Below, one piece after another: positions 1-64,000 of a stretch of 64,000 bases of DNA. The position numbers and the translations under genes were made by a program. The notes below the pieces were generated by a model. It worked only from the letters and a program-made list of their open reading frames with translations. It had not been told where the DNA came from and searched no databases. Origin of the DNA: Synergistaceae bacterium (GTDB taxonomy: Bacteria; Synergistota; Synergistia; Synergistales; Aminobacteriaceae). How positions within the stretch are numbered: the first letter of the stretch is position 1; each line of letters begins with the position of its first letter. The stretch is taken from NCBI GenBank assembly GCA_017448795.1, contig JAFSKV010000053.1, positions 1-64,000 of the forward strand, written 5' to 3'.

Positions 1-33
1 GCGATGTGCGATGTGCGATGTGCGATGTGCGAT
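1..33. repeat. Tandem heptamer microsatellite, at least 4 copies
   Basis: The unit gcgatgt occurs four times without a mismatch, plus a partial gcgat, ending at the -10 box of element A. The left end is the window edge, so the copy number is a minimum. Confidence 0.9.
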
Positions 34-70
34 TATACACGGCCATCAACTTTGTGTCAAGCTCCTTTGC
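1..70 (-). promoter_or_regulatory. Promoter plus heptamer-repeat element (copy A), cut by window edge
   Basis: On the minus strand a TTGACA box (60-55), a 17-nt spacer and a TATAAT box (37-32) form a perfect sigma-70-type consensus. A tandem heptamer array (plus-strand unit gcgatgt, four full copies from 1 to 28) follows immediately and may continue beyond the window. A purine-rich AAAGGAGC (70-61) sits just upstream of the -35 box. An ATG at 46 opens a leader beginning MAVYNRTSHIAHR, the same leader as at 48987. The target gene lies outside the window to the left. Confidence 0.7.
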
Positions 71-133
71 GTATATTGTTGTTATGGATTATGCGGGAAT
101 TATACAGCATGGGGGGGAAATGTGCATTGAGGC

Positions 134-167
134 AAAAAAAATTCCCCCGCCTGAGTGAGCGGAGGAA
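134..167 (-). terminator. Rho-independent terminator of the acidic repeat protein gene
   Basis: Reading the minus strand, CCTCCGC pairs with GCGGGGG (one G-U pair) around a short loop and is followed by a run of eight T. It lies just after the stop codon at 185. Confidence 0.8.
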
Positions 168-184
168 CGCTTCTTCCTTCCATG

Positions 185-1900
185 CTATGACGGGTCAGGG
201 ATAATCTCTATCTCGTCCTCTTCAAGGATGAGCGGCTCTTCCCTTTCGTCTGGCCTGTGAATCTCGGTGAGGCTCTCGTCAAATTCCCCGTCGTTAATCA
301 CAGAGTCATCATCAAGATCATCCGGCAGTGCAAGCAAATCATCTTCTTCATCATCAGAATCATCCTGCCCGACCGTCTCAATGTCCTCAAACTCCATAGG
401 CTCGCCGTCAGAAAGAATATCGTCGTCATCATCGTCTTCATTGTCGTACTCAGGGATGACTTCAGGCTCTTGTTCTGGCTCAGTCTCAGTCTCAGGGATG
501 ACTTCAGCTTCAGGCTCTGGCTCTGGCTCAGTCTCAGGGATGACTTCAGCTTCAGGTTCTGGTTCAGTCTCAAGGACGACTTCAGGTTCAGGTTCTGGCT
601 CAGTCTCAAGGATGATTTCAGGCTCTGGCTCTGGCTCTGGCTCTGTCTCAGGGACGACTTCAGCTTCAGGTTCTGGTTCAGTCTCAAGGACGACTTCAGC
701 TTCAGGCTCTGGTTCAGTCTCAGGGACGACTTCAGCTTCAGGTTCTGGTTCAGTCTCAAGGACGACTTCAGCTTCAGGTTCTGGTTCAGTCTCAGGGATG
801 ACTTCAGCTTCAGGTTCTGGCACTGATTCCTGCTTGTGTTCCTCCTGCAATGCGTCATCAAGTTTTTCTTCCATCTCCCTGAAGGCTTCAACGAGTTCCG
901 CGTCAGTCTCAGCTTCCGGGATAAGGTCAAAGTCTCCTGCTGACGGTGCTTCTGTTTCAGATTCAGGGGCTGGGATTTCCTCCGTGATAATCCCGGCTTC
1001 AGGTGTGAGAATTTCGGCTGTTACGCCTGCTTCAGGTTCAGGGATTTCCGGGATAACGTAATCTTCAGGGGCGACAGTCTCGGCTGCTGCGTCTGCTTCC
1101 GATTCTGTCTCCGGCGCAAAGTGAGCTTCATCCCCGCTGGCAGTCTCAATCCTCACCGCGTCCTCGCTGACTGGCGGCAGTGTTACAGTCTCATCCGCCG
1201 GCAAGTCCTCAAACTCTTTGCCGTCCTGCAACAAAGGCACGAAAACCGCAACAACTTTCCGTGAGTCCCCAGCCGAGTCGTTAACCGCCTTCATAACCTC
1301 GTCATAAAGCCGCGAATGTCTGCCGTCCTTGTTCCTGATGATCTCGACAGCTTGGACATTTTCCGCGTCAGAAAACTCCCCTTCATCCGCCGGAATTTCC
1401 CGCGCCTCCCCCGTATCCTGTATCACAGGCACGAAGACAGCTACAATCTTTGTGTCCTTCCTGTCGCCTGAAGCCTTGTTTACCGCTTTCATGACCTCGT
1501 TATACAGCCACGAATGACGCGCTGAATCCTCCGGGGCAGACTCAGGCTCGGTGCTGGCGGGTTCTGGCTGCACGCCTAAGAATCTTTCCGCCGAAAACTT
1601 CACGGTGTCATCTTCCGGCTGTTCTAGGAGGCTGGCTGTTTCGGTCTCTCCTGCTGACGGGGCTGGCTCTGGCATCGGGGGCTTCTTGAGCTTCACGGGC
1701 TGAGTTTTCCCGCCAAGAAATCTGTCCGCCGCAAATCTCCCGGAGCCTTCACCGGGCTGCGCTGTGAGCCGCCTTCTCACGGACTCCTCAAGGCTTGGCA
1801 GGCGCGGGCGTTCGGGTTCTTCGCCGTTGTCCTTGCGCCATTCTGCCTCGTGGCGGTCAATTACGGCGTGTATGTTCTCCAGTCCCCTAAATATCCGCAT
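185..1900 (-). CDS. Acidic Pro-Glu repeat protein, partner of an orphan ParA
   Basis: I do not recognise the family. With the ATG at 1900 the product is 571 aa; an upstream ATG at 1939 is possible but has no visible ribosome site. Two copies of RF(A/S)A(D/E)RFLG occur at about 55 and 101. A duplicated module of about 45 residues, beginning RHS(W/R)LY(N/D)EVMKAVN and containing VAVFVP, sits at about 128-173 and 193-238. Residues 360-485 are a tandem run of roughly 12-residue units of the type [11 protein letters not shown], followed by poly-Asp and an acidic tail. There is no signal peptide or membrane segment, so it is probably cytosolic. It overlaps the end of the parA-like gene by 14 nt, which suggests coupled translation. 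A scaffold or cargo role for the ParA ATPase is inference from context. Confidence 0.75.
440..835. repeat. In-frame tandem repeats of about 36 bp coding for Pro-Glu units
   Basis: The plus strand shows repeated blocks of the type cagtctcagggacgacttca followed by gcttcaggttctggtt. They encode the [10 protein letters not shown] units of the acidic protein. Unit length varies slightly and remains a multiple of three, so copy-number change would lengthen or shorten the protein without a frameshift. Confidence 0.8.
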
Positions 1901-2576
1901 CTTCTGTATCAGCCTCTTTCTTGTCTGTCCACACTTCATTTATATCCGTTACTCCTGTGCCAAGCCTCTCAACAGCCGCAACTATCTTGTCATAGAGATG
2001 TTCATACGGCTGGCGCGAGCGTGCAATCAGCCCCGTTGACCAAACGCGCCCGGATGTTATGTTGTAGGGTATGTGCTTGTGAAGCGGCAGATCCTCAGCA
2101 ACAGGGTAACCGCGCTCGGAAATCAGCTGATTGGCTATCTTCGTCATCACTGAGCTGTCATAGCCGACTTTCACGAGGGGGAGCTGTGATTTCTCTTTCC
2201 CGGACTTGTTCGCCTCAGAGTACATGACTCCAAGATTTGACAGCGAGAAGAAATCAGGCCTCACAGGGACAACGACAATATCAGCGAAATCTATTGCGTA
2301 CTTGGAGTCCTCTTCCAGATTGGGCGGGCAGTCTATCACTATCCATTCTTCGGGGGCATCTGCGTCTGATTCTTCGAGGGTTGACTTTACGCGGAGGGAA
2401 TTGCGGAAGTAATTTCTCATGAAGCCTAATGCGTCCGTGAAGTTCCGGGACGGGTCAAGGTCTATTGCGAGGACTCTGTTGTGCCTCACAAGCGCGATTT
2501 CCGCCAGTATAACCGCTATGGTTGTCTTGCCGACTCCGCCTTTGCGGTTGAGAACTGCCACTGCAATTTTCGACAT
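1887..2576 (-). CDS. ParA/MinD-family P-loop ATPase, orphan
   Basis: A 229-aa ParA-type ATPase of the kind that positions DNA or protein cargo through ATP-dependent dimerisation. The deviant Walker A motif RKGGVGKTT at residues 11-19 carries the signature lysine, DLDPSRN follows at about 41, and the Walker A'/B-type stretch VIDCPPN is at about 80. No ParB, parS-like site, replication gene or MinC/MinE lies nearby, so this is an orphan rather than the chromosomal pair. It is followed with a short overlap by the acidic repeat protein, its likely partner, and preceded 26 nt upstream by the exporter gene. A role in polar placement of flagella, receptors or chromosome is possible but not shown. 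Confidence 0.88.
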
Positions 2577-2602
2577 GTATCTATCACCTGTATGTGTAAA
2601 GT

Positions 2603-3454
2603 TTATTCTGCCTTTGACATTATGATAATTGAAATCAGCACAACTGCAACCCCGACAAAATTCGCCGCTCCTATTTCCTCCCCGTAAACCGTCATCCCTA
2701 TAATCACCGCCGCAACCGGCTCAACTGACGCTATCACGGGTACTTTCCCGGTGTCAGGGACGCTCCTTATCCCGTTGTAGTACACCACATAAGCCAGCGA
2801 CGTGGGTATCAGCCCGTAAAGGAAGCCCAGCCCTAAGATGCCCGTGTTCACCGCCGACAAATCCGGCCTCATGTACAGCGCAAGGAACAACATAGCCGCA
2901 AAGTAACTGTGCGCGCTCATAGTGAGGCTGTCAGTTTTCTCGCCCGCAAGACGACCGAATACCGCCGCCATCCCGTAACAGAAGCCAGTCCCAAGACCCG
3001 CGAAAATCCCGGCCATGCTGATATTTCCGCCGGAGAAGTCGCCGCCTGTTACCGTCAGGATGCACCCGGCAATGTTGAGGATGAGGGCAAATATCTTGAG
3101 CAGGGGGAATTTCTCGTGAAAGATTATCCCGGAGGCAACGGCCGTGAAGACTGGTGCAGTGTACATCAGGACGCAGGCAATCCCCATTCCGTTAATCTTG
3201 ATGGATGACGTGTAGAATACGTTGAAGATTCCGTGAGACACGAGTCCCAGTAACACGCAGAAGATGAGCGTGCGTTTGTCGCGGATTATTGCCCCCCGGC
3301 CATGTCGGATTACTGAGACTGTCAGCATTATCAGGAACGCTGAGGCCATCCGCAGGAAGCATGTTACCGCGCTGTCAGCACCAAGAGATGCCAGACTCTT
3401 CACGAAGACTCCTATTGTCCCCCAGAGAATCCCGGCCGTGAATATCTGAAGCAT
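2603..3454 (-). CDS. EamA/DMT-family inner-membrane exporter
   Basis: A 283-aa protein with about ten predicted hydrophobic helices in two related halves, the usual layout and length of drug/metabolite transporter (EamA) proteins such as RhaT or YdcZ relatives. Family members export amino acids, metabolites or drugs; the substrate cannot be read from the sequence. The conserved second-half stretch LAYVVYYNGIRSVPDTGKV with a following SVEPVAAVIIG is typical. The gene starts 4 nt after the trpF stop codon, so the two are probably co-transcribed. Confidence 0.88.
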   Translation of the reverse strand: MLQIFTAGILWGTIGVFVKSLASLGADSAVTCFLRMASAFLIMLTVSVIRHGRGAIIRDKRTLIFCVLLGLVSHGIFNVFYTSSIKINGMGIACVLMYTAPVFTAVASGIIFHEKFPLLKIFALILNIAGCILTVTGGDFSGGNISMAGIFAGLGTGFCYGMAAVFGRLAGEKTDSLTMSAHSYFAAMLFLALYMRPDLSAVNTGILGLGFLYGLIPTSLAYVVYYNGIRSVPDTGKVPVIASVEPVAAVIIGMTVYGEEIGAANFVGVAVVLISIIIMSKAE

Positions 3455-3458
3455 GATG

Positions 3459-4085
3459 TCAGACGTGCGCGCCGGATTTTTTGAAGCTCTTTACGCCGAG
3501 AATGAACTTCATGACCTTGCGGAAATCCTTTGTCCTGTGAGCCTCAAGTCCTGAGCTTGCGTTGAGTGCGTAGGGCTGAGGGTCAAGAAGCAATGCCTGC
3601 TGGAAGTTCTCCGGGTTTAGGCCGCCTGAGAGAAAGAATTTCCGTCTCACACGCCCCAATAATGACCAGTCGAATGTTTTTCCGTCGCCAGCGTTGCCCC
3701 CGTCAAGCATCACATAATCAGCCGTAGAATATATAGCCTTCTCCGCGTCCTGTGGCTTTATGACCTTGTAGACCTTCATTATCGGGCAGCGTATGTACTC
3801 CCTTAATGCCGCGATGTATTCGGCTGTCTCCTCGCCGTGAAGCTGTACCATGTGAAGCCCGGCAACCTCAACGCATAGTGCCACGCTCTGTAGTGCCTCG
3901 TTCGCGAAGACTCCTACTGACTTTATGCCGGGACGTAATTTCGCGCGCAGGAAGCTGGCGTGTTCGGGGGAAATGAAATGACGGCTCTTCTTGACGAACA
4001 CGAACCCCACAAAATCCGGGACAAGCTCATTCATTATTCCGATTTCTGACTCGTGGCAGATGCCGCATATTTTGACTTTCACCAT
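3459..4085 (-). CDS. trpF: Phosphoribosylanthranilate isomerase
   Basis: A 208-aa TIM-barrel enzyme that converts N-(5'-phosphoribosyl)-anthranilate to CdRP in tryptophan synthesis. The start MVKVKICGI carries the catalytic cysteine, the catalytic aspartate is in YVMLDGG, and the phosphate-binding loops are LSGGLNPEN and NASSGLE. The usual DVSSGVE-type loop begins with N-A here, a minor deviation. No other trp gene is in the window. It stands first in an apparent operon with the exporter, parA-like and acidic repeat genes, an odd grouping. The aminodeoxy-sugar isomerase role seen in PriA enzymes is less likely. Confidence 0.87.
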   Translation of the reverse strand: MVKVKICGICHESEIGIMNELVPDFVGFVFVKKSRHFISPEHASFLRAKLRPGIKSVGVFANEALQSVALCVEVAGLHMVQLHGEETAEYIAALREYIRCPIMKVYKVIKPQDAEKAIYSTADYVMLDGGNAGDGKTFDWSLLGRVRRKFFLSGGLNPENFQQALLLDPQPYALNASSGLEAHRTKDFRKVMKFILGVKSFKKSGAHV

Positions 4086-4109
4086 AATGTTTGTTCCTCA
4101 TGTCGGGTA

Positions 4110-4143
4110 AAATAAAAGCAGAGCCGATGACTTCAAGCCCTGC
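4110..4143 (-). terminator. Probable terminator of the antiporter pair
   Basis: On the minus strand gcagggc pairs with gctctgc (one G-U) around the loop, and a T-rich tttatttt tail follows. It lies between the antiporter stop at 4170 and the trpF start at 4085. Confidence 0.6.
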
Positions 4144-4169
4144 TCAAATTATATCAGGTTATGCTGCGA

Positions 4170-5636
4170 TTAATCGCGGACTAACTCGACTTCAGGTTCA
4201 CGCGGAATGCCGAACAAAGGAATGAACCTGTCCCACCCCGTAACAGTCAGCAAGAGCATAGACACGACAGCAATCCATGACAGATAGTTATGCGTGATTA
4301 CGTCAAGGATTGTTACTGTGCCTTCAGCCGCCGGGTATACAGCGTAGACAATCCCCATGAAGAACGCCATGAAGACATGCCACGGAATAAGCTGTGAGCC
4401 GTAAACCGCCATAGCGTCCGCAAGAGTCGCGTTCCTAAGCGCAAGCCTGTACATGGCCGCGGGGCTTCCCTTGACGTTCCGTTCGGTCAGGTCCTTGATG
4501 ATGGGTGAGATGGTCGCAATCTCCGCGAAATCGTTGGCGAGGGCGAAATTCCCGATGAGGCACAAGAGTCCGTTGGCGAAAATCAGCTGCCTGACGTTCC
4601 GCGCGAACCTCACGACCAGCCCGGCAACCGCCCCAAAAGCGTCCATCCTGCTCATCACGCCCCCGAATGCCACAATCCACAGCACCATCACGATAACCCA
4701 GTTCCCAGCGTCAGAGAAGCTCGCCTGAACCATAGCGACAAACTGCATGACATCCGCAACAGTCCCGGCGCAAAGCCCGCAGAAGAGAGACCCGAATATC
4801 CCCGCGCTGAGGCAAATCAGGGTGTGGACTCCCATTCCCGCAAGCACCAGCACCGCCACGAGGGGAAGCACCATGTACCACGACAAGCCCCCAGCCTGCA
4901 CCTGACGCAGGAGAGTTACAGCCGCCGGACGTTTTTCCGCGAGAGCCTCCCACACTGAGCCGGGAATCTGCGCTATGACCTCGCCGGCGTTGCCCACAGT
5001 GTCAGGAAGATTCATGCTCACAGCCGCAACATAGAACGCCACCGCCCCCAGTCCCAGGCACAACAGCGACCACACGCCCTGATGCTTCACACGGTCAGTT
5101 ATGGCCACGTTCTGGAGGGTTGAGCTTACGACGGTGGTGTCAGAAATCAGCCCTATGTTGTCTCCGAAGCATGACCCGCCCGCAATCGCTGAGACCGTGA
5201 GAATGACGCTCCCGCCGACAATGTGATTCAGCCACAGGAATATCGGAGCGCACGCCGCGAATGTCCCCCACGAAGTTCCGGTTGCTACGGAGAGCACTGC
5301 TGTTACTAGGAGGGCTGTTACCGCGATGAGTTTTGCTGTTACTCCGAGCGAGATTGCCACCGTGATTATCTCAGCGGCAACACCTGTAGCCATGAAGCAC
5401 GTCGCCACCGCGTAAGCCATCTGCAAAATCAGGAACACCAGAACTACCCGCCTCATTCCCTCAACAGCCGCGTCCAGAAGGTCAGAGAACTTCACGTGAG
5501 CGAAGAACATTCCGACAGCCACAGCGTAGAGCATGGCCAGAGGAGTGGCAATGAGTATGTCGAGGCCGGGGCCTATTGCGGAGTTCATCAGCACGCCAAG
5601 AACGACAACGGGACTCAGCTTCAGCAGCTCCAGCAT
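4170..5636 (-). CDS. NhaC-family Na+/H+ antiporter, copy 1
   Basis: A 488-aa polytopic inner-membrane protein. It has the NhaC-family signature: GTSWGTFAACAPI at about residue 124, then GGSCFGDNIGLISDTTVVSS at about 152. The central DN pair in this block is the expected ion-binding site of the family. About 11-12 hydrophobic helices are visible. It is a close full-length paralog of the gene just upstream and begins 22 nt after that gene stops. NhaC members exchange Na+ for H+, and some are amino-acid or lactate/malate exchangers, so the exact substrate is open. Confidence 0.88.
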   Translation of the reverse strand: MLELLKLSPVVVLGVLMNSAIGPGLDILIATPLAMLYAVAVGMFFAHVKFSDLLDAAVEGMRRVVLVFLILQMAYAVATCFMATGVAAEIITVAISLGVTAKLIAVTALLVTAVLSVATGTSWGTFAACAPIFLWLNHIVGGSVILTVSAIAGGSCFGDNIGLISDTTVVSSTLQNVAITDRVKHQGVWSLLCLGLGAVAFYVAAVSMNLPDTVGNAGEVIAQIPGSVWEALAEKRPAAVTLLRQVQAGGLSWYMVLPLVAVLVLAGMGVHTLICLSAGIFGSLFCGLCAGTVADVMQFVAMVQASFSDAGNWVIVMVLWIVAFGGVMSRMDAFGAVAGLVVRFARNVRQLIFANGLLCLIGNFALANDFAEIATISPIIKDLTERNVKGSPAAMYRLALRNATLADAMAVYGSQLIPWHVFMAFFMGIVYAVYPAAEGTVTILDVITHNYLSWIAVVSMLLLTVTGWDRFIPLFGIPREPEVELVRD

Positions 5637-5658
5637 TAAGGTTGCGCCTCCCTGTCAG

Positions 5659-7125
5659 CTAGTTCTTCACGAGCTCAACTTCAGGCTCACGCGGAAGACT
5701 GAACAGCGGTATGAACCTGTCCAGCCCGGTGAGAGTCAGCAGAAGCATAGACACGACCGCAATCCACGCAAGATAGTTGTGAGTGATGATGTCCATGATG
5801 TCGACCGTGCCTTCAGCTTCAGGGTAGACGGCATAAGCAATTCCCACGAAGAAAGCAAGGTAGACGTGCCACGGGATGAGCTGAGAACCGAACACTCCCA
5901 TTGCGTCAGAGAACGTTGCGTTCCTCAGAGCGAGCTTGTACATGGCCTTTGCGTCTCCCTTGACGTGGCGGTCAGTGAGGTCCTTGATGATCGGGGACAT
6001 GGTTACTATCTGCGCCATCTCGTCAGCAAGGGCGGCGTTCCCCACGAGGCACAATAACCCGTTCGCGAACATGAGCTGTTTCACGTTATGGACGCACTTC
6101 ATGACCAGCGCGGCGATTGCGTCAAAGGCATTCATCCTCCTCATCACTCCGCCGAACGCGCCAATCCATAGCATCATGACGACAACCCAGCTCCCAGCGT
6201 CAGCAAAACTCGACTGCACCATCTCGAGGAACTTCATCACGTCCGTAACAGTCCCGGCAATCCATCCGCAAATCAGCGAGCCGAGTATCCCAGCGCCGAG
6301 GCAGATCAGCGTGTTCGCGCCAATTCCGGCAAGCACAAGCACAGCGATTAACGGAAGCACCATGTACCACGAGAGTCCGCCCGCCTGAACCTGCTTGAGC
6401 AACGTAACAGCCGCGGGTCTCTTCTCCTCAAGGGCAGCCCAGACGGATTCGGGTATCTGCGCTATTGCCTCGTTCGCGTTGCCGAGAGTGTCAGGAAGCC
6501 CCATGTTCACCGCCGCGAAATAGAACGCCACAGCTCCCGCAACAAGGCACAGGAACGACCACACACCTTGATGCCTGACTCTGTCGGTGATGACGACTCC
6601 CTGAAGGGATGAGCTGACTACCGTTGTGTCCGAGATTAGGCCGATGTTGTCGCCGAAGCATGAGCCTCCTGCTATCGCCGCGATGGTGAGGACGACTGAG
6701 CCGCCCACAATGCGGTTGAGCCAGAGGAAGATAGGAGCGCAGGCCGCGAACGTTCCCCATGAAGTGCCGGTTGCGATTGAGAGTATTGCGGTTACTACGA
6801 GGGCGGTAACGGCTATGAGCTTGGCTGTGATTCCGAGAGAGAGGGCTATGCTGATGATTTCAGCGGCGACTCCCGTCTCCATGAAGCAGGTTGCGACAGC
6901 GTAGGCCATCTGTAGAATCAGGAACACGAAGACGATGTGCTTCATGCTCTCGATTGCGGAGTCCATGAGGTCGGAGAACCTGACGCGCGAGAATATCATC
7001 CCGACAAGAATCGCGTAGACCATAGCGAGGGGCGCGGCAAGAAGGATGTCGAGTCCCAGCCCCACAGTGCCGTTCATGAGGAAGCCCAGAACGATGACCG
7101 GGCTTAGTTTGACCAGAGCCAACAT
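5659..7125 (-). CDS. NhaC-family Na+/H+ antiporter, copy 2
   Basis: A 488-aa NhaC-family antiporter with the same landmarks as its neighbour (GTSWGT, then GGSCFGDNIGLISDTTVVSS) and the same C-terminal LP-REPEVELV ending. The open frame runs upstream to 7536. I place the start at 7125 because it gives the same length as the paralog, begins with the matching MLALVKLSP, and has an AGGAG site about 14-18 nt upstream. The upstream extension reads through the divergent glycosyltransferase gene and is low-complexity shadow. The pair looks like a tandem duplication. Confidence 0.88.
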   Translation of the reverse strand: MLALVKLSPVIVLGFLMNGTVGLGLDILLAAPLAMVYAILVGMIFSRVRFSDLMDSAIESMKHIVFVFLILQMAYAVATCFMETGVAAEIISIALSLGITAKLIAVTALVVTAILSIATGTSWGTFAACAPIFLWLNRIVGGSVVLTIAAIAGGSCFGDNIGLISDTTVVSSSLQGVVITDRVRHQGVWSFLCLVAGAVAFYFAAVNMGLPDTLGNANEAIAQIPESVWAALEEKRPAAVTLLKQVQAGGLSWYMVLPLIAVLVLAGIGANTLICLGAGILGSLICGWIAGTVTDVMKFLEMVQSSFADAGSWVVVMMLWIGAFGGVMRRMNAFDAIAALVMKCVHNVKQLMFANGLLCLVGNAALADEMAQIVTMSPIIKDLTDRHVKGDAKAMYKLALRNATFSDAMGVFGSQLIPWHVYLAFFVGIAYAVYPEAEGTVDIMDIITHNYLAWIAVVSMLLLTLTGLDRFIPLFSLPREPEVELVKN

Positions 7126-7230
7126 GATTTGTTTATCACTCCTGAAAATGGATTTGCGGGTAATTGTAGCAGATTTGCGCGCGGACTGTATACTTAGCGG
7201 GACTAACGGCAAAGGAGGCTGTAAGGTTTC

Positions 7231-8424
7231 ATGCGTGTGCTGTTTATCGATGAGTACTGCGGGGCGAGAAGCACCGGAAAAATCGTGCGTGGTCTTGCGG
7301 AACGATACATGAGTGAAGGCCATGAAGTGATGGCGGCCCATGGGAGGATTGACTTTGTGCCGGAGGATTTCAGGAAGTACTCCGTGAGAATAGGGACGAT
7401 GAGGGATGTTTACTTTCACGCGCTGATGACGAGGCTGACTGACAGGGCGGGTTTCTATTCGCGTGGGGCAACTAGGAAATTCCTCAAGTGGGCGGATGAG
7501 TATGACCCGAATTTTCTGTGGCTCCACAACATTCACGGCTACTACGTCAACATAGAGTTATTGTTCACGTGGATAAAGTCCCGGCCAAACATGCGTGTGA
7601 ACTGGACGTTGCATGACTGCTGGACATTCACCGGGCATTGCTCGTACTTCACGTTTGCGGGCTGTGAGAAGTGGAAGACTCACTGTGAGCACTGTCCCCA
7701 AAAGAACCGATACCCTTTGAGCTTTGTCGACGCGAGTTACAGGAACTACGAGGACAAGCGGCGGCTGTTCACTGGAGTCCGGGACATGACGATAATCACG
7801 CCTTCACAGTGGCTTGCTGACCTGGTGAAGCAGAGTTACTTGCGTGAATACCCGGTTGAGGTGAGGCACAACACGATAGACACGGAGATATTCAGGCCTC
7901 GACCGTCGGATTTCCGGGAGCGTTTCGGGCTTGTGGGGAAGAAAATCGTGCTTGGGGTTGCGGCTGTGTGGGACGAACGGAAGGGGCTTGATGATTTCGT
8001 GAGGCTTGCGGCGATGCTTGACTCGGAGAAGTTTGCGGTGGTTCTTGTGGGACTCACGCCCCGGCAGGTCAAGGCACTTTCCGGGAATATCGCAGTGATT
8101 GACGTGAAGGCCGGGAAAACTCAGACCGCCAATCAGCCGGACAAGTCAGCAATTAGCAGTAGAAGGGGGGGGGCTGCTACCTACTGCATATACAGAACCA
8201 ACAACCAGCTTCAGCTCGCCGAAATCTACACTGCCGCCGACGTATTCTTCATGCCGAGCTGGGAGGAGAACTACCCCACCGTATGCCTTGAGGCTGAGGC
8301 CTGCGGAACACCAGTCGTCGCCTACAACGCCGGAGGGACTCCCGAAACATTGCATGACCCGCGCTCGAAGCTCGTTGAGCCGGGAGACCTCGAAACCGTC
8401 CGTAAGATTCTCACCACACTGTAA
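7231..8424 (+). CDS. GT4-like glycosyltransferase with an extra segment carrying a G9 tract
   Basis: A 397-aa protein of the GT-B type, probably a surface-glycan transferase. The C-terminal half has the family features: a nucleotide-sugar region around VLGVAAVWDERKGL, then AEIYTAADVFFMPSWEENYP and the E-x7-E type LEAEACGTPVVAYNAGGTPE. The N-terminal half is rich in Cys and His (HDCWTFTGHC, GCEKWKTHCEHCPQ). Compared with the adjacent paralog there is an extra stretch of about 30 residues (8101-8190) just before the donor-binding region, containing nine consecutive G (8165-8173). Loss or gain of a base there would truncate the protein before its EAEACGTP motif. The start is preceded by AAAGGAGG. 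Confidence 0.85.
   Translation: MRVLFIDEYCGARSTGKIVRGLAERYMSEGHEVMAAHGRIDFVPEDFRKYSVRIGTMRDVYFHALMTRLTDRAGFYSRGATRKFLKWADEYDPNFLWLHNIHGYYVNIELLFTWIKSRPNMRVNWTLHDCWTFTGHCSYFTFAGCEKWKTHCEHCPQKNRYPLSFVDASYRNYEDKRRLFTGVRDMTIITPSQWLADLVKQSYLREYPVEVRHNTIDTEIFRPRPSDFRERFGLVGKKIVLGVAAVWDERKGLDDFVRLAAMLDSEKFAVVLVGLTPRQVKALSGNIAVIDVKAGKTQTANQPDKSAISSRRGGAATYCIYRTNNQLQLAEIYTAADVFFMPSWEENYPTVCLEAEACGTPVVAYNAGGTPETLHDPRSKLVEPGDLETVRKILTTL
8101..8190. repeat. 90-bp segment absent from the paralog, with inverted repeat and G9 tract
   Basis: By alignment with the gene at 8501 this segment is additional. It contains the perfect inverted repeat gcagtag (8155-8161) and ctactgc (about 8182-8188), with the G9 run at 8165-8173 in the loop. 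The segment is a multiple of three and is in frame at present. Confidence 0.6.
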
Positions 8425-8500
8425 CTCCTCATCACCGAAAGTTTGCGCATCGCCCGTACGCCCTGCGGGAAAAGCAGCATGAAGGGGGGCGGCGGGTTTC

Positions 8501-9604
8501 ATGCGTGTACTTCTTATCGACAAGCATTGCGGAACAGGCGGGCCCGGTAAAGTTGCCGCTGGTATTGCCGGGAAATTTGAGCGCGAAGGACATGAAGCCA
8601 GGATTGCTTACGGCAGAAGCGGTTTTGTGCCGGAGAAATTCAGGAAGTATGCCGTCAGAATCGGGACAATGAAGGACGTTTATCTTCACGCGGTCATGAC
8701 AAGGCTGACTGACAGAACAGGCTTCTATTCGCGGAAGGCAACGGAGGATTTCCTGCGCTGGGCGGATGAATATGACCCCGGCCTTCTCTGGCTTCACAAC
8801 ATTCACGGCTACTACGTCAACATTGAGCTGTTATTCGACTGGATAAAGTCCCGGCCAAACATGAAAGTGAACTGGACGCTTCACGACTGCTGGGCGTTCA
8901 CCGGACACTGCGCGTACTTCACGATGGCAGGCTGCGGAAAATGGCGGACTCACTGCGAACATTGCCCCCAGAAAAACACGTACCCTGCAAGTTTTGTTGA
9001 CGGAAGTTACAGGAACTACGAGGACAAACGGCGGCTGTTCACGGGTGTTCATGACATGACGATAATCACCCCGTCGCAATGGCTGGCGGGACTCGTCGGG
9101 CAAAGTTTCCTGGGCGGATACCCGGTTGAGGTCCAGAAAGTCGAGATCAGCAGGGAGATATTCCGCCCCAGGCCTTCAGGCTTCCGTGAGAAATCCGGGC
9201 TTGCCGGGAAAATTATCGTGCTTGGTGTCGCCAACGTCTGGGACAAAAGGAAAGGGCTCGATGATTTTGTGAAACTGTCAGGGATGCTTGACCGTGAAAG
9301 ATTCGCTGTTGTTCTTGTTGGAGTGAGCAGGAAACAAGCCAAGTCCCTCCCGGAAGGAATAATCACAATCCAGCGCACAGAAAGCCAGAAGGAGCTTGCG
9401 GAGATTTACACCGCCGCTGATGTGTTCTTCATGCCGAGCTGTGAGGAGAATTACCCGGCCGTATGCCTCGAAGCTGAGGCCTGCGGGACTCCCGTCATAG
9501 CCTACAACGCAGGAGGCACCCCGGAAACGCTTCATGACCCGCGCTCAAAGCTAGTTGAAATCGGAGACATTGAGGCCGTCCGCAAAATTATCACCGAAAT
9601 GTAG
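8501..9604 (+). CDS. GT4-like glycosyltransferase, tandem paralog
   Basis: A 367-aa GT-B glycosyltransferase closely similar end to end to the gene at 7231. It has the same Cys/His-rich N-terminal half (HDCWAFTGHC, GCGKWRTHCEHCPQ) and the same C-terminal donor site (AEIYTAADVFFMPSCEENYP, LEAEACGTPVIAYNAGGTPE). It lacks the G-tract segment of the first copy, so it looks like the undisturbed form. A G-rich stretch (aaggggggcggcggg) just before the ATG serves as the ribosome site. Acceptor and donor sugars cannot be told from sequence. Confidence 0.86.
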   Translation: MRVLLIDKHCGTGGPGKVAAGIAGKFEREGHEARIAYGRSGFVPEKFRKYAVRIGTMKDVYLHAVMTRLTDRTGFYSRKATEDFLRWADEYDPGLLWLHNIHGYYVNIELLFDWIKSRPNMKVNWTLHDCWAFTGHCAYFTMAGCGKWRTHCEHCPQKNTYPASFVDGSYRNYEDKRRLFTGVHDMTIITPSQWLAGLVGQSFLGGYPVEVQKVEISREIFRPRPSGFREKSGLAGKIIVLGVANVWDKRKGLDDFVKLSGMLDRERFAVVLVGVSRKQAKSLPEGIITIQRTESQKELAEIYTAADVFFMPSCEENYPAVCLEAEACGTPVIAYNAGGTPETLHDPRSKLVEIGDIEAVRKIITEM

Positions 9605-9608
9605 CCGC

Positions 9609-9646
9609 AAAAAAACGGCAGTCCCCCAAAACCTGAGAGGCTGCCG
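9609..9646 (-). terminator. Rho-independent terminator of the fliD-like gene
   Basis: On the minus strand cggcag and ctgccg pair as a hairpin, followed by seven T. It lies between the stop of the fliD-like gene and the convergent glycosyltransferase, and may act weakly in both directions. Confidence 0.85.
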
Positions 9647-9668
9647 CAAAATTTCCCCGCGATTGATG

Positions 9669-12600
9669 CTATGAGCTTGAGCTGCTACTGCTGGATGATG
9701 TGCCGTTGAGCTGGTTGAGGATTGCCGCGATTGAGCTTGCCTGCTGTGTGAGGCGTGAGAGCTGAGTCTCCGTGTTGCCGTATTTCGTCCTCAATTGCTC
9801 CTCCATGCGGTCGAGTCTGTCCTGGTAGTTCTCCAAGTACTCGTTGATGCTGTCGATTTGCGTCTGAATGTTCTCGATTTCACGCGTCAGTGTCCCGGAA
9901 GTCTCGCCTGTCGCGGAGCTGGTCAGCATTGACTTTGTCCACGTGTCGAACTGAGTCACAAACTTCAGCATCAACGCCTGAACCTCGTCCGGGTTGTCCT
10001 CAAGAGCCGTCATGAACTCGTCCGGGTCAAACACCAATTCACCGCTCTTGCCGTAATCGTCTGAAGTAGTCTCGATTCCTATCTGGTACAAGCCCTTGTA
10101 GGTGTAGTTCATCTTCAGTGCGTTCATGGCCGCGGAGCCTGACATTGTGATTTCGTCGCTTGATGTCGAGTTTATCACCAGCATATCATTTTCCACGCTC
10201 GCACGCAGAAGGGGAGCCTGCAATTTGTTGCCGTTATCGTCATAGTAGATGTCATTCATAGGCCCGCCCTTTGTGTCATCGCTGATTTTGTCGACGATTG
10301 TCTGCAGCGTGTCCGCCGGGTCAATCGTAACGTCAACATACTTTGTGCCTATCCTGAGCCTGAGAGTCGACGATGAACGCAGGCCGTTATAGCCCATTGT
10401 GCCGTAGACTTCCGAGCTGCTCTTGCGCTGTGTGAACGAGAACGTGAAGTTTTGGGATGTCAGGTTGCGCATCTGGCTCTTTGTCTGGCGCAATAATGAG
10501 TTGCCGTGAAGGAGTCCCCATCTCATGCGGAAGTCGTCAGAGTCAACTGTTGCCTTTGTGTCCTCGTCAAGCTGGCTTTCAGTCATGCGCGTGTTCATCC
10601 AGCTCATGAGGTCATTGTATGTGTCAACAAAAGTCTGAATAGACTCGACGGCCTTCTCTGCATCGTGAGAGATGTCAAGTGATACTTCACCCGTGCCTTT
10701 GAGGTGCATTGTTACGCCCTTGATTAACTCGTTGTCGTAATCCGCACCGATGTCGTTAGATGCCCTGTAGACAGTCTCGCCGTCAAGAACAAGCTCCGCG
10801 TCCTGAGCCTCCGTAACGTCATCATTCAGCCCAAGTAGAGTCGCCGCTTCCCCTGTAACCTCGAAGGTGTTTGCGTCATACTCATATTCAACCGTCAGCT
10901 CATCGCCGGATGAAGGCAGCCCGCTTCTTGATGTGAGCGTGGGAGTTATCCAGTTGAACGTGAAATCCCCGCCTCCGTTGTCAGTGATGTCGATTGAGTA
11001 TGCCGTGCGTATAGCTGCGCGCCCGTCAGTGCCTGAGATTGCGTTTCCGTCGTCGTCATAGTCCGGTTCAGTGTCAAGTTTGTACGGCAGGTCGCTTCCG
11101 TACTGGACTGTGAGCGAGCCTCCCGCCGTGGTCATCCCGTAACCGGCCATGTTAAGGGACTCGCTCGCGCTTCTGTAGGCGGTGTAGCTTGCTGCGCTTC
11201 CGTCATCGGATGTGTAGTTGATGGTGTAGGTTGTGCCGGGGTTGGGGTAATACCACTCTGTTCCGCCGGAGCGGTCATTGAGCCAGTAAATTTCAGCGTT
11301 GCCGTCATCGTCGGAGTTGATGATGTAGTCCTCATTCTCGTAGAAAGTTTTTGCTCCCTGCGTGATTGTGGTGTGTCCTTCGAGCGTCGAGGCTTTGGGG
11401 TACGTGAGGGCTGTGTTCAGGGAGAAGCTGTAGCTTCCTGTCGGCCTTGAGCCTGAGAATGTGCTTGTGCCTGTGCTGTCTGTCACGTAGACTGTGTAGC
11501 TTCCCGCGCTTGAGCTGTCCTGTGTCCGCCATGATGAGCGGCCTGTTATCGACATGTCAGAGCCGTCGCTGGCTAGGTCATAGAGCCTTGTTCTGCTGCC
11601 TTTGACGACCTTGACCGTGTACGTCCCCGCGTCAAGGATTGAACCGTCGTCCATCTTGAACACTGCTTCGCCGTCTGACCCCGCGCTTATGGTGAAGCCT
11701 GTTACTTCGTTTCCGTCTGAGTCTGTTACTGTGATTGATGTCGCGTCCTTGAAATATGCATCATAGTCCGGCGTTCCTGAAGGAGCGTTATCCAGCCAGT
11801 TAATCACAGCGTAGCCCATTCCGTCTTGGGACACAGTGAAATCCGTACCCATGAGGAAAGTTTCTCCGTTGCCCTGTATTCTGACTTCGGAGGCATTCTG
11901 AAATCTGGAGTACAGAGGCCGTGATGACGTGTCGACTGTTGGGTTGATTGTGTCGGTTGCCGAACGTTTAACGCCGTCAGTTGTGAGAACCTCGCCGCCG
12001 CCTTCACCGCGCCCGGTGTAAGTGAGGGTGATTGCCGCGCCGGATGAAGGAGTGTTGCCGCCCGAAATCCAGTTTATCATCACATTGTGCTGACTTGTTG
12101 AGCTGTCTGTGTCCGAACCCTGGATGATGGTGTAGTCAGTGCCGTATGTGTACTCGTTGCCGTCCTCGTCAGTGAGGGTGAAATACTTGGCGAAGTCGGA
12201 GTCTGTTGACGAGCTTGTGAGTCCCGTGTCGCTGAGAATCTGCTCGTAGCTTAGGCTGGTGCCGTGGTATTTCCCGTAGCCTGAGTCGACGGTGATCGAG
12301 GCTTCCTGGGTTGACGCGCTGTCATCGTAGGTGGTCTCGGCTGTGAGAGCGTCAAAGGCCTCGTAGGTAAGGGTGTAGCTTCCTGTCGGGCGAGTGGGGG
12401 TCTCTTTGGCCTTGAACCTGATTACCCCGTCGACGATGGTGAATGTGTCATCCGTGAGGCTGTCCTCGTCAGCAACGTATGTGTATGTCTTCCCGCTTGT
12501 GTCGGTTATCTCGATATTGCCGTAGTTCCCGCTGGCATCGCTGATGAGTGAGGCGAGTCCCAATGCGTCGGCGTTGCTCTCAGTGCGTGTGAGGCTGACC

Positions 12601-15374
12601 CTGTAGTCCGAGCTTGGGCGGTTATGCTGTGTTCCTGAGAGGTCGACCGTGCCGTATTTGTCCGGGTCGGATGTTACGAGGTCAGAGTAAGACGTGACTT
12701 CGGGTCTGCTGTAGAAGGCTACCAGAGTGTGGGTGCTTGACGCGCTGGCATCGTCTGACTTCCTGATTGTGTAATCCCTGCCGTAAACGTAATCGTCTGA
12801 CACGGAATAATTCCCGTCATCATCCTTGAGCGATATGGAGAACTTGTAATCCTGCGTTGATGAGGGGCTGTACACGTCAACTGTCCTTACAGTCCTGCTT
12901 CCGCCGTTCACGTCAACAGTCTCGAAGCCGTAGCCTATGACGGTGTCAATCTTGGGGAAAGTAGCCCCTCCGCTTGAGAGCGCGTCATAATTTGTCTTCG
13001 AGGTGTCTGGTGTGATGTCGGCTTGGGCGGCGGTGAACTTCACGGTGTAGGATGCCGTAGCGTCCGTGTTCTGGTTAATCCACGTGATATTTCCTGAGCT
13101 GTCGACCGCGTAGTCAGTGCCGGAATAGGTATTGCCGCTTGAGTCGGTGATTGTGAGCGTGATTCCGTCGAGGCTGTCCAGACCCAGTAGGCTGTAGAGG
13201 TTCTTTGTGCTGGCCGAGTCTGTCTTGTTCACGGTGGCTGACCCTGTGGACGTAACGTCCTTGCTGAAGTTAAGCTCGAACGTTTTATCTTCGTCGGGGG
13301 CAGACTGCATTCCGTACGTGGAAATATTTTTCTCCTGCGCGTATGTAGTCAGCACCGTATCAGCGTCTTTTATGTCCTTCTGGCCGTCTCCGTTCGTGTC
13401 AGAGCTTATCGCCCACGTTACGCAGTACCCGTCCCCCGCGTCATTGACCCGGACAACGTAGTCCCTGCCATATTCATATGTCTTGCCGTCTTCGTCAGTC
13501 ATCGTGAAGCTGGAGTCGCCCGCAAGGTCAAGATATGTCCTCAGCACCCCGTTTCCGTCAGCTAGCGTTATTCTCGGAATTTCGTCTGTCCCGTTCGCGG
13601 AATTGTACTGCGAGGCTATACCGCTCATGTCAATATCATCGTCGCTTGTGAGAAGCCAGACTATTTGTCCGCCTATGACCGTGAAATCCCCGTTGTCGTA
13701 ACTGAACTCACGATCACTTGATGAATCCTTGACTACCAGCCCGCTGTAACCTCCGCTGTCATTCAGGGCCGCAGTCAGGACATCAACAAGCGGTTTGCCT
13801 GAGCCGTCGGTGTTGTAAGTATCCGTGTGGGTGTAGGTGATGGCGAATGTGTCGCCGACATTGGGAGACGAGCCTGTTGTTGTGCTTGTATGAAGTATGT
13901 TAGTCCTGTAGTCGTCGATGAAATTTTTTGCGCCTGTTGTGGTCTCATTCCAAGAGATGGCCAGTGAGTTGCTGGTTGCGCCCCTGCGCAGGACATAGTC
14001 CTTGCCGTACTCGTAGCCGTCTATGGAAATGTTGTCCATGCCTGTAACGTAAGTTGGCTTGAAGCCGTTGACAGTTCCTGTGCTGACCTGGGAAAGCCCG
14101 CTCGTGCTGGACAGCCCTTCAGCATCTGCATAGTCTTGAAGGAAATCTGTGAACGTAGACTTGCTGCTTGTGCCGTCAAATGAATAGCTGCCTACGGACT
14201 GGTTTCCGCCGGAATACGTAACTGAGGCTAACTGTGTTGTCTTCGTGTAGCTGACTGTATAGTTCGTAGGGCCGACTGGTGATTTTATGCTTTGTGCCGC
14301 GGCGGATTTGGTCTCGGTCTTGCTGTAGCCCACAGTGTACTTGTCCGGCTCATTGGTCTTAGTGCTGCCGTCGTCAAGCCACACTACTTTGTTGTCCGTA
14401 ATCGTGAAGTCCGTCCCGTAAGTGTATGTGTTGCCGTCCGAGTCCGTAATCTTCACGCGCTTGCTGAGAGTCCCGTTGTCGGTCATCGTGAAGCCTGAAA
14501 TTTCCGCCTCACTCGTGCCGTAAGTCCCGGTTTTCGTGTAGACATCACCCGCGGCCATCCTGTAATTCACGCTCACAGTGTCATTCAGGGCGACTTCCTT
14601 GCTCCTGTCATACTGCTTCCAGCGGATTTCGTTTCCGTTGGCGACCGTAAAATCCGTGCCGTATGTGTAGGACGTGCTGCCCTTGGAGATTTTGAGGTTC
14701 TTCGCGTCGGATGATGTTACGGAGATGTTCGAGAGCCTGTTCACGCCCGACGCGCTGTAGTTGATGGTCTCACTTGCTGTGCGTGTTCCGAGCCCTGTGT
14801 TGTCGCTCTTGAGGATTAGCTTGTTGTCGACCACTGAGGCCGTAACCGCAAGAGGATTGGCGAGAGTCTTCAGCGTGTTGTTGATGCGGGACTTCACCGC
14901 TTCGAGGCTGTCTGTAGCGTTCACGTCAATAGCAACCTTCTGGCCTCCCATGTTGACGTAGAATGTCGATGAAGTCAGGCCGTTCAGAGTGCTTGCGAGG
15001 GTTGACGAGGTGATCTGCTTGGAGCGGTTGATCTGGGCTGTTGCGAGCTTGTTGACCTTCAAGTCCCACACGTTGACTTCTGCGTCTGCGTTGACTGTTG
15101 CGGTCAGGACTCCTTTGTACGAGCCTGATGTGTCTATGCGCTCGATGTCTATTGTCTTGGCCTTGTAAGTTGACGGGAGCTTCAGGGGCGACAATGAGGA
15201 CTGAAGGCTGTTCATAGTAACCTTCATTTCCTCGAAGAGCGATTTCTTATTTGTCAGGTTGGTCTTCTTGTTGACTTTGACCTGCGCGGGCTTGGCGGCA
15301 TTGGTGATGATTTCGTCGATCATGCTGTCCCAGTCCATGCCGGAAACCACGCCTGACACGCTCATTGATGCCAT
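9669..15374 (-). CDS. fliD: Giant FliD-like flagellar filament cap protein
   Basis: A 1901-aa protein; ordinary FliD is about 450-700 aa. The N-terminus (MSVSGVVSGMDWDSMIDEII, about 1-115) is a FliD N-domain that anchors to the hook-filament end, and about 130-205 resembles the flagellin-hook IN region. The C-terminus (about 1500-1885) is a FliD C-domain: LLGLNDDVTEAQDAEL, INSTSSDEITMSG, FDPDEFMTALEDNPDEVQAL, then coiled coil and a Ser run. In between, about 1,270 residues form divergent repeats. Each has a T/S-D-x-x-G-x-x-Y-x-YG-(T/R/K)-D-(Y/F) turn, then about 10-25 residues and an I-x-W strand; turns lie near 238, 319, 456, 635, 753, 865, 1078, 1177 and 1348. It is rich in Ser, Thr, Asp and Tyr and has no Cys after a scan of most units except one near 651. 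The insert is probably surface-exposed and adhesin-like; that is inference. Confidence 0.85.
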   Translation of the reverse strand: MASMSVSGVVSGMDWDSMIDEIITNAAKPAQVKVNKKTNLTNKKSLFEEMKVTMNSLQSSLSPLKLPSTYKAKTIDIERIDTSGSYKGVLTATVNADAEVNVWDLKVNKLATAQINRSKQITSSTLASTLNGLTSSTFYVNMGGQKVAIDVNATDSLEAVKSRINNTLKTLANPLAVTASVVDNKLILKSDNTGLGTRTASETINYSASGVNRLSNISVTSSDAKNLKISKGSTSYTYGTDFTVANGNEIRWKQYDRSKEVALNDTVSVNYRMAAGDVYTKTGTYGTSEAEISGFTMTDNGTLSKRVKITDSDGNTYTYGTDFTITDNKVVWLDDGSTKTNEPDKYTVGYSKTETKSAAAQSIKSPVGPTNYTVSYTKTTQLASVTYSGGNQSVGSYSFDGTSSKSTFTDFLQDYADAEGLSSTSGLSQVSTGTVNGFKPTYVTGMDNISIDGYEYGKDYVLRRGATSNSLAISWNETTTGAKNFIDDYRTNILHTSTTTGSSPNVGDTFAITYTHTDTYNTDGSGKPLVDVLTAALNDSGGYSGLVVKDSSSDREFSYDNGDFTVIGGQIVWLLTSDDDIDMSGIASQYNSANGTDEIPRITLADGNGVLRTYLDLAGDSSFTMTDEDGKTYEYGRDYVVRVNDAGDGYCVTWAISSDTNGDGQKDIKDADTVLTTYAQEKNISTYGMQSAPDEDKTFELNFSKDVTSTGSATVNKTDSASTKNLYSLLGLDSLDGITLTITDSSGNTYSGTDYAVDSSGNITWINQNTDATASYTVKFTAAQADITPDTSKTNYDALSSGGATFPKIDTVIGYGFETVDVNGGSRTVRTVDVYSPSSTQDYKFSISLKDDDGNYSVSDDYVYGRDYTIRKSDDASASSTHTLVAFYSRPEVTSYSDLVTSDPDKYGTVDLSGTQHNRPSSDYRVSLTRTESNADALGLASLISDASGNYGNIEITDTSGKTYTYVADEDSLTDDTFTIVDGVIRFKAKETPTRPTGSYTLTYEAFDALTAETTYDDSASTQEASITVDSGYGKYHGTSLSYEQILSDTGLTSSSTDSDFAKYFTLTDEDGNEYTYGTDYTIIQGSDTDSSTSQHNVMINWISGGNTPSSGAAITLTYTGRGEGGGEVLTTDGVKRSATDTINPTVDTSSRPLYSRFQNASEVRIQGNGETFLMGTDFTVSQDGMGYAVINWLDNAPSGTPDYDAYFKDATSITVTDSDGNEVTGFTISAGSDGEAVFKMDDGSILDAGTYTVKVVKGSRTRLYDLASDGSDMSITGRSSWRTQDSSSAGSYTVYVTDSTGTSTFSGSRPTGSYSFSLNTALTYPKASTLEGHTTITQGAKTFYENEDYIINSDDDGNAEIYWLNDRSGGTEWYYPNPGTTYTINYTSDDGSAASYTAYRSASESLNMAGYGMTTAGGSLTVQYGSDLPYKLDTEPDYDDDGNAISGTDGRAAIRTAYSIDITDNGGGDFTFNWITPTLTSRSGLPSSGDELTVEYEYDANTFEVTGEAATLLGLNDDVTEAQDAELVLDGETVYRASNDIGADYDNELIKGVTMHLKGTGEVSLDISHDAEKAVESIQTFVDTYNDLMSWMNTRMTESQLDEDTKATVDSDDFRMRWGLLHGNSLLRQTKSQMRNLTSQNFTFSFTQRKSSSEVYGTMGYNGLRSSSTLRLRIGTKYVDVTIDPADTLQTIVDKISDDTKGGPMNDIYYDDNGNKLQAPLLRASVENDMLVINSTSSDEITMSGSAAMNALKMNYTYKGLYQIGIETTSDDYGKSGELVFDPDEFMTALEDNPDEVQALMLKFVTQFDTWTKSMLTSSATGETSGTLTREIENIQTQIDSINEYLENYQDRLDRMEEQLRTKYGNTETQLSRLTQQASSIAAILNQLNGTSSSSSSSSS
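10900..14680. repeat. Divergent protein-level repeats inside the fliD-like gene
   Basis: About ten units of 90-180 residues carry a YG-x-D-(Y/F)-(T/V) turn followed by an (I/V)-x-W strand. DNA-level identity is low, so the units are old and diverged rather than a recent tandem expansion. Confidence 0.7.
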
Positions 15375-15443
15375 GATGATTAAACCTCCTGTTCCGTAAA
15401 AATATTCTCCTGTTGATTTTATCGGTGCAATTGGCGCGTGATA

Positions 15444-16730
15444 TTACACTGCCTGACCCCTCACAATATCCTCCATCGTCTGACGCCGGGCAGCAATCCT
15501 CGCTTCACCGTCCTCAACAAACACAACAGCCGGCCTCATGAGGCAGTTATAGTTGCTCGACATGCTGAAGGTATATGCCCCCGTGTTGTACAGCGCGATG
15601 ATGTCCCCGGCGTTCACGTTCTGGATTTCTGCGTCATCAATGAGAATGTCGCCGGACTCACAGCACTTGCCGACTATTGAGACCCTGCCGCCGTTCGTGG
15701 GATGCCATATTTCCCCGTTCACGTCATCAACCTTCACCGCGTTGTATTCGGCCTGATAGAGAGCGACGCGAGGATTGTCCGCCATTCCCCCGTCAACAGC
15801 AACGTACGTAACTTCCGGGAGTGTCCTGACGTTCTCGACTGTGTAGAGCGTGATACCTGCCTCCGAGATTATCCAGCGTCCGGGCTCAAGGATTGCGCGG
15901 GGGATTTCTAGGCAGTTGGACTTGCACCCGTCAACAAGAGCCGTCATCATCGCGTCGGTGTAGTGTTGGGACTTCATGGCCGGGATTGCCGGGTTGATTA
16001 CAGCTCCGAATCCGCCCCCCATGTTGAGTTCTTGTGTGATGAAACCGAGCGAGTCCTTCAGCTCCTTCATGAGACGGACAATAACAGCAACGGATTTCGT
16101 GTAGTCGTCAGTGTCAAAGAGCTGCGAGCCGACGTGAAAGTGAAGCCCGGTGATGTCGACATGCTCATATTCACGCGCTGACTTGATGGCCTCAGTGAGC
16201 ATTGAGCCTTCACGGGAATCGGCAGGGACTCCAAATTTCGAGTCTGTGCTTCCCGTCGCAATGTACTTGTGCGTGTGAGCGTCAACACCCGGCGCAACAC
16301 GTATCATAACCCGCTGGACTGTCCCGGCTTTCTTCGCACATTCCTCAATCGTCCCCAGCTCGTCAGGATGGTCGACAATGATTCTGCCTACTCCTGACCT
16401 CACAGCGTACTCAATTTCCCGGCGGCTCTTAGCGTTGCCGTTCATCTCGATATGCTCAGGAGGAAATCCCGCGCTCAGTGCCGTGTAAAGCTCGCCTTCA
16501 GACACGACATCGAGCCCTATTCCTTCCTCGTGAATCAGCCCCGCCATTGCCCGAATCAGGAATGCTTTTCCCGCGTAACGTACCCTTGTGTTCGGCCAGC
16601 GGTCAAGGAAAGTCTCCCGGAGTTCCCTGCACCTTGAGCGGATTATCCCCGTGTCGAAAACGTAGAGAGGAGTCCCGAACCTTTGCGCTAATTCCTGGCA
16701 GTCAACACCGCCCCATGTCAGACGTGAAAT
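15444..16730 (-). CDS. lysA: Diaminopimelate decarboxylase, apparent ATT start
   Basis: PLP enzyme making L-lysine from meso-diaminopimelate. The frame from the first ATG (16547) is 367 aa and would lack the cofactor lysine. Conserved coding continues upstream in the same frame to a TGA just before 16730: GGVDCQELAQRFGTPLYVFD, then YAGKAF with the PLP lysine. No ATG, GTG or TTG exists in that stretch. The best fit is an ATT codon at 16730 with GGGAG nine nucleotides upstream (16744-16740), giving 428 aa, the normal LysA length. Other motifs seen are HFHVGSQ, the MGGGFG glycine loop, EPGR and a C-terminal CCESGD, the last supplying active-site residues. A base change or assembly error at the start is the alternative. 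fliD follows 69 nt downstream on the same strand. Confidence 0.85.
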   Translation of the reverse strand: MSRLTWGGVDCQELAQRFGTPLYVFDTGIIRSRCRELRETFLDRWPNTRVRYAGKAFLIRAMAGLIHEEGIGLDVVSEGELYTALSAGFPPEHIEMNGNAKSRREIEYAVRSGVGRIIVDHPDELGTIEECAKKAGTVQRVMIRVAPGVDAHTHKYIATGSTDSKFGVPADSREGSMLTEAIKSAREYEHVDITGLHFHVGSQLFDTDDYTKSVAVIVRLMKELKDSLGFITQELNMGGGFGAVINPAIPAMKSQHYTDAMMTALVDGCKSNCLEIPRAILEPGRWIISEAGITLYTVENVRTLPEVTYVAVDGGMADNPRVALYQAEYNAVKVDDVNGEIWHPTNGGRVSIVGKCCESGDILIDDAEIQNVNAGDIIALYNTGAYTFSMSSNYNCLMRPAVVFVEDGEARIAARRQTMEDIVRGQAV

Positions 16731-16739
16731 TTGTCAACA

Positions 16740-16744
16740 CTCCC
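16740..16744 (-). promoter_or_regulatory. Ribosome binding site that supports the lysA ATT start
   Basis: GGGAG on the minus strand, nine nucleotides before the ATT at 16730. No other purine-rich site is near the later in-frame ATG at 16547. Confidence 0.55.
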
Positions 16745-16754
16745 TTTTTTGCCG

Positions 16755-16763
16755 TGATATGAT
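16755..16763 (+). promoter_or_regulatory. Extended -10 promoter for the PAS-GTPase gene
   Basis: TGATATGAT fits an extended -10 element (TGnTATGAT). Transcription from it would begin near 16770, after the upstream ATG at 16759, and so supports the ATG at 16798 as the start. Confidence 0.45.
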
Positions 16764-16797
16764 GATTGTAACAAAACTTTGCGAAAAGGTAGCGACA

Positions 16798-19029
16798 ATG
16801 ACTCGACTCACTGACTGGGAACGCGACAATTTCACCAATACCCCACCTACCCCCGACGTAACAGCAGTATTCCCCTCAAGGGAGATATATTTTTCCCCTG
16901 AGCTTCTCAGCGTCATGCGCCTAACTCCTGACACATGCCCCAAGACATTAGATCAATGGTACGAGCTCTGCCACCCTGAAGACCACGCCAAACTATCACG
17001 CCTCGAAGCCATGATTTACGGCCATGACTCTGCAATCACCTTCACACGGAAGCTATATTGCGGAGATGGCTGCTACAGGAACTTCCGGCTTGAGGCACAA
17101 ATCCAGCGGGACAAGTCAGGGCGGCCCCAGAAGCTCACAGGGTCTGAGACTCTCGCGCTGTCAGCGTGGCTTTCGTCAGCAAACGAGGGCGACAGGATAG
17201 AGTGCGACAATCCGGGCGGGCGTGTGAGGGTACTTGAGGCAGTGAGGATACAGGGCGTTATGACTCTCCGTGATGTGGGGCTGATTGAGGACATGGAGCA
17301 GGAGAATTTGAGGTTACGGCGGGAAATCCAGCGGCATATATTCTCACCGAGTCCCGGAATCCCGGCATTGCCCGAAGACCTCACAGTCCCGGCCATGATT
17401 CGCGACTCCCTAGAAGACTGCCTAAATTCAGCCCTCAATGTCCTAACAGGCGACAACAGGCTAAAGGCTCTCAGACGTTCCCTCAGCGAGACAAGCATAA
17501 CCATCGGCATAGCAGGCCTCACATCAAGCGGCAAGTCATCCTTCATGAATGCCCTGCTAGGAGAGCGTCTCATCCCCGAACAAACCCGCGCAACAACAAA
17601 CATCCCCATAATCTGCCGTGAAGGTGAGTCCAGGTCAGCAAGAATCATGTACCAAGACGGACACACTGAGGAAATCCGCGGCGGTAATCTCACGGGGTCA
17701 TACCTGAAGGATTTTGCCTCAGAGTCCCACAATCCCGGCAACAAGTCAGGAATCTCACGCGTCGAACTCACCATACCGGGCGCATTGATTCCGGCGGGGA
17801 TTTGCTTTGTCGACACTCCGGGATTTGATGCTCTTGCGGGTTCAGGGGGCGCGGCTTTGAGGAACGTCCTCCCGGAGCTGGACATGATAATTTACGTTAC
17901 CCCTGTGCGTGCGAGGCTAAAGGGCGCGGATTACGACTACTTGCGGGCATTGACGGCCATGAATGACAGACTGGTGTTCGTGCTGTCTATGATTGACCTT
18001 GAGCGGGACGACTCGGAGGCAGGAAGGGTTGTTCACTCAGCTCATGACAAGATACTCGGCGACATCGAGGCAATACGGAGGGATATGCGGAATTTCAGCG
18101 GGCGCGATTATGACGTTGTCCCGGTGTCAGCAAAAACGGCCATCGAAAATTTCTACGACAAGAAGTCTCAGGCCTGGGCGGACTCCAACATTGAGGACGC
18201 TGTGAGCTACTTTGCTCCGCTTGAGACTGAGTCATACATGAGGGCACTACTTCTGCGGGGGGAGCGGGCTTTGAGGCTTGTAGAAGGCGCGGTAACGAGG
18301 CGGGAAGTTTCCGGGTCATCACGCTGGAGATTGCAGGAAGTTGCCGGGAGACTGAGGAGGCTTCTTGCTGACAGGGACAATCTGCCCATGCCGTCGGGCT
18401 ATTCTTTCGCTGAGAGCGTAATTACCCCCAAGAGCCAGAGCCGTAATATTCTTTCCTCGCTGATTACGTCAATGAGGGAGCGGGAATTTAGGACGCGTTT
18501 CTTCTCGCTTGAGGCCTTGCGCGGGAAGAGTCGGGTTCTGTTGCTTGGTGCTGAACGTGAGCAGAGCATGAAGCTGTTTGCGCGTCTGTCTCACAACCTG
18601 ATGCTTGAGACTCTTCCAGACGGGGGAGTTTCGGCGGAAGAATGGCTGTTCAGCGGGGCAATTCCTCCGTTTGGGTGCGTTAATGTCCCGGTAACAGGCA
18701 GCGGCCCGGACATTCTCATAGCTCCGTCAAACGTGAAAATCTCCCAAAATGTCGACTGGCACAAGCTCTTACGTGATTATGTCCCTGTCGTCAGCGTGGA
18801 TTTGGCACGTGTTGATTCTGGGCTGTCTGACTTGGTGAACTCGCCGTATATTACCGGGCTTGCTCTTGCTGACTGGGTGCTTGCTTTCGGGAACGCGGGG
18901 ATGTTTGACACGAGGCAGATAGATCTTGTCTCACAAGTCCCGAAAAGGGTCGGGGAATTTGTCGAGCTTAACGGCCTGAAGTCCCCCGGATGGTTCGTGT
19001 ACGAAAACTACAAGGTGTTCACGCTGTGA
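16798..19029 (+). CDS. PAS domain fused to a dynamin-like GTPase
   Basis: With the ATG at 16798 (AAAAGG ten to thirteen nt upstream) the protein is 743 aa. Residues 25-125 resemble a PAS fold-3 sensor: YFSPELLSVM, WYELCHPEDH, YCGDGCYRNFRLEA, RDKSGRPQKLTGSE. A short coiled linker (165-180) leads to a dynamin-like GTPase: G1 GLTSSGKSS at 240, a threonine-rich switch ATTNIP at 265, G3 DTPG at 339 and a G5-like VSAKTA. At the G4 position SMID replaces the usual (N/T/S)KxD, so the guanine-specificity lysine is missing. The remaining 300 residues are unrecognised and helical in places. No transmembrane segment is seen. Its 3' end overlaps the convergent nudC gene by 22 nt. Sensor-controlled membrane or filament remodelling is a guess. 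Confidence 0.75.
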   Translation: MTRLTDWERDNFTNTPPTPDVTAVFPSREIYFSPELLSVMRLTPDTCPKTLDQWYELCHPEDHAKLSRLEAMIYGHDSAITFTRKLYCGDGCYRNFRLEAQIQRDKSGRPQKLTGSETLALSAWLSSANEGDRIECDNPGGRVRVLEAVRIQGVMTLRDVGLIEDMEQENLRLRREIQRHIFSPSPGIPALPEDLTVPAMIRDSLEDCLNSALNVLTGDNRLKALRRSLSETSITIGIAGLTSSGKSSFMNALLGERLIPEQTRATTNIPIICREGESRSARIMYQDGHTEEIRGGNLTGSYLKDFASESHNPGNKSGISRVELTIPGALIPAGICFVDTPGFDALAGSGGAALRNVLPELDMIIYVTPVRARLKGADYDYLRALTAMNDRLVFVLSMIDLERDDSEAGRVVHSAHDKILGDIEAIRRDMRNFSGRDYDVVPVSAKTAIENFYDKKSQAWADSNIEDAVSYFAPLETESYMRALLLRGERALRLVEGAVTRREVSGSSRWRLQEVAGRLRRLLADRDNLPMPSGYSFAESVITPKSQSRNILSSLITSMREREFRTRFFSLEALRGKSRVLLLGAEREQSMKLFARLSHNLMLETLPDGGVSAEEWLFSGAIPPFGCVNVPVTGSGPDILIAPSNVKISQNVDWHKLLRDYVPVVSVDLARVDSGLSDLVNSPYITGLALADWVLAFGNAGMFDTRQIDLVSQVPKRVGEFVELNGLKSPGWFVYENYKVFTL

Positions 19030-19775
19030 GACGCAAGAAAGTTATCGATGAGTTTCCGGGCAATGCTGGCCTTGTCCGGGATATTCATCCTCACGATTTC
19101 CTCTGGGTCAAAGAAACCCGCCTTCAGAATCTCCGCACCGTCAGGCACTATTTCACCGGCCTCATATTCCGCCGTGAAACCGACCATGAGACTATTCGGG
19201 AAAGGCCACGTCTGACTACCGAAATACTTTATCCCCCTCACGGTTACGCCAACTTCCTCCATGATTTCGCGCCTCACAGCCTCCTCCAGCCTCTCCCCAG
19301 GCTCAACGAATCCCGCAATCACGCTGTAACGGTCGTTAGTCCACGCCGAATTATGCGCAAGTAACAGCCTCCCTTCATGTTCAACGGCGGTAATGACAGC
19401 GGGCGAAATAGGAGCATAGTACACAGCCCCGCAAGCCTCACATTCCCGGCCGAAATCGTGGGAGTGTGGGACGATTTCCCCCCCGCAGCGAGAACAGTAC
19501 CGGGCATTCCTGAACCACACGCAGAACTGCAGCGCGCTTGATGCCTCACTGAACGCCTTATCCCCAGCAATGTGCCAGAAATCACGCAGTCCCACAAGCC
19601 TCACACCATCACCTAGAGTCCCGGACTCCTTAACGTCCAGCCATGCCGGGAGATTCTGCCAGGCACCGGGCAAATCACGCGAACACGAAATCACATCAGG
19701 CCCGGAAATTTCCCCGTCAGCAAAATCATACTTATTCCCCCGCAGAAGTATCTTGTTCCCGCAGAATATCATCAT
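19008..19775 (-). CDS. nudC: NAD+/NADH pyrophosphatase (RNA NAD-cap hydrolase), Nudix
   Basis: 255 aa, against 257 in E. coli NudC. A zinc ribbon is made by CSRCGG and CEACG. The Nudix box is GFVEPGERLEEAVRREIMEEVG, and the family-specific SQ-x-WPFP-x-S motif follows as SQTWPFPNS. These define NudC, which splits NAD(H) to NMN(H) and AMP and removes NAD caps from RNA. I start at 19775 (MMIFCGNK), which has AGGAGG upstream; the longer frame to 19976 runs into the divergent yedF gene and has no site. Confidence 0.9.
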   Translation of the reverse strand: MMIFCGNKILLRGNKYDFADGEISGPDVISCSRDLPGAWQNLPAWLDVKESGTLGDGVRLVGLRDFWHIAGDKAFSEASSALQFCVWFRNARYCSRCGGEIVPHSHDFGRECEACGAVYYAPISPAVITAVEHEGRLLLAHNSAWTNDRYSVIAGFVEPGERLEEAVRREIMEEVGVTVRGIKYFGSQTWPFPNSLMVGFTAEYEAGEIVPDGAEILKAGFFDPEEIVRMNIPDKASIARKLIDNFLASHSVNTL

Positions 19776-19832
19776 GAAAATCTGCCTCCTTTGTGCCGTA
19801 TAATATACTCCAAAAAATTCTAGGTGATTACA

Positions 19833-20423
19833 TTGCTCACACTTACTGCCGCAGGAAAATCCGCTAATGACGTGCTTAACCTCGTGAAGAATGCCGCAAC
19901 AGGAAGCGAACCCCTCAAGATTCTTGTTGACGGCCCGGCTCAGGCTGAAACGGTCAGGAAATTTCTTGACGCTCAAGGGTATTCCGTCGTCCTTGAGGAT
20001 GATGAAGGCACGCTCTATATTACGGCCATGAAGGAAGAAGCCAAGCCCGTACCCGCGAAAAATTCAGCGAGACCCGTGCCCCTTCAGTCCCAAGAAGCCC
20101 CGTCAACAATCGGAGTCATAATCTCATGCAGAAACAAGGAGTACAATTCCTCTTTCATGAAGAAATTTCTGCTATCGCTCCTCAAGGCTGATACAAAGCC
20201 TGACGTTATAGCCCTCTTGGACTCAGCCGTTAAGATTGCCGCGTACAATTCGCCCCTTTGCGTAACGCTGAAGAAACTTGAGGCTGAAGGAGTGCAGGTG
20301 CTGTTGTCGGAGTCATGCGCTGACAGATTGGGGATTACGGAGGCGGCGGGGGCTGGAGTGATTGCGGACATGGCAGAGATTCTTGACGAGATATTTTCAT
20401 GCGGTAAGATTGTCAGCATCTAG
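19833..20423 (+). CDS. yedF: YedF-like sulfurtransferase/selenium metabolism protein (TusA + DsrE)
   Basis: 196 aa from the TTG at 19833, which follows AGGTGA by five nt; a GTG at 19824 overlaps that site and is less likely. Residues 20-65 are TusA-like (a sulfur-carrier fold: LKILVDGPAQAETVRKFLDAQGY), but the usual catalytic Cys of the CPxP motif is absent. Residues 95-196 are a DsrE-like half (IGVIISCRNKEYNSSFMKKFLLSLLK, ending MAEILDEIFSCGKIVSI). This two-domain build matches the family named YedF, often found with selenium genes; none is seen here. TATAAT lies at 19799-19804. hpt follows 18 nt downstream. Confidence 0.8.
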   Translation: MLTLTAAGKSANDVLNLVKNAATGSEPLKILVDGPAQAETVRKFLDAQGYSVVLEDDEGTLYITAMKEEAKPVPAKNSARPVPLQSQEAPSTIGVIISCRNKEYNSSFMKKFLLSLLKADTKPDVIALLDSAVKIAAYNSPLCVTLKKLEAEGVQVLLSESCADRLGITEAAGAGVIADMAEILDEIFSCGKIVSI

Positions 20424-20441
20424 CCTAAAGGGGGACTCATT

Positions 20442-20978
20442 GTGTCATACAGACTTGGTGAAGTGATAATCTCGCGTGAGACCATTGCGGAGAGGGTCAA
20501 GGCTCTTGCTGACGAAATAGCCCGTGATGCTGAGAGGGACAAGCCGCTTGTCATTGTCGGGATATTGACGGGGGCGGCGTTTTTCCTGACGGATCTTGTG
20601 CGCGAATTGCCGGAGGATTTGGACGTAAGAGTCGATTTCATGTCGGTGGCATCTTACGGGGACAGCACGAAGACCAGCGGAGTTGTGAGGATCTTCCACG
20701 ACCTCAAGACCAACATTGAGGGCAAGAACGTTATTGTTGTCGAGGACATAATAGACTCAGGCTTGACCTTGTCGCATTTGCTCGGACTCTTGCAGGGAAG
20801 GAATCCCAGCAGCCTCAAGGTATGCGTGCTTCTGGACAAGAAGGAACGCCGCAAGACCGAAGTGAACGTCGACTACTGCGGGTTCAGCATCCCGGACAAG
20901 TTTGTTGTGGGCTACGGCCTAGACTGCGCGGGGATGTGGCGGCATCTCAAGGATATAAAGTATGTGATTGAAGATTAA
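20442..20978 (+). CDS. hpt: Hypoxanthine phosphoribosyltransferase
   Basis: 178 aa, from a GTG start preceded by AAAGGGGG. Purine salvage enzyme that joins hypoxanthine or guanine to PRPP. The PRPP-binding loop is VVEDIIDSGLT at about 101-111, the flexible loop SVASYGDSTKTSG precedes it, and the C-terminal PDKFVVGYGLD holds base-contacting residues. Length is normal for the family. It forms a short operon with yedF and is followed by a strong terminator. Confidence 0.93.
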   Translation: MSYRLGEVIISRETIAERVKALADEIARDAERDKPLVIVGILTGAAFFLTDLVRELPEDLDVRVDFMSVASYGDSTKTSGVVRIFHDLKTNIEGKNVIVVEDIIDSGLTLSHLLGLLQGRNPSSLKVCVLLDKKERRKTEVNVDYCGFSIPDKFVVGYGLDCAGMWRHLKDIKYVIED

Positions 20979-20990
20979 TCCGGGAACAGC

Positions 20991-21027
20991 CGCCCTTCTG
21001 TGTGAAAGCATGGGAGGGCGTTTTTTT
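20991..21027 (+). terminator. Rho-independent terminator after hpt
   Basis: cgccct (20991-20996) pairs with agggcg (21015-21020) and seven T follow directly. Confidence 0.9.
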
Positions 21028-21430
21028 CACACACAAATTCATTCAGCAGCTTGAGAACCAGAGGACAGAAAACGGGAAAATCATTGCCGATGTCTCTCAC
21101 TTTTTGATATACGTTCTTTTGACGAGATCATAAGCGGCACTATTGACTCACGAGGATGCTTGCATTAGGAAGGCTTAGGATACAGAACGGAACGCCCCTT
21201 CTTGCTGACACAGACCGACTACAGCACATCGGCAGGGATGACAACCCGAAATGGGGCAGCCTGAACACTCAGGTGCTGGGCATGAAACTTTCACCCAAGC
21301 TCCCGTAACACACACAAAGAAGCCTCGTCCCGGTATTGCCGCGCGCAGTGCCGGGATTCTTTTATGCGCTCATGCTTTCCCCTCAAACTGTTATAATCAT
21401 TCGCAACTTTCACATTGGAGGTAATATTTC
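21028..21430. other. Intergenic stretch with one weak small ORF
   Basis: Between the hpt terminator and the transporter there is no convincing gene. An ORF at 21156-21308 (+) would give 50 aa (ends GMKLSPKLP) with a weak GAGG site close to the ATG. It could be a gene remnant, and I do not recognise it. A second hairpin follows at 21329-21355. Confidence 0.4.
21329..21363 (+). terminator. Hairpin with T-rich tail in the hpt-transporter gap
   Basis: cccggtattgc pairs with gcagtgccggg around a GC-rich loop (two G-U pairs or mismatches), followed by attctttta. It ends the gap before the transporter promoter (TATAAT at 21392-21397). Confidence 0.55.
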
Positions 21431-22834
21431 ATGTCGGAAAAACCGCGTGAAACTTTCGCAAGCCGCTTGGGCTTCATCTTCCTGTCAGCCGGGTGCGCAA
21501 TCGGTCTCGGAAATGTCTGGCGTTTCCCTTTCATCACAGGCCAGTACGGAGGAGCTGCTTTCGTCCTCATTTACATACTCTTCCTGCTGATACTCGCAAT
21601 GCCCATAATGGTGATGGAGTTCGCAGTAGGGCGCGCTTCAGGCCAGAGCTTGGCGCGTTCGTTCCTTGTGCTGAGGCCGGAGCATAAAGTCTGGTCATTG
21701 TGGGGCTATATCGGCTGGGCTGGGAATTACGTCCTCATGATGTTCTACACGGTCGTAAACGGCTGGATGATCGCTTACACCTACTACTCATTCACCGGGA
21801 AACTTGACGGCCTCAACCCTGACGCTGTCGGCGCATATTTCGGGGGACTCTTGGCCAACCCTTACGAGCTCACGTTCTGGATGATGGTCGTTATCGTTTT
21901 CGGCGCGCTTGTGTGCTGGGCGGGATTGCAGAGCGGAGTCGAGTCCATCACAAAAATCATGATGTGCGGTCTTCTCATGCTGATGATAGTTCTTGCGGGG
22001 CGTTCTGTAACACTTGAGGGCGCGGAGAAGGGACTCTCTTTCTACCTCAAGCCGGACTTCAGCAAGCTCTTTACGAATGATGCGGGTGATTTCTCTCTGT
22101 CTCACTTGGGGACGACACTTTATGCGGCATTAGGACAGGCGTTCTTCACGTTAAGCATCGGCATAGGCTCAATGGCGATTTTCGGGAGCTACATAAAGCG
22201 CGACAGGTCACTTCTTGGTGAGAGCGTCATAATCACGGGGCTTGATACGTTCGTCGCCCTCATGGCCGGGCTGATTATCTTCCCTGCTTGTTTTGCTTAC
22301 GGAGTGAATCCCGGAGCCGGTCCCGGATTAATTTTCGTTACGCTCCCCAACATGTTCAACCAGATGCCCGAAGGAAGAATCTGGGGCGCATTGTTCTTCC
22401 TGTTCATGAGCTTTGCGGCGTTGTCGACGGTTATAGCCGTGTTCGAGAACATAGTAGCCTGCTTCATGGACAGGTTCAGCTGGACGCGTCATCGTTCTGT
22501 GTGCGTGATGGCTGTAACAATAACCCTCCTGTCTATACCGTGCGCATTGGGCTTCAACGTGTGGTCAGACATTCAGCCGCTGGGCGCTGGTTCAGGAATA
22601 CTTGACCTTGAGGACTTCATACTGAGCAACAACCTTCTGCCGATTGGGTCGCTGGTCTATCTGACGTTCTGTGTTACGCGTTACGGCTGGGGCTGGGACA
22701 ACTTCATAGCTGAGAGCGACTCAGGGAAGGGAGCGAAATTCCCGGCGAAACTGCGCTCATACTTCACGTACGTCGTGCCTGTGATAATCCTTGTGATTCT
22801 CTTCACGGGTTACTATCAGACGTTCGCGAAATAA
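21431..22834 (+). CDS. Na+-dependent neurotransmitter:symporter (NSS/SNF) family transporter
   Basis: 467 aa with about 11-12 membrane helices, the LeuT/MhsT fold. The first helix carries the unwound substrate and Na+ site (SAGCAIGLGNVWRFPF), which is the hallmark of the family, and helix 3 and 6-8 regions look intact (FTLSIGIGSMAIFGSY, MSFAALSTVIAVFEN). Bacterial members import amino acids such as Trp, Tyr or Leu with Na+, which suits an amino-acid-fermenting anaerobe. TATAAT lies at 21392-21397 and GGAGG at about 21418. The exact substrate is not readable. Confidence 0.92.
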   Translation: MSEKPRETFASRLGFIFLSAGCAIGLGNVWRFPFITGQYGGAAFVLIYILFLLILAMPIMVMEFAVGRASGQSLARSFLVLRPEHKVWSLWGYIGWAGNYVLMMFYTVVNGWMIAYTYYSFTGKLDGLNPDAVGAYFGGLLANPYELTFWMMVVIVFGALVCWAGLQSGVESITKIMMCGLLMLMIVLAGRSVTLEGAEKGLSFYLKPDFSKLFTNDAGDFSLSHLGTTLYAALGQAFFTLSIGIGSMAIFGSYIKRDRSLLGESVIITGLDTFVALMAGLIIFPACFAYGVNPGAGPGLIFVTLPNMFNQMPEGRIWGALFFLFMSFAALSTVIAVFENIVACFMDRFSWTRHRSVCVMAVTITLLSIPCALGFNVWSDIQPLGAGSGILDLEDFILSNNLLPIGSLVYLTFCVTRYGWGWDNFIAESDSGKGAKFPAKLRSYFTYVVPVIILVILFTGYYQTFAK

Positions 22835-22840
22835 CGGGTA

Positions 22841-22849
22841 TGCTATAAT
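22841..22849 (+). promoter_or_regulatory. Extended -10 promoter for rubredoxin
   Basis: TGCTATAAT is an extended -10 element (TGnTATAAT) immediately after the transporter stop codon, so rubredoxin has its own promoter. No good -35 box is seen. Confidence 0.6.
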
Positions 22850-22878
22850 TGTCGCAAATCCAAGAGGGAGGAATTACG

Positions 22879-23040
22879 ATGACGAAGTATGTCTGCACAG
22901 TATGCGGATACGTGTACGACCCGGAGGCCGGAGACCCCGACAACGGAGTAGCCCCCGGCACGAAATGGGAGGATGTCCCGGAAGGTTGGGTATGCCCCCT
23001 TTGCGCGGTAGGAAAAGACCTGTTCAAGGCTCAGCAGTAG
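22879..23040 (+). CDS. Rubredoxin
   Basis: 53 aa, a full-length rubredoxin. Start at 22879 ([11 protein letters not shown]) with GAGGGAGG upstream; the longer frame from 22849 begins inside the promoter. The four iron ligands are in CTVCGY and CPLCAVGK, with the conserved [16 protein letters not shown] and [10 protein letters not shown] between them. It is a one-electron carrier that usually supplies oxygen- or peroxide-reducing enzymes in anaerobes. Its partner is not in the window. Confidence 0.97.
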
Positions 23041-23069
23041 AGACGGACAGCAGAGACGGTAAAAGGCAG

Positions 23070-23099
23070 CCCCCGGTGAAACATGGCCGGGGGTTTTGT
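23070..23099 (+). terminator. Rho-independent terminator after rubredoxin
   Basis: cccccgg and ccggggg form a perfect hairpin followed by a T-rich run. It lies ahead of the convergent glycosyltransferase. Confidence 0.88.
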
Positions 23100-23111
23100 T
23101 TTGCCTTGGGA

Positions 23112-24155
23112 CTAGGATTTATCGCGGCGGAACTTCAGGTATATCAGGCTATAGAGCTTGAGGCTGAACTTGAAGACGATAAGCTGGGCTTTTGTGATGA
23201 AGCGGATATGCCTGCATATTATCACTGCAAGCGGCCGTATTTCTCCCTGAATCTGCGATATATACCCCATGTCAGGAGTCCCGGCTTTTATCATGTAGTT
23301 CGCGACATGCAGCTTCCAGCACCACAATCCGGCAGAAAGATTCCTCACGGCTGATTTGTCCCCCTTGTTGAGGCTGAGTGCGAAATCGTAGCATTTCTGT
23401 GCGGCATCCGTTATGTCGTAAGTCCTGGGCGAGAACGAGTAATGCCCTATAGAGCCTGTCCGTCTCAAGTAATGGTAATATTCGCCGCTGACACATAATA
23501 TTCTGTCAGTCTTTGCCAGAATCTTGTACGTCGTGTAAATATCCTCGGATATTCGGCCTATTGGGTACTCTATGCCCCTGAGAAGGCCTGACTTTATGAG
23601 CTTGTTGCAGGATATGACATCGACCATTGACTGCGGGAAGAGAACGATGCTCAGTGCTTCCCGGCTGTTCATGAGGAGCGGGGGGTAATGCTTCCTGACC
23701 GTATGACGTTTTGCGCCGTCCTCATACTCAAGTACGAACCTGAAGCACACAATCTCAGCATCATATTCCCGCGCATATCCCAAGCAGGCCTCTATAGTCT
23801 CCGGGGCGATCCAGTCATCAGAGTCCACGAAAAGAACCCACTCGCCTTTTGCCTCACGTATTCCGACATTGCGAACCTCAGCGAGTCCCTTGTTGGTCTG
23901 GTGAATGACTCTCACGCGGGAATCTTTCCGGGCGTAATCGTCGCAGATTTTGCCGCTTGAATCAGCAGAGCCGTCATCAATGAGGAGGATTTCGAGATTG
24001 TTATATGTCTGTGCTGTAACGCTGTCAACGCACTTGGCAAGATATTTTTCTGTGTTGTAGACGGGAATTATCACGGAAATCAGGCCATGAAGTGCGGTCT
24101 GGTCTGGTCTGGTCAGGTCTAGTCTGGTCTGGTCAATTATGGCGCGATTCTGCAT
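23112..24155 (-). CDS. GT2-family glycosyltransferase with a pentamer-repeat 5' end
   Basis: 347 aa from ATG 24155 (MQNRAIID). Residues 25-130 are a GT-A domain of the GT2 family: LISVIIPVYNTEKYL, EILLIDDGSADSSG, then the metal-binding FVDSDDWI. These enzymes extend LPS, capsule or protein glycans from nucleotide sugars. The first 25 codons run through a (GACCA)-type pentamer array (8 units) and are not conserved-looking. No ATG, GTG or TTG in frame lies between the array and the GT2 core with a usable ribosome site, except a GTG inside the first strand. Expression therefore seems to need translation from MQNR through the array, so each gained or lost unit shifts the frame. Confidence 0.82.
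   Translation of the reverse strand: MQNRAIIDQTRLDLTRPDQTALHGLISVIIPVYNTEKYLAKCVDSVTAQTYNNLEILLIDDGSADSSGKICDDYARKDSRVRVIHQTNKGLAEVRNVGIREAKGEWVLFVDSDDWIAPETIEACLGYAREYDAEIVCFRFVLEYEDGAKRHTVRKHYPPLLMNSREALSIVLFPQSMVDVISCNKLIKSGLLRGIEYPIGRISEDIYTTYKILAKTDRILCVSGEYYHYLRRTGSIGHYSFSPRTYDITDAAQKCYDFALSLNKGDKSAVRNLSAGLWCWKLHVANYMIKAGTPDMGYISQIQGEIRPLAVIICRHIRFITKAQLIVFKFSLKLYSLIYLKFRRDKS
24096..24135. repeat. Tandem pentamer microsatellite, 8 units
   Basis: Plus-strand units ggtct, ggtct, ggtct, ggtca, ggtct, agtct, ggtct, ggtca. On the coding strand the array starts directly after the -10-like box and is translated in the 5' end of the GT2 gene. Confidence 0.9.
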
Positions 24156-24168
24156 TCTGTCAACCCCT
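24136..24168 (-). promoter_or_regulatory. Promoter-like box pair of repeat element D
   Basis: On the minus strand TTGACA (24163-24158), a 16-nt spacer and CATAAT (24141-24136), preceded by AAAAGGGG. The ATG of the downstream GT2 gene (24155) lies in the spacer. The box pair may be a promoter, or AAAAGGGG may be the ribosome site (eight nt before the ATG); both readings cannot serve the same transcript. Confidence 0.6.
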
Positions 24169-24175
24169 TTTCCGC

Positions 24176-24208
24176 AAAAAAATTTCCCCGCCATCTCTCA
24201 GACGGGGA
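24176..24208 (-). terminator. Rho-independent terminator of the amylosucrase-like gene
   Basis: On the minus strand ccccg and cgggg form the hairpin base, followed by a run of seven T. It separates the enzyme gene from repeat element D. Confidence 0.8.
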
Positions 24209-24221
24209 TTTTCTCTCAGTG

Positions 24222-26066
24222 CTACATTTCCGCGATCAGCCACAGGAACCCATGACCCTCAAGCGTGATTGTCCCAGCCTGAGCCGAGAACCTTGCGCCC
24301 GTCATCATGTTGGTGTACCCGAACGCCCCCAAATCCTCACTGGTTCTGAAGGTCTGAGTCTCGCTGCTGAAGTTGAAGAAAGCGAGCATCTTCTCCTTCT
24401 TCGTCTTTTCGCCGTAATACCTGCCGATTCCGAGAACCTGATTATTCCCTGTCTCAATCAGCCACGTATCAGCCTCATTCGCGAACACTGTGTGAGTATC
24501 ACGAAGCATCATCAGCCTGCGCACGGCCGTGAAGATTCTGCCCTGCGGTGTGTTCGTGTCATTGCGTTTTGCTGCGTCCTCCCAATGGAAAGCTCCCCTG
24601 TGAACATACCTGCTGTCTGCGGCCTTGTCGGGGTCGGGGCTCTGGTGGTAGCTGTAATCGTTGAGCTGGCCTATTTCGTCCCCGCTGTAGAGGACTGGTA
24701 TACCGCTCTGTGTCAGAAGGAAGGCGTGAAGCATGATGTCGAGTTTGACGGCTGAGTCCTTGTCGTCTGACTCAAGCCCGCAGAGTGATGCCGTTGTACC
24801 GCACATTCTCGCGTCGCCAAGTTCGGGAGCGTCGTTGTAGGTCTCGCCTCTTGACGGTGAACCCTTGAAGTCGCCCTTGAAGTAGTCGTTGAGGTATTTC
24901 TTGTGTGCAACCTCGTCAATCCCGAACGTCCGCAGGAACGGGTAATCGAGTCCCCAGCCTATATCGTCGTGGCAGCGTAAGTAGTTGAGGAACACGTACT
25001 GTTTCGGCAGGGCAAAGACACTTTCGAGCTGGTGCTTCATGAGGCGGGTGTCTTGTGTTGCGACCGTGTGCCAGGTGCTTGCCATTGTCGTAACGTTGTA
25101 GAGCATGTTGCATTCGGGCTTCTCGACAGTCCCGAAGTAAGGCACGACCTTTGACGGCTCCATGACGACCTCGCCGAGCAGGAGAGTTCCGGGGCAGACG
25201 ATTTCAGCGGCCATGCGCATAATCCTCACGAGAGTGTGAACCTGCGGGAGGTTGCGGCAGTTTGTGCCGAGCGTCTTCCAGATGTAGGGTACAGCGTCGA
25301 GCCTGATAATGTCGATGCCCTGATTGCACAGGTAGAGCATGTTCTCCGTCATGTCGTTGAAGACAACGGGATTGCGGTAATTCAAATCCCACTGGTAGGG
25401 GTAGAAGGTTGTCATGACGACTTTGCCGGACTCGTTGTTGTAGGTGAAGTTGCCCGGTGCTGTTGTTGGGAAGACTTCCGGGAGATTCTGCTCGAACTGC
25501 ATGGGGATTTCCCAGTTGTCGAAGAAGAAATAGCGGTCCTGAAATTCTTTCTCGCCGCGTTTTGCTCTCATGGCCCACTCGTGGTCTTCGCTTGTGTGGT
25601 TCATGACGAAGTCGAGGCATACGCTGATACCGTTTTTGTGGCATTCTCTGGACAGGTCAGCCAAATCCGCCATAGTTCCGAGATCCGGCCTGACCTTGCG
25701 GAAATCTGACACAGCATAGCCGCCGTCGCTCCTGCCTTTTGGGGTGTCGAGGAGGGGCATTAGGTGGAGGTATGTTACCCCGCATTCCTGAATGTAGTCG
25801 AGGTGAGACTTTATGCCCTGGAGAGTTTTGGCGAAGCACTCTGTGTACATCATCATGCCGAGAATGTCATTGCCAGCGTACCAATCGGGGACTTCAGCGC
25901 GCGCGTCATCGAGGTCATGCTTGAGGTAATCGGGTCTTTCCTCCCAGCATTTGCGGAGCATGGAGCAGAAGTAATCGAAGGCCTGTTTGTCCTGGCCGTA
26001 AAGCTCAAAGTATAGCCACTTGAGCTCGTCATAGTGAACAGCGAGCCTGTTGTCGAAATCACTCAT
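24222..26066 (-). CDS. Amylosucrase-like GH13 enzyme
   Basis: 614 aa, matching the length and order of GH13 subfamily 4 (amylosucrase or sucrose hydrolase). A helical N-terminus precedes the barrel: YLHLMPLLDTPKGRSDGGYAV, LDFVMNHTSEDHEWA, the nucleophile in GIDIIRLDAVPYIWK, the acid/base Glu in LLLGEVVM and the third carboxylate in CHDDIGWG. A C-terminal beta domain ends the protein. The family moves glucose from sucrose onto glucan or hydrolyses sucrose. The gene stands alone with its own terminator. Confidence 0.88.
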   Translation of the reverse strand: MSDFDNRLAVHYDELKWLYFELYGQDKQAFDYFCSMLRKCWEERPDYLKHDLDDARAEVPDWYAGNDILGMMMYTECFAKTLQGIKSHLDYIQECGVTYLHLMPLLDTPKGRSDGGYAVSDFRKVRPDLGTMADLADLSRECHKNGISVCLDFVMNHTSEDHEWAMRAKRGEKEFQDRYFFFDNWEIPMQFEQNLPEVFPTTAPGNFTYNNESGKVVMTTFYPYQWDLNYRNPVVFNDMTENMLYLCNQGIDIIRLDAVPYIWKTLGTNCRNLPQVHTLVRIMRMAAEIVCPGTLLLGEVVMEPSKVVPYFGTVEKPECNMLYNVTTMASTWHTVATQDTRLMKHQLESVFALPKQYVFLNYLRCHDDIGWGLDYPFLRTFGIDEVAHKKYLNDYFKGDFKGSPSRGETYNDAPELGDARMCGTTASLCGLESDDKDSAVKLDIMLHAFLLTQSGIPVLYSGDEIGQLNDYSYHQSPDPDKAADSRYVHRGAFHWEDAAKRNDTNTPQGRIFTAVRRLMMLRDTHTVFANEADTWLIETGNNQVLGIGRYYGEKTKKEKMLAFFNFSSETQTFRTSEDLGAFGYTNMMTGARFSAQAGTITLEGHGFLWLIAEM

Positions 26067-26155
26067 GACAAAAGCACATCCTTTGCGAAAAAATTTTTGG
26101 GATTGCGGATATTATAGCTTATGGAGGGAAATGTCGCGTGGGAAATTCGGCGGGC

Positions 26156-26192
26156 AAAAAAAATTCCCCGGCCTCATTGTGAGAACCGGGGA
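26156..26192 (-). terminator. Rho-independent terminator of the flagellar operon after flgE
   Basis: On the minus strand ccccggttctc and gaggccgggg pair, followed by aattttttt. It lies just after the flgE stop. Confidence 0.88.
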
Positions 26193-26215
26193 GATTGTGT
26201 GTGTCTTGTTTGTGT

Positions 26216-28783
26216 TTACCGTTTGAGGTTGACGACTTCCTCAAGTATCTGGTCGCTGACGGTAACAACTCTTGTGTTTGCCTGGAAGCCTCTCTGTGCG
26301 ATGATGAGGTGCGTGAACTCTTCCGTGAGGTCAACATTTGACATCTCCACGTACTGCCCCATGATTGAACCTTTGCCGTTGGAGCCCGCGCCGTCAATGT
26401 TGGCCGTTCCTGAGTTGACGGAGGCCTGAAACATTGTGTTGCCGACTTTTTCGAGACCCTGTTCGTTCGCGAATGTAGCCAGAGCCACGCGGTAGAGAGG
26501 GATGCTGACTCCGTTGCTGTACGAGCCTGTGATCATTCCGTTTGACGCGACGGAGTAGTTCTTGAGGATGCCCATCGTGTAGCCGTCCTGATAGACTGGC
26601 TTTGTTGTTGTCTCTGAGGCGAACTGTGTAACGCCGAGCAGAGCGTCCACGCCGCCGCCGAAGTTGAGAGTTACCGTGCTGTTGGGCTGGCCGTTGAGGC
26701 TGAACGGGAGGGTGATTGCGACTTCAGCATTCTCTGTGCTTCTGAGTGAGCCGTCTGCGATTGCGTTGCTGATTTTGCCTGAGCCGTCGAACTCGATTTC
26801 GCCTGAGCGTGGTTCGGGCATGACGTTTGAGATTATATCTTTTCCGCTCTCGTCCTGCTCAACGATGAAGGCTTCCCATCTCCAGCGGTTCTCGGTGATT
26901 TTCTTGTAGGTGACTTCGAGAGTGTGGGTGTTGCCGTCGTCGTCGTAGATTGTGGCCTTTGTCGCGTGGTAACCGCCCTGTGCTGTTGCGCCGAGCGTTG
27001 TCCATGAGCCGAGCTGATCTGTTGGGGCGGGGCTGTCAAGAGTCTGTGCGACCATGAAATTGAGCGCGTCAGACTTTGTGCTTGCGGCACTGGCTGTAGC
27101 TGCCGTAATCTGGAAGTTAGGCCCGACTCCGTCCTCGCTCAGTATGCGGAAGCCGAGAGGAACATTGTCGTTGCTGGTCTCGTTCCAGTCCACGCGGTCA
27201 AATGAGCCGTCTGCGTTGAAGAACACGTTGGCTTCCAGCTTGTGCATTGACTTGGGGATTCCTGTAACAGTTCCGTTGCGTATCTGGTCTTCTGTAGCTC
27301 CGGCCGCGTTGAGAGCCGCAAGCTGTGAGTTGCTGTAGCCGCTGTACCAGAGAACCATCTTTGATACTGTCTTGCCCAAGTCTGAAGGGGCGGAGGCTGT
27401 CATGTTGCTTTCCTCGAACTCGGCTATGAAGCTGAACTCCTGCTGTACTCTGGCTTCCCCGCCTGTTGCGCTGGTAAGTGCGATTGTGGGAGCTCCTGAA
27501 AGCGTGAAGTTAGCGTAGTCCATTTTTCCCTTCACGTCATAGTTGAAGACTGTGTTCTCAATCTTAAGATGCGTCGCCGCGCTGGTCGTGTCCTCAAGGT
27601 CTGCGCGGAGTCCGTTCATGCTTGTTGCTACTTCTTCGTTGTTCGCGTCAGCAAGTGTTATCGTGCGGATCTGTACTGTGCCTGTGTCCTCGCTGTAGCT
27701 TGCCGTGAAGTACTTGGGAGGAGTCTGGCCGGGGAATCTGTATACTGGCTTGTAGTATGAATTTATCGTGTCCTGCGTGGGAGTCGTCGCGCCTGTGTTT
27801 TTGTTGATTGTAACCTGAAGGTCTGTCCCGTTCATAGTTACAAGGTTGTTGTTCTCATCAAGCCATCCCACAAGGTTCACATTATCGCTTGTTGTTGACT
27901 CATTCGTTGCCTGTGTGCTGGTGTACGTTCCTGCATCAGCGTCATATGCTATTGACGGGAGGCTGAGTACAGGTTTGCCACTTGTGCTGTCGATGCTGGT
28001 CATGTCAAACATCAGGGCTGTAGTTTCTCCGCCGCTTGCCAGTGAGAATGTCAGGTAGTTCACGCCTGTACCCGCAAGGTTGGGGGCAAGTGCTCCCTCA
28101 ATTCCGACAGTCGAGAAGCTCATATCGTACTCAACGCCGTTCATCGGGACTTTCGCCTGCCCAGCGTTCAGCCCTTCCGCGCCTGCAACAGCGTTGAACG
28201 GAAGATCCGCGAACCCGTAAGCCAAGAAGTTGCCGCTCCTGCTGTCAAGGTTGCACTGATAATCCACGCGGGTTGTTGCTTTGGCCTCCATCTTCTGGCC
28301 GAGCGGGATGTTTATCGTCGACAGTTCCGCCGCCTGCTGGAAGCCCTCAAGCGCAGTCTCCTCCATCTTGTAGCCCTGGAGCTTGTAGCCTGAGCCTGAC
28401 TGAACAAGGTCTGAATTCCCGTCAAGTGTGCAAGCCCCCGAACGGCTGAACATCTGGTTTGTCCCGTCAGTGTACACGAAGAAGCCGCGATCCTGAATCA
28501 TCATGTCTGACGCGTTGCCAGTGTAGGAGCTTGAACCCTGAGTGTGAATCGTCTCGATTGCCGCAACACTCACACCGAGTCCAACCTGTGCGGGGTTGAT
28601 GCCGCCCTTGTTGCCGTCCGCGCTTGATGCGTACTTGCTGGCCTGATACATCAAGTCGGCGAAAAGCGTCGTGTCCTTCTTGAAGCCTGTAGTGTTTGCG
28701 TTGGATATGTTGTTGCCCGTTACGTCGAGCATGGTCTGGTGAGCGCGAACACCCGTTACCGCTGTCATCAATGACCGTAACAT
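26216..28783 (-). CDS. flgE: Flagellar hook protein, enlarged
   Basis: 855 aa; typical FlgE is about 400-550 aa. The N-terminal rod/hook signature GNNISNANTTGFKKD lies at about 27-41, followed by the FlgE-type QGSSSYTGNASDMMIQDRGFFVY. The C-terminal helix is the standard IIAQRGFQANTRVVTVSDQILEEVV. The middle is extended and rich in Thr, Ser and Asp, so the hook is probably thicker or more decorated than in model species. No residue pair for Lys-Dha cross-linking was checked. It is the last gene of the operon. Confidence 0.92.
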   Translation of the reverse strand: MLRSLMTAVTGVRAHQTMLDVTGNNISNANTTGFKKDTTLFADLMYQASKYASSADGNKGGINPAQVGLGVSVAAIETIHTQGSSSYTGNASDMMIQDRGFFVYTDGTNQMFSRSGACTLDGNSDLVQSGSGYKLQGYKMEETALEGFQQAAELSTINIPLGQKMEAKATTRVDYQCNLDSRSGNFLAYGFADLPFNAVAGAEGLNAGQAKVPMNGVEYDMSFSTVGIEGALAPNLAGTGVNYLTFSLASGGETTALMFDMTSIDSTSGKPVLSLPSIAYDADAGTYTSTQATNESTTSDNVNLVGWLDENNNLVTMNGTDLQVTINKNTGATTPTQDTINSYYKPVYRFPGQTPPKYFTASYSEDTGTVQIRTITLADANNEEVATSMNGLRADLEDTTSAATHLKIENTVFNYDVKGKMDYANFTLSGAPTIALTSATGGEARVQQEFSFIAEFEESNMTASAPSDLGKTVSKMVLWYSGYSNSQLAALNAAGATEDQIRNGTVTGIPKSMHKLEANVFFNADGSFDRVDWNETSNDNVPLGFRILSEDGVGPNFQITAATASAASTKSDALNFMVAQTLDSPAPTDQLGSWTTLGATAQGGYHATKATIYDDDGNTHTLEVTYKKITENRWRWEAFIVEQDESGKDIISNVMPEPRSGEIEFDGSGKISNAIADGSLRSTENAEVAITLPFSLNGQPNSTVTLNFGGGVDALLGVTQFASETTTKPVYQDGYTMGILKNYSVASNGMITGSYSNGVSIPLYRVALATFANEQGLEKVGNTMFQASVNSGTANIDGAGSNGKGSIMGQYVEMSNVDLTEEFTHLIIAQRGFQANTRVVTVSDQILEEVVNLKR

Positions 28784-28872
28784 CTATATTCCTCCTGTCA
28801 TATATTCTCTGTATTTCCCTGTAATGGCCGGGCGTCCTTCCTGCCGTGTCTCGTCCGTGAGAGCAATTTATT

Positions 28873-29331
28873 CTAGCCTATTACTGATACGCCTTCAACC
28901 TTCTCAAGCGGCACTTCACCTTCGGTGGTGTCAAGTATAGTGCCTTCTTTCGGGTCAAACCAGACATGATTCACGACTGCTACCTTCTGCACGGCTTCTT
29001 CTCCGTCGCCGCTGGTGAATGCTATTGCCTTGCCAATGTACTGGACGGCGTTGAACTTGTTGGCCTCCGACATGCTGGTCAGGGTGTTGTTCATGTTCTG
29101 CATCTGCTCAAGGCTGGAGAATGTCGCCATCTGCGAGATAAATTCCCTGTCCTCCATAGGATTCAGCGGGTCTTGGTTTGACAGTTCCGCCACAAGCAAC
29201 TTGAGGAACGCATCTTTTCCCAGCGTGTCATTTGTGGCTGTCGTTACAGATGATGAACTGCTTGTGCTTGTCGTCTGTGTCGTGCTGATGTTCGCGAGAT
29301 TGCTGTAGTTGGTTACGTCTGTTACCGGCAT
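28873..29331 (-). CDS. flgD: Flagellar hook capping protein
   Basis: 152 aa, at the short end for FlgD, the temporary cap that guides hook assembly. The conserved N-terminal half is present: LGKDAFLKLLVAELSNQDPLNPMEDREFISQMATFSSLEQMQN at about 37-80. The C-terminal Ig-like and Tudor-like domains of longer FlgD proteins are mostly missing; a short beta region with PLEKVEGVSVIG ends the protein. It lies 15 nt after fliK and 89 nt before flgE. Confidence 0.9.
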   Translation of the reverse strand: MPVTDVTNYSNLANISTTQTTSTSSSSSVTTATNDTLGKDAFLKLLVAELSNQDPLNPMEDREFISQMATFSSLEQMQNMNNTLTSMSEANKFNAVQYIGKAIAFTSGDGEEAVQKVAVVNHVWFDPKEGTILDTTEGEVPLEKVEGVSVIG

Positions 29332-29346
29332 TGTGTCATCTCTCCT

Positions 29347-32300
29347 TTATGCTACCCAGTATAGCAGGCCTTCTTCAAGGTCAATCCTGAAATTCTCCGT
29401 GTCATCGTCATCATCTGAGGCTGTGTAGCTGTATTGATTCCTCTGGTTCTGACTGCCTGAGTCCTGACCCTGCCCTGTGCTGTCCTGCTGAACGTCAACC
29501 GTGAACTCTGACACATGAACTCCCTGCTGTAACAAGTTATCCCTGAGCTGTGTTGCTTGATCCTGCACTATTTGTCGGATTTGCTCACTTGCTACTTTAA
29601 CAGTCGCTTCAACGCCTGAGCCTGACGAGGTGAGCTCGATGGAAATTCTGCCGAGCGCGGGAGGGTCAACAACGATATTGGCCTTCCTGACTCCGTCTGC
29701 GCGGATGAAACGGACTGTGTTGACGATGCCATTGCGGAGGGTATGCGACTGGGACTGAGTGCCTGAAGCCTCGTATGTGCCTGTCCTGAGAGTGAGGGGC
29801 TGTGTGCTGACGCGTGAAGAAGTGCGTTTTGCCCTCATTGCTCCGTCAAAGAAAGACTGAAAATCGCTCAGGGCATCAATCCTGCGAGTGTCATTGCGGG
29901 GTTCATTGCGTGTGTCAGCTCTTGCGGCTGTGCGCTGGACTCTTGCGGGTGAAGGCTGGACTCTTCCGGGTGAAATTTCGCCGTCATCCTGTGCTGGATT
30001 GTCGGTTTTCTGCGAGGTCTGGGGGGAAATTGTATCTTCTCTGCCCTCATGGCCGCCTTCATGGCCGCCTTCATGGCCGGACTGAAGCGTAACACTTCGC
30101 GGGGTAAACGACGGTGTTATCTCTGTGTCATCAGGCGCGGCTTCTCCCGAAATTTCCGGCGCGTCTTCCCGTGTAACGGTCTGGGATTTCCGGGACACAA
30201 AGGGGCGTGATTGCGTCAGAGTTTCAGGGCTTGAAGCTGTCTGTGTGTCTTGGATTTCCTGTGTATCTTCCGGCGTAACGGTCTGAGATTTCCGGGACAC
30301 AAAGGGGCGTGATTGCGTCAGAGTTTCAGGGCTTGAAGCTGTCTGTGTGTCTTGGATTTCCTGTGTGGTTTCCGGCGAAATTCCAGGTGTTATAGGCGCG
30401 CTCCCCTGTGAAGGCTGTACCTGCACCGCCGAGGCCATGACAGTATAAGCGTCCGTTACAGTGTAGGCAGTCCCGATTTCATCCGGCAGATCTTCAGGGG
30501 CATCGTTCTTGATGATAGGGGCTTCCGGGATTTCTGGCTCCTCATTTTCCGGGAGAATATACGCGGTCTTTGCTGGCTGGATTTGCTGAGGGATGAAATT
30601 TTCGGGCGGCATATCAGCGTCAGGAGCAACGGCAGGGATTTCAGGCGCGGGATTAATGTTCCCTGTGTCCTGTGAGGCCTGCGGTTCATATTCGGCGGCT
30701 ATAGGTTCGCGGCTTACTGGCGGCGTTCCTGAAGGCTTGCGTGTAGCTTGCGGCTTGGGAATAGGATTGCCTGCCCCGTGTGTCAAACTAGAATCACCAG
30801 AAGGCGCGGCTGTCTCCTCATGCTCTGCGATTTCAGGAGGCTCATTCCCGGCTGGGGGTAATGTCTCAGGAACTGGCGCGGGAATTTCCGGGTCAGCGGG
30901 AGTCTCAGGGACTGGCGCGGGAATTTCCGGGTCATCATGCGCAACTTCAGCAGGCAGAGTCTCAGTCTCAACCTTGGTGCTGTCAGGTGCAGGCGGAATG
31001 TCAGAAGCTGGCTGTGTATTTTCCGGCTCATGTTCCGGCTGAAATTCAGCGGGGGCTTCCTCATGCAATACGGGGGCTGCCGTTGATTCTTGGGATTCTG
31101 TTTGCGGAACATCGGGCATTATCCCGGAAAATATCCCGTTCCTTCTGGCGGGCTGAGGCTGAATACCGGCTGATCTGTCAGGACTGGCATCTTGAGCCGC
31201 AGGGGGTAAAGGCTCGCTTTGTTCTTGTGCTGATTGTACTTTCGCTGTCCGTGAAATTTCGGGTTTTACCGGGTCAGCGTCCGGCATCTCAGGGACAAAG
31301 GCTGGTTCATCACTGTGCAGCTGGATTGTGCGCTGTGTTTCCGGCATTACTGCTTCAGGGACTTCCGGCTTGTCTTGGGATACATGCTCATATTCCGGCG
31401 GCAAATCAGGCTGTCTAGGCTCTTGTGATTTTGCCTCATCACCGGGCTGTTTGCTTTGCGGCGGCTCAAAACCTTGGGGATTTATATTCTCACTCTCTGT
31501 GTAATGAGACTCAGGCAGCTCTTGAGGCTCAAGCGTTGAAGGCATTGTGTCAGGCGGCTCAAATGAAGGCTCGGAAGTCTTGGGTAAGTCTGCTTTTTGC
31601 GGCTCAGGCTTCACCGGGACAGTAAGGGAGTCTTCCTGCCCGCCCTTTTCATCAGTAACAGGAAGCCCTTTTGCCTCCTGCATGGTAACTGCCTGCTTCT
31701 GTTTCACGCCGACATGCTCAAGGCTGGGGGAATGTTCCTCCTGCAATGTCTCAGTTTTGGGCTGATACACGGCAGGCTGTTCTGGTACTGGCTGTTCAGT
31801 CTCTGGCTGTTGCGGCTCTGTCTGTTGCGGCTCTGGCTGATTACATTCCGGGCCATCACTGACAGTTTCAGCAGTCCCGGAAAGAACCGCCCCGTCTTCG
31901 AGCGTTCCTGCTTCCGTAAAATCTTCAGCCGCAGCTACAATCCCGCTGTCAAAATCATCATTATGCGCGGTATTCTCCGGCTGTCTCACTTTGAACTCAC
32001 TGCTTCGTCTCAAGCCTGAAAAGAGACTCTTCCACGCGTCAAATTTCCCGCCCGAAGGCTGACCTGTCATATCCTGCTGAACGTCGGGACTGACGGCAGG
32101 TTCAAGCGTATTTTTCCCCGCAAGAAGCCCGATTACCGACTCAGAGACTCCGCGCCCCGCCCTGAAAGTCAGAGGCTGTGAAGAAACCTTAACCCGACTC
32201 TGCGTCTCAGTCAAAGGCTGTGAGCTTTCAGGCTGTGTGTTTTCCGCCTGAACGTCCGGGATGATGCGCTGAGGCTGTGTGCTTACTGTCTGAGCGTCCG

Positions 32301-32478
32301 GGATGATAGGCAGGGGCTGTGTGCTTTCAGTGTCAACGGGTTCTGTGTATCCGGCTATAAGAGCGTCAAAAATTCCCGGCATTGTCCCGGAGTTTTCCTG
32401 CGCGGCTGAAGTCTGCAGCGGCATCTGTTGCTGTGTGTTCACATGAGTATGGAGAAATGAGAATAGTTCAGGCAGCAT
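29347..32478 (-). CDS. fliK: Flagellar hook-length control protein, enlarged
   Basis: 1043 aa; most FliK are about 350-600 aa. Only the last 130 residues resemble the family: RKANIVVDPPALGRISIEL, LRDNLLQQGVHVSEFTVDV, then an acidic end. The 900-residue front is low-complexity, rich in Pro, Glu, Gln and Thr. It includes two identical or nearly identical 34-residue units (nt 30173-30376) and three GHEG units. FliK measures hook length by extended length, so this long ruler is consistent with the long hook subunit and perhaps a long hook. The disordered front should be poorly conserved. Confidence 0.85.
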   Translation of the reverse strand: MLPELFSFLHTHVNTQQQMPLQTSAAQENSGTMPGIFDALIAGYTEPVDTESTQPLPIIPDAQTVSTQPQRIIPDVQAENTQPESSQPLTETQSRVKVSSQPLTFRAGRGVSESVIGLLAGKNTLEPAVSPDVQQDMTGQPSGGKFDAWKSLFSGLRRSSEFKVRQPENTAHNDDFDSGIVAAAEDFTEAGTLEDGAVLSGTAETVSDGPECNQPEPQQTEPQQPETEQPVPEQPAVYQPKTETLQEEHSPSLEHVGVKQKQAVTMQEAKGLPVTDEKGGQEDSLTVPVKPEPQKADLPKTSEPSFEPPDTMPSTLEPQELPESHYTESENINPQGFEPPQSKQPGDEAKSQEPRQPDLPPEYEHVSQDKPEVPEAVMPETQRTIQLHSDEPAFVPEMPDADPVKPEISRTAKVQSAQEQSEPLPPAAQDASPDRSAGIQPQPARRNGIFSGIMPDVPQTESQESTAAPVLHEEAPAEFQPEHEPENTQPASDIPPAPDSTKVETETLPAEVAHDDPEIPAPVPETPADPEIPAPVPETLPPAGNEPPEIAEHEETAAPSGDSSLTHGAGNPIPKPQATRKPSGTPPVSREPIAAEYEPQASQDTGNINPAPEIPAVAPDADMPPENFIPQQIQPAKTAYILPENEEPEIPEAPIIKNDAPEDLPDEIGTAYTVTDAYTVMASAVQVQPSQGSAPITPGISPETTQEIQDTQTASSPETLTQSRPFVSRKSQTVTPEDTQEIQDTQTASSPETLTQSRPFVSRKSQTVTREDAPEISGEAAPDDTEITPSFTPRSVTLQSGHEGGHEGGHEGREDTISPQTSQKTDNPAQDDGEISPGRVQPSPARVQRTAARADTRNEPRNDTRRIDALSDFQSFFDGAMRAKRTSSRVSTQPLTLRTGTYEASGTQSQSHTLRNGIVNTVRFIRADGVRKANIVVDPPALGRISIELTSSGSGVEATVKVASEQIRQIVQDQATQLRDNLLQQGVHVSEFTVDVQQDSTGQGQDSGSQNQRNQYSYTASDDDDDTENFRIDLEEGLLYWVA
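30173..30376. repeat. Two tandem 102-bp units in fliK
   Basis: The block starting gtaacggtctg at 30173 recurs at 30275 with only a few base changes. Each unit codes for 34 residues in frame, so copy-number change would alter ruler length without frameshift. Confidence 0.85.
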
Positions 32479-32502
32479 GATTCCGGCCCTCCTGTTCGTG
32501 TT

Positions 32503-33207
32503 TTATCTGGTCTGCGGATGCGCCATCAGTTCGGTTATCCTTGCTGCTTTTGTCGGCTTGATTTTGCCCATAATTGAGGCTCTTGCATCATTGGGCAGCC
32601 TCATGAGAAGCTCGACGGCCATAGAATCCCGGAGCTGTTCGACAACTGCCGCGGCGTTTCTTGCTGACATGTCCTGATAGGTCCGTGCTACCTGATTCAT
32701 GAGTTCCTGCTCTTGTTCCGTAGGGCCGCTGCTGCTCTGGGCTTCTGTCTGGCTGGTCTCCTGAGCGCGTAACCGCCTCTGCCTTCTCGACACATCACGG
32801 GACAATTCGACAAGCTCAAGCTCCCTGCGTTCGTAGACTTCCATTCTCGCCACGTCCCGGCTTTCAAGCGAACGTTCCAGAGCATCAAGCCTTCTCTGCC
32901 ACTGCTCAAGCTCGACGGCTCTTCTTTCCTCGACAGTGAGGGCGTAAAATTCCGGGACTTGGAAGAACTCCGCAAGTCTCGGCCCGAAATATGGTATTCT
33001 CGGTATGGTCTCCCAGAAAATCGGCCGGCCGTCCCAAATTCCGCTCAGGTGCATTCCAACAGCCGTGCCAAGTCCCAGCAGCAAAAGCCACAGGAAAAAC
33101 GTGAATTTCCCCATGCCTTTCTTCTTCTTTTTTTTGCGGACGACTGGGGCTGGTGCTGGTTCTGCCTGCGTCTGGGGTGCCGCTCTTGCCGGACGTTCAT
33201 CTGCCAT
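32503..33207 (-). CDS. MotE-like (MgtE N-domain) flagellar protein
   Basis: 234 aa. Residues 28-50 form one membrane segment after a Lys-rich cytosolic start (VRKKKKKKGMGKF), then a periplasmic coiled coil rich in Glu and Arg (about 95-150). The C-terminal 70 residues (LMNQVARTYQDMSARNAAAVV, MRLPNDARASIMGKIKPTKAARITELM) resemble the MgtE intracellular N domain used by MotE, the stator chaperone. MotE-like genes lie between fliJ and fliK in several flagellar operons, which matches this position. The role is inferred from that context. Confidence 0.72.
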   Translation of the reverse strand: MADERPARAAPQTQAEPAPAPVVRKKKKKKGMGKFTFFLWLLLLGLGTAVGMHLSGIWDGRPIFWETIPRIPYFGPRLAEFFQVPEFYALTVEERRAVELEQWQRRLDALERSLESRDVARMEVYERRELELVELSRDVSRRQRRLRAQETSQTEAQSSSGPTEQEQELMNQVARTYQDMSARNAAAVVEQLRDSMAVELLMRLPNDARASIMGKIKPTKAARITELMAHPQTR

Positions 33208-33208
33208 G

Positions 33209-33778
33209 TTAGCCTGCCTCCCTTAACCTGCGGTATATTGACATGATATTTCTCACGTAACGCCTTGATACTTCCGGGATATTTCCCGAGTCGACCCTCG
33301 CAGGCCCTGCGTTGTACGCGGCTAATGCCTTCTCTACATCCCCTCTGTATTTGTCGGTCAGGTCTGAGATGTAGCGCGTTCCTCCGTCAATGTTCTGCGC
33401 CGGGTCAAAAGGATCTTCAACGCCCAGCATCGCGGCAGTACGGGGCATAAGCTGCATCAGCCCCTGAGCTCCCTTGTCTGAGACCGCGTCAGTTGTCCAG
33501 CCCGACTCAACCTGTATCATCGCCCGGATCAATTCCTGGTCAACGTTGTATTTCTCGGCGCATTCTGTGATTACGTCCTTGAGCTCGTCATAGCTGGTTT
33601 TGCCTGAGGCTGGACTTCTGCTGTGAGAGTCCCTTCTTATCCTGCTAACGTCATTGAGTACGTCAACAAATCTGCTGTTCGTGGGGGGGGTCTGCTGGTA
33701 AGTGCTGGGGACAAGACGGCGGTTAATCTCGTCTATTCTGGTTAAGACTCGCGTTATGTTTGTCATGTTGGGTCCCAT
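33209..33778 (-). CDS. Flagellar-operon lytic transglycosylase (SLT domain)
   Basis: 189 aa. The C-terminal 130 residues form a Slt-type lysozyme-like domain: catalytic glutamate in IQVESGW, then GAQGLMQLMPRTAAMLGV and the closing AYNAGPARVDSG. No signal peptide is seen, so export is probably by the flagellar secretion path or peptidoglycan reached by another route. The N-terminus holds a C8 run (coding strand, nt 33682-33691) in the codons for TPPTN; a slip there would destroy the enzyme. Its place between fliJ and the motE-like gene suggests it opens the cell wall for the rod, but this is inference. Confidence 0.85.
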   Translation of the reverse strand: MGPNMTNITRVLTRIDEINRRLVPSTYQQTPPTNSRFVDVLNDVSRIRRDSHSRSPASGKTSYDELKDVITECAEKYNVDQELIRAMIQVESGWTTDAVSDKGAQGLMQLMPRTAAMLGVEDPFDPAQNIDGGTRYISDLTDKYRGDVEKALAAYNAGPARVDSGNIPEVSRRYVRNIMSIYRRLREAG

Positions 33779-33781
33779 GTG

Positions 33782-34231
33782 TCAATAATCTCCTTTCCGT
33801 GAAAACTGCATTGTCGCCACGTCGTCAAGTTCATTCTGCTCAATGCCGAGCTGTTCCTGAAAATTTGCTTCCCTGAGATGGTCTATGTATGTCTCCATGA
33901 TTCTAACGTCCTTGTGCCGCTCGACGAGTCTGGCTTCCGTGCCGACTATCCTTGTTCTGACTTCCGCAAGAGATTCCTGCCCTCGTGTTATGTCCGTGTT
34001 TATGGCATCGATGAACTGCCGCTGAAACCATAAATCCGTTGCTGAGACCGCCTTAGCTCCTGCCGTGCTGAAGTCCGAGATTGCCTGCCTCTTTTCGCCC
34101 TCAAGCTGTGTAAGGTGATCGAGTGCCGCGCGTTCTTCGCTTCTTTCTGCCGCTAAGATTGCCTGCTCATTCCTCCGGCTGTCCTCGCGTATCTTGAGTA
34201 TCCTGCTGAACTTCGCTATTCTCTGCTGCAT
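33782..34231 (-). CDS. fliJ: Flagellar export chaperone
   Basis: 149 aa, almost wholly coiled coil, with the FliJ-like start RIAKFSRILKIREDSRRNEQ. FliJ is the central stalk of the FliI ATPase ring and helps substrate delivery. The gene directly follows fliI with no gap (stop at 34232, start 34231), which supports the assignment more strongly than the poorly conserved sequence. Confidence 0.82.
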   Translation of the reverse strand: MQQRIAKFSRILKIREDSRRNEQAILAAERSEERAALDHLTQLEGEKRQAISDFSTAGAKAVSATDLWFQRQFIDAINTDITRGQESLAEVRTRIVGTEARLVERHKDVRIMETYIDHLREANFQEQLGIEQNELDDVATMQFSRKGDY

Positions 34232-35584
34232 TTAGGCCGCTCCTCCCTGCTGGTTTGGGTATGGCGCAAGCTCAAGTAGCCGCCTGTCTGTCTCCTCAAA
34301 GCTCGTTGGGTCTTGCACTCTCTGCGACAAGAAGCCCCTGACAGCCTCCATGTTGGACAAAGCCCAGTCAACACGCATATTGCTTCCTGTCTTGTACGCT
34401 CCTATGTTCACGAGATCCTCAGACTCCGCGTAAGTCGCAAGCAGATCACGGACTCTTCCTGCCGCTTCAAGATGCTCGCGTGAGACAAGTGCGGGCATAA
34501 CACGGCTGACGGAATCGAGAACGCTCACGGCCGGGTAGAAGTTTCGGGCGGCAATCTTCCTCGACAAAACTATATGGCCGTCAAGAATACCCCTCACAGT
34601 GTCAGCAACAGGCTCATTCATGTCATCGCCGTCAACAAGGACAGTGTATATCCCCGTGATGCTCCCGACCTCGCCGGCTCCTGCGCGTTCCAGAAGTCTG
34701 GGCAGCATCTCGAAAACGGAAGGAGTGTAGCCGCGTGTTGCAGGGGGCTCACCGATTGCTAGGCCTATTTCACGCTGTGCGCGGGCGACTCGTGTTACTG
34801 TGTCCATCATGAGGAGAACATCCTTGCCCTGATCCCGGAAATATTCGGCGATTGCTGTTGCTGTCATGGCCGATTTCAGGCGGATTAATGCGGGCTGGTC
34901 TGACGTGGCTATGACGAGGACGGAACGCTTGAGACCTTCCGGGCCTAAATCCCGCTCGATAAATTCCCGGACTTCACGGCCTCTTTCACCCACAAGAGAA
35001 ATAACGTTTACATCAGCCGTAGTGTAGCGCGCCATCATCCCCATCAGCGTGCTTTTGCCGACTCCTGAGCCTGCGAATATGCCAATGCGCTGACCCTTGC
35101 CTAACGTCAGCATACCGTCAATGACTCTTACACCGACACTTAACGGGGTATCAACCATCTTGCGCTTCAAAGGATGAGGGGGAGTCGCGTACAACGGGTA
35201 AAAATCACTCGCGGCAATGGGGCCTTTGTCGTCAATAGGAACGCCCAAGCCGTCAAGAACACGCCCCAGCAGAGCATCACCTACAGGGACTTCAAGCGGC
35301 CTGTTTGTCGACACCACATCACAGCCCGGCCCGACTTCCTGCAGTGCTCCCAAGGGCATCAAAAGCACCCTGTCTCCCCTGAAACCCACAACCTCCGCGT
35401 CAAGCTCGTGAGAGCCGTCACGAAATTGTATGTGGCACAAGTCGCCCACACGCACATCCGGCCCTTGGGACTCCGCCACAAGCCCCACAACCTGCACAAT
35501 TCGCCCGTTGATCTTCACAAGCGGCTTCTGCAGCAGGTCAACCGCGAAAAGCTGGAACAAATCCACATCCTGAACATCATTCAT
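34232..35584 (-). CDS. fliI: Flagellar type III secretion ATPase
   Basis: 450 aa, typical of FliI. It is homologous to F1-ATPase beta. The Walker A motif is GIFAGSGVGKSTLM at about 165-178, followed by VISLVGERGREVREFIERDLG, the Walker B region DVLLMMDTVTRVARAQREIGL and the FliI-type EPPATRGYTPSVFEMLPRLLERAG. The start overlaps the fliH end by 4 nt. It powers export of rod, hook and filament proteins with FliH and FliJ. Confidence 0.96.
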   Translation of the reverse strand: MNDVQDVDLFQLFAVDLLQKPLVKINGRIVQVVGLVAESQGPDVRVGDLCHIQFRDGSHELDAEVVGFRGDRVLLMPLGALQEVGPGCDVVSTNRPLEVPVGDALLGRVLDGLGVPIDDKGPIAASDFYPLYATPPHPLKRKMVDTPLSVGVRVIDGMLTLGKGQRIGIFAGSGVGKSTLMGMMARYTTADVNVISLVGERGREVREFIERDLGPEGLKRSVLVIATSDQPALIRLKSAMTATAIAEYFRDQGKDVLLMMDTVTRVARAQREIGLAIGEPPATRGYTPSVFEMLPRLLERAGAGEVGSITGIYTVLVDGDDMNEPVADTVRGILDGHIVLSRKIAARNFYPAVSVLDSVSRVMPALVSREHLEAAGRVRDLLATYAESEDLVNIGAYKTGSNMRVDWALSNMEAVRGFLSQRVQDPTSFEETDRRLLELAPYPNQQGGAA

Positions 35585-36528
35585 GATTTCCTGTCCTCAC
35601 GCGCTGACTGCTGGAACACTTCATCAACAACAGACTCAACCTGCCCCATTTGAGTCTTCCATCTTGCGTCATAGACTCCTAGTCCTGTCTCAACTATACA
35701 GCTTCCCTTTTCGATATTGGGGTCTGATTTCAGCTCAAGTTTCTTCACGCCTCGCAGCGCCTCGTGAAATTTTGTGTCAAGGCTGCCTTCAAGCTGTTTC
35801 ATGTCATCGGGTGATACGTAGATGAGAATCTGGTTCTTGTCGCTGAGACGTGATAATAATTCTGACAGAACGGAGTCTATTGTGTCGGGGTTAAGTTCGA
35901 CTTGACGGCATAGCATACGCCGGAGCATTTCTGTCCACACACGGACAAGGCGGGGCTGGTTGAGCTTCACGAGTTCGGCGAAATCTGACTCCAATCTTTT
36001 CCCCAGCGTGTCAATAAGCCCGGCAAGCTCCGAAAATTTTTCGAAGTATTCATGTTCCACTTCAGCCCGCGCTTTCTTCAGGCCTTCCTCGTAGCCTCTT
36101 ATCTGCCCCTCGCTTACGGCCTGAGCCCTTGCTTTCTCTGCTATGCGGTCGGCGTTGTTCTTGGCTTCGTCCTCAAGCTGCCTTCTTCTGCGCTCATAGT
36201 CTGACCTTATGCCCCCGATTTCGGACTCTAGCTTTGCTTTTGCTTCTGACAGTTCGGCGTTTGCTACTTCGGCATTGCTGAGGCTGTCTGTGAGTGCCTT
36301 GACCTGAGCGGTCAGCTCGGCAATCTCGCGGGCATTGGCGGCGGGCATCTTCACCTGGACTTTCGGGGACTCGGACGGCTGGGGCTTGTCTGGTTTTGCT
36401 GACGGCTTGGGGGCTTCCGGCTTTGCTCCCGACTGCTTGATTTCGCTCTCAAGTATGCCTATCTTCACGGCCTGGGGCAGGAGTCTCACAGTCCGCAGTA
36501 CTCTCTGATGCGCAAGACCGCTAGACAA
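35581..36528 (-). CDS. fliH: Flagellar export stator/regulator
   Basis: 315 aa. A Pro-Lys-rich section (35-60), a long coiled coil (about 70-165) and a C-terminal FliH/V-ATPase-E-like domain (NQPRLVRVWTEMLRRMLCRQ, and VETGLGVYDARWKTQMGQVE). FliH binds and restrains FliI and docks it to the C-ring. It overlaps the fliG end by 8 nt and fliI by 4 nt, so translation is likely coupled. Confidence 0.9.
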   Translation of the reverse strand: MSSGLAHQRVLRTVRLLPQAVKIGILESEIKQSGAKPEAPKPSAKPDKPQPSESPKVQVKMPAANAREIAELTAQVKALTDSLSNAEVANAELSEAKAKLESEIGGIRSDYERRRRQLEDEAKNNADRIAEKARAQAVSEGQIRGYEEGLKKARAEVEHEYFEKFSELAGLIDTLGKRLESDFAELVKLNQPRLVRVWTEMLRRMLCRQVELNPDTIDSVLSELLSRLSDKNQILIYVSPDDMKQLEGSLDTKFHEALRGVKKLELKSDPNIEKGSCIVETGLGVYDARWKTQMGQVESVVDEVFQQSAREDRKS

Positions 36529-37552
36529 TCATATCGTCCCCTCCGCCCGAAGCTATCACTATTTCGCCCTGTTCTTCCAGCCCGCGTATGATGTTGACAA
36601 CTTTCTGCTGTGCTTCCTCAACGTCTTTCACGCGTACAGGCCCCATGAAGTCCATATCTTCCTGCAGCATTTCGGCGGCACGCTTTGACATGTTCTTGAG
36701 ATACTTGGTCTTGAGGTCCTCAGTAGCACCTTTGAGGGCAAGTGAAAGCTCCTTCATGTCAACCTCACGCAGCACTCTCTGAAGCGATCTGTCATCAAGC
36801 CGCATTGAGTCTTCGAACACAAAGAGCCTCTTCTTGATTTCCTCGGCTAGTTCCGGGTCGTTCTCTTCAAGATACTCCATGATGTTGCGTTCTGTTGCGC
36901 GGTCTGTGCTGTTGACGATTGAGACCACCGCGTCAATTCCGCCCGCTACAGTGAAGTCCTGACCCATGACAGTACTAAGTTTGCGCTCAAGCACCCTCTC
37001 GACCTCCCTCAAGACTTCAGGTGTTATCCTGTCCATGTTGGCGATACGTTTTGTTACGTCGGCCTGCAGCACCGGGTTAAGTCCGCTGAGAATCATTGCC
37101 GCCTGTGTCGGTTCAAGGTAGGACAGTATCAGCGCGATTGTCTGCGGGTGCTCGTTCTGTATGAAGCCAAGTATCTGGCCTGCGTCTGTGTGTCTCATGA
37201 AATCGAACGGCTTGACCTGGAGGCTGGCCGTAATCCTCGCAAGCAAAGTTTGAGCCCTCTCCGGGCCGAGTGCCTTCTCCAACACATCACGCGCATATTC
37301 GACTCCTCCTCTTGCCATGAACTCACGCGCCATTAGGATTTCTTGGGCTTCCTTAAGCACCGTGAGCTTCACATCAGGTGTTACCTTCCTTAAGTTCGCA
37401 ATTTCCAGAGTGATCAGCTCTATCGTAGAGTCATCAAGTTTCTTGTAGACTTCCGGGGCTATATCACTGCCTAGCGACACCATAAGCACCGCTATTTTCT
37501 CGCGGCCTGTCAAACCTTTCTGGCTGTCGTCCTTGTCTTTCTTTGGGGGCAT
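36521..37552 (-). CDS. fliG: Flagellar motor switch protein
   Basis: 343 aa, normal length. The N-terminal FliG_N starts GLTGREKIAVLMVSLGSDIAPEVYK, the middle holds EHPQTIALILSYLEPTQAA (the EHPQ motif), and the C-terminal charged helix that meets the MotA stator is LDDRSLQRVLREVDMKEL with downstream KNMSKRAAEMLQEDMDFMGPVRVKDVEEAQ. It makes the rotor face that converts torque and switching signals. Confidence 0.96.
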   Translation of the reverse strand: MPPKKDKDDSQKGLTGREKIAVLMVSLGSDIAPEVYKKLDDSTIELITLEIANLRKVTPDVKLTVLKEAQEILMAREFMARGGVEYARDVLEKALGPERAQTLLARITASLQVKPFDFMRHTDAGQILGFIQNEHPQTIALILSYLEPTQAAMILSGLNPVLQADVTKRIANMDRITPEVLREVERVLERKLSTVMGQDFTVAGGIDAVVSIVNSTDRATERNIMEYLEENDPELAEEIKKRLFVFEDSMRLDDRSLQRVLREVDMKELSLALKGATEDLKTKYLKNMSKRAAEMLQEDMDFMGPVRVKDVEEAQQKVVNIIRGLEEQGEIVIASGGGDDMIV

Positions 37553-37579
37553 ATGTTCATCTCCTCACTGAAAAAGGGT

Positions 37580-37612
37580 AAAAAATTACTCCCCGTTTTC
37601 TCACAGGGAGCA
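37580..37612 (-). terminator. Terminator-like hairpin between fliF and fliG
   Basis: On the minus strand ctccctgtg and cggggag pair around a short loop, followed by taattttttac. It sits inside the operon, 12 nt after the fliF stop and 28 nt before the fliG start, and could act as a partial terminator that sets the fliF-to-fliG ratio, or as an mRNA stabiliser. Confidence 0.65.
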
Positions 37613-37623
37613 GGCGAATTACT

Positions 37624-39201
37624 CTAGCTGTCCATTGAGAGCCATTCATTGACCAGAGTCGCAATCTCTTCAGGATGACTCTTAGCGTAGGCCTTGAGCT
37701 GTTCCTCAAGCACCGCCATTTCACCTTGGAACGCAAGAAGATCCGGCGACGTGAGCATCTCCTGAATTGTCGGGACTTTCCTGCCCTCAGCCTCGATTTC
37801 CTCAACCGCAAGACGCGCCCTCTTCATCCTCACCCAGACATAAAGCGCGCCGAGTATGATGAGAAGGACTATTGCCGCCGCTATTGAGCCGTAAATCATC
37901 TTCCACATACGGTCTTCACGGAGCTGTGCGGCCATTGAGTCAGCAAAAGCTGTAGAGAACCTCATAGCCCGGACAACGAGGCTGTCCCCGCGGTCCTTGT
38001 TGTAGCCGATTGACGACGCTATGACTTCCTGCAATGCTTCGAGCCTCTCGTCGTTGATTTCTCCGTACTTGTCATCAATGAGGACTGAGGCAGATAAACG
38101 CCTGACTCCGCCGGGGGTAACTATCTGGTCGCCCTTGCGCGTGGTGATTTCGTAGTTGGTCGTTGCGTTGCTCCTGTTGTACTCGCTCTGTACCTGCGTT
38201 GAGTTTATCGCGTAGCCGGGGATGTTGGTTGTCGTGCCGGGGTTGCCTGTTACGGGGTTGCCCTGCCCGGTGTAACTTTCTTCCTGCCGTTCGTTGCTCC
38301 TTGGGACTCCTGTTCCTGTTTCGGGGTTGGGCGAATATTCAACGTAACTGTTAGTGCGCTTGTCGAAGTCCAAATCAATCCTGACTCTGACAACAGCAGT
38401 GCCGGGACCGTAGACCTGTTCGAGCATGACACGCACCTTGTTTTCTAGTTCGCGCTCATGCTGGCGTTCAAGTTCCCGCTGTACACTGGTTACCGAGTTC
38501 GTTCCGTCGGGGTTGTACATTATCATCGAGTCGCTGACCATGTCCGACAATATCCGCCCGTTTGTGTCGACAACTGTAACAGCGTCAGGCTCCAGGCCGT
38601 CAACAGAATGCGCCACAAGGTGAATGATTGCTTTGACCTGTGTCGGGCCTATTGTCGCTCCGGCTCTGAGACGCAGCAGCACGGAGGCTGTAGAAGGCTT
38701 CTGCTGTTCAAGAAAGAGTTTCTGCTCAGGTATCACCACACTGACGCGGGCATTCTCAACTTGGGACATCTGCATTATCGTCCGGGCAAGCTCCCCTTCA
38801 ATCGCGCGCATGTAGGCTATCCTCTGCTGGAACTCGCTCATTCCCATTGATGAGTCGTCGAAAATCTCGAAGCCTGTCGTTCCGCCTTTGGGAAGCCCCA
38901 TCTGAGCGAGGGCAAGGCGGGTCTCATAGACAGCACTGCCGGGCATGAGAATTGCGCTGCCGTTCGCGTCAAGCCTGTACGGTAAATTGTTCTCCTTGAG
39001 GTAGTCGACTATAGCGGCCTGGTCTGACACGTCAAGCCCCGCGTAAAGAGGCTCATAGCTTGTGCTTCCCGTCATGAATATCAGCGCGCCAAGCCCACCA
39101 AGCACAACGAATATCGCGAGGAAGACCGAGGCTTTCTGCCATAACTTCAGGCCTGCCCAGAACGTCAGAAACGAGGCAGACCAGCGTCTCAAGCTGTCCA
39201 T
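37624..39201 (-). CDS. fliF: Flagellar MS-ring protein
   Basis: 525 aa. Two membrane helices (about 20-40 and 430-455) flank the periplasmic ring domains. Conserved YscJ/FliF motifs include LYAGLDVSDQAAIVDYLKEN and YMRAIEGELARTIMQMSQVENARVSVVIPE. The cytosolic C-tail ends EEIATLVNEWLSMDS, the FliG-binding helix. It is the first structure built and the base of the export gate. It starts 10 nt after fliE ends. Confidence 0.96.
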   Translation of the reverse strand: MDSLRRWSASFLTFWAGLKLWQKASVFLAIFVVLGGLGALIFMTGSTSYEPLYAGLDVSDQAAIVDYLKENNLPYRLDANGSAILMPGSAVYETRLALAQMGLPKGGTTGFEIFDDSSMGMSEFQQRIAYMRAIEGELARTIMQMSQVENARVSVVIPEQKLFLEQQKPSTASVLLRLRAGATIGPTQVKAIIHLVAHSVDGLEPDAVTVVDTNGRILSDMVSDSMIMYNPDGTNSVTSVQRELERQHERELENKVRVMLEQVYGPGTAVVRVRIDLDFDKRTNSYVEYSPNPETGTGVPRSNERQEESYTGQGNPVTGNPGTTTNIPGYAINSTQVQSEYNRSNATTNYEITTRKGDQIVTPGGVRRLSASVLIDDKYGEINDERLEALQEVIASSIGYNKDRGDSLVVRAMRFSTAFADSMAAQLREDRMWKMIYGSIAAAIVLLIILGALYVWVRMKRARLAVEEIEAEGRKVPTIQEMLTSPDLLAFQGEMAVLEEQLKAYAKSHPEEIATLVNEWLSMDS

Positions 39202-39211
39202 CTTACATTCA

Positions 39212-39547
39212 TTAGCCGGTTATTCTCGATAACGCCTGGTACGCGTCGATGAACTTGTTGCGTATCTCCATGACGAGGCGCAGTGCTGTATCAGCCCTTG
39301 AGGAGGCAAGCACAACTTCCGAGATGTCTTCAGCGTCTCCTATGGCAAGACTTCGGATCTTCTGCTCGGCATCAAGCTGGAGGCTGTTCACTTTCTTGAT
39401 GGAAGCGGAAAGCATATCTTCGAACGATACGTTAGGAGTCTCCCTTTGCTTCTGGCGGCTCGCGTACGTGCTGTAAACGCTTGATGCTGCCTTCTGAGTT
39501 CCGTCTTGTCCGTATACCTGCGAAAAATCTATTAGCAGACGCTCCAT
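39212..39547 (-). CDS. fliE: Flagellar hook-basal body complex protein FliE
   Basis: 111 aa. The family block SFEDMLSASIKKVNSLQLDAEQK and the C-terminal ASSRADTALRLVMEIRNKFIDAYQALSRI are clear. FliE links the MS-ring to the rod and is exported first. It is the first gene of the operon here. In many bacteria flgB and flgC come just before it, but they are not in this position, so the rod genes must lie elsewhere. Confidence 0.93.
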   Translation of the reverse strand: MERLLIDFSQVYGQDGTQKAASSVYSTYASRQKQRETPNVSFEDMLSASIKKVNSLQLDAEQKIRSLAIGDAEDISEVVLASSRADTALRLVMEIRNKFIDAYQALSRITG

Positions 39548-39900
39548 GTTAAATAGGCCTCCCGGTCAGATAATTTATTGTCCTCGCTCCGTCGATATGC
39601 TTCACGATATATTTTTGTGTGATATGTTCTGTGAGGGTCAGGAAAAATCCGCCTGCCGTCATCCTGACATGACAAACGGCCGTAAAATTATTTCGCCCCT
39701 TTAACTTTACTGCCCTAATTTTACACCCACAACCCTTTTATTTTCATCGTGCGGAAAATTGACACCAAAAAATTCCCGCGCCTGTCAAATTCACAGGTCG
39801 CAAAATATTCTGTATTATACATTATAATAATTCCAATTCATCCCGACACATACACTTTCAGTAAACGCTGTGTCAAATCGAAAGGAGACATAATTTTCCC
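39548..39900. promoter_or_regulatory. Divergent control region between fliE and the MuiA-like gene
   Basis: 353 nt without a gene. The middle is AT-rich compared with the surroundings. A plus-strand promoter candidate is TTCACA (39790-39795), a 17-nt spacer, then TATTAT (39813-39818). No clear sigma-28 or sigma-54 site for the flagellar operon was found by eye. Confidence 0.45.
39790..39818 (+). promoter_or_regulatory. Promoter of the MuiA-like gene
   Basis: TTCACA and TATTAT with a 17-nt spacer (5 of 6 and 5 of 6 matches to the sigma-70 boxes), about 85 nt before the ATG at 39901. A clear AAGGAG site lies at about 39881. Confidence 0.5.
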
Positions 39901-41502
39901 ATGAGAGAACACGCTATTTTCCTTCTGCTGATTTTTGCGGCCTTGTTTTTCCCGGGCCTGGCATCAGCTCTCGAAGCCCCCGAAAATTACACCGCCGCAA
40001 TTTCAGCTGTCGACTTTTATCCGTCAGGCGCAAAGTTCACCTTCACGGTTGAGCCGCAGGGAAGCGACGGCGATTTCAGGGCAGTAATCCCGGGAGCTTT
40101 CACGCCGGAATCTATAAGGCTGGTGAATCCTGAAACTGTTTACGGCGACATTTACGCTGCAAGTTTCACGAGGACAAAATGGACTCCTCCTCAGCTTGAG
40201 GCTCTAAGGCTTCAGGCGGAAGAGCAGGCAAGAACAGTCAGCGACCTGAGCGCGAGAAAATCTGCCCTTGAGCAGACACTTTCACTCCTCAAGAACTCCA
40301 ATCCCGACAAGTCCAAGCCTGAAGAACTACTCCGCTACATAAGGGACGCGCAGAATGTCAGGCTTGAGGCAGAGAATGAATTAGCCCTCCTCAAGGCCGA
40401 GCTTTCACGGGAACAGGAGAAACTGCGGGCATTGAACACTGAGCTTCAGGGCAGGATGCCGGACAATGACTCAAGCTACACTGTAGTTACGGGGCAGGCA
40501 GGCGGTACGGTTTACATTGAGGCCTTCACACGGTCAGCCTCATGGAAGCCGCGCTACACTCTCAATCTCGCGACGGCAAGCGGGGCTGTTGAGGTCAAGA
40601 TGTACATAAGGGCATCGCAGAAGACAGGCCTGGATTACACGGGCAATATGACACTTCACACTAAGACGCCCGGAGACATCGTGACAGTCCCGGAAATTCC
40701 CCCCCTCAAAGTCGGCATAAAGCCAAAGGAAGAAGTCGTCGCCTCAATGTCAACTGTGAGCCTGTCGAGAACAAACAGACAGTTCAAATCAGCAAGGGCC
40801 GCCATGCCTGAAGCTGAAATGTTCATGGCCGAAGATGCCGCCGCCGAGTATGACAGTGCACCCGCCGCGCCTGCGCCGAGAGCCCCGGCAGTACGTGAGA
40901 CTCTTGCTGACAGGACGCTTGATATTGAGGGGACACTCGCGGGGGACGGAACAGAACGTGAGTTTGAGGTCATCATGAGCGACCTTTACCTTGACAGCAG
41001 GATTGAGCTGACACTCATCCCTGAGCAGAGGCCGGAAGCCTGGATCGTCGCCAGCATGGACGAGAAAAACGAGCACCTTATACCGGGCGAGGCAGAGCTA
41101 AGGGTTGATTTCCATCCGTCGGGAAAAATCTACCTTCAGGAGTACGGAATAGGACAAAGGAGAATCCCATTCGGCTACGCAAACCAGATTACCGCCAAGA
41201 AAGAACGCCTTGTTGAGAAGACGGGCGTGCAGTGGTTCAGCGGAGTCTTCACGAGCGGCTACAAGCTGGAAATCACAAACGGCACAAAGGATGAGCAGAC
41301 TGTGATAGTCCGCGACCGCCTGCCGATTCCTACCGATGACAAAATCAAGCTGGAAGTCAAACGCATAGAGCCTAAAGAGAAGGAACGCGACAAGGAGAAC
41401 CGCCTTACGTGGGAGATAACTATTCCTGCCGGAGCAACAGTGCCGATAGTTGTCGACTACACATTGAGCTACCCTTCAGGCGAGGAGCTGCAATACAAAT
41501 AA
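39901..41502 (+). CDS. MuiA-like secreted protein (DUF4140/DUF4139)
   Basis: 533 aa. A signal peptide ends near ASA (about residue 24). The N-terminal DUF4140 has AAISAVDFYPSGAKFTFTVEP, followed by a coiled coil (about 95-190). The DUF4139 part has YTVVTGQAGGTVYIEAFTRSASWKPRYTLNLA and a C-terminal KERDKENRLTWEITIPAGA. MuiA family members are named for effects on mucoidy or biofilm, but the biochemical activity is unknown. The stop overlaps the next start (TAATG), so it heads the operon that runs to lpxB. Confidence 0.8.
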   Translation: MREHAIFLLLIFAALFFPGLASALEAPENYTAAISAVDFYPSGAKFTFTVEPQGSDGDFRAVIPGAFTPESIRLVNPETVYGDIYAASFTRTKWTPPQLEALRLQAEEQARTVSDLSARKSALEQTLSLLKNSNPDKSKPEELLRYIRDAQNVRLEAENELALLKAELSREQEKLRALNTELQGRMPDNDSSYTVVTGQAGGTVYIEAFTRSASWKPRYTLNLATASGAVEVKMYIRASQKTGLDYTGNMTLHTKTPGDIVTVPEIPPLKVGIKPKEEVVASMSTVSLSRTNRQFKSARAAMPEAEMFMAEDAAAEYDSAPAAPAPRAPAVRETLADRTLDIEGTLAGDGTEREFEVIMSDLYLDSRIELTLIPEQRPEAWIVASMDEKNEHLIPGEAELRVDFHPSGKIYLQEYGIGQRRIPFGYANQITAKKERLVEKTGVQWFSGVFTSGYKLEITNGTKDEQTVIVRDRLPIPTDDKIKLEVKRIEPKEKERDKENRLTWEITIPAGATVPIVVDYTLSYPSGEELQYK

Positions 41503-42662
41503 TGGGACAGAATAACTTTCTCAAGTGGATAACAGTTCCGCCCGTTGTCGCAATCCTGACGATAATGCTGGCGCGGGCTATGGGTACCGGGAGCGTTGTA
41601 GGCGAAGTTGACCTGTCTATATGGGGGCTTGTCTGGCTTCTGTTCATCATGATGAGCATACTTTACGGGCTGTTCATCGTTCACGGCTTCAACATAGGGC
41701 TTGTGTCATTGCAGGCTCTTGCGCAGGGTGTCCTTTTGTGTCCCATGTCTATAACTTACGGCGCGAGAATGTTCCAGTGGCTCGGCGTGATCATAGCTGT
41801 ATGCGGGGCGGCGGCACTGCTCGTAGCGTACAATCAGGAAGAGAACGAGCGCACAAAGACTCTCAATGCCCCCGTAGAAATCGAGAATGACGTGAAGAGA
41901 ATCCCGGCTAATTTCGCGATAACTGACGACACAGGAGCAATTCTGAATCTCACAGAAGACATGCTTGAAGTTCTCGGAATAACACGGATGGGTTCAGTAG
42001 GCAAAAATATATCCGACTGGTTCAGCCCCGTATCAAAGACAGCCGAAATCAACGGGAAAATCTGGGACGTTGAACGCAAGAGCATAGATGACGGTAAACG
42101 CTTCTACTTTGAGCTGAAACCGAAGGGGCTTCCTACGGGAGACTCAGGCGGGGACAGCCAGAACGGGAGCAATGAGCCTGTGGAGTTCACAGACCCTGAC
42201 ACGCAGCTTCATGCTTTCCGTTACGGTATGGCAAGGATTTCCGATGAGCTTTACCGGGCCGGGAGATACAACCATCCTATCAGCGCGTTCATGATACGGC
42301 TAGTTTTCCCGCAGCTGCTGCCTGATGATGACATGGACAAATACATTCGTCCTTTCAGGGCATATTGTGCGAGGGTGAGGAAGGATTTGCGGCAGTCAGA
42401 CACGGTGATACAGGCGGGAGAGTCGCAGATTATCGCGGTGCTGTCGGAATGTCCGTACCAGATGGTAGAGAATATCATCGAGAGAATATCCGCAATCGTC
42501 AACATTCTTGCGCCGACATTCGAGGAGTTCCTTCACGTTACGGTGCTGAATGTCTACGAGACCTACGAGGGAGGCACTAATCTTCCGTCAGCGCAGGATC
42601 TCATAGACAAGCTGACACAGCAGATGACCCGGAAATATTCGGCGACAGCTTTATCACAATGA
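41502..42662 (+). CDS. Membrane protein with PAS-like and degenerate GGDEF-like parts
   Basis: 386 aa from ATG 41502 (overlapping the previous stop). I do not recognise it firmly. The N-terminal third has about four hydrophobic segments (residues 7-25, 35-55, 58-80, 88-108). Residues 130-200 look PAS-like (FAITDDTGAILNLTEDMLEVLG). Residues 230-380 have the size and pattern of a GGDEF fold (FRYGMARISDELYRAGRYNHPISAFMIRL, RKDLRQSDTVIQAGESQIIAVLSECPY), but no GG(D/E)EF signature is present. It may be an inactive or ligand-sensing remnant domain. It sits between the MuiA-like and LptF genes and overlaps the latter by 4 nt. Confidence 0.65.
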   Translation: MGQNNFLKWITVPPVVAILTIMLARAMGTGSVVGEVDLSIWGLVWLLFIMMSILYGLFIVHGFNIGLVSLQALAQGVLLCPMSITYGARMFQWLGVIIAVCGAAALLVAYNQEENERTKTLNAPVEIENDVKRIPANFAITDDTGAILNLTEDMLEVLGITRMGSVGKNISDWFSPVSKTAEINGKIWDVERKSIDDGKRFYFELKPKGLPTGDSGGDSQNGSNEPVEFTDPDTQLHAFRYGMARISDELYRAGRYNHPISAFMIRLVFPQLLPDDDMDKYIRPFRAYCARVRKDLRQSDTVIQAGESQIIAVLSECPYQMVENIIERISAIVNILAPTFEEFLHVTVLNVYETYEGGTNLPSAQDLIDKLTQQMTRKYSATALSQ

Positions 42663-43762
42663 AACGGAGCTTACTCAACAAGCTGATACTAGGAGCATGT
42701 GCCGGGCCGTTCATGTTCGGGATATTGATATTCGTGCTGATATTTGTTGCCGGGGATCTCTTGTTCCAAGCGGCAAAACTCATCATAGAGCAGGGAGTCG
42801 CGCTGAGTGTTGTAACGCGGCTGTTCTTCTACCGTCTTCCTGAAGTTGTCGTGATGACTATACCGATGTCGTCGCTTCTGTCTACATTGCTGGGGATGTC
42901 CACGCTGAACGGAGGAAGTGAGCTTATCGCGCTTCGTTCGCTTGGGATTCCTTTCACGAGGATACTGCGGCCTGTGTTCTTCGCGTCAGTGATGATCTCT
43001 GTGATAGGTTTCGGGCTGAATGAGACTGTTGTACCGTTCGGGGCAATAGCGGCGGATAGGCTGATGAAGTACGAGATCATGAAGCATCAGGCATCGGTTG
43101 TGCAGGAAAAGGTTTTCCTACGAGATGAGGAGGACGGGAAATTGAAGCGTGTGCTGTACATTGACGAGCTTGACCCGGAGAAGGGAATACTCAGCGGAAT
43201 AATGATGCACGAGTTTGACAGCAGCGGCAGGTTATCCCACACTCTCAACGCAAGGCGTGGGACGTGGCAGAACTCGCAGTGGTGGATTGAGGACGGAAGG
43301 ATGTATGACGTTGACGCGGAAGGTGAAGTGAGATTGCTGCTTCGTTTCGAGCGTCAGATGCTTGCGCTGAGATTGTCGCCCGAACAGCTCCAGCGTTCAA
43401 CCAGAAGACCCGGAGACATGAGCGCGCACGAACTGTGGAGCTACATCAAGCATGGTGAGGCCATAGAGTCCCAGTTGTCGCAGTTGTGGGTGATGTTCCA
43501 CCTGAAGACTGCTGTTCCTTGGGCGTGCGTGATAATGGCTGTTCTTGGCGCGTCATTCGGAGCGTCAAGGCGGGGCAGGTCAGGCGGCGGAGTCGGCTTC
43601 GGCATCAGCGTGGTAATCGTGTTCGCGTACTATGTTGTGATGTCCATGTGCCGGGCATTCGGTGAGGCTGGGGCGATTCCTCCTGTGATTGCCGGGTGGG
43701 GGCCGAATATCGTGTTTCTTTTCGCGGCTTTGTACTTTGCGCGGAGGGTTGACAGGATTTGA
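42659..43762 (+). CDS. LptF/LptG (YjgP/YjgQ) LPS export permease
   Basis: 367 aa with two blocks of three membrane helices around a periplasmic jellyroll domain, the LptF/LptG layout. Motifs include the N-terminal VTRLFFYRLPEVVVMTIPMS and the typical IALRSLGIPFTRILRP. LptF and LptG together with LptB2 extract LPS from the inner membrane. Only one is in this cluster, so the partner is elsewhere or the protein acts alone in a pair. The start (ATGA) overlaps the previous gene, and lpxI starts inside its stop (TTGA). Confidence 0.88.
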   Translation: MKRSLLNKLILGACAGPFMFGILIFVLIFVAGDLLFQAAKLIIEQGVALSVVTRLFFYRLPEVVVMTIPMSSLLSTLLGMSTLNGGSELIALRSLGIPFTRILRPVFFASVMISVIGFGLNETVVPFGAIAADRLMKYEIMKHQASVVQEKVFLRDEEDGKLKRVLYIDELDPEKGILSGIMMHEFDSSGRLSHTLNARRGTWQNSQWWIEDGRMYDVDAEGEVRLLLRFERQMLALRLSPEQLQRSTRRPGDMSAHELWSYIKHGEAIESQLSQLWVMFHLKTAVPWACVIMAVLGASFGASRRGRSGGGVGFGISVVIVFAYYVVMSMCRAFGEAGAIPPVIAGWGPNIVFLFAALYFARRVDRI

Positions 43763-44574
43763 GCATTGCACTTATTGCGGGCGGCGGGGTGCTCCCTGCT
43801 GAGATTGCCCGCAGGCTTTCTTCACTTCAGGAGCCGGGACTCGTGCTGTCTCTTGGTGCTGACGCTGAGGCACTGAGGCCTTACGCCGGGAAAATCATCG
43901 AGATGAGGACTCCAAGTCTTGGCCGTGCAATCCGCGAAATGAAGTCATACGGTGCTGACAAACTCATCATGGCCGGGCTGATTCCCAAGAAGCTGATCTA
44001 CTGCCTGCCGCTTATATTCGATCCGTTAAGCCGCAAAGTTCTGCGCGGGACTCTTCATGACGATCATTCATTGCTCGGCTCAATCGTGAAGGCCTGCGAG
44101 GATGAGGGAATAAGCGTGATACCTTACTGGCATATACTCCCGGAATTTCTCGCTCCTCCCGGAAAATTGTCCTCCCGTCAGCCAAAAGAATCCGAGCTGT
44201 CAGATGTCGAATACGGGCGTGAAATCCTGAAGGTGATACTGCCTTGCTCGTTCGGTCAGGGTGTGTGTGTTGCTGACGGCTCAGTTGTTGCTGTCGAGGC
44301 TATGGAGGGGACGGACGGAATGATTGCGAGGGCGGGGGGAATTTCCGGGCGCGGTGTTGTGGTGAAGATGATGAAGCCGGGTCAGGATATGAGGTATGAC
44401 CTTCCGACTGTCGGGATCAGGACACTTGAGACGATGCATGAGGCTGGCTTGACGTGCTTGGCTGTTGAGGCTGGAAGGACGCTGATACTTGAGCCTGAGA
44501 AATTCTTTGAGCTTGCGGACAAATACAAGATTGCGGTGTGGGGGATAAAGAATGCAGAGAAAATTCAAAGCTGA
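43759..44574 (+). CDS. lpxI: UDP-2,3-diacylglucosamine pyrophosphatase, LpxI type
   Basis: 271 aa, from a TTG start that overlaps the previous stop. LpxI (DUF1009) makes lipid X from UDP-2,3-diacyl-GlcN and replaces LpxH in some diderms. The N-terminal Gly-rich ALIAGGGVLPAEIAR and the C-terminal active-site region EGTDGMIARAGGISGRG and DLPTVGIRTLETMHEAGLTCLAVEAG are typical. It is in the same run as lptF/G and lpxB, which confirms lipid A synthesis. Confidence 0.93.
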   Translation: MSIALIAGGGVLPAEIARRLSSLQEPGLVLSLGADAEALRPYAGKIIEMRTPSLGRAIREMKSYGADKLIMAGLIPKKLIYCLPLIFDPLSRKVLRGTLHDDHSLLGSIVKACEDEGISVIPYWHILPEFLAPPGKLSSRQPKESELSDVEYGREILKVILPCSFGQGVCVADGSVVAVEAMEGTDGMIARAGGISGRGVVVKMMKPGQDMRYDLPTVGIRTLETMHEAGLTCLAVEAGRTLILEPEKFFELADKYKIAVWGIKNAEKIQS

Positions 44575-46180
44575 CACTGACAAAGACAATGCGGTGAAAG
44601 AAGCCCTGCTGTATATCAATGAAGTTCTCCCGCTGGTGAACATGACTCAGAGGGAGCAGCGCAGGACGGAGCTTATGTGCGAAGAGTCATTGATGAGGCT
44701 AATGGAGCATTCGAACTTCAGACGGGCGGATTATATTGCGGTGAGGGTGAGAAAATCATTCGGCAATGTGAATATTATTCTGTCAGTGCCTGGAAATGAG
44801 TTTGACTTTTACGGGCTTATTGAAGACGAATTGCGCGAGGAGTTTTCGCCGTATGATAATGATTACGGGGCTTCCAACATATTGCTTCGCATGTTCCTGC
44901 CGGATTTGCGCTACAGGCATTCGGGGAAATTCAGCGTTATCACTATAAGTGCTGTGAGGTCGTCATATTCTCTGCTCCTGAAAACTTTATGGGCATTGGC
45001 GTTCGCGATAACAGCAGGATTGATCCTTCGCATGAGCCTCCCGGAAAATTACCTGTCAGTCATCAATGATGAAGTACTGATGCTAGTGTATGAGATGTTC
45101 ATTGACGCTACTAAAATGTGTACCCTTCCTATAGTCCTGTTGTCGATAATGTTATGCACAGCTGATATACACGGCTTCTCCGGGCTTGCGGAAATCGGGA
45201 AAAGGCTTGCCGGCAGTTTCGTATTCACGCAGATATTCGCGGTCATTGCGGGTTTCGGGCTGGTTATGATTTTCGGAGCTGGGGCGGGTCTGGACATGTC
45301 CGCGTTTCAGGGTGAAGCCTCCGTTAATGCTGCCTCGTTCACGGTCGCTGGAATGCTGAAGAACATTATCCCCGACAACGTTATGAAGCCCATAGTCGAC
45401 AGCAACGCATTACAGCTTACGGTACTGGGAAGCATTCTAGGAATCGCGGCGGGACTCACAGCCTCAAAGCGTGTGCTAGAAATAGCCGATGAACTCAGCA
45501 ACATTTTCATGAAGGTAACTGAGATGTTCATGAACTTGATGCCGCTTGCTGTGTTCTGTTCCGTTGCGTCAATGATAATCACGGTTGGAGCGGATGCGCT
45601 TTTGTCCGTATTGGGGATGTTTCTTGCGGCTATGCTGGGATTTGTCATGATGAATCTGCTTTACTGCGCCATGATACGAACAGCGGGGCTTAATCCCGTT
45701 CACATGTTCAGGAAGTCAGCGAAGACAATGGTAACAGCCTTCACGACATGCTCAACAAGCGCGGCGATTCCTGACAGCCTCAACGCCTGCAAAGCTATGG
45801 GAATTTCGTATAAGCTGTATTCATTCGCAATCCCTGTAGGATCGTCGCTGAACAAAAACGCTTTCTGCCTTTCACTTGCGGCAATAACACTCACAGCCGC
45901 TAACATGTACGGAATCAGCCTGTCATTGACACACCTTGCCTTACTCGGCGCGTTAATTATCGCAATAGCTCCCGGAACTTCATGTACTCCGATAATAGCT
46001 ATTTCGCTTCTGTTCGAGGATATAGGCTGCCCTTTGAACGCTGTGGGAATCATCATGGCAATATATCCCCTTCTTGACATGGCCGACACAGTAACATCCT
46101 GTAACGGCACAATAGCTTCAACACTTACGACAGCAAAGCGGCTTGGACTTCTTGACACTGAGGAATATACGAAGTCATAA
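44552..46180 (+). CDS. Symporter with an N-terminal RsbW-like domain, copy 1
   Basis: 542 aa, overlapping lpxI by 23 nt. Residues 1-140 have the length and pattern of a small GHKL/RsbW-type ATPase: an N-box-like RRTELMCEESLMRLMEHSNF and a strand ending VRVRKSFGNVNIILSVPGNEF. The conserved Asn of the N-box is not present, so ATP binding is doubtful. Residues 145-540 are a DAACS (SLC1, GltP-like) transporter with about 8 helices and two re-entrant loops. The tip motif is TTCSTSAAIPDS, and the usual NMDGT motif is replaced by LNKNAF. The family brings in amino acids or dicarboxylates with Na+ or H+. The substrate is uncertain. Confidence 0.78.
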   Translation: MQRKFKADTDKDNAVKEALLYINEVLPLVNMTQREQRRTELMCEESLMRLMEHSNFRRADYIAVRVRKSFGNVNIILSVPGNEFDFYGLIEDELREEFSPYDNDYGASNILLRMFLPDLRYRHSGKFSVITISAVRSSYSLLLKTLWALAFAITAGLILRMSLPENYLSVINDEVLMLVYEMFIDATKMCTLPIVLLSIMLCTADIHGFSGLAEIGKRLAGSFVFTQIFAVIAGFGLVMIFGAGAGLDMSAFQGEASVNAASFTVAGMLKNIIPDNVMKPIVDSNALQLTVLGSILGIAAGLTASKRVLEIADELSNIFMKVTEMFMNLMPLAVFCSVASMIITVGADALLSVLGMFLAAMLGFVMMNLLYCAMIRTAGLNPVHMFRKSAKTMVTAFTTCSTSAAIPDSLNACKAMGISYKLYSFAIPVGSSLNKNAFCLSLAAITLTAANMYGISLSLTHLALLGALIIAIAPGTSCTPIIAISLLFEDIGCPLNAVGIIMAIYPLLDMADTVTSCNGTIASTLTTAKRLGLLDTEEYTKS

Positions 46181-46192
46181 GGAGGCAACAGC

Positions 46193-47830
46193 ATGAAGTT
46201 TACGGTCAGTAGCACCAATACAGATGAAGCATTATCCGGCGCGCTGGGATACATACATGAACAGCTTGCGGCAATGAAGCTGAAGACTAAGGACGCAATC
46301 CGGGCGGAATTGATGTGCGAGGAGTCATTAGTGAGCCTGATGGACAACGCTGACTTTTCCGGGACTAGGAATTTCTCGGTGAACGTCAGAAAAGTTTTCG
46401 GCACAGTTACTGTAGACCTGGCTGTCCCGGGAAGGGAGTTCGAGTTTTCTTGGGGGACTGGGATTCAGACGCTGAAGGATGACGAGGAGCTTCAGGAATC
46501 CTACGAGGCAATACGGAATATAGTCCTCCGTTCATTCTCAGGGAACATAAGGTACAGGCATTCCGGGAATCTCAACACGGTACGTATAAAGGCGGTGCGT
46601 TCGAGTTATGCCGGGCTGTACAAGACGCTTGCGGCATTGTTCCTCGCTGTTGTGTCAGGAGTCGCGCTGAGGAATTTTGCCCCCGCTGAGGTCTGCGCTT
46701 CCGTCAACAATAACATACTCGCCCCAATACGCACGGTGTTCCTGAACGGCCTAAAGATGTGCGCTGTCCCGATAGTGTTCTGTTCTGTCGTGTCATGTAT
46801 TGCTGACATGGGCGGGCTCTCAGGGATGAAGCGGACGGGAGGAAGGCTCTTCAGGTATTTCGCGGCGGGCATGGCGCTTAGTCTTGCGCTGGGTTTGTGC
46901 TTCATGTACATATTCAGGCCTGGCGGGGGAGTGAATCTAGTCGCAGCTTCTAGTGAGACCGTGCAGGCCGGGACAGTGTCATTCATCGGTATGATTACGA
47001 ACCTAGTAGCCGGAAATGTCATAAGGCCGTTCCTTGAAGGGGACATGTTACAGATCATGGTGCTTGCGTTTTTCGTTGGGCTGGCAATCTCCCTGACAGA
47101 CGCAAAAATCCTCCGCAAAGTTTCCAGTGAGCTTAACATGACATTCATGAAGATCACGGAAATATTCCTTTACCTTACACCGCTTGTGATGTTCTGCTCG
47201 GCGGCCTCGATGATTATCACGGCAGGAGCTGGGACTCTCGTCTCGGCGGCGGGGATAACGTTCACGCTGATATTCGGCCATGCTGTGATACTCGCGATTG
47301 TCTGTGTGGCAGTGAAATTCCGGGCCGGGTTAAGTCCCTTCACGATGCTGCGGAAATCCGCCCCCATGCTCGCAACAGCCTTCAGTACGTGCTCAAGCAT
47401 AGCCGCGATTCCTGACAGCATGAAGTGCGCCGACGCAATGGGAATTTCGCCGTCCCTGTACTCGTTCTCAGTCCCTGTAGGCGTGTCAGTCAGCAAGATA
47501 ACTACCCCGATGTATTACGCGGTTATGGTGCTGTCAGCGGCCAATCTTTACGGCGTGGACATGACTCCGTCAGCAATAATCCAGCTCTCAGTAACAATCT
47601 TGCTTCTTACGGTTACGACTCCTTCAATGCCTGGCGGAGGGGTAATCTCGCTGTCGGTGCTTCTTGCGCAGGCGGGATGTCCTCTTGAGTTCGTCGGAAT
47701 AGCTGTGAGCATCGAGATGATGATAGATTTCACGGGGACAATGACAATCTGCCAGGGGAATTTAGTCTGCACACTTCTTGCGGCGGCGGATGACGGGCTT
47801 CTTGACCGCGTGAAATACAACCGGCCATGA
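46193..47830 (+). CDS. Symporter with an N-terminal RsbW-like domain, copy 2
   Basis: 545 aa, a full-length paralog of the preceding gene, 12 nt away, with GGAGG upstream. The same RsbW-like front (RAELMCEESLVSLMDNADF, VNVRKVFGTVTVDLAVPGREF) is followed by a DAACS transporter (FSTCSSIAAIPDSMK, then VGVSVSKITTPMYY in place of NMDGT). Many helix residues differ, so the substrate range may differ. Both copies lie between lpxI and lpxB, an unusual place for a transporter. They are presumed to be co-transcribed with them. Confidence 0.78.
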   Translation: MKFTVSSTNTDEALSGALGYIHEQLAAMKLKTKDAIRAELMCEESLVSLMDNADFSGTRNFSVNVRKVFGTVTVDLAVPGREFEFSWGTGIQTLKDDEELQESYEAIRNIVLRSFSGNIRYRHSGNLNTVRIKAVRSSYAGLYKTLAALFLAVVSGVALRNFAPAEVCASVNNNILAPIRTVFLNGLKMCAVPIVFCSVVSCIADMGGLSGMKRTGGRLFRYFAAGMALSLALGLCFMYIFRPGGGVNLVAASSETVQAGTVSFIGMITNLVAGNVIRPFLEGDMLQIMVLAFFVGLAISLTDAKILRKVSSELNMTFMKITEIFLYLTPLVMFCSAASMIITAGAGTLVSAAGITFTLIFGHAVILAIVCVAVKFRAGLSPFTMLRKSAPMLATAFSTCSSIAAIPDSMKCADAMGISPSLYSFSVPVGVSVSKITTPMYYAVMVLSAANLYGVDMTPSAIIQLSVTILLLTVTTPSMPGGGVISLSVLLAQAGCPLEFVGIAVSIEMMIDFTGTMTICQGNLVCTLLAAADDGLLDRVKYNRP

Positions 47831-48957
47831 AGAATATCTTTGTGTCATGCGGCGAGGTAAGCGGGGACATTTACGCGGGCGCATTCATCCGTGAGGCACT
47901 GAGGATTTCCCCTTCAGCAAGAATATGGGGAATGCTAGGCGACAACGGAGTGAAGGCCGGGGGTATTGCGGCATGGAGCTACGAGGAGTTGAAGCTCATG
48001 GGACTGCTGGAAATCCTCCCGGCAATCCCGCGAATCTTGCGGCTGAAACGCAACATTTCCCGCGAAATCATGGCCGTGAATCCTGACGCTGTAGTGCTGA
48101 TTGACTGCCCTGACTTTCACCTTATGCTTGCGCGTACGCTGAGGAAGGCCGGGTATTCCGGGAAGATCGTCTCGCTCATTCCTCCTACTGTGTGGGCTTG
48201 GCGTTCCGGGAGAGTCCGAAACCTGCGGCGGGATTTTGACGTTTGCCTTCCGCTGTTCTCGTTTGAGCATGAGTTCCTGCTGTCGAACGGGGTAAATTCG
48301 CGCTGGAAGTCTCATCCTTTAGTCCGCGAGATGGAGGGCGTGAGAGTCCCTGAGTCATTCCGTGAGAGGTTCGGCCATGAGAGAGTGATTGCGCTGATGC
48401 CCGGAAGCAGACGCTACGACATAAGATTTCACCTAGATATATTGCTTGGGACGGCTGAAATTCTGAGGCGTGAGGGATATTGCCCGGTGTTCTCTGTTGC
48501 TGAGGGACTGAGCGCGGGGCTTGCTGACGAAGTGAGGGGACGTGCCGGGAGTTCTGGCTTTGCTGTTTGGGAGGAAAGCGGGCGTGAATTGATGCTTGGC
48601 GCGGAGGCTGTGGCGGGAGTCTCCGGGACTGTGTCAGTTGAGGCTATGTTACTGCGGCGGTTCATGGTCGTCATCTACAACATGAGGCGGCTGAACTACG
48701 CAATCTTGAAGCGGCTTGTCCATGTCCGCAATATATCAATACCGAACATGCTGACAGGCAGGCAGGTTTACCCGGAATTGCTATGTGATGAGGCCACGCC
48801 GGGAAATATTGCGCGTGAGCTTGCGGGGTATCTGAGTGATGAGGGAGTGAGGCGTGAGACTGATGCTGCGCTGCAGGAGGCCCGGCGGTCTATGGGGGAA
48901 TATGATGCGGCGAGGTTCTGGGCTGAAACTGTTTCTGGTATAATCGGCAAATCCTAG
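47827..48957 (+). CDS. lpxB: Lipid-A-disaccharide synthase
   Basis: 376 aa, normal length. GT19 enzyme that joins UDP-2,3-diacyl-GlcN and lipid X, the product of LpxI. Motifs: FVSCGEVSGDIYAGAF at the start, LIPPTVWAWRSGRVRNLRRDFDVCLPLFSFE, ALMPGSRRYDI and the C-terminal RRLNYAILKRLVHVRNISIPNMLTGRQVYPELL. It starts inside the stop of the second symporter (ATGA). Element B follows nine nucleotides after its stop. Confidence 0.95.
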   Translation: MKNIFVSCGEVSGDIYAGAFIREALRISPSARIWGMLGDNGVKAGGIAAWSYEELKLMGLLEILPAIPRILRLKRNISREIMAVNPDAVVLIDCPDFHLMLARTLRKAGYSGKIVSLIPPTVWAWRSGRVRNLRRDFDVCLPLFSFEHEFLLSNGVNSRWKSHPLVREMEGVRVPESFRERFGHERVIALMPGSRRYDIRFHLDILLGTAEILRREGYCPVFSVAEGLSAGLADEVRGRAGSSGFAVWEESGRELMLGAEAVAGVSGTVSVEAMLLRRFMVVIYNMRRLNYAILKRLVHVRNISIPNMLTGRQVYPELLCDEATPGNIARELAGYLSDEGVRRETDAALQEARRSMGEYDAARFWAETVSGIIGKS

Positions 48958-48965
48958 ACACACGA

Positions 48966-49001
48966 AAGGAGCTTGACACAAGAATCATGGCCGTGTACAA
49001 T
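48966..49001 (+). promoter_or_regulatory. Promoter of repeat element B
   Basis: AAAGGAGC, then TTGACA (48973-48978), a 17-nt spacer and TACAAT (48996-49001). The layout is identical to element A at the left window edge and heads the glycosyltransferase at 49070. It starts nine nt after the lpxB stop. Confidence 0.75.
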
Positions 49002-49073
49002 CGCACATCGCACATCGCACATCGCCTGAATTATTCCCTTTTCCTGATTGACCTTACGGAGGCCGGGCAATGA
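48987..49073 (+). CDS. Leader peptide ORF across the heptamer array, coupled to a glycosyltransferase
   Basis: A 28-codon frame beginning MAVYNRTSHIAHR crosses the heptamer array and ends in the sequence caATGA, whose ATG is the start of the glycosyltransferase. The present three units place the leader stop exactly at the start, an arrangement typical of translational coupling. A change of one unit would move the leader into another frame and break that overlap. The AAAGGAG site is 15 nt before its ATG, which is long, and a transcript starting at the promoter above would not contain this ATG, so translation of the leader is unproven. Confidence 0.4.
   Translation: MAVYNRTSHIAHRLNYSLFLIDLTEAGQ
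49002..49025. repeat. Tandem heptamer microsatellite, 3 full copies
   Basis: Unit cgcacat, three perfect copies plus cgc, beginning right after the -10 box of element B. Same unit as at 1-33 (reverse strand). Confidence 0.9.
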
Positions 49074-50257
49074 GGGTAGTCCACATTCAGCCCGGAGGCT
49101 TCTATGACGGCTTAACCTATCAGGAGAACCTTCTCACAAAATGGCAGCACAGGAACGGACACGACGTAACAGTAATCACAACAAGATGGTCCGCCGACGC
49201 AAACGGAGTCCCCTGCCTCGTCCCGGAGAGCATGTATGACCGCGTCAACGAAGACGGAGTGAGGCTTATACGTCTTCCCCTGACCTGCGCGGACAGGTAC
49301 ACATTCGGCTATGATGAGCTGTACAGGACGATTGAGGCAATCAGCCCGGAAATCCTGTTTATACACGGGGTCGACCACAACACAAGCGCGCTCACAGACT
49401 ACCTCGCAAGACACAGGGAAGTAACAGCCTATGCGGACAATCACAAAGACTTCTCAAATTCCGGCTCATCCCTGCCCAAAATCATCCGGCGTATCGCAAA
49501 GCTGCTCCTGAAAACAGGACTGCCTGGGCTGTTGACCGCAAGACAACCGCGCAAACTCATACCCTGCGTGAAGAAATTTTACGGGGTACTTCCTGCCCGT
49601 GTCGACATCTTGAAGTATTACTACAAAATCCCGGCGGAAAAATGCGAACTCCTCCTCATGGGTGCTGATGATGATCTCGTCTCTGAGGCCTCAAACCCAA
49701 GCGTCAGGCAGAATATCCGCAACCAGTACGGCATCTCCCCTGATGACTTCCTCGTGATGACCGGCGGCAAAATCGACATCCCGAAATCCCAAACCCTGCT
49801 GCTCATGGAGACCGTAAGGAATCTCAATGCTGAACGCGGGAATGTCAGGCTGATTGTGTTCGGGCCGGTTGTCCCTGAGCTGAAGGCAAGGTTTGACGCT
49901 CTTGTTGACGGCAAGATTGTACAGCATGTCGGCTACGTGAAGGGGAATGACTCGTACAAGTACTTTGCGGCCTCAGACCTTGTTGTGTTTCCCGGCCGTC
50001 ATTCGGTCTACTGGGAGCAGGTTACAGGGCTCGGAGTCCCCATGCTCTGCAAGGAATGGGACGGCACAAAGCATGTCGATCTTGGCGGCAACGTGCGCTT
50101 CCTAAGACATGACAGCACGAAGGAAATCCAGCGTGAAATCGAACGCCTCTTGGACAATCCCGGCGAGTACGGGAAGATGAAGGAAGTTGCCCGGCGCGAA
50201 GGAATGAAGGTGTTTTCCTACAGACGGATAGCCCGCCAAAGCCTCGAAGAAATCTAG
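49070..50257 (+). CDS. GT4-like glycosyltransferase behind repeat element B
   Basis: 395 aa, a GT-B glycosyltransferase. The N-terminal half starts MRVVHIQPGGFYDGLTYQEN and the C-terminal half has FGPVVPELKARFDALV, YKYFAASDLVVFPGRHSVYWEQVTGLGVPMLC, the usual donor-binding region with a Glu-Gln instead of Glu-rich pair. It has GGAGG seven nt upstream of the ATG. The gene is separate from the nickel operon that follows. Being directly behind the repeat element, its expression is the likely output of that switch. Sugar specificity is unknown. Confidence 0.82.
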   Translation: MRVVHIQPGGFYDGLTYQENLLTKWQHRNGHDVTVITTRWSADANGVPCLVPESMYDRVNEDGVRLIRLPLTCADRYTFGYDELYRTIEAISPEILFIHGVDHNTSALTDYLARHREVTAYADNHKDFSNSGSSLPKIIRRIAKLLLKTGLPGLLTARQPRKLIPCVKKFYGVLPARVDILKYYYKIPAEKCELLLMGADDDLVSEASNPSVRQNIRNQYGISPDDFLVMTGGKIDIPKSQTLLLMETVRNLNAERGNVRLIVFGPVVPELKARFDALVDGKIVQHVGYVKGNDSYKYFAASDLVVFPGRHSVYWEQVTGLGVPMLCKEWDGTKHVDLGGNVRFLRHDSTKEIQREIERLLDNPGEYGKMKEVARREGMKVFSYRRIARQSLEEI

Positions 50258-50348
50258 GGAATTACCAGTAACATTTTCATCGGATATTGTGTTATTATTC
50301 CTCCGTAAATGAGTCGGTCGGCTCGAAATCTTTTGCGGAGGTTTTACC

Positions 50349-51137
50349 ATGTCAAAACGTTCATTCATTCTCGTGCTCGCAGCCGCAGCAATCCTCGCTA
50401 CAGTCCCGGCATTCTCCCACGAGCTGACAATCAAAGCTCCTAACACGGCCATGAAGGAAGGCCAGCCGTTCCCCGCAACCGTCCAGTCAGCCCACAAGTT
50501 CATAGTCCCGGAAGAAGTCGAGATACTCTCACGCGTAACAGCCGGAATCATTGAGGCCGGGAAATTCGTCCCCTCCGAACTAAAGGCCAATGAGCCCGGA
50601 CTTTGCATCGATTTCACCGTAACACCAAAAGACTTGTCGCAGTCAGTGATACTTGTGGCCACGAAAGACGGCGAGTCATGGTGCGTAACCAACGAGGGCG
50701 GAAAATCCGGCGCGCGCAAAGACCTCGAAGCACAGGGCCTCAAGGTCATATCCGCCAACAAATACGACAAGTACGCAAAGGCAATCTTCAACACCTCCCA
50801 CGATGACAAGAATTTTACGTTTGTTGTGGGTCATCCGCTCGAAATCATCCCCGTAACCAACCCGGCAGATGCAAAAGTCGGCGAGTACTTCAACGTCAAG
50901 ATTCTCCTCAACGGCCAGCCTTACACCGGGCCGGTTTGGGCGACATATGACGGTTTCGTTACCGAGTACGAGAACACATACGCTTACTACACAGAGGCAG
51001 AAAACGGCGAGGCTCACGTGAAGATCACTGCTCCCGGCTGGTGGGGAATAAGGGCGGCTCAGGCAGGATTACCGGGCGTTGAGGGCAACTATGACAATCT
51101 CAACCTGCGGGCATTCCTCCTGTTCGAAGTGAAGTAA
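50349..51137 (+). CDS. nikK: Nickel ECF transporter accessory protein NikK-like (DUF4198)
   Basis: 262 aa with a signal peptide (FILVLAAAAILATVPAFS, cleaved after about residue 22) and a secreted DUF4198 body: HELTIKAPNTAMKEGQPF, VVGHPLEIIPVTNPADAKVGEYFNVKILLNG. Such proteins accompany the NikMQO nickel transporters and are thought to bind the metal outside the membrane. The start is preceded by GCGGAGG. It overlaps the next gene by 1 nt and opens the five-gene cluster. Cobalt specificity is possible. Confidence 0.8.
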   Translation: MSKRSFILVLAAAAILATVPAFSHELTIKAPNTAMKEGQPFPATVQSAHKFIVPEEVEILSRVTAGIIEAGKFVPSELKANEPGLCIDFTVTPKDLSQSVILVATKDGESWCVTNEGGKSGARKDLEAQGLKVISANKYDKYAKAIFNTSHDDKNFTFVVGHPLEIIPVTNPADAKVGEYFNVKILLNGQPYTGPVWATYDGFVTEYENTYAYYTEAENGEAHVKITAPGWWGIRAAQAGLPGVEGNYDNLNLRAFLLFEVK

Positions 51138-51601
51138 TGATGACAAGAAATTTCGTGAGGCTGGTAATCACTGCCGGCCTTCTTCTTTTGTGGACTTGGA
51201 AGACTCTCGCGCATGGGACGGGGTATCGTCAGCCGGGATTCCGGGCGGTCGCATTGGAGTTCGTGTACTCGACAGGTGAGACAATGAGCTACCGTGAAGC
51301 CCGCGTGTTCTCGCCGGAAGATGACAAGTTCGCGTACCAGTCAGGCAGGACTGACGGCAAGGGGCGTTTTGCGTTCGTGCCTGACGTTCCGGGATTGTGG
51401 CGCGTTCTTGTCCGGGACGAGGAAGGCCACCAGTGCACGGCGGAAATAGTGATTAGTGATGAATGGTCAGCGGCTAGTGAAAGTGAGTCTCAGGGCAACA
51501 GCACAATTCTTGACGGCTGGGAGCTTTTTCTGCGGGCATTGCTCGGTGTCAGTCTAATCTTCAACGCTGCAATGATAATCAGGAGGAAACATGCACATTA
51601 G
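51137..51601 (+). CDS. nikL: Nickel ECF transporter small subunit NikL-like
   Basis: 154 aa. One N-terminal membrane segment (about 7-23), an Ig-like or regulatory-domain section outside (FAFVPDVPGLWRVLVRDEEGHQC), and a second segment near the C-terminus (about 128-146, RALLGVSLIFNAAMII) ending HAH. This fits the NikL component found beside NikM. It overlaps nikM by 11 nt. The extracytoplasmic domain is short, so the assignment rests on layout and context. Confidence 0.7.
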   Translation: MMTRNFVRLVITAGLLLLWTWKTLAHGTGYRQPGFRAVALEFVYSTGETMSYREARVFSPEDDKFAYQSGRTDGKGRFAFVPDVPGLWRVLVRDEEGHQCTAEIVISDEWSAASESESQGNSTILDGWELFLRALLGVSLIFNAAMIIRRKHAH

Positions 51602-52187
51602 CGAGGGCATATTATCTGGCGGAATGCTTGCCGCAGGATGGGCGGGAACAGTCGCGGGAGTCTCGTTCGGTCTCAAGCGCACCAATCCCGACAGAATCAT
51701 TCAGACCGCGCTAATATCGTCAGCATTCTTCCTCGCCTCACTCGTGAACGTCAGAATAGGCCCGTCATCGACTCACCTGGCACTTCTCGCGCCTATGGGA
51801 CTCATTCTCGGTCAGGCGGTATTCCCGGCGGTATTCGCGGCGTTGCTGCTGCAGGCGGTGCTTTTCGGGTTCGGGGGACTCGTTGTGCTTGGGGCTAACA
51901 CGTTGGTGATGGGAGTACCTGCGCTTGCTGTTCACGCGGTATTCGGGCGGGCAGTCCGTGAGAGTTCCGGGAAAATTTCGGCGGCCTTAGCGTTCATGGC
52001 CGGGGCTCTGGCTGTGATGATGGGTGCGGGGATTGCGGGATTATTCTTGTGGATGACTGACGCGGATTTTGCCGGGGCTGTGAAGCTGCTGCTTGTAGCG
52101 CATGTTCCTGTAGCGTTGATTGAAGGAGTCGTTACGGCGTTCTTAGTGATGTGGCTGAAGAAGTCTGCCCCCGAATTTCTGTCATGA
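51591..52187 (+). CDS. nikM: Nickel/cobalt ECF substrate-binding component NikM/CbiM
   Basis: 198 aa, with the CbiM/NikM N-terminus MHISEGILSGG, whose free amino group and His2 form the metal site. Six helices follow, with KRTNPDRIIQTALISSAFFLASLVNVRIGPSSTHL, the metal-binding His motif of the family, and GAGIAGLFLWM. It is the S component that holds Ni2+ or Co2+. It overlaps nikL and is followed by nikQ 31 nt later. Confidence 0.9.
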   Translation: MHISEGILSGGMLAAGWAGTVAGVSFGLKRTNPDRIIQTALISSAFFLASLVNVRIGPSSTHLALLAPMGLILGQAVFPAVFAALLLQAVLFGFGGLVVLGANTLVMGVPALAVHAVFGRAVRESSGKISAALAFMAGALAVMMGAGIAGLFLWMTDADFAGAVKLLLVAHVPVALIEGVVTAFLVMWLKKSAPEFLS

Positions 52188-52218
52188 GACGGCCTGCTTA
52201 CACTCCCGGATTTCTGCC

Positions 52219-52941
52219 ATGAGTCAGCCTGTTTACACCCTAAAATTTCCGCGCAAAGTCCCCCCCGTCCCAGCAGCAAACCCACGCAGCCCTGCCGCTG
52301 TTCTTGCCTCAGTGCTGGCCTATACTCTCGCTGTAACAGTCAGCAAAACTCCCCAAGCCCTCATAATGTCAGCAATCCTTCCCGCGTTCCTCATCCTCAG
52401 ACAACGCTTCAGCCCCTCGCGTCTTCGTGCCGTGAACGTGGCTGCGTCCTTGATGGTTCTCACGCTTGCCCTGACATGGCCGGATGCCCGTGAAGGCTTC
52501 GTGATGGGGATGGTGATACTAGTCCGGGTGAACATGATATGCGCTGTTTTCGCGGCGATGGTAGAGCCTCTTGGGACTGGGGGAATGTACGAGGCATTGA
52601 GCGTGCTTCATGTCCCGGAAAAACTGCGTGTGCTTGTTATCCTGACGCTGAGGGGGATATATACTCTCCGTGAACGCTACGAGTCAGCGATAATCTCCGT
52701 GAGGCTACGTGCGCCAAACCTGCGGGGGGTGATGAGGCTGAAAGTTTTTGCGAACATAGTCGGCTCTGTCATGCTTCAGGCTTCATTGCGTTCTGAGAAC
52801 ATGGCAAGGGCTGTGAAGTGCCGGGGAGGATTCTCCGGGTTCATGCAGGCGGGGAAATCGGCCATGACCGGGCGGGATTGGGTGTATGCCGCGGGAATGG
52901 GGGCGTATTCTGTGATGATTGCGGTGATGAATTATGCTTGA
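52219..52941 (+). CDS. nikQ: Energy-coupling factor transmembrane protein NikQ/CbiQ
   Basis: 240 aa, the T component that joins NikM to the ATPase. Several helices in the first half and the coupling-helix motif SVRLRAPNLRGVM with the second ARAVKCRGGFSG are present; these A-R-G boxes fit the ECF transmembrane family. The start codon at 52219 gives a soluble start (SQPVYTLKFPRKV). It overlaps nikO by 8 nt. Confidence 0.86.
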   Translation: MSQPVYTLKFPRKVPPVPAANPRSPAAVLASVLAYTLAVTVSKTPQALIMSAILPAFLILRQRFSPSRLRAVNVAASLMVLTLALTWPDAREGFVMGMVILVRVNMICAVFAAMVEPLGTGGMYEALSVLHVPEKLRVLVILTLRGIYTLRERYESAIISVRLRAPNLRGVMRLKVFANIVGSVMLQASLRSENMARAVKCRGGFSGFMQAGKSAMTGRDWVYAAGMGAYSVMIAVMNYA

Positions 52942-53644
52942 AGTTGACGGCTTGAAGTATCACTACGCTGACGGCCGCAAGGCATTACGCGGAGTCAGCC
53001 TTAGAGTCTCTGCGGGGGAGAAGGTCGCTCTTGTGGGCGCGAACGGGTCAGGGAAGTCCACGCTGTTACTGCACATTGCGGGGGCGGTTGAGGTTCAGGA
53101 AGGGCGGATAGCGTTCAACGGCCATGAGGGCAGTGAAACCTTGCGGGCTAATGTGGGGTTGACGTTCCAGAATTCCGACGATGAAATATTGATGCCGTCG
53201 GTGATTGAGGATGTGGCATTCAGCCTCGCAGCCGGGGGGATGCCGCCAAAGTCAGCACACGAACAGGCCGGGGAAATTCTGGCCGGTCTCGGAATCTCAC
53301 ACCTTGCCTCGCGTCCTCCTCACAGGCTTTCAGGCGGGGAAAAGAGACTAGTAACCTTTGCGGGGGTACTTGCGTCAGAGCCGGGACTTCTTGCGCTTGA
53401 TGAGCCTACAGCCGGGCTTGACCCAAGAGCAAGACGGAGGGTCATAAACTTTCTGCGTGAGACTGACAGGGCGGTGCTGCTGGCGACTCATGATTTGGAC
53501 ATGGCACTTGATGTGTGTGCTAGGGCGGTGATACTTTCGGGGGGGACTGTAGCGCGTGAAGGGAGCTTGCCTGGACTGTTCAAGGACGGGGCTTTGCTTG
53601 AGGCTAACGGGCTGGAGCTTCCGTTGCGATACACGAGGGAGTGA
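52934..53644 (+). CDS. nikO: ECF transporter ATPase NikO/CbiO
   Basis: 236 aa ABC ATPase. Walker A is VGANGSGKSTLLLH at about 35, Q-loop FQNSDDEIL, signature LSGGEKRL, Walker B LLALDEPTAGLD and H-loop LATHDLD. The full length and close spacing complete the nickel transporter. Nickel specificity is inferred from the presence of the NikK/NikL pair rather than from the ATPase itself. Confidence 0.92.
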   Translation: MLEVDGLKYHYADGRKALRGVSLRVSAGEKVALVGANGSGKSTLLLHIAGAVEVQEGRIAFNGHEGSETLRANVGLTFQNSDDEILMPSVIEDVAFSLAAGGMPPKSAHEQAGEILAGLGISHLASRPPHRLSGGEKRLVTFAGVLASEPGLLALDEPTAGLDPRARRRVINFLRETDRAVLLATHDLDMALDVCARAVILSGGTVAREGSLPGLFKDGALLEANGLELPLRYTRE

Positions 53645-53655
53645 GAGCGGCTTTA

Positions 53656-53745
53656 TTGTGATTCACAAACACGGGAAACAAAGAGATGGGCATAAAACAT
53701 ACTATATCACGCAGGCTAAAGCAGTGGTCCGATGCGGACTTTAAC
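53656..53745 (+). repeat. Imperfect direct repeat, left copy (protein-coding remnant)
   Basis: About 90 bp with a close match to 55233-55342. In one frame it encodes IVIHKHGKQRDGHKTYYITQAKA and, one base shifted, WSDADFNNSIT. No start codon or gene is attached, so it is a fragment of an unrecognised coding family. It lies 12 nt after nikO. Confidence 0.6.
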
Positions 53746-53886
53746 AACTCAATAACTTCGATCACAGTCAACGAAATACAAATTATTCATCACAGAGAAT
53801 CCCCCTAGCTTTGAACCGCTGGTGAGGAGCATAATAATTAAAAAAATAAATGGCATACAAACTGAAAGGCAGGATAATATTCCGCT

Positions 53887-54534
53887 ATGAAAGCAGGAGA
53901 CATAGTAACGTTCGGGAAATACCCGCAGGATGAACACGGAAGAGTTGCGCCAATAGAATGGGCAGTATTGGACATCGAAGACGGAAGAGCGTTACTGCTG
54001 TCGAGATACATACTTGACGCAAAACCCTTCAATGATGAAGCGAAAGTTGTTCACTGGGATTCATGCAGTCTGAGAAAATGGCTTAACGGTGAATTTCTGA
54101 ACAATGCATTTACGGAAGAAGAGCAGAATCAGGTATACCTTCCGCCGGAGAATGAGAGGGACATAAACGCAGAATTTTTCTGGCTCATATGGCATCCCGG
54201 CAGGCCGATGGATGTAGATTCATCAAGCCTGAACATGAAAGATAAAGTGTTTCTCCTGTCTCATAAGGACGTATCGGAATATTTCTGCGGAGGAGATAAC
54301 GAAACATCATGTCCCGGAGCATCAGCTGAAGCCTCGGAATATGTGCAGGGAAAATATCCGGAATGGTATTCGGCTGATGAGAGAAATGGCTGTGCAGTCT
54401 GGTGGCTCAGGTCATCGTCATCACAATACCCGGCTGCATATATAGTAAGTCCGGCAGACACCATAGGATTCACATTTATATTGCCTGACAGTCTCAACGG
54501 AATACGCCCGGCATTGTGGCTTAAGGCCGAATAG
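53887..54534 (+). CDS. DUF6273-type domain protein
   Basis: 215 aa with the fold signature of DUF6273: VTFGKYPQDEHGRVAPIEWAVLD, then YILDAKPFND, the SCSLRKWLNGEFLNNAFTEEEQ run and the C-terminal WWLRSSSS followed by GIRPALWL. These domains occur in gut bacteria, often as single or repeated units on secreted or intracellular proteins; no function is established. There is no signal peptide or membrane helix. The gene is followed by a Sel1-repeat gene 18 nt later. It is more AT-rich than its surroundings. Confidence 0.8.
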   Translation: MKAGDIVTFGKYPQDEHGRVAPIEWAVLDIEDGRALLLSRYILDAKPFNDEAKVVHWDSCSLRKWLNGEFLNNAFTEEEQNQVYLPPENERDINAEFFWLIWHPGRPMDVDSSSLNMKDKVFLLSHKDVSEYFCGGDNETSCPGASAEASEYVQGKYPEWYSADERNGCAVWWLRSSSSQYPAAYIVSPADTIGFTFILPDSLNGIRPALWLKAE

Positions 54535-54552
54535 AGAAGGAGAGAACGAAGG

Positions 54553-55238
54553 ATGATAGATATTATCGAGGAAGTTGCAGAGAAAGTATCAGGCGGCAAG
54601 AGAGGAACTTCAGAGGTTAATCCTGATTTCGGCTTCAAGGGTGATGCCACAGAAGAACAGAAGAAAGAGATTAAGAGCGCGGCGTTTAAGGCAATAACTG
54701 ATCCGCGTTATGCTGTCATGCTCGGAATAAGATATTTGAACGGCGATGTGGTGAAGCAGAATTACAATCAGGCATTCAGGTGGTACAAGTACGCGGCAGA
54801 GTCAGGTCTTCCTCTCGCACAGGCGAATCTCTCGGACTGTTACATGCAGGGCTGGGGAGTGAAGAGGAATATTGAAGAGGCTGTGAGGTGGACTGAGGAA
54901 GCGGCATCAAATGGCTTCGGAAATTCTCAGGTGTGCTTGGGGAAATGGTACATCAAAGGAGAATATGTAGAGCAGGACATCGAGGAAGGAGAACGGCTGC
55001 TGCGTCTTGCGGCGGCTCATGATGAATCAGACCCGTTCATGGATATTGATGACGCATATGAAACGCTTGGCATCGCTCTTTCGTGGCATGATGACATTGA
55101 ATCGAAGCGTGAGGGGCTCAAATGGATAACTAAGGCGGCAGAACGCGGACACGGGAGAGCCGTTGAGATGGTGATGTTGATTGCATGAAGGGCTTCAAGG
55201 ATTTGGCACAGGCGGTGAAGTGGGCAGAAAGATTGTGA
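54553..55238 (+). pseudogene. Sel1-repeat protein, 3' end frameshifted
   Basis: The intact frame 54553-55188 gives 211 aa with three Sel1-like units (for example AVMLGIRYLNGDVVKQNYNQAFRWYKYAAESGLP, the A-x-A-x-SDCY step and VCLGKWYIKGEYV). One base shift after the stop, the frame continues MKGFKDLAQAVKWAERL to 55238, which reads like the next Sel1 helix. So the last unit appears lost by a frameshift near 55186. Sel1 solenoids usually bind partner proteins. The neighbouring DUF6273 gene is the likely partner. Confidence 0.7.
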
Positions 55239-55342
55239 TTCATAAATACGGAAAACAAAGGGATGGGCAGAAGGCATACTGTATCACGCAGGCTCAGGCA
55301 TAATGTAAGAATTGGTATAGTGAGTGGTCCGGTACGGACTTT
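55233..55342 (+). repeat. Imperfect direct repeat, right copy
   Basis: Matches 53656-53745 over two blocks (gtgattca-aaa-acgg-aaacaaag-gatgggca, then tggtccg-gcggacttt) with an insertion of about 20 bp between them. It encodes IVIHKYGKQRDGQKAYCITQAQA followed by a stop. Together with the left copy it bounds a unit of about 1.58 kb. Confidence 0.65.
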
Positions 55343-55523
55343 CAGAATACACTGCCGATGATGATGACGGATTTTCAGGCCGTGTGTGGAAAACCCGCGG
55401 GAATGTCAGAGATTTCGCGCATCTTGCCGCGCATGATTTTGACGCGTGCTATGACAGGAGCAGGCGCAGTACAGGCTGGAAGAATCATAGACATCGCAGA
55501 CAGTGGGAACATAAAGCATTAAG
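55323..55523 (+). pseudogene. Unrecognised gene remnant after the right repeat
   Basis: In frame with WSGTDFQNTL the sequence stays open for about 64 codons (TDFQAVCGKPAGMSEISRILPRMI, ending AGRIIDIADSGNIKH) and stops near 55523. There is no start codon at its head and an in-frame stop 15 nt before it. It looks like the tail of the same decayed family as the repeat; the left copy has no such tail. The stretch from here to the rtcB start holds no other gene. Confidence 0.45.
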
Positions 55524-55615
55524 ACAATTCAAACGGAGCAAAAAAGTGGACATGATGTCAATATTTATCATAAAGCCCGTGATAAAATCTCCTGAACGCA
55601 AAAGGAGGCGCAATC

Positions 55616-56812
55616 ATGGAAATTACCGGACGTTACGCGACGGCGGTATGCTACGCGGACATCATAGAGTACGACGCGCAGGCACAGATACGCAGGATGT
55701 GTGATTACCCGTTCACAGAAGGCTCAAAGATCCGCATAATGCCGGACGTTCACGCAGGTGTTGGCTGCACCATAGGCACGACGATGACTGTAACAGACAA
55801 GGCAGTCCCAAATGTCGTAGGCGTGGATATAGGTTGCGGAATGTACAGCGTCAATATAGGCCGTGATGACATAGATTTTGCGGTTTTTGACGAGGCAGCC
55901 CACTATGTGCCTTCTAGGTTTGACGTTTGGGAAGGCAGGCCGGAACGCTTCGACCTAACGCGCCTGAAGTGCTACAGCGGGCTTGACAGCATCGGGAAAA
56001 TAGAGCGCAGTCTCGGAACTCTGGGCGGGGGAAACCACTTCATCGAGATTGACAGGTCGGAAGACGGGACGCACTGGCTCATCATTCACACAGGAAGCAG
56101 GAATTTGGGCAAACAGGTCGCGGGGTACTACCAGAAGTTAGCCGTTGACCTTGACAGGGGGAAGGGTGAATACCTGAAGAAGCGTGATGATCTTATAGCC
56201 GGGTACAAGGCGAAGGGCAAACGCAGGGAGATTCAGGGTGCGCTGCAGGCCATGACCCCGCCGTCCAATGCCGGGACAATGCCGGAAGACCTGTGCTATT
56301 TGACCGGGGAATATCTCGCTGATTACATACATGACGTGAAAATCTGCCAGGAGTTCGCGCGGAGAAACCGCGAGAAGATCGCCGAAGTCTTATTGTCGCG
56401 CACGGGTCTGACAGCTTATGACTCATTCCACACAGTCCACAACTACATAGACACAGACAGAATGATTCTCCGCAAGGGGGCAATCTCGGCGCAATTGGGC
56501 GAACGGGTGTTGATACCCATAAACATGCGGGACGGGTCAATTCTTGCGGTAGGGCGCGGAAATCCTGAGTGGAATTACTCTGCTCCTCACGGGGCAGGCC
56601 GCCTGATGTCCCGGAGTACGGCGAAAGAATCCCTCAGCATGGACGATTACCGGGAGGCTATGAGCGGGGTTTACACAACTTCAGTGAGCGAGTTCACCCT
56701 TGATGAGTCGCCGATGGCCTATAAGCCTCTTGAAGCGATTATTGATGTTATAGCCGGGACGGTTGATATTGTGAGCGTCATGAAGCCCGTGTATAACTTC
56801 AAGGCCTCGTAA
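55616..56812 (+). CDS. rtcB: RNA-splicing ligase RtcB family
   Basis: 398 aa, shorter than the 408-480 aa seen in many RtcB but within the family. Ligates 2',3'-cyclic phosphate or 3'-phosphate RNA to 5'-OH with GTP and Mn2+. Active-site features: MPDVHAGVGCTIG, VGVDIGCGM (metal Cys), LGGGNHFIEI, HTGSRNLG, and the GMP-binding His of SAPHGAGRLMSRS. AAAGGAGG precedes the start. The role here could be RNA repair or tRNA handling. It has no archease partner in view. Confidence 0.93.
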   Translation: MEITGRYATAVCYADIIEYDAQAQIRRMCDYPFTEGSKIRIMPDVHAGVGCTIGTTMTVTDKAVPNVVGVDIGCGMYSVNIGRDDIDFAVFDEAAHYVPSRFDVWEGRPERFDLTRLKCYSGLDSIGKIERSLGTLGGGNHFIEIDRSEDGTHWLIIHTGSRNLGKQVAGYYQKLAVDLDRGKGEYLKKRDDLIAGYKAKGKRREIQGALQAMTPPSNAGTMPEDLCYLTGEYLADYIHDVKICQEFARRNREKIAEVLLSRTGLTAYDSFHTVHNYIDTDRMILRKGAISAQLGERVLIPINMRDGSILAVGRGNPEWNYSAPHGAGRLMSRSTAKESLSMDDYREAMSGVYTTSVSEFTLDESPMAYKPLEAIIDVIAGTVDIVSVMKPVYNFKAS

Positions 56813-56842
56813 AGTGTGCTACAATGTCAGCAATAAATTCAC

Positions 56843-56881
56843 GAGAAAGGAGCTTGACAGAATGCAAAATCGCGCCATAAT
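56843..56881 (+). promoter_or_regulatory. Promoter-like box pair of repeat element C
   Basis: AGAAAGGAGC, then TTGACA (56854-56859), a 16-nt spacer and CATAAT (56876-56881), the same layout as elements A, B and D. An ATG at 56862 lies in the spacer, nine nt after AGGAG. Confidence 0.65.
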
Positions 56882-57447
56882 CGACACGACACGACACGAC
56901 ACGCCTTCACTTTGCCGAAAAATATTCCGAAAGCTGTCCGTAAAATCCAGCAAAGTGTTCGCAAAACTCAGGGTTAATCTCATGTGGCCTCTGTATTCCC
57001 ATGTGGCAGGCTGGAAACCCGTCAGTCCCCGCAATTACGGCAGGCCGCTCATGGTGTCGCTTACTTCATTCCCCGCAAGAATCAACACCGTCCACAAAAC
57101 GATTCATTCCCTCATGCTACAGGACATGAAGCCCAACAGAATAATCCTGTGGCTGACGGATGAAGAGTTCCCAAATATTCCGCGAAATATGCACGACCAA
57201 CGATGACATATGGTTCTGGCTCATGGCCGCGCTTAACCATGTCCGTGTCCGTGCAACTGAGGGAAACCGTCCTCATCTTGCGCTTGCTTACGTTGGCAGT
57301 ACCCAGAAAGGCCCGACGCTCTCAAGCATAAATGACGGAGGGGAAAAATTGTTCTGGAAGGATTTTCACAGGATGCTCGGACATTACCCGGAGCTGGAAA
57401 AAATCCTGCGTGATGAATATGAACTCATGAAGGAGAACGAGGCCTGA
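56862..57447 (+). pseudogene. Glycosyltransferase with internal deletion and frameshift
   Basis: The first part (MQNRAIIDTTRHDT and onward) contains PLMVSLTSFPARINTVHKTIHSL and RIILWLTDEEFPNIPRNM in frame from 56862 to 57206. The last part of the same family (TNDDIWFWLMAALNHVRVRA, TQKGPTLSSIND) continues in another frame to 57447. Known relatives of this glycan transferase type have about 110-130 residues between the two; here the join falls near 57180, so the middle with the central acidic motif is lost. It sits behind repeat element C and is presumably non-functional. Confidence 0.72.
56883..56902. repeat. Tandem pentamer microsatellite, 4 copies
   Basis: Unit gacac, four perfect copies, directly after the -10-like box. 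In the ORF from 56862 it encodes TTRHD-type codons. Confidence 0.9.
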
Positions 57448-57472
57448 AGGTTTCCCCCCAAGCCTCCGCATT

Positions 57473-58246
57473 CTATTTCTGGCTGTAACGCGACAAGAAC
57501 TGCCTGGTGCGCTCCTGCTTCGGGTGATTGAAGACTTCATGAGGGTCTCCCTGCTCGCAGATTACCCCCCCGTCCATGAAGATAACATGACTGGCAACGT
57601 CCCTCGCGAACTCCATCTCGTGAGTAACGATAATCATCGTCGTGTTCTTCTCTGACAGTCCGCGAATGACCTTGAGGACTTCTCCCGTGAGCTCCGGGTC
57701 CAACGCGCTGGTAGGCTCGTCAAAGCAAAGAATATCCGGGTGCATGATTAGGGCGCGGGCTATTGCGACTCTCTGTTGCTGACCGCCGGATAATTGGTGC
57801 GGGTAATTCCCCATCCTGTCAGCAAGCCCGATGCTCGCGAAAAGCTCCTCAGCCTCAGCCCTCAGCGCCTCCTTGTCGAAACCGTGATTGTGGCTCTCAC
57901 TCGCCAATAACTGAGGGGCAAGCATGACATTCTCCAGTGCGGTATACTGAGGAAAAAGGTTGAACGACTGGAACACAAGCCCGAAATGAAGCCTCTTCCG
58001 CCGTATCTCAGTCTCACTCAGCGTTGACGGAACAGAGCAGTCAAGCAGAGTCTCACCGTTGACCGTGATTTTCCCCTCGTCAGGACGCTCAAGGAAATTC
58101 AGGCACCGCAGCATCGTGGTCTTTCCGCTCCCTGATGAGCCGATTATCGACAGCACACCGCCCTTTTCGAGCGTGAAGTCTATACCCTTGAGTACTTCAG
58201 TTTTCCCGAACGACTTGCGCAGACCGCTGACTTCAAGAATTGGCAT
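57473..58246 (-). CDS. Polar amino-acid ABC transporter ATPase
   Basis: 257 aa, GlnQ/ArtP type. Walker A GSSGSGKTTM at about 36, LVFQSFNLFPQYTALENV around the Q-loop, LSGGQQQRVAIARAL signature, Walker B ILCFDEPTSALD and IVTHEMEFARDVA. It follows the permease by 17 nt with GGAGGG upstream of the ATG. It supplies energy for the amino-acid importer formed with the two genes before it. Confidence 0.95.
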   Translation of the reverse strand: MPILEVSGLRKSFGKTEVLKGIDFTLEKGGVLSIIGSSGSGKTTMLRCLNFLERPDEGKITVNGETLLDCSVPSTLSETEIRRKRLHFGLVFQSFNLFPQYTALENVMLAPQLLASESHNHGFDKEALRAEAEELFASIGLADRMGNYPHQLSGGQQQRVAIARALIMHPDILCFDEPTSALDPELTGEVLKVIRGLSEKNTTMIIVTHEMEFARDVASHVIFMDGGVICEQGDPHEVFNHPKQERTRQFLSRYSQK

Positions 58247-58263
58247 GATACGTTCCCTCCTGT

Positions 58264-58950
58264 CTAGCGGAAATATTCCAGCTTGCGCTCAAACTTGGCG
58301 AGAAGCACCGTAACAATCCCGTTGAACACAAGGTAGTAGAACGCCGTGAAGAACAGCGGCCATATCGCACCCGAAATCCCGTGAGACCCCTTCATGAACG
58401 CCTGCCCCGCCCAGATGACTTCCTGCAGCGCGATTATCCGGGCAAGCGCAGTGTCTTTCACGAGGGTGATTATCTCGTTGGAGATTGGTGGGACTATCCG
58501 CTTTATCATCTGCAGCAGCGTTACGTGGAAGAATATCTGCCGCCGCGTCATTCCGAGAACAAGCCCCGCCTCAGTCTGCCCAACCGGGACGCTCTGGATG
58601 CCGCCCCTGTAAATCTCCGAGAAGTAGCACGCGTAGTTGATGACGAAAGCCAGAGTCGCCGCGAGGAATCTTCCCTGTTCGCCGCCGCCCCATATGGGAT
58701 TTTTCAGCACAAGGCCGGGAAAGTAGTAGACAATCAGCAGCTGAATCATGAGGGGAGTCCCGCGTATTATCCAGATGATGAACTGTGTTGTTACGCTGAT
58801 TGCCCGGATTTTCGAGAGCGAGCCGAACGCTATAACCAGTCCGAGGGGGAACGCCCCCAGCAGTGTCAGCGAAAACAGCTTCAGCGTCTGCAAGAAACCG
58901 ACATTGAGCGCGCCGATTACCACCGGGAGCTGGTGAAGGAATGTCTCCAT
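58264..58950 (-). CDS. Polar amino-acid ABC transporter permease
   Basis: 228 aa, HisM/GlnP type, with about five membrane helices. The family coupling motif is the EAGLVLGMTRRQIFFHVTLLQMIKRIVPPISNEI block at about 127-160, and FIIWIIRGTPLMIQLLIVYY is the typical N-terminal permease signature. Only one permease gene is present, so it is likely a homodimer. It begins 1 nt after the binding-protein stop. Confidence 0.94.
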   Translation of the reverse strand: METFLHQLPVVIGALNVGFLQTLKLFSLTLLGAFPLGLVIAFGSLSKIRAISVTTQFIIWIIRGTPLMIQLLIVYYFPGLVLKNPIWGGGEQGRFLAATLAFVINYACYFSEIYRGGIQSVPVGQTEAGLVLGMTRRQIFFHVTLLQMIKRIVPPISNEIITLVKDTALARIIALQEVIWAGQAFMKGSHGISGAIWPLFFTAFYYLVFNGIVTVLLAKFERKLEYFR

Positions 58951-58951
58951 G

Positions 58952-59719
58952 CTACTGACGGATTAACGCCGCCTGAATGCGGTATGTCTCAGCAACCTTA
59001 GCGATTGAGCCGTCAGCATACCCTGCCTCGAAAAACGCGTTGAGGAGGAACGTGAGGTCTGAGCCCTTGCGGAAGCCTACGCCGTATTCCTCGCTGTTGA
59101 GTGCTACTGTGTAGGTGAGGTTCTCGTAGCCCGTGCCTTTGCCGACCATCGCCGCGGCCATGAGGGAGTCTATTATCGCCGCGTCCGCTGTCCCTGAAGC
59201 AACTTCCATCAGAGCCGTTGCCTGGTCCTGGACCTCAGTAACCTTGAAGCCGTGGGCTGTGGCCTGCTCGTTGCCCGCGCTCCCGTGCTCGACCACGAAA
59301 TTCAGATCCTTGATCTTCTCGGCTGTGTCATACTGTGAGGCTTTTGCTGACGGGACTACGACGATCTGCGCGTTGTTGCAGTAGGGATTCGAGCAGGACA
59401 TTGACGACTTCACTTCGGGCGTGAGGGTCATTCCGTTCCATACGCAGTCGATGTTCTTTCCGTCGAGCTCAAGAATCTTGTTGTTCCACTCGATTTCCTG
59501 GAACTCAACTTTGACACCGAGACTCTCAGCGAACGCCCGCGCAAGGTCAGCGTCGAAGCCGATCCATTCGCCCTTCTCGTTCTTGTAGTCCATCGGCTTG
59601 AAGTCTGTGATTCCGACGACAAGAACGCCCTTTGCCTTGACGTATTCGGAGTCGGTCTCTGCGAACGCGCACGAACATACGGCCATGATGACCGCGAGGA
59701 TGAGGAGTAATTTCTTCAT
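58952..59719 (-). CDS. Polar amino-acid ABC transporter substrate-binding protein
   Basis: 255 aa with a signal peptide (about 20 residues, LLLILAVIMAVCSCAFA; a lipobox reading around VCSC is possible). SBP_bac_3 fold: VLVVGITDFKPMDYKNEKGEWIGFDADLARAFAESLGVKVEF, DCVWNGMTLTPE and SGTADAAIIDS. The acidic and aromatic site residues fit a polar or acidic amino acid ligand. First gene of the three-gene importer. Confidence 0.93.
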   Translation of the reverse strand: MKKLLLILAVIMAVCSCAFAETDSEYVKAKGVLVVGITDFKPMDYKNEKGEWIGFDADLARAFAESLGVKVEFQEIEWNNKILELDGKNIDCVWNGMTLTPEVKSSMSCSNPYCNNAQIVVVPSAKASQYDTAEKIKDLNFVVEHGSAGNEQATAHGFKVTEVQDQATALMEVASGTADAAIIDSLMAAAMVGKGTGYENLTYTVALNSEEYGVGFRKGSDLTFLLNAFFEAGYADGSIAKVAETYRIQAALIRQ

Positions 59720-59734
59720 TGGGATGATGCATCT

Positions 59735-59775
59735 CCTGTGAGAAAATTTCTTCAGCGTGTGAATTGTCTGAAGTG
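59735..59775 (-). terminator. Possible terminator of the peptide transporter operon
   Basis: On the minus strand CTTCAG and CTGAAG pair, followed by aaattttct. It lies between oppA and the amino-acid transporter. Confidence 0.5.
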
Positions 59776-59812
59776 TGAAAATTTTACGTTACCGCCCCCA
59801 AAATGTAAAACG

Positions 59813-61399
59813 CTAATCCACTTCCGCCCCCCTGAAAATCACAAGCCCGGTCGGAAACTGGCATACCCCCCTCACTCGCTCACTCTTCATCACAGCGTCA
59901 GAGCCGAAATACAGCGGGATTATCGGCATGTCGTCAACAAGAATCCTCTCAGCATCGTGAAGCAAGTCCGTCCTCCTTGCGCGGTCAAGCTCAGTCCCTG
60001 CCTTCTTCATGAGAGCGTCAAAGCTGGGATTGCTGTAGCCCACATCGTTGCCGGGCGAGCCTGTGGTGTAGTTCTCAAGCAAGCCCGCCGCGTCCGGGAA
60101 ATCCATAACCCACGCAGAAATTGCCGCGTCAAAGTCCCCCTTCCTCTTCGTCGAGAGAAACACCTTCCATTCTTCGCCGACAAGATTGACCTTGATACCT
60201 AGGGCGGTCTTCCACATGCCTTGAAGGACTTCCGGGAAAGTTTTGCCCCTGTTGCCGGAAGAAGCGTACTTCAGCGTGATTTCCGGGAAACCTTCGCCGC
60301 CCGGATAACCCGCCTCAGCAAGAAGCCTCCGCGCCTCCTCGACATCCGCCCGTTCGGGAATAAGTCCGCCGCCCTCAGTCCTGAAGTCCTCCGAGTCAGT
60401 CCGTCCGGGTATGCCGTCCATTATCGCGCCGGTAGCTGGCTTGAGTCCGCCCAGAATTATCTTGTCGGTGATGACTTTGCGGTCGACAGCAAGCGACAAA
60501 GCCCGCCTCACTCTCACGTCGTCAAAAGGCTTCCTCGTAACATTCAGCTCACAGAAGGCAACGTAATACTGAGGGACTGAGACAGCCTCACCGCGTTTCA
60601 GCAGAAGGGGCCTCATGAGGGATGGTACTGTTGTCATGAAGTCCACGCGCCCCGCCCTGAACGCCGCAAGAGCAGTGTTAGCGTCCCCGATGAAGACGAG
60701 CCTCACACGGTCAATCTTCACGTTCTCTGCGTCCCAGTAATGAGGGTTGCGGGCTATGACGATTTCACCGCCTGCACCGTGCTTCCAGCTTTCGAGCCTG
60801 AACGGGCCGTTGGAGATTAGAGTCTCAGGTTTTGCCGACCATGTCCGGGGATTCTGGCTGACTATGTCCGTCCTTGCCGGGTAAAACGCGTTGAAGGCCA
60901 TGTACCACAGCATGAGGGGGTTGACGTGTTCAAGCTCAACTACAAGCGTCCTGTCATCTGTTGCTGTGAGTCCAACGTCTGAACTTTCACATTTCCCGCC
61001 GTAGAATCTCTCAGCGTTCTTGATGAATAGTCCCAGGCTGGCGTAAGGAGCTCCCGTTTTCGCGTCAATGAGCCGTAGGAATCCGTCCCTGAAGTGCGAG
61101 GCTGTGAGGGGCTGGCCGTCCGACCATCTGAGATTTTCGCGCAGATGGAACGTCCACGTCAGGCCATCGGGTGAAACGTCCCATGACTCAGCACAGCCCG
61201 GTTCAGGATTGCCGCTGAAGTCGTAGCGTATGAGGCCGTCGAAAATGTTCACGTCAACGACAGCACCGTCAAGCGCGTGATTCATGGCCGGGTCTATCGT
61301 CTGGGGGTCAACGCCCAAGTTGTACACAATCTCCCTAACGCTGGCTTCTGAGACTGACACAGTAACAAGCAGCGCAACGAACGCAAAAAGTTTCCTCAT
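59813..61399 (-). CDS. oppA: Oligopeptide ABC transporter substrate-binding protein
   Basis: 528 aa, SBP_bac_5 family, normal length. A signal peptide of about 20 residues (FAFVALLVTVSVSEA) is followed by EIVYNLGVDPQTIDPAMNHALD, FDGLIRYDFSG, PGCAESWDVSPDGLTWTFHLRENLRWSDGQPLTA, the family core. C-terminal MKKAGTELDRARRTDLLHDAERILVDDMPIIPLYF is typical. It brings peptides to the OppCDF parts upstream. The start has AAGGAGG five nt upstream, and it is the last gene of its operon. Confidence 0.93.
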   Translation of the reverse strand: MRKLFAFVALLVTVSVSEASVREIVYNLGVDPQTIDPAMNHALDGAVVDVNIFDGLIRYDFSGNPEPGCAESWDVSPDGLTWTFHLRENLRWSDGQPLTASHFRDGFLRLIDAKTGAPYASLGLFIKNAERFYGGKCESSDVGLTATDDRTLVVELEHVNPLMLWYMAFNAFYPARTDIVSQNPRTWSAKPETLISNGPFRLESWKHGAGGEIVIARNPHYWDAENVKIDRVRLVFIGDANTALAAFRAGRVDFMTTVPSLMRPLLLKRGEAVSVPQYYVAFCELNVTRKPFDDVRVRRALSLAVDRKVITDKIILGGLKPATGAIMDGIPGRTDSEDFRTEGGGLIPERADVEEARRLLAEAGYPGGEGFPEITLKYASSGNRGKTFPEVLQGMWKTALGIKVNLVGEEWKVFLSTKRKGDFDAAISAWVMDFPDAAGLLENYTTGSPGNDVGYSNPSFDALMKKAGTELDRARRTDLLHDAERILVDDMPIIPLYFGSDAVMKSERVRGVCQFPTGLVIFRGAEVD

Positions 61400-61409
61400 G
61401 ATTTCCTCC

Positions 61410-62342
61410 TTATACGAACGGGCAGGAGCAGAAATGTCCGCTTCCTTTGTCGGAAAGTTCCGGCCTGAGCTGTGAACATTCCGGCTTTGCTTTCGGGCAT
61501 CTTGTGTGGAACTTGCACCCTGACGGCGGATTTATCGCGCTGGGAATCTCACCTTTAAGGGGGATTATGTGCCTCTGTGCTGTAGGATCCGGGACCGGGA
61601 CGGATGAGAGAAGTGAGACTGTGTAGGGGTGAAGGGGGCGTGTGTACAGCTCATCACTCCCGGCAAGCTCAACGATATTCCCCAAGTACATAACGGCAAC
61701 CCTTGTGCTTATGTGCCTGACCATCGACAAATCATGAGCAATGAACAGGTAGGTTAGTCCTAATGACTCCTGCAAGTCCTCAAGCATGTTGACAATTTGA
61801 GCCTGAATAGAGACATCGAGGGCAGAAATCGGCTCGTCGCATATGAGCATCTCAGGTTCAGCCGCCAAAGCCCGCGCTATTCCGATTCTCTGTCTCTGAC
61901 CCCCGCTGAACTCATGGGGATAACGCCCGGCCTGCTCGGAGTTGAGTCCGACAAGTTTCAGCAGATGACTCACGCGGTCGGTATGCTCGTCTTTGGGGAT
62001 GCTGTGAATTATCATGGGTTCGCGGATGATTTCGCCCGCCGTCATTCTTGGGTTGAGTGAGGCGTATGGATCCTGAAATATCATCTGCATTCTTCTGCGG
62101 AACGGGAGAAGCTTGCGCTGTGTTGCGTGGGTTATGTCATGGCCGCCGAAAATTATCCTGCCTCCGTCGGGGTCATATAGGCGGATTATCGTCCTTGCTG
62201 TCGTGGACTTCCCGCACCCGGACTCGCCGACAAGCCCCAAGGTCTCGCCCTTGCTGACCGTGAAACTGACTCCGTCAACAGAATGTACCCGCCCCGAAGG
62301 TGTGTCAAAATATTTCGTGAGGCCGTCAACTTCAAGCATCAT
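61410..62342 (-). CDS. oppF: Oligopeptide ABC transporter ATPase, OppF type
   Basis: 310 aa from the ATG at 62342, which overlaps the oppD stop (TGATG). Walker A GESGCGKSTTAR, QMIFQDPYASLNPRM, FSGGQRQRIGIARAL, LICDEPISALD and the C-terminal Opp-type Cys cluster CKFHTRCPKAKPECSQLRP, which often binds an iron-sulfur cluster or zinc. It pairs with OppD as a heterodimer. OppA follows 10 nt later. Confidence 0.94.
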   Translation of the reverse strand: MMLEVDGLTKYFDTPSGRVHSVDGVSFTVSKGETLGLVGESGCGKSTTARTIIRLYDPDGGRIIFGGHDITHATQRKLLPFRRRMQMIFQDPYASLNPRMTAGEIIREPMIIHSIPKDEHTDRVSHLLKLVGLNSEQAGRYPHEFSGGQRQRIGIARALAAEPEMLICDEPISALDVSIQAQIVNMLEDLQESLGLTYLFIAHDLSMVRHISTRVAVMYLGNIVELAGSDELYTRPLHPYTVSLLSSVPVPDPTAQRHIIPLKGEIPSAINPPSGCKFHTRCPKAKPECSQLRPELSDKGSGHFCSCPFV

Positions 62343-63310
62343 CACATAGCCCCCTTCCAGCACGAAAACTTGTGCGTATCACTGATACATGAGGCTTCCG
62401 GCTTCCGTCTGAGACATATCCTCATGGCCTCCGGGCATCTCTTCACGAACGGACATCCTTCCGGGGGGTTGAGCAGGTCGGGAGGCTGGCCCTCAATCGG
62501 AATGAGCCTCTCACGTGAGCCGTCAGCTTTTGGGACTGACCGCAGCAATCCCCGCGTGTACGGATGGGCAGGGGACTTGAAGATTTCCCGCGCCGTTCCT
62601 TCCTCCATCACACGCCCGCCGTACATCACTATCACCCTGTCAGCCTCGCCCGCGATCACGCCCAAGTCGTGGGTGATGAGTATCATCGACATTCCCGAAG
62701 ACTCGCGAATTTCACGGAGGAGTCCCAGAATTTGAGCCTGCACAGTAACATCAAGCGCAGTAGTAGGCTCGTCAGCAATAAGAAGCTCAGGGTTGCAAAG
62801 AATCGACATCGCTATCATGAGCCTTTGCCGCTGTCCTCCGCTGAACTCGTGGGGATACTGCCTCATCCTCTCTTCCGCCGGGACAATGCCGACCTTCGTC
62901 ATCATCTCCGCGACCCTCTCGTGAATATTCCCCTGCCAGTGATGCCGCCTCAGTGCCTCCTCAAGCTGATACCCCACAGACAGCACAGGGTTCAAGCTCG
63001 TCATAGGGTCCTGGAACACCATCGCTATCTTGTCGCCGCGCAAGGCCTTCACGCTCTCAGGTGTCAGGCTCTCCCCCATGAAGTCGAGACGGTCATAGCT
63101 CACAAGCCCGGCCTCGCCAAGAAGCCCCATCACCGACAGCATAGTTGCGGATTTCCCGCTCCCGGACTCGCCCGCAATGCCGAGAACTTCGCCCCGCCTC
63201 ACTGTGAACGACACGCCTTCGACCGCTTTCACTTCTCCTGCTGACGTGGTGAATGTCGTGTGAAGATTGTCGACCCTCAATATTTCGTCCGCTATTGCTA
63301 CGTTGCTCAT
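62342..63310 (-). CDS. oppD: Oligopeptide ABC transporter ATPase, OppD type
   Basis: 322 aa from the ATG at 63310; a GTG at 63319 that overlaps the oppC stop is an alternative. Walker A GESGSGKSATM, VFQDPMTSLNPVLSVGYQLEEALR, FSGGQRQRLMIAMSIL, LIADEPTTALDVTVQAQIL and a C-terminal Cys cluster PFVKRCPEAMRICLRRKPEASC. Gene order oppC-oppD-oppF-oppA is read on the minus strand. Confidence 0.94.
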   Translation of the reverse strand: MSNVAIADEILRVDNLHTTFTTSAGEVKAVEGVSFTVRRGEVLGIAGESGSGKSATMLSVMGLLGEAGLVSYDRLDFMGESLTPESVKALRGDKIAMVFQDPMTSLNPVLSVGYQLEEALRRHHWQGNIHERVAEMMTKVGIVPAEERMRQYPHEFSGGQRQRLMIAMSILCNPELLIADEPTTALDVTVQAQILGLLREIRESSGMSMILITHDLGVIAGEADRVIVMYGGRVMEEGTAREIFKSPAHPYTRGLLRSVPKADGSRERLIPIEGQPPDLLNPPEGCPFVKRCPEAMRICLRRKPEASCISDTHKFSCWKGAM

Positions 63311-63315
63311 GTGTC

Positions 63316-64000
63316 TCACTTCCTCAATTTCGGGTCAAGGGCATCACGCAGTCCGTCCCCCAAAAAGTTAAAGGCTAATATCGTGATTGAGATTGCCCCC
63401 GCCGGAAAGAACAACTGCCACGGGTATATCGCCATCGCCGGAACAGCATCACTGCTCAACACTCCCCAGCTTGCCATAGGCGCACTCACTCCAAGCCCCA
63501 CGAACGACAAGAAAGCCTCCGTGAATATCGCCCCAGGCACTGAGAATGTCAGCGTTACTATCACAGCTCCCATCGCGTTCGGGATTATGTGGCGGAACAG
63601 GATTCTTGCTGACGATGCCCCTGCTACTCTTGCTGACGTAACAAACTCCTCATTCTTCAGCCTCATAACTTCAGCGCGCACCATTCGTGCCATTGGTGCC
63701 CAGTAAGATATTCCGAGCGTGATGAATATGCTGCTCAGTCCGGGACCAACAACAACCATCAGCAATATCACATATATCATGGCCGGGACGCTGTATATCA
63801 CGTCGACTACCCTCATCATCACATCATCCAGTTTCCCGCCGACATAGCCGGAAATCCCCCCGTAAACCACGCCGATGAACAGGCTGATGAAGCTCGCGAT
63901 GAATCCGACAGCAAGGGAAATCCTCGCGCCGTACATGACTCTCACGAACAAGTCCCGCCCGAACATGTCGCACCCGAACCAGTGAGCTAGGCTGGGGGGG
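63316..64000 (-). CDS. oppC: Oligopeptide ABC transporter permease OppC, 5' end outside the window
   Basis: The part in view (about 228 codons to the edge) is the C-terminal DppC/OppC permease: the N-terminal piece HWFGCDMFGRDLFVRVMYGARISL, then the EAA-type coupling motif SARVAGASSARILFRHIIPNAMGAVI and the end SITILAFNFLGDGLRDALDPKLRK. The first helix and the start codon are to the right of the window; the ATG at 63966 is internal. It is the first gene visible of this operon, and oppB is expected further upstream. Confidence 0.94.
   Translation of the reverse strand, partial: PPSLAHWFGCDMFGRDLFVRVMYGARISLAVGFIASFISLFIGVVYGGISGYVGGKLDDVMMRVVDVIYSVPAMIYVILLMVVVGPGLSSIFITLGISYWAPMARMVRAEVMRLKNEEFVTSARVAGASSARILFRHIIPNAMGAVIVTLTFSVPGAIFTEAFLSFVGLGVSAPMASWGVLSSDAVPAMAIYPWQLFFPAGAISITILAFNFLGDGLRDALDPKLRK

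Follow-up and report, generated by a model that had tools for sequence, protein, structure and literature searches.

A repeated module of ribosome-binding site, promoter-like hexamers and short tandem repeats, very probably a translational phase switch, ahead of mostly surface-glycan genes in a genus of Synergistaceae

Introduction

The opa pentamers and the lic loci are among the coding-region contingency loci of Haemophilus and Neisseria. In Haemophilus, tetranucleotide tracts act as simple-sequence contingency loci within coding regions (PMC2651432). The TAACTGA heptamer repeats of marine Beggiatoaceae are of another kind, being mostly intergenic, built of a single unit and usually devoid of a ribosome-binding site (PMC4679880). 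Translational coupling can be achieved via overlapping stop and start codons (PMC6728339).

The modules described here resemble the Haemophilus and Neisseria loci in that short units, whose length is not a multiple of three, lie near the 5' end of an ORF and would shift the frame of surface genes; unlike there, one cassette (a ribosome-binding site plus a consensus promoter) precedes many genes and many different units, and a class with a leader ORF is present. With the TAACTGA repeats they share the occurrence of many heptamer arrays scattered over a genome close to translation starts, but the arrays are coding, the units are varied and lie inside ORFs, and a ribosome-binding site is present, which sets them apart from the single-unit, mostly intergenic type. 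As in known translational coupling, the stop codon of a leader overlaps the next start (ATGA), although just one of the three repeat phases produces this overlap; a limited literature search retrieved no paper on such a phase-dependent combination and no report of repeat-based phase variation in Synergistaceae. Finally, the hexamers and their distance (TTGACA-17-TATAAT) are those of ordinary sigma-70 promoters, from which the present one (hereafter P2) differs in spanning the ribosome-binding site and the start codon and in having the array directly behind its -10 box.

Results

The window analyzed, 64 kb in length, is the beginning of contig C41 of a 2.54-Mb genome in 86 contigs. A first-pass annotation of its leftmost nucleotides had described a full-consensus promoter, pointing out of the window and running directly into a heptamer repeat, as a conserved dispersed element. 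The promoter sequence is real (minus strand, TTGACA at 60-55, a 17-nt spacer, TATAAT at 37-32) and the repeat does abut the -10 box. The repeats, however, are not a mere leader: they are codons of an ORF that starts in the spacer. Reading the element as a promoter only is thus incomplete, as it leaves out the ribosome-binding site before the -35 box, the start codon in the spacer and the dependence of the reading frame on repeat number. Since the variable part lies downstream of the -10 box, copy number cannot alter promoter spacing. From 68 to 1 of the window (minus strand), the module reads AAAGGAGC-TTGACA-CAAAGTTGATGGCCGTG-TATAAT-(CGCACAT)4+. Its parts (module 1) are:

99..104, minus strand: upstream -10-like TATAAT, candidate promoter P1 (from sequence)
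62..68, minus strand: ribosome-binding site AAAGGAG, directly before the -35 box (from sequence)
55..60, minus strand: P2 -35 box, TTGACA (from sequence, exact-pair search and conservation)
54-38, minus strand: spacer, 17 nt
44..46, minus strand: ATG start codon within the spacer (from sequence; frame open through the array)
32..37, minus strand: P2 -10 box, TATAAT (from sequence, exact-pair search and conservation)
1..33, minus strand: CGCACAT array, 4.7 copies, truncated at the contig end (gcgatgt x4.7, 100% match)

The exact pair TTGACA-N17-TATAAT occurs once in the window, in this module, against about 0.008 matches expected from base counts on both strands. Base 1 of the window is the first base of C41, hence the array is truncated by the assembly. 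The genome contains six CGCACAT sites (C41:1, C41:49000, the end of C49, C52, C55 and C72), and the only other one at a contig end occupies the last 33 nt of C49. With a left half-module at C41:1 and a right half-module at the end of C49, each with 33 nt of repeat, a join is probable, and the gene beyond position 1 would then probably be located on C49. There, a 307-aa gene without Pfam match begins about 60 nt past the array, and one array frame stops across its ATG; provided that the join is correct, a gene does lie less than 300 bp downstream, as the promoter reading had required. Adjacent to module 1, a 584-aa ORF (185-1939, minus strand) has an acidic repeat region (36-nt repeats, 486-820) and gave no Pfam match.

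The near copy 49 kb away, pointed out in the first-pass annotation, was confirmed: 48965-49025 (plus strand) is 92% identical to module 1 over 61 nt, its -10 box being TACAAT and its array comprising three full units. Two further modules in the window, both with 5-nt units (24171-24096, minus strand, and 56846-56903, plus strand), had escaped that annotation. The features of the three are:

24096..24171, minus strand: module 2, AAAAGGGG followed by TTGACA (24163-24158)
24155-24153, minus strand: ATG in the 16-nt spacer of module 2, with -10 box CATAAT at 24141-24136
24135-24096, minus strand: module 2 array, imperfect, 5-nt units of GACCA type
23112..24155, minus strand: glycosyltransferase family 2 (GT2) gene, 347 aa, fused to module 2 (PF00535, E 2.5e-42)
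48939..48944, plus strand: TGG-TATAAT upstream of module 3, candidate promoter P1 (from sequence)
48965..49025, plus strand: module 3, with AAAGGAG, TTGACA (48973-48978), ATG (48987-48989) and TACAAT (48996-49001)
49002-49025, plus strand: module 3 array, CGCACAT x3
48987..49073, plus strand: module 3 leader ORF, 28 codons, ending in a TGA that overlaps the ATG of the gene behind it (ATGA)
49070..50257, plus strand: gene for a 395-aa group-1 glycosyltransferase, coupled to module 3 (PF13524, E 7.2e-07)
56820..56825, plus strand: TGC-TACAAT upstream of module 4, candidate promoter P1 (from sequence)
56846..56903, plus strand: module 4, with AAAGGAG, TTGACA (56854-56859), ATG (56862-56864) and CATAAT (56876-56881), spacer 16 nt
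56882-56903, plus strand: module 4 array, CGACA x4.4
56862..57206, plus strand: 114-aa frame entered from module 4 at its current phase

Modules 1 and 3 both read ATG GCC GTG TAY AAT, and then the array as codons (R-T-S-H-I-A-H). Module 2 belongs to the class in which the start codon is fused to the gene, and is at present in frame; the leader ORF of module 3 is in its productive phase. The 114-aa frame of module 4 has no Pfam match, and the gene behind this module may be broken. Within 56862-57444 the 114-aa frame is followed by a similar-looking coding frame in a different phase.

The search was extended to 43 genomes of the genus, all metagenome assemblies, one per species, and yielded 99 modules after overlapping and spurious detections had been removed by hand; 17 have so far been found in the genome of the window. 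The catalogue comes partly from searches favoring good hexamers, for which a set of modules picked by repeat alone (24, non-redundant) served as control. Conservation measured on this repeat-only set amounts to 1.0-1.9 bits per position in the hexamers and 0.8-1.5 bits in the core of the ribosome-binding site, against 0-0.5 bits at most spacer positions. The dispersed nature of the element is not due to chance: AGGAGNTTGACA-N17-TATAAT, with one mismatch allowed, has 87 sites in 25 of the 43 genomes and the reversed pattern none. P2 is thus a real conserved sequence pattern whose function as a promoter is predicted. The start codon is ATG in 73, GTG in 8 and TTG in 4 of the 85 modules with an open start and enough downstream sequence, and its distance from the ribosome-binding site is often 15-16 nt, above the usual. 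A -10-like site upstream (P1), often TGnTATAAT and located 25-60 nt before the -35 box, is present at 56 of 66 loci (18 in shuffles), which makes an mRNA including the spacer start codon plausible.

Units are 7 nt long in 69 modules, 5 nt in 27 and 8 nt in 3; those of 6 and 9 nt were searched for and found in none of the 99. The unit sequences differ among modules (CGCACAT, TGGTCGC, TTCGCAG, CCCACAT, CCACA, CGACA, TCCAG, CGAAGCCA and others), and copy number ranges from 2 to 17, varying across loci and species (one assembly per species). An orthologous nitroreductase-like gene is preceded by 5 copies at L027, by 13 at L081 and by a different unit at L121. A tandem repeat adjoins 72 of the 83 unique sites picked on ribosome-binding site plus promoter alone, compared with 1% of random positions, and several of the remaining 11 bear imperfect repeats. 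In 364 kb of the genome of the window scanned for repeats, most perfect 5- and 7-nt repeats sit at module sites and the 6-nt ones do not. Eleven of the 99 arrays reach a contig end, as expected for long or mixed-length arrays. In the genome of the window (G000), the contigs that begin or end inside 5- or 7-nt arrays are C41 (start), C49 (end), C2 (end), C85 (end), C37 (start) and C81 (start), whose assembly was probably interrupted by long or mixed arrays.

The modules probably share a common ancestry. Fourteen of the 43 genomes contain CGCACAT arrays, the 57 others searched in the family and order contain none, and AGGAGNTTGACA-N17-TATAAT has a single match in other genera of the family (G046). 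All nameable records are metagenome assemblies of Synergistaceae/Synergistales from goat, red deer and reindeer. Matches of the collection scan outside the family (Phaeodactylibacter, Bacteroidetes, Richelia, Omnitrophica) do not contain the module and seem to be chance hits.

Loci were classified with thresholds set by us (180 aa for a fusion, 90 aa for the next gene). All 37 fused loci have a single productive phase out of three, and in 29 of them the following 300 nt contain no alternative in-frame start that has a ribosome-binding site; 13 are on and 24 off in the assemblies. At 41 of the 45 leader loci, one phase stops between -6 and +13 nt from the next start, compared with 19 for shuffled tails, and the exact 4-nt overlap of stop and start is found at 19 loci (10 for shuffled tails), the shuffling leaving the 15 nt before the start codon intact; the present phase is productive at 18 leader loci. 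Both states are represented in the genome of the window by two sugar-transferase genes, L028 (C55, three units, on) and L029 (C72, two units, off).

Judging by sequence, the genes behind the modules are mostly surface-glycan genes, namely glycosyltransferases, sugar-phosphate transferases and MBOAT acyltransferases. Pfam analysis of 82 proteins gave MBOAT (13), bacterial sugar transferase (8), glycosyltransferases of several families, nitroreductase (5), pyruvyl transferase (3), fucosyltransferase (3), FkbM methyltransferase (3) and a few secreted repeat proteins.

Discussion

The anatomy of the modules, their phase arithmetic, gene content and spread can be read from the sequences directly, and we infer from them slippage as the cause of repeat-number change, switching in living cells and coupling as the control of the leader class. 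Taken as a whole, the modules very probably form a set, spread over the genus, of translational phase switches driven by slippage, i.e., simple-sequence contingency loci: the units, not multiples of three, lie within an ORF that has one productive phase and precedes genes for surface structures. The mechanism could be as follows. P1 would transcribe an mRNA bearing the AAGGAG ribosome-binding site, and translation would begin at the ATG, GTG or TTG of the spacer and read through the array of 5-, 7- or 8-nt units, in which slipped-strand copying would gain or lose one unit and shift the frame. In one phase of three, the ribosome would read on into the full-length protein (fused class) or terminate on the following gene's start codon and re-initiate there (leader class); in the remaining two phases an early stop would turn the gene off. 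Two features speak against this reading: the often long distance from the ribosome-binding site to the start codon, and, at leader loci, a good ribosome-binding site belonging to the next gene itself, which could then be translated without coupling. The 17 modules in the genome of the window would permit many combinations of surface glycans. If so, these data point to a large phase-variable set of surface genes in uncultured Synergistaceae of the ruminant gut, and thanks to the common cassette such switches can readily be located and scored in metagenome reads.

The frame switch gives no account of the conservation of P2. It is possible, though on balance doubtful, that a real frame switch is combined with a P2 retained because it raises the slippage rate or serves the expression of later operon genes when the first one is off. 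Such a combination would fit the arrays of unrelated units, all of which begin between -3 and +4 nt from the end of the -10 box, as well as the conservation of P2, which is the same (about 0.95 matches per hexamer position) whether a locus is fused or has a leader; against it, P2 mismatches are not correlated with array length (rho 0.19, p 0.33, within a narrow range). As to the slippage route, RNA polymerase bound at P2 may perhaps open the DNA over the first repeat unit, which we put forward tentatively. That P2, superimposed on the ribosome-binding site and start codon, marks the places where slippage-prone arrays of nearly any 5-, 7- or 8-nt unit form and persist, in other words that it is a local mutator promoter, seems rather unlikely; as a guess, a role in local mutability is the one that we favor for P2. 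If true, this would be a promoter serving to raise the mutation rate of an array and not to express a gene. Because a strong promoter is consistently paired with unrelated units, it can be tested whether the mutation rate of a contingency locus is set by transcription initiation.

Could the module be first and foremost a promoter, with P2 driving the gene behind it and repeat copy number in the transcribed leader tuning expression? P2 does have conserved consensus hexamers and sigma-70 spacing (17 nt in 94 of the 99 modules, 16 nt in the other 5), an A/T tract at the place of an UP element, and the same form as the ordinary promoters of the genome. However, a transcript made from P2 would have its 5' end in the array and miss the start codon, so that the proteins of the fused class are not obtainable from it, a separate candidate promoter lies upstream, and neither the spacer start codons nor the one-phase rule nor the missing 6- and 9-nt units are predicted; we therefore consider this very unlikely. 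Among other signals, a reverse-strand promoter in the tail has a -35 match no better than shuffles, five folds of the leader RNA gave no hairpin stabler than shuffles (z +1.0 to +2.3), and no inverted repeats flanking the promoter segment were noticed by eye.

A weak motif, TAATTATKCCC, lies 3-5 nt past many arrays in varying reading frames (e.g., 49026-49040 of the window). A mobile or recombining nature of the module, copied as a cassette before glycan genes and with changes of repeat number being secondary, is scarcely credible. In its favor are the near-identical cores ahead of unrelated genes in one genome and the bracketing of the array by the promoter and this motif; against it are flanks that diverge beyond the core, viral contigs free of copies of the CGCACAT form, the weakness of the motif (8.0 bits vs. 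6.0 in shuffles) and a phase arithmetic that copying does not predict.

For the preferred translational phase switch, loss of mismatch repair was rejected as the cause of slippage, two MutS-domain genes being present in the genome. Loops of at least 5 nt are thought to escape MutS. As a separate observation, a module with GTTCGCA x9.3 is located shortly after a MutS-domain gene (G000:C81:16482-17300; L253, L210).

Follow-up and report, generated by a model that had tools for sequence, protein, structure and literature searches.

We analysed a 64-kb stretch of DNA (64,000 nucleotides, here called the window) from a member of the Synergistaceae. On the forward strand, positions 7231..8424 encode a protein of 397 amino acids, glycosyltransferase 1, that belongs to the GT4 / Glycos_transf_1 type and has a GT-B fold (Pfam PF00534, E 4.9e-17). 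As an earlier note on this DNA had stated, the coding region of this gene contains a run of nine G residues (G9; 8165-8173, forward strand). This tract is the proposed slippage switch and the sole G9 run within the window. At its present length, the reading frame of the gene is open (ON). Immediately downstream and on the same strand is a tandem paralog, glycosyltransferase 2 (8501..9604; recognized as an ORF, by alignment and with Pfam), that starts independently, retains a complete N-terminus and contains neither the tract nor the insert described below. The glycosyltransferase pair is convergent with fliD (9669..15374, reverse strand), which encodes the flagellar hook-associated protein 2 (FliD, 1901 aa, with Pfam domains FliD_N and FliD_C). 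The middle region of FliD, between FliD_N and FliD_C, is very long and repetitive. Elsewhere in the window, two tandem paralogous genes for Na+/H+ antiporters are found at 4170-7128 on the reverse strand.

The association of the glycosyltransferase with fliD is not limited to the window. In at least ten further species of the genus, tblastn placed the C-terminal part of FliD near the glycosyltransferase; that is, the gene has the conserved linkage to flagellar genes by which flagellar glycosyltransferases are recognized. Because FliD is near the orthologous glycosyltransferase in other species, a flagellar or surface-glycan role is plausible, and the flagellum, or some other glycan of the surface, may be what the enzyme modifies.

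The tract is inside a 90-bp lineage-specific segment of glycosyltransferase 1 (8101..8190, forward strand) that corresponds to residues 291-320, or to residues 292-321, the edge being ambiguous by one codon. The earlier note had described this segment as lacking in the tandem paralog. We confirmed this and found that the 30 residues are missing from all 33 of the homologues compared, which come from several phyla and include the tandem paralog as one of the 33. The segment is also missing from the approximately 20 orthologues in the genus, save one, and that one has a different, longer extra segment. By these alignments, the 90-bp segment is a true insertion relative to the homologues and is particular to glycosyltransferase 1. 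In an AlphaFold2 model of glycosyltransferase 1 (mean pLDDT of 87), residues 294-312 of the insert had a pLDDT below 50, and the insert is predicted to be a disordered loop in the C-terminal Rossmann domain, located between strand 287-291 and helix 326-335.

Changes in tract length are predicted to alter the product. With G10 or G7, the stop codon would be at 8289..8291 (forward strand) and the product would be ~352 aa with a scrambled C-terminus. With G8 or G11, the stop codon would be at 8480..8482 (forward strand) and the product would be ~416 aa with a wrong C-terminus. The G8 frame is open for 102 codons, and its stop is just upstream of glycosyltransferase 2, adjoining the likely ribosome site of that gene. 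The alternative frames of glycosyltransferase 1 have no resemblance to a glycosyltransferase C-terminus. The C-terminal part of GT-B enzymes is the donor-binding part. This part would be lost in either off-frame, presumably along with enzyme activity. Three features that characterize contingency loci are found together in this gene: a long homopolymeric tract inside the ORF (7231-8424), a product that changes when a change in tract length shifts the frame (computed for the G8 and G10 frames), and a gene category connected to surface structures (a GT4 glycosyltransferase adjoining fliD).

The length of the G9 tract by itself is unremarkable for a 64-kb window. Dinucleotide shuffles gave an expectation of 0.41 G9 runs, and 29 of 100 shuffles had at least one. 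For the whole genome, about nine exact-G9 runs are expected by chance (first-order Markov model), so the tract in the window is not judgeable from its length alone. Further, G9 is the shortest class among the G tracts of nine or more in this genome, and chance runs make up a larger share of it than of any other class. These considerations, and a flank match that is moderate (see below), favor the view that the tract is a chance G9 in a non-essential, lineage-specific loop of a glycosyltransferase, fixed and with no role in switching. Several observations go against this view. An orthologue in another species has a G10 at the same junction, the gene category and the position in a loop agree with those of other tracts, the half-site TCAGCA is present at -19, and the tracts genome-wide are beyond chance. 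Weighing both sides, we consider a chance origin rather unlikely.

The excess of long G tracts in the genome is large. We found 31 G tracts of nine or more in the 2.54-Mb assembly (a draft of 86 contigs). Thirty of these were read for length: five were G9, four G10, six G11, eight G12, four G13, and three G14. There were 25 runs of 10 or more versus 2.9 expected, and 15 runs of 12 or more (G12-G14) versus 0.17 expected (both from the first-order Markov model). The genome-wide long G tracts cannot be chance. The genes with tracts include those for Caps_synth, CotH-like, GDSL, radical SAM/SPASM, TPP enzyme, LRR, DUF6625, MBOAT, GT1, SDR and epimerase proteins, and for four lipoproteins. Long G tracts were present in each of the 43 genomes of the genus (43/43); most genomes from other families had 0-3 tracts of 10 or more.

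To assign frame states to the tract genes, we compared the longest open frame leading into each tract with the longest one following it. About 6-7 genes were ON and 15-16 were OFF. The upstream and downstream frames agreed in ~7 of 23 interpretable cases. Both figures are close to what free slippage would produce: agreement in one third of cases and a 1:2 ratio of ON to OFF. The SDR, epimerase and GT1 genes were ON. The DUF6625 gene was OFF, with a match to positions 1-173 of the profile followed, past the tract, by a match to 184-265 in another frame. Similarly, the TPP_enzyme gene was OFF, with its N part and then its C part in different frames across the tract. The lipoprotein genes (L200, L201, L204 and L215) have a common N-terminal type and tracts (G14, G9, G10 and G12, respectively) directly past the signal peptide, and their states were OFF, ON, ON and OFF. 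Two of the four have weak Pfam matches to the Leukocidin family. The same genome also has a G12 near the 3' end of a gene for an EcoRI-type adenine DNA methyltransferase (L188, region G000:C6:34240; PF13651, E 3.5e-125), making this a candidate phase-variable methyltransferase (phasevarion). The earlier note had proposed that the G9 is a phase-variation tract. The presence of 31 long G tracts, mostly in surface-type genes and in mixed ON and OFF states, supports that proposal, as does the G10 in the orthologue.

We considered that the tracts might be an artefact of assembly or sequencing, that is, poly-G from two-colour chemistry. The genome is a draft, and artefact-like GC palindromes were seen in one other surveyed genome (G149). 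Against this, the coding sequence runs on at both sides of the tracts, the tracts recur at homologous sites across species (interrupted versions included), and a genus-specific flank signature is present in all three reading frames. An artefact seems extremely improbable.

Among the approximately 20 orthologues of the glycosyltransferase in the genus, only one has a tract, a point against a switching role. This orthologue (L010/L109 in G033, Red_deer_3_mag_106) has the G10 at the same junction, and the G10 joins two successive C-terminal halves. The doubled C-terminal half of this protein suggests C-terminal switching. It is conceivable that such a tract serves to join cassettes, linking the N-terminal domain to alternative C-termini and not turning the enzyme on and off. 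Duplicated C-terminal modules in G025, and the long G8 frame of the window gene that ends just before glycosyltransferase 2, are consistent with this, but the alternative frames of the window gene are unlike a glycosyltransferase C-terminus, and glycosyltransferase 2 has a start and N-terminus of its own. We think that C-terminal switching is an unlikely explanation for the window tract. The relative of the glycosyltransferase in G025 (L020) has 565 residues and repeated C-terminal modules with A7-A8 runs. In the Firmicute Blautia wexlerae (L120), there are G9 runs near a homologous glycosyltransferase.

The tract is flanked by the inverted repeat that the earlier note had pointed out, and the match is exact: GCAGTAG on the left (8156..8162) and CTACTGC on the right (8181..8187, both forward strand), the latter being inside the right-flank words CTAC/TACT. 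A perfect inverted repeat at such spacing has one instance in the window, and 9.7% of randomly re-paired tract flanks match its score. The earlier note had taken the repeat to suggest that a small palindromic element brought the tract. An in-frame insertion of such a mobile element (RPE- or MITE-like), with the tract as part of it, would fit with the segment being inserted relative to all homologues and with the similar left arms found in unrelated tract genes, for example ATTACTCTTGC before G12. Other results do not fit. Dispersed elements are present in multiple copies in a genome or genus and have an element-specific inverted repeat, and we found neither: the 2.54-Mb assembly had no second copy of the 90-bp segment and no second copy of the tract-plus-repeat pattern, and the complementarity between left and right flanks was the same for a tract's own pair as for cross-pairs with the flanks of other tracts (z = 0.07). 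A search of Rfam with the region returned nothing beyond a sub-threshold chance match.

Comparisons of the same site in different species, each represented by one genome, provided a further argument against an inserted element. Copies of the DUF6625 gene without a tract (G027, G005, and one copy in G003) align with copies that have G8-G12 at the same site (G000, G016, G034 and G004), and other copies have interrupted runs (G021, G026 and G023). In these genes a glycine codon is where the tract expanded, gene length hardly changed, the flanking codons differ by substitution, and the alignment of tract-less and tract-bearing copies revealed no inserted arm. An extra segment relative to empty sites was seen for glycosyltransferase 1 and not for DUF6625. 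In addition, a long insert could not be accommodated at the tracts of the SDR and epimerase genes, given their profiles. Based on the cross-pair flank test and the DUF6625 comparison, we rejected the palindromic-element model and regard it as very unlikely.

The flanks of the tracts do have something in common, and this genus-specific signature is our most interesting result. We counted words around 92 tracts in five genomes of the genus. Within 25 bp to the left of the tracts, TACGTA was found 25 times (0.31 expected) and GTAATT 21 times (0.53 expected). TACGTAATT was found beside tracts 10 times (0.01 expected), and GTA-N4-TAC was found on the left side 18 times (0.16 expected). Half-sites of the form T[ACG][AC]G[TC]A had a peak exactly at -19, in 17 of the 92 tracts. 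As the words were picked from the very tracts in which they were counted, these enrichments are descriptive; the identical list was applied to the control windows and to the other genera. When the 92 tracts were clustered into 63 unrelated gene families, 47 of the 63 had a word within 25 bp, compared to 4 of 62 control windows. The words were found around 1 of 31 tracts from other genera and around none of the tract-less DUF6625 copies.

Several explanations of the signature were rejected. Redundancy among paralogs is not the cause, since the signal stays after clustering to the 63 families. A cause at the level of protein was also ruled out, as TACGTA is spread over the three reading frames (8/5/5). 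The presence of flank words in all three frames indicates action at the level of DNA or RNA. A stable stem at GTA-N4-TAC is unlikely, as its outer positions pair no better than chance would have them. Given that neither the flanks nor these outer positions show excess complementarity, the signature is not a hairpin, and it is not the border of a palindromic element either. We found no viral contigs that had a tract plus flank words. In five unrelated genes of the genome analysed here (L189, L190, L207, L210 and L213), a left flank like TCAGYAGATTTACTCTTGC is directly before a G11-G12 tract, in differing reading frames. For the sub-group with ATTACTCTTGC, spread by a mobile element is possible; no empty sites were found for this sub-group.

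The fit of the window tract's left flank to the signature is moderate. This flank (TCAGCA-ATTA-GCAGTA-GAA, 8146..8164, forward strand) has TCAGCA at -19, which fits the half-site T[ACG][AC]G[TC]A. Its score with the position weight matrix was 2.59 (leave-one-out), a value reached by 4% of background; the median for the other tracts was 3.13. The right flank begins with CT, without the common YA start; this, like the moderate match on the left, weighs against the tract being a switch.

The flank signature probably arose at the sites where it now stands and was maintained by selection. As the best account of these results, we infer that it is a selected signal that affects tract formation or stability. 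More speculatively, the tracts of this genus might be marked by a sequence-specific DNA signal made up of a half-site T-N-[AC]-G-[TC]-A at -19 and of GTA-N4-TAC and TACGTA words within about 25 bp. Recognition of the signal by a protein or a replication factor might start a tract, extend it or make it unstable. If so, phase variation would be guided, and not slippage at any long G run.

With a probability of roughly 0.78, we conclude that the G9 is a slipped-strand contingency locus and belongs, with ~30 such poly-G switches in this genome, to a phasome that extends across the genus. The context gives this reading good support, short of proof. One G gained or lost at replication would shift the frame inside the C-terminal Rossmann loop, and the enzyme would lose its donor-binding half (OFF), and a length of 9 (or 6 or 12) would restore the reading frame (ON). 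The 90-bp loop is a gene-specific insertion that houses the tract, and slippage in living cells is the step that we infer.

The best-documented cases of poly-G phase variation come from Campylobacter, Helicobacter and Neisseria, which are host-associated. In the literature searched, we found no report of it in Synergistota and none of a comparable flank signature. A phasome in uncultured, Fretibacterium-like Synergistaceae of the rumen/gut would represent unrecognised cell-to-cell diversity of the surface. The flank signature raises the question of whether bacteria use flanking DNA to choose the sites of tracts or to control the rate of slippage.

Rickettsia palindromic elements and MITE-like insertions add in-frame extra segments to coding genes. 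Glycosyltransferase 1 likewise has an in-frame extra segment. Unlike those elements, it is a single copy with no specific palindrome, and tracts elsewhere grow in place. Like the phasome of Neisseria (PMC5084427, PMC5953494), the one proposed here consists of numerous simple-sequence-repeat switches in each genome, located in surface genes; several repeat types are used in Neisseria, whereas our survey covered long G tracts only. Helicobacter canadensis combines phase variation at poly-G tracts with switching of C-terminal sequences (PMC2823697). As in that species, the long poly-G is late in the frame and a frameshift changes or removes the C-terminus. The frameshift in the window gene differs in that it would remove a catalytic half-domain, and the G033 orthologue, with its doubled C-terminal half, is closer to the C-terminal switching of H. 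canadensis. Campylobacter jejuni NCTC 11168 has 29 poly-G/poly-C loci with tracts of seven or more (PMC4965091), and its contingency loci include the flagellin-modification gene Cj1295 (PMC3068675). Our case differs in its phylum (Synergistota), in that switching is proposed here from sequence, and in the genus-specific flank signature, none having been reported for Campylobacter in the papers searched. It is like C. jejuni in having long G tracts in surface-glycan and related genes, at ~30 per genome and in mixed ON and OFF states, with one flagellum-linked glycan gene among them.

Follow-up and report, generated by a model that had tools for sequence, protein, structure and literature searches.

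Two adjacent genes of a gut Synergistaceae bacterium, P1 and P2, join a predicted RsbW/SpoIIAB-like domain, which has lost its ATP-binding motifs, to a carrier of the SDF/SLC1 (DAACS) family in which sodium and substrate residues have mostly been substituted. The explanation that we favor, with moderate confidence, is that the two genes encode sodium-independent SLC1 carriers that are regulated by the dead domain and traded among relatives as cassettes of a single chromosomal slot. A regulated, sodium-independent transporter type of this kind appears to be unstudied, and among the papers searched none dealt with a GHKL-symporter fusion.

Two tandem fusion genes between lpxI and lpxB

At the gene level, the window (the whole stretch of 64,000 nucleotides that was analysed) carries the two open reading frames in tandem on the forward strand, as are all the features given below. 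P1 (44552..46180) encodes 542 amino acids, with the pseudo-GHKL/RsbW-like domain spanning residues 1 to ~137 and the SDF/SLC1 transporter residues ~139-542, and P2 (46193..47830; 545 amino acids) displays the same architecture. The tandem copies have diverged strongly, to 39% identity. By homology both are members of the SDF/SLC1 (DAACS) family, as the SDF profile PF00375 (curated cut-off 27.9) matches residues 141-529 of P1 (E 2e-63, 215 bits) and residues 143-531 of P2 (E 5e-76, 257 bits). The left border of the slot is formed by lpxI (43759..44574), the 3' end of which overlaps the start of P1 by 23 bp, and the right border by lpxB (47827..48957), the start of which overlaps the stop codon of P2 by 4 bp (ATGA). 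The gene coordinates and the overlaps at both borders thus confirm the tandem fusion and its position between lpxI and lpxB, both described in a first-pass annotation of this DNA. Rfam gave no match between positions 40000 and 50000 of the window.

An anti-sigma kinase fold without its ATP motifs

The N-terminal ~137 residues match HATPase_c_2 unaided in 7 of 25 family members (best E 2.3e-6). A structure model was required because the search of the N-domain profile against PDB sequences gave a chance match only. The AlphaFold2 model of P2 residues 1-140 (pLDDT 82, pTM 0.77) matches SpoIIAB, UsfX and RsbW (Foldseek E 1.3e-4), and it superposes on 8ih8_D with a Z score of 13.5 and 2.3 A over 114 residues. 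Anti-sigma chains reach Z 11-13.5 against the model, and histidine kinase domains mostly Z 7-9. The predicted fold is therefore of the RsbW/SpoIIAB type, scoring above unrelated GHKL proteins. The HATPase_c_2 matches and the model bear out the GHKL/RsbW-like module that had been proposed before, its cytosolic N-terminal placement holds as well, and the structure prediction that the first-pass annotation had suggested as a check returned this fold and not an unrelated one.

Motif positions were read from an alignment with intact RsbW domains, and the roles of the SpoIIAB residues are those given in PMC10345196. The N-box remnant reads EESLMR in P1 (44681..44698) and EESLVS in P2 (46319..46336); the glutamate at the position of SpoIIAB Glu46 is kept (Glu45 and Glu44, respectively), and the Asn50 position is occupied by Arg49 in P1 and Ser48 in P2, in agreement with the missing N-box Asn reported earlier. 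In the degenerate G1 box, VPG replaces D-x-G both in P1 (LSVPGNEFDF, 44780..44809) and in P2 (LAVPGREFEF, 46418..46447), and the GGLG glycines are gone from the G2 box position (GASNILLRMF, 44867..44896, in P1; EAIRNIVLRSF, 46505..46537, in P2). In the same phylum, free RsbW proteins retain all three elements. The G1 Asp and the G2 glycines are also absent from fusions having canonical sodium motifs, as well as from the few relatives in which the N-box Asn is present (L040 9403-11121, L130 and L082). Although its ATP motifs are gone, the N-domain is strongly conserved in the fusion family. Since the N-box Asn, the G1 Asp and the G2 glycines have all been lost from P1 and P2, nucleotide sensing by this domain is unlikely. 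Gating by a partner protein through it is possible.

Sodium and substrate residues of the transporter half

The model of P2 adopts a GltPh-like elevator fold, superposing on GltPh 6x13 with a Z score of 44.2 and 2.2 A over 391 residues. The roles of M311, D405, R397 and D394 in SLC1 have been described, and the side chain of GltPh Met311 extends to the Na2/substrate site (PMC12668577, PMC7682989). In TM7, NMDGT is replaced by NKNAF in P1 (45851..45865) and by SKITT in P2 (47492..47506), which places Lys435 at Met311 in both proteins and Asn436 (P1) or Ile436 (P2) at Asp312. In TM8, P1 (LDMADTVTSCNGT, 46073..46111) keeps Asp394 and carries Asp, Ser and Thr in place of Arg397, Asn401 and Asp405, and P2 (IDFTGTMTICQGN, 47723..47761) also keeps Asp394 and carries Gly, Ile and Asn at the same three positions. 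The HP2 tip of P1 (APGTSCTP, 45968..45991) is without the GVPGAG motif; P2 retains HP1 (TCSSIAAIP) and a PGGG HP2 tip. The signature of sodium-coupled SLC1 proteins, TM7 NMD plus TM8 Asp405, is thus absent from P1 (NKNAF/Thr) and P2 (SKITT/Asn). The known H+-coupled clade is marked by M311L, D405N, a hydrophobic residue in place of T/S92 and the putative proton site S279E (PMC12668577), a signature not matched here, as position 311 is Lys in both proteins, D405N is found in P2 only, and positions 92 and 279 hold Thr and Ser in P1 and Gly and Ile in P2. The earlier description of the pair as DAACS symporters is therefore right as to the SDF/SLC1 family, but most of the residues expected of an ordinary symporter have been substituted.

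Lysine at position 311 is found in 45 of 61 fusion proteins versus 0 of 21 stand-alone SDF proteins, and Asp405 is lost in 52 of 61 versus 0 of 21. The link of Lys311 to the loss of Asp405 is not statistically independent, because Lys311 is explained by only ~5 changes on the tree. Stand-alone SDF proteins encoded in the same genomes retain the canonical residues. Fusions with canonical sodium motifs were found in Clostridia, and one fusion with NMDGT is from Flavonifractor. Since some fusions retain NMDGT and Asp405, the dead GHKL domain is not strictly paired with the loss of sodium. From these residues, transport by P1 and P2 is predicted to be sodium-independent, and P1, also devoid of the HP2 tip and Asn401, may be no transporter at all.

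Occurrence, lateral exchange and selection

The search for the fusion in other genomes, likewise suggested at first pass, recovered it in about 29 of 43 genomes of the genus and in 2 genomes of a second genus. In 20 genus genomes, 1-3 fusion genes occupy precisely the interval from lpxI to lpxB; these two genes abut in 18 others, and 1 genome holds a remnant. The fusion is not a product of chance, because it recurs across genomes with the identical slot in 20 of them. At least 7-9 changes on the tree are needed to explain the presence and absence of the slot genes, indicating repeated gain and loss and ruling out that one vertical insertion into the slot accounts for the full pattern. Other fusions lie at unrelated loci, one of them among citrate lyase/TctA genes. 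Among the matches listed in a tblastn search of P2 against 72,556 plasmids, only the SDF part was aligned and none extended across the whole fusion. The placement inside a lipid A operon is thus correct as a position and does not point to a role in lipid A synthesis, given the 18 genus genomes that lack the genes and the homologues found elsewhere.

As judged from the sequences, the fusion genes move laterally among related species. The dS of P1 and P2 versus one relative is 0.3-0.5, and that of the flanking genes 1.8-2.4. Mere synonymous constraint as the cause of the low fusion dS is ruled out by the close control pair G007-G094, with a dS of 0.26 for the fusion and 0.17 for lpxB. Between recent copies, dN/dS is about 0.17-0.2, denoting purifying selection, and the cytosolic N-domain is 85% identical versus 90% for the membrane part.

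Proposed mechanism

In the proposed mechanism, P1 and P2 would be SLC1/DAACS carriers of the elevator type, in which an ATP-dead RsbW/SpoIIAB anti-sigma kinase domain is attached directly to the cytosolic end of the scaffold helix TM1. This dead domain would most likely be a protein-docking or oligomerisation module, so that docking of a STAS-type or similar cytosolic partner, or packing of the three domains of the trimer, would bias or shut the elevator. Docking is suggested because SDF and MATE fusions adjoin partner-switching genes and because genes for STAS, SpoIIE and intact RsbW proteins are present in the genome itself. One of its stand-alone STAS proteins is encoded at G000 C1:115481-115762. 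In fact, one SDF fusion (L114) adjoins a SpoIIE-RsbW phosphatase gene, and two MATE-RsbW fusions adjoin either a PP2C gene (L190) or the gene of a STAS protein (L192); at the P1/P2 locus, no partner-switching gene adjoins the pair. A domain of the same kind is also found at the end of GlnQ-type ABC ATPases and of MATE transporters.

Sodium would have been abandoned in this subfamily through the change of Met311 to Lys and the loss of the sodium ligands Asp312 and Asp405. With Arg397 lost and Asp394 kept, substrates with acidic side chains are less likely, and in view of the changed sodium and substrate residues it is proposed that a small amino or carboxylic acid is moved either independently of ions, by uniport or exchange, or together with protons. 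The genes would be accessory cassettes, swapped by related gut Synergistaceae via the single lpxI-lpxB slot and using the transcription and translational coupling of that operon. It is doubtful whether a more specific version applies, in which a Lys311 tether replaces sodium and leaves the pocket substrate-ready with no ion needed, control has passed from the ion gradient to the ATP-dead anti-sigma domain, on which a partner-switching protein docks, and MATE and ABC transporters acquired the same kind of domain in separate events.

Alternative explanations

A somewhat unlikely alternative is that P1 and/or P2 have ceased to transport: a small-molecule ligand of the SDF fold would give a signal that the pseudo-GHKL domain relays to a cytosolic partner. 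Such a transceptor would fit the loss of sodium and substrate residues, more extensive in P1, the retention of a regulatory-type domain and the distance between the tandem copies, but not the HP1, HP2 tip and Asp394 kept by P2 nor the lack of an adjoining gene for an output partner. It is also unlikely that the pair are ordinary ion-coupled symporters of amino or dicarboxylic acids, possibly driven by H+, with an N-domain that merely helps folding or assembly. Homology and the model show an intact SDF fold, and other SLC1 members turned H+-coupled with M311L and D405N (PMC12668577), the latter present in P2; however, Lys311 is not the known H+ signature, position 279 is not Glu, position 92 is Thr or Gly, and the extra domain is strongly conserved.

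The copy number of 1-3, the strong divergence, the lateral exchange and the patchy presence might also be expected of a diversity locus, where membrane proteins are traded under pressure from phages or bacteriocins using them as receptors. The low dN/dS between recent copies and an N-domain that varies slightly more than the membrane part, despite being cytosolic, make this quite improbable. A contribution to lipid A synthesis, for instance by supplying or withdrawing a metabolite at the LpxI-LpxB step, would account for a slot that is constant in 20 genomes with overlapping genes, and it is very improbable in view of the genomes in which lpxI and lpxB do without the pair, the fusions at unrelated loci and the repeated gain and loss. 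The least probable of all is the initial reading in which transport is gated by nucleotide sensing in the GHKL-like domain: the RsbW/SpoIIAB fold, the conserved N-box Glu and the few relatives with an N-box Asn favor it, yet the Mg/ATP residues that free RsbW proteins keep are gone from P1 and P2, and those very relatives are likewise without the Asp of G1 and the glycines of G2.

Comparison with known systems

SLC1 carriers are textbook sodium-coupled machines. Like GltPh, GltTk, the EAATs, GltP and DctA, P1 and P2 show the HP1/TM7/HP2/TM8 layout in their C-terminal ~400 residues; unlike them, they are without NMDGT, Asp312, Asp405, Arg397 and Asn401, and carry Lys311 and the extra N-domain. 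The closest solved structure by sequence is 9bgz (Anc-Int; E 3.7e-38 to P1). The loss or replacement of SLC1 coupling has recently been studied with a reconstructed ancestor, and uncoupled Anc-Int (9bgy, 9bgz, 9bh0) is a precedent for sodium-independent SLC1 transport (PMC12668577). However, Anc-Int keeps its sodium sites and NMD and is uncoupled allosterically (PMC12668577), whereas it is the sodium sites themselves that have been dismantled in P1 and P2. A natural family with the sodium motifs either intact or dismantled, with Lys311, makes the steps of coupling loss testable in real proteins.

With the anti-sigma kinases SpoIIAB, RsbW and UsfX (HATPase_c_2, PF13581), P1 and P2 share the predicted fold and the N-box Glu, and they differ in having lost the Mg/ATP residues in all three boxes and in being joined to a membrane carrier. 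Such a dead domain occurs on transporters of three unrelated types, which suggests that bacteria have in it a general means of controlling transporters through partner proteins. SLC26/SulP transporters likewise combine a carrier with one member of the anti-sigma partner-switching pair, in their case a cytosolic STAS domain (PMC8256260), whereas P1 and P2 carry the ATP-dead RsbW half, at the N-terminus and on an unrelated carrier.

Architecture and ATP boxes of the fusion proteins

The tandem genes P1 (44552-46180) and P2 (46193-47830) lie on contig 41 of a 2.54 Mb Synergistaceae genome whose related records are MAGs from goat, sheep and other guts. In both products, the SDF/SLC1 carrier recognized by Pfam carries an extra domain in its first ~137 residues. 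The first-pass annotation had described this arrangement as an RsbW-like module placed twice on a DAACS carrier, and the SDF matches, the direct HATPase_c_2 matches of 7/25 members of the N-domain family and AlphaFold2 modeling all agree with it. The SpoIIAB/UsfX/RsbW fold, not an unrelated one, is the clear best match of the P2 N-domain model (pLDDT 82), while full-length P2 is modeled with the GltPh/EAAT fold (Z 44). The N-domain is kept across the genus, its invariant positions including E44, G80, F83, F85 and Y121 (P2 numbering).

The N-box Asn, a Mg ligand in SpoIIAB (PMC10345196), is indeed absent as first noted, its place being taken by Arg (P1) or Ser (P2) in an alignment with intact RsbW domains from the same phylum. 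In both proteins G1 DxG has become VPG and the G2 glycines are absent; the N-domain is thus predicted to be dead as an ATPase, and the nucleotide sensing initially suggested for it is unlikely. The catalytic-base Glu (SpoIIAB Glu46) is retained and invariant, and without ATP it would have no kinase role but a structural or docking one. A few relatives (L040 9403-11121, L130, L082) do have Asn in the N-box but lack the G1 Asp and the G2 glycines.

Distribution and exchange

The fusion recurs in other genomes. Within Synergistota, the N-domain profile matches 32/43 genomes of the genus, of which G005 and G033 (ordinary GHKL proteins) and G092 (fragments only) drop out, so that fusions are found in about 29 (counting G018, where the fusion exists only in pieces). 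It is also present in two genomes of a neighboring genus, and three further matched genomes encode RsbW-like proteins without SDF. One to three fusion genes separate lpxI from lpxB on a single contig in 17 genomes, and with contig breaks in G003, G004 and G019; a further 18 genomes have the two lpx genes directly adjoining (within 12 bp). In G092 the slot (L179, C181:19600-22200) holds 432 bp coding for the C-terminal 118 residues of a protein of P1 type (74% identity), which is a deletion scar. To explain slot occupancy, the lpxI+lpxB tree requires nine changes (bootstrap range 9-10). Since the slot lacks these genes in about half of the genomes, a role of P1/P2 in lipid A synthesis is unlikely. 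Downstream, a glycosyltransferase gene (49070-50257) between lpxB and a NikK-like gene is a lineage-specific insertion; in the other genomes looked at, lpxB leads directly to the NikK-like gene.

Divergence values show that the fusion genes are exchanged laterally. Between the window genome and G003, dS reaches 2.4 (lptG), 1.85 (lpxI) and 1.77 (lpxB) in the flanks, but 0.32 for P1 and 0.38-0.46 for P2, and where lpxI gives way to P1 the DNA identity rises abruptly, from about 0.70 to 0.90. Against G031, P2 gives 0.38 and the flanks 1.25-1.6. Synonymous constraint could lower fusion dS, but the G007-G094 pair (fusion 0.26, lpxB 0.17) argues against it. Because an unlinked fusion locus is likewise low (0.67), fusions seem to be mobile in general. 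Their dN/dS of about 0.17-0.2 shows that the proteins are under purifying selection.

Related domains and regulation

Similar domains occur on other transporters. GlnQ-type ABC ATPases end in a degenerate one, likewise lacking the N-box Asn (L127:4360-5481, L124:17-1129, L185, L187, L188 and, in the window genome, C48:9804-10166); its profile matches 41/43 genomes of the genus, four copies having been read as full ABC ATPases. Clostridia MATE transporters carry C-terminal RsbW-like domains (L113:285-2039, L190:163-1857, L191, L192, L193, L194), with N-box and G1 intact in L191, L193 and L194 and degenerate in L113 and L190. In another Synergistota family (L120:3922-5487), an RsbW-like domain without the N-box Asn precedes what is presumably a GNAT-type protein.

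A SpoIIE-RsbW phosphatase adjoins the SDF fusion at L114, and a PP2C and a STAS protein gene adjoin the MATE fusions at L190 and L192, respectively. The window genome encodes stand-alone STAS proteins, three SpoIIE phosphatases and intact RsbW domains. On these circumstantial grounds, partner-switching control is the leading idea for the N-domain; no partner-switching gene was found beside P1/P2.

Sodium and substrate residues

In GltPh, the sodium sites converge on the TM7 NMD motif, the Met311 side chain reaching the Na2/substrate site, and Asp394 and Arg397 set the substrate type (PMC12668577, PMC7682989). NMDGT is replaced by NKNAF in P1 and SKITT in P2, placing Lys at 311 in both; Asp312 and Asp405 are gone, Arg397 is Asp (P1) or Gly (P2) and Asn401 is Ser (P1) or Ile (P2). 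In the tree set, Lys311 appears in 45/61 fusions versus 0/21 stand-alone SDF proteins, and Asp405 is lost in 52/61 versus 0/21. A composition effect is ruled out because stand-alone SDF proteins of the same genomes keep canonical residues. In the tree, built without motif columns, one weakly supported branch (67) divides fusions from stand-alone proteins, and all lpx-slot fusions fall within one set of 28 (support 96), whose odd member, L043, has no lpx genes visible on its contig.

Among 391 sampled Clostridia genomes (class of Flavonifractor), NMDGT and Asp405 are intact in three fusions (L086, L102, L103); four more (L104-L106, L112) are divergent, with Lys311. As all three ATP boxes are degenerate even in the Clostridia fusions whose sodium motifs are normal, ATP loss by the N-domain probably preceded sodium loss by the carrier, on a tree whose root is not fixed.

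P1 and P2 are best read as regulated carriers whose substrate is a small amino or carboxylic acid, with transport predicted to be sodium-independent; P1, more degraded at the HP2 tip than P2, may be non-transporting. At L061 another fusion has an M20 peptidase gene and a DcuC-like gene as neighbors, and the one at L058 belongs to a citrate lyase/TctA cluster; such surroundings fit traffic of organic or amino acids without fixing the P1/P2 substrate. Upstream of the L051 fusion gene, a tandem of three genes (9726-12329) encodes small secreted proteins of 266-276 aa that resemble one another. The known H+-coupled SLC1 signature combines M311L/D405N with an altered residue 92 (PMC12668577); the pattern in P1 and P2 involves these positions, but with a different set of residues.

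Follow-up and report, generated by a model that had tools for sequence, protein, structure and literature searches.

A repeat-bearing promoter cassette ahead of a glycosyltransferase gene in rumen Synergistaceae: probable phase variation through a coupled leader

The gene at the centre of this study, in a 64,000-nucleotide stretch of DNA that we refer to in its entirety as the window, encodes a 395-aa protein matching Pfam glycosyltransferase group 1 families, and is immediately preceded by lpxB and followed by a DUF4198 gene. Ahead of it lies a leader ORF that encodes MAVYNRTSHIAHRLNYSLFLIDLTEAGQ and carries a heptamer array of period 7 and 100% match, i.e. three ACATCGC units (Table 1); tandem pairs of this unit, with at most one mismatch allowed, occur five times in the window against 0.02 expected by chance. 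The leader TGA (49071–49073) overlaps the transferase ATG at 49070. The TRF output and the ORF coordinates bear out the sequence-only reading, made earlier from the letters of this DNA, in two respects: a heptamer array does sit in a leader ORF ending in the ATGA of the transferase start, and with three units the leader stop and the transferase start do overlap exactly. After the array the two non-coupled frames run into stops 41 and 19 nt 5' of the transferase start and, because these frames end early, the gain or loss of one heptamer unit destroys the ATGA overlap.

Two putative promoters, P1 and P2, accompany the leader. From P1, an extended −10 element within the 3' end of lpxB, a leader-bearing transcript is predicted to start near position 48951. 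P2, with TTGACA at 48973–48978 and TACAAT at 48996–49001, holds the leader ATG inside its 17-nt spacer, an arrangement that had gone unremarked in the sequence-only reading; it is the top promoter match (11/12) in the 20 kb scanned, an equal score being found at the cassette at 56854. The heptamer array starts at the −10 element of P2, the predicted P2 transcript start (about 49007) falls inside the array, and P2 transcripts would be without the leader start codon. The Shine–Dalgarno-like element of the leader, AAAGGAGC, stands 15 nt from the leader ATG, a spacing above the optimum.

Table 1. Features of the transferase locus and of the other cassettes in the window
Feature	Position	Strand	Evidence
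P1, putative extended −10 element TGGTATAAT, within lpxB 3' end	48936–48944	+	Cassette statistics; sequence reading
AAAGGAGC, Shine–Dalgarno-like element of leader	48965–48972	+	Recurrence of the AAGGAGCTTGACA pattern in the genus
P2, putative sigma70-type promoter TTGACA-N17-TACAAT, nested over leader start codon	48973–49001	+	Consensus match; cassette statistics
Leader ORF, 28 codons, TGA overlapping transferase ATG	48987–49073	+	Exact ATGA overlap in four orthologues
Heptamer array (ATCGCAC)3.7	49000–49025	+	TRF; orthologues with 6, 6 and 3 units
Post-array segment, open solely in the coupled frame	49026–49057	+	Frame reading of sequence
GGAGG, the transferase's own Shine–Dalgarno sequence	49058–49062	+	Direct sequence reading
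Glycosyltransferase gene (GT4 type, 395 aa), under cassette control in the proposed scheme	49070–50257	+	Pfam PF13524 and PF13692 above cut-off
Second cassette, array of 4.7 units, cut by contig end	1–67	−	TRF and promoter pattern
Third cassette, interrupted pentamer array (GACCA), GT2 glycosyltransferase fused in frame (ON), gene to 23115	24096–24163	−	
Fourth cassette, pentamer array (CGACA)4.4 sharing its frame with a decayed gene	56847–56903	+	

Counting that of the transferase, about 85 such arrays occur in a single genus of rumen Synergistaceae. The cassettes share one order, namely P1, the Shine–Dalgarno-like element, a TTGACA-N16–18-TATAAT promoter (P2) whose spacer contains a start codon, and then the tandem array. 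The AAGGAGCTTGACA pattern gives about 100 matches, in 34 of the 43 genomes of the genus, whereas its reversal yields just a handful; 77 of the sites fetched by it have an array at the expected position, and these are the 77 cassettes on which the statistics given here are based. Their units are 7 bp long in 42 cassettes, 5 bp in 33 (plus one read as 10 bp) and 8 bp in one, with 6 or 9 bp found in none, and the unit sequences vary by locus (ACATCGC, GACCA, GACAC, GTCAA, CCACA, GGAGTCA, CGAAGCCA and others). The heptamer module itself recurs at some six sites of the genome, in 2 to 5 or more units, and mostly precedes or lies within genes resembling those for cell-surface sugars.

When arrays were sought first, all four exact 5- or 7-bp arrays of at least three copies in the window fell in its four cassettes (the transferase one included), as did 10 of 12 exact 5/7-bp arrays in 800 kb of the relative G030, where cassettes with degenerate hexamers were assigned by eye; the arrays of period 2, 3, 6 and 12 in the same 800 kb all lay outside cassettes. 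The named relatives are ruminant-gut Synergistaceae MAGs. Among 140 other genomes of the order there was no convincing case, the few pattern matches there being singletons, and within the order the pattern is thus essentially restricted to the one genus. The core formed by P2 and ATGGCC found no match in viral contigs, and a phage origin of the cassette was rejected on this ground.

A scan of 63 genes behind cassettes identified MBOAT (10), bacterial sugar transferase, acyltransferase-3 and GT61 (five each), nitroreductase (four), and GT2, GT11, GT1, ATP-grasp sugar transfer and pyruvyl transferase (three each). Judged by these families, the genes under cassette control would mainly have surface-polysaccharide and acyl-modification functions, and genes of this kind are the usual targets of phase variation. 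In three sets of loci (L053/L058/L076, L034/L062 and L155/L158) homologous genes carry arrays differing in unit sequence and even in unit length (5 versus 7 bp); at these loci the arrays seem, from the sequences, to have been replaced wholesale with the cassette retained. Contig ends are reached by 11 of the 77 arrays, as is expected if unit number varies within the sampled population; such breaks can also stem from repeats common to several loci.

Both promoters recur with the cassette. Within the 62 nt upstream of the Shine–Dalgarno-like element, a match of at least 7/8 to TGnTATAAT is present in 56 of 76 cassettes (5.8 in shuffles), the distance from P1 to that element being 16–45 nt. For P2, a match of at least 5/6 to TATAAT, 15–19 nt after TTGACA, is present in 66 of the 77 (shuffled mean 5.5, maximum 14); TTGACA was part of the retrieval query, yet the loci found by their arrays also show TTGACA or a near match. 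Almost all complete cassettes have a spacer start codon (ATG, sometimes GTG or TTG) whose frame stays open across the array, and of 31 frames leading from an ATG to TATAAT a single one would read TAA within TATAAT. Considering this avoidance together with the conservation of P2, we conclude that promoter and coding constraints are both present. The strength of the P2 −10 element and array length were not correlated (Spearman −0.11, p 0.36). In the few array-less cassettes (L054, L081, L082 and L107) the P2 −10 element also tends to be degenerate.

The cassettes differ in how the array is joined to the gene, and P2 is conserved in both types. At 33 loci the gene is fused: one frame leads from the array straight into it, and no separate start is obvious. 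At 14 of these the spacer ATG shares the gene's frame (ON), and at 19 it does not (OFF). At the 30 leader-type loci the gene has its own start, and 29 of them possess a frame that stops between −6 and +13 nt from that start, the remaining two frames mostly stopping early. With shuffled gaps a coupling frame was present at a mean of 12.7–14.0 of the 30 loci (maximum 23–24), the conditional null, in which there is no fused frame, giving a mean of 14.0 and a maximum of 23; with one locus per gene family, 14 of 15 have the coupling frame against a shuffled 6.5 (maximum 13). The present unit number lies in the coupled frame at 9 of the 30 leader-type loci, and 14 of the 33 fused loci are ON; both shares are close to the third that random unit numbers would give. 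Eight extra G030 arrays that the motif query had missed mostly conform to this geometry, comprising three with an overlap in the current frame, one with an overlap out of frame, two fused and two ambiguous. The cassette also precedes four orthologues of a nitroreductase-family gene (L006, L029, L030 and L125); none of the four is in the coupled frame, a point that counts against the switch.

Transferase orthologues are found in G031, G004 and G023 at 74, 69 and 57% identity. The three orthologue cassettes hold six and six ACATCGC units and then three units of a different heptamer, so that the four transferase loci (this one included) have 3, 6, 6 and 3 units of two sequences; the orthologue leaders are 39, 38 and 39 codons long, and the TGA/ATGA overlap is exact in all. 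In a fifth relative, G033, the transferase gene is split and the cassette is absent. Array unit number differs between close relatives, a locus pair of 91% DNA identity having 12 units (ON) at one locus and six (off) at the other. The sequence-only reading had proposed that the gain or loss of a heptamer shifts the leader frame and thereby makes or breaks coupling, and this proposal gains support from the frame geometry, from the orthologues and from the non-triplet units. Its view that switching acts through the leader and not through the coding region, as an unusual form of phase variation, would hold at the transferase; the locus is not a lone oddity, and about half of the family would switch through the gene's own coding region.

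Considering the anatomy, recurrence, unit-length rule, frame geometry and between-species differences in copy number, all of which are established by sequence comparison, we suggest that the transferase locus is probably a phase-variation cassette in which the frame is switched through a translated leader coupled to the transferase; the comparison across loci and orthologues supports leader-coupled phase variation. RNA initiated at P1 would carry the Shine–Dalgarno-like element and the leader start codon. Ribosomes would read through the array and, with 3n units, would arrive at the TGA overlapping the transferase ATG, giving coupled translation (ON). If a 7-bp unit were gained or lost, presumably through slipped-strand mispairing, they would be led into a frame stopping 19 or 41 nt short, whereupon coupling would be lost and transferase output would drop (OFF or low). 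The sequenced allele, with its three units, would represent the ON state. From these comparisons we infer that units slip within populations, how far expression would change, and that P1 is used at the transferase locus.

With regard to the uncoupled state, leader-type genes retain good Shine–Dalgarno sequences of their own, and mRNA folding revealed no general sequestration of the downstream Shine–Dalgarno sequence (0.25 unpaired versus 0.29 in shuffles), a result that speaks against general mRNA structure as a means of hiding that of the transferase. Since this sequence is good and shows no such general sequestration, the uncoupled state may be LOW and not OFF. Expression from P2 independent of frame is possible, given its near-consensus hexamers and transcripts that would begin without the leader start; some of the transcripts may accordingly start past the leader ATG and bypass the leader. 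As a more speculative proposal, towards which we incline to doubt, P2 might itself be part of the switch: initiation might open the DNA at the array and so raise unit gain and loss, or might set a second, frame-independent level, and the cassette would then be self-contained and interchangeable, with units freely replaced.

Could unit number act by length instead of by frame? In hmw1A and hmw2A of Haemophilus influenzae, heptanucleotide repeats lie near the promoter, and as they grow downstream of a functional P2 promoter expression decreases via the promoter/5'-UTR (PMC8262952); likewise, the Synergistaceae 7-bp units are placed just downstream of the predicted P2 and upstream of a surface gene. 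If P2 works, unit number might grade mRNA level or translation, the leader being incidental, and it fits this scheme that P2 is statistically real and that the array begins at its −10 element, which places units at or past +1. In contrast to such a length effect, however, the Synergistaceae geometry follows the reading frame. Length control leaves unexplained the restriction of units to 5, 7 and 8 bp and the conserved in-frame start codon, it does not account for the coupling frame at the leader-type loci, and the 33 array-fused genes, which would be untranslatable from P2 RNA, could not be expressed in this way. We regard it as unlikely, and the frame rules argue against graded promoter–repeat control as the only mechanism.

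Next in order comes a two-layered scheme, which we hold to be improbable, where P2 RNA would provide a frame-independent basal level and P1 RNA the coupled, phase-variable part, resulting in a high/low switch. The conservation of both promoters, and the good Shine–Dalgarno sequences that leader-type genes have of their own, are in agreement with it; fused genes, though, keep P2 as well, and there no translated product would be gained. Very improbable, finally, is a dispersed promoter-plus-repeat element in which unit number has no regulatory effect and the ATGA overlap reflects the usual close packing of genes in operons, a view that suits the scatter of the heptamer module in the genome but not the constant frame geometry amid unit sequences that vary by locus, nor an overlap that is far above shuffles and is retained by an orthologue with a different unit; with units changing between loci while the geometry stays, a functionless dispersed mobile repeat was rejected.

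The principle underlying the proposed leader-coupled switch, repeat-frameshift switching of LPS genes, is known. In H. influenzae LPS genes with tetranucleotide repeats (lic1A, lic2A, lgtC and lex2A) repeat number fixes the frame, set numbers being ON and others OFF (PMC6479036, PMC2651432). As at those contingency loci, repeat number in the Synergistaceae would set the frame of surface-sugar genes; unlike them, the Synergistaceae loci have units of 5, 7 or 8 bp that differ at nearly every locus, and they share a standard cassette, in which a second promoter overlies the start codon; about half of them would act through a separate coupled leader. For a short repeat ORF ahead of a transferase, lex2A/lex2B may be a precedent. 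In Bacteroides, invertible promoters phase-switch numerous polysaccharide loci within the same genome; many Synergistaceae surface-polysaccharide loci per genome would similarly share a switch type, whereas these show tandem units only and no pointer to site-specific inversion. Stop–start proximity is a standard signature of translational coupling (PMC3711429), and the Synergistaceae leader stop overlaps or abuts the downstream start as at ATGA or TAATG junctions; unlike at ordinary junctions, coupling geometry exists in one of three repeat-number states only. In the open-access literature, where absence is weak evidence, we found no paper on leader-coupled repeat switching and no report of phase variation in Synergistaceae, nor any paper that brings together repeat-frameshift switching, a promoter–heptamer layout and stop–start coupling.

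If the proposed mechanism is true, gut Synergistaceae would possess a genus-wide phase-variation system with a standard cassette recognizable from sequence. The coupled-leader mode would keep the repeats out of the controlled protein, and any gene could then be phase-varied with its N terminus unaltered. If P2 belongs to the switch, one genus would be using an element that combines mutability with switching to phase-vary many surface-sugar genes.

With respect to the other cassettes in the window, contig C49 stops within an array of the same heptamer as that of the second cassette, which is cut off at window base 1, and runs on into an SGNH-like gene (assigned by eye); the ends of C49 and of C41, the contig that holds window base 1, are probably two halves of one array-broken locus, made up of the cassette and the SGNH-like gene. 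At 56847–57447, which takes in the fourth cassette and the gene behind it, an intact switch stands before a broken gene, which has a stop at 57204 and the rest in another frame. The window also contains repeats with longer units, one of 36 bp in about nine copies (449–825) and one of 102 bp in 2.1 copies (30164–30377); both unit lengths are multiples of 3, and these repeats likely encode protein repeats.
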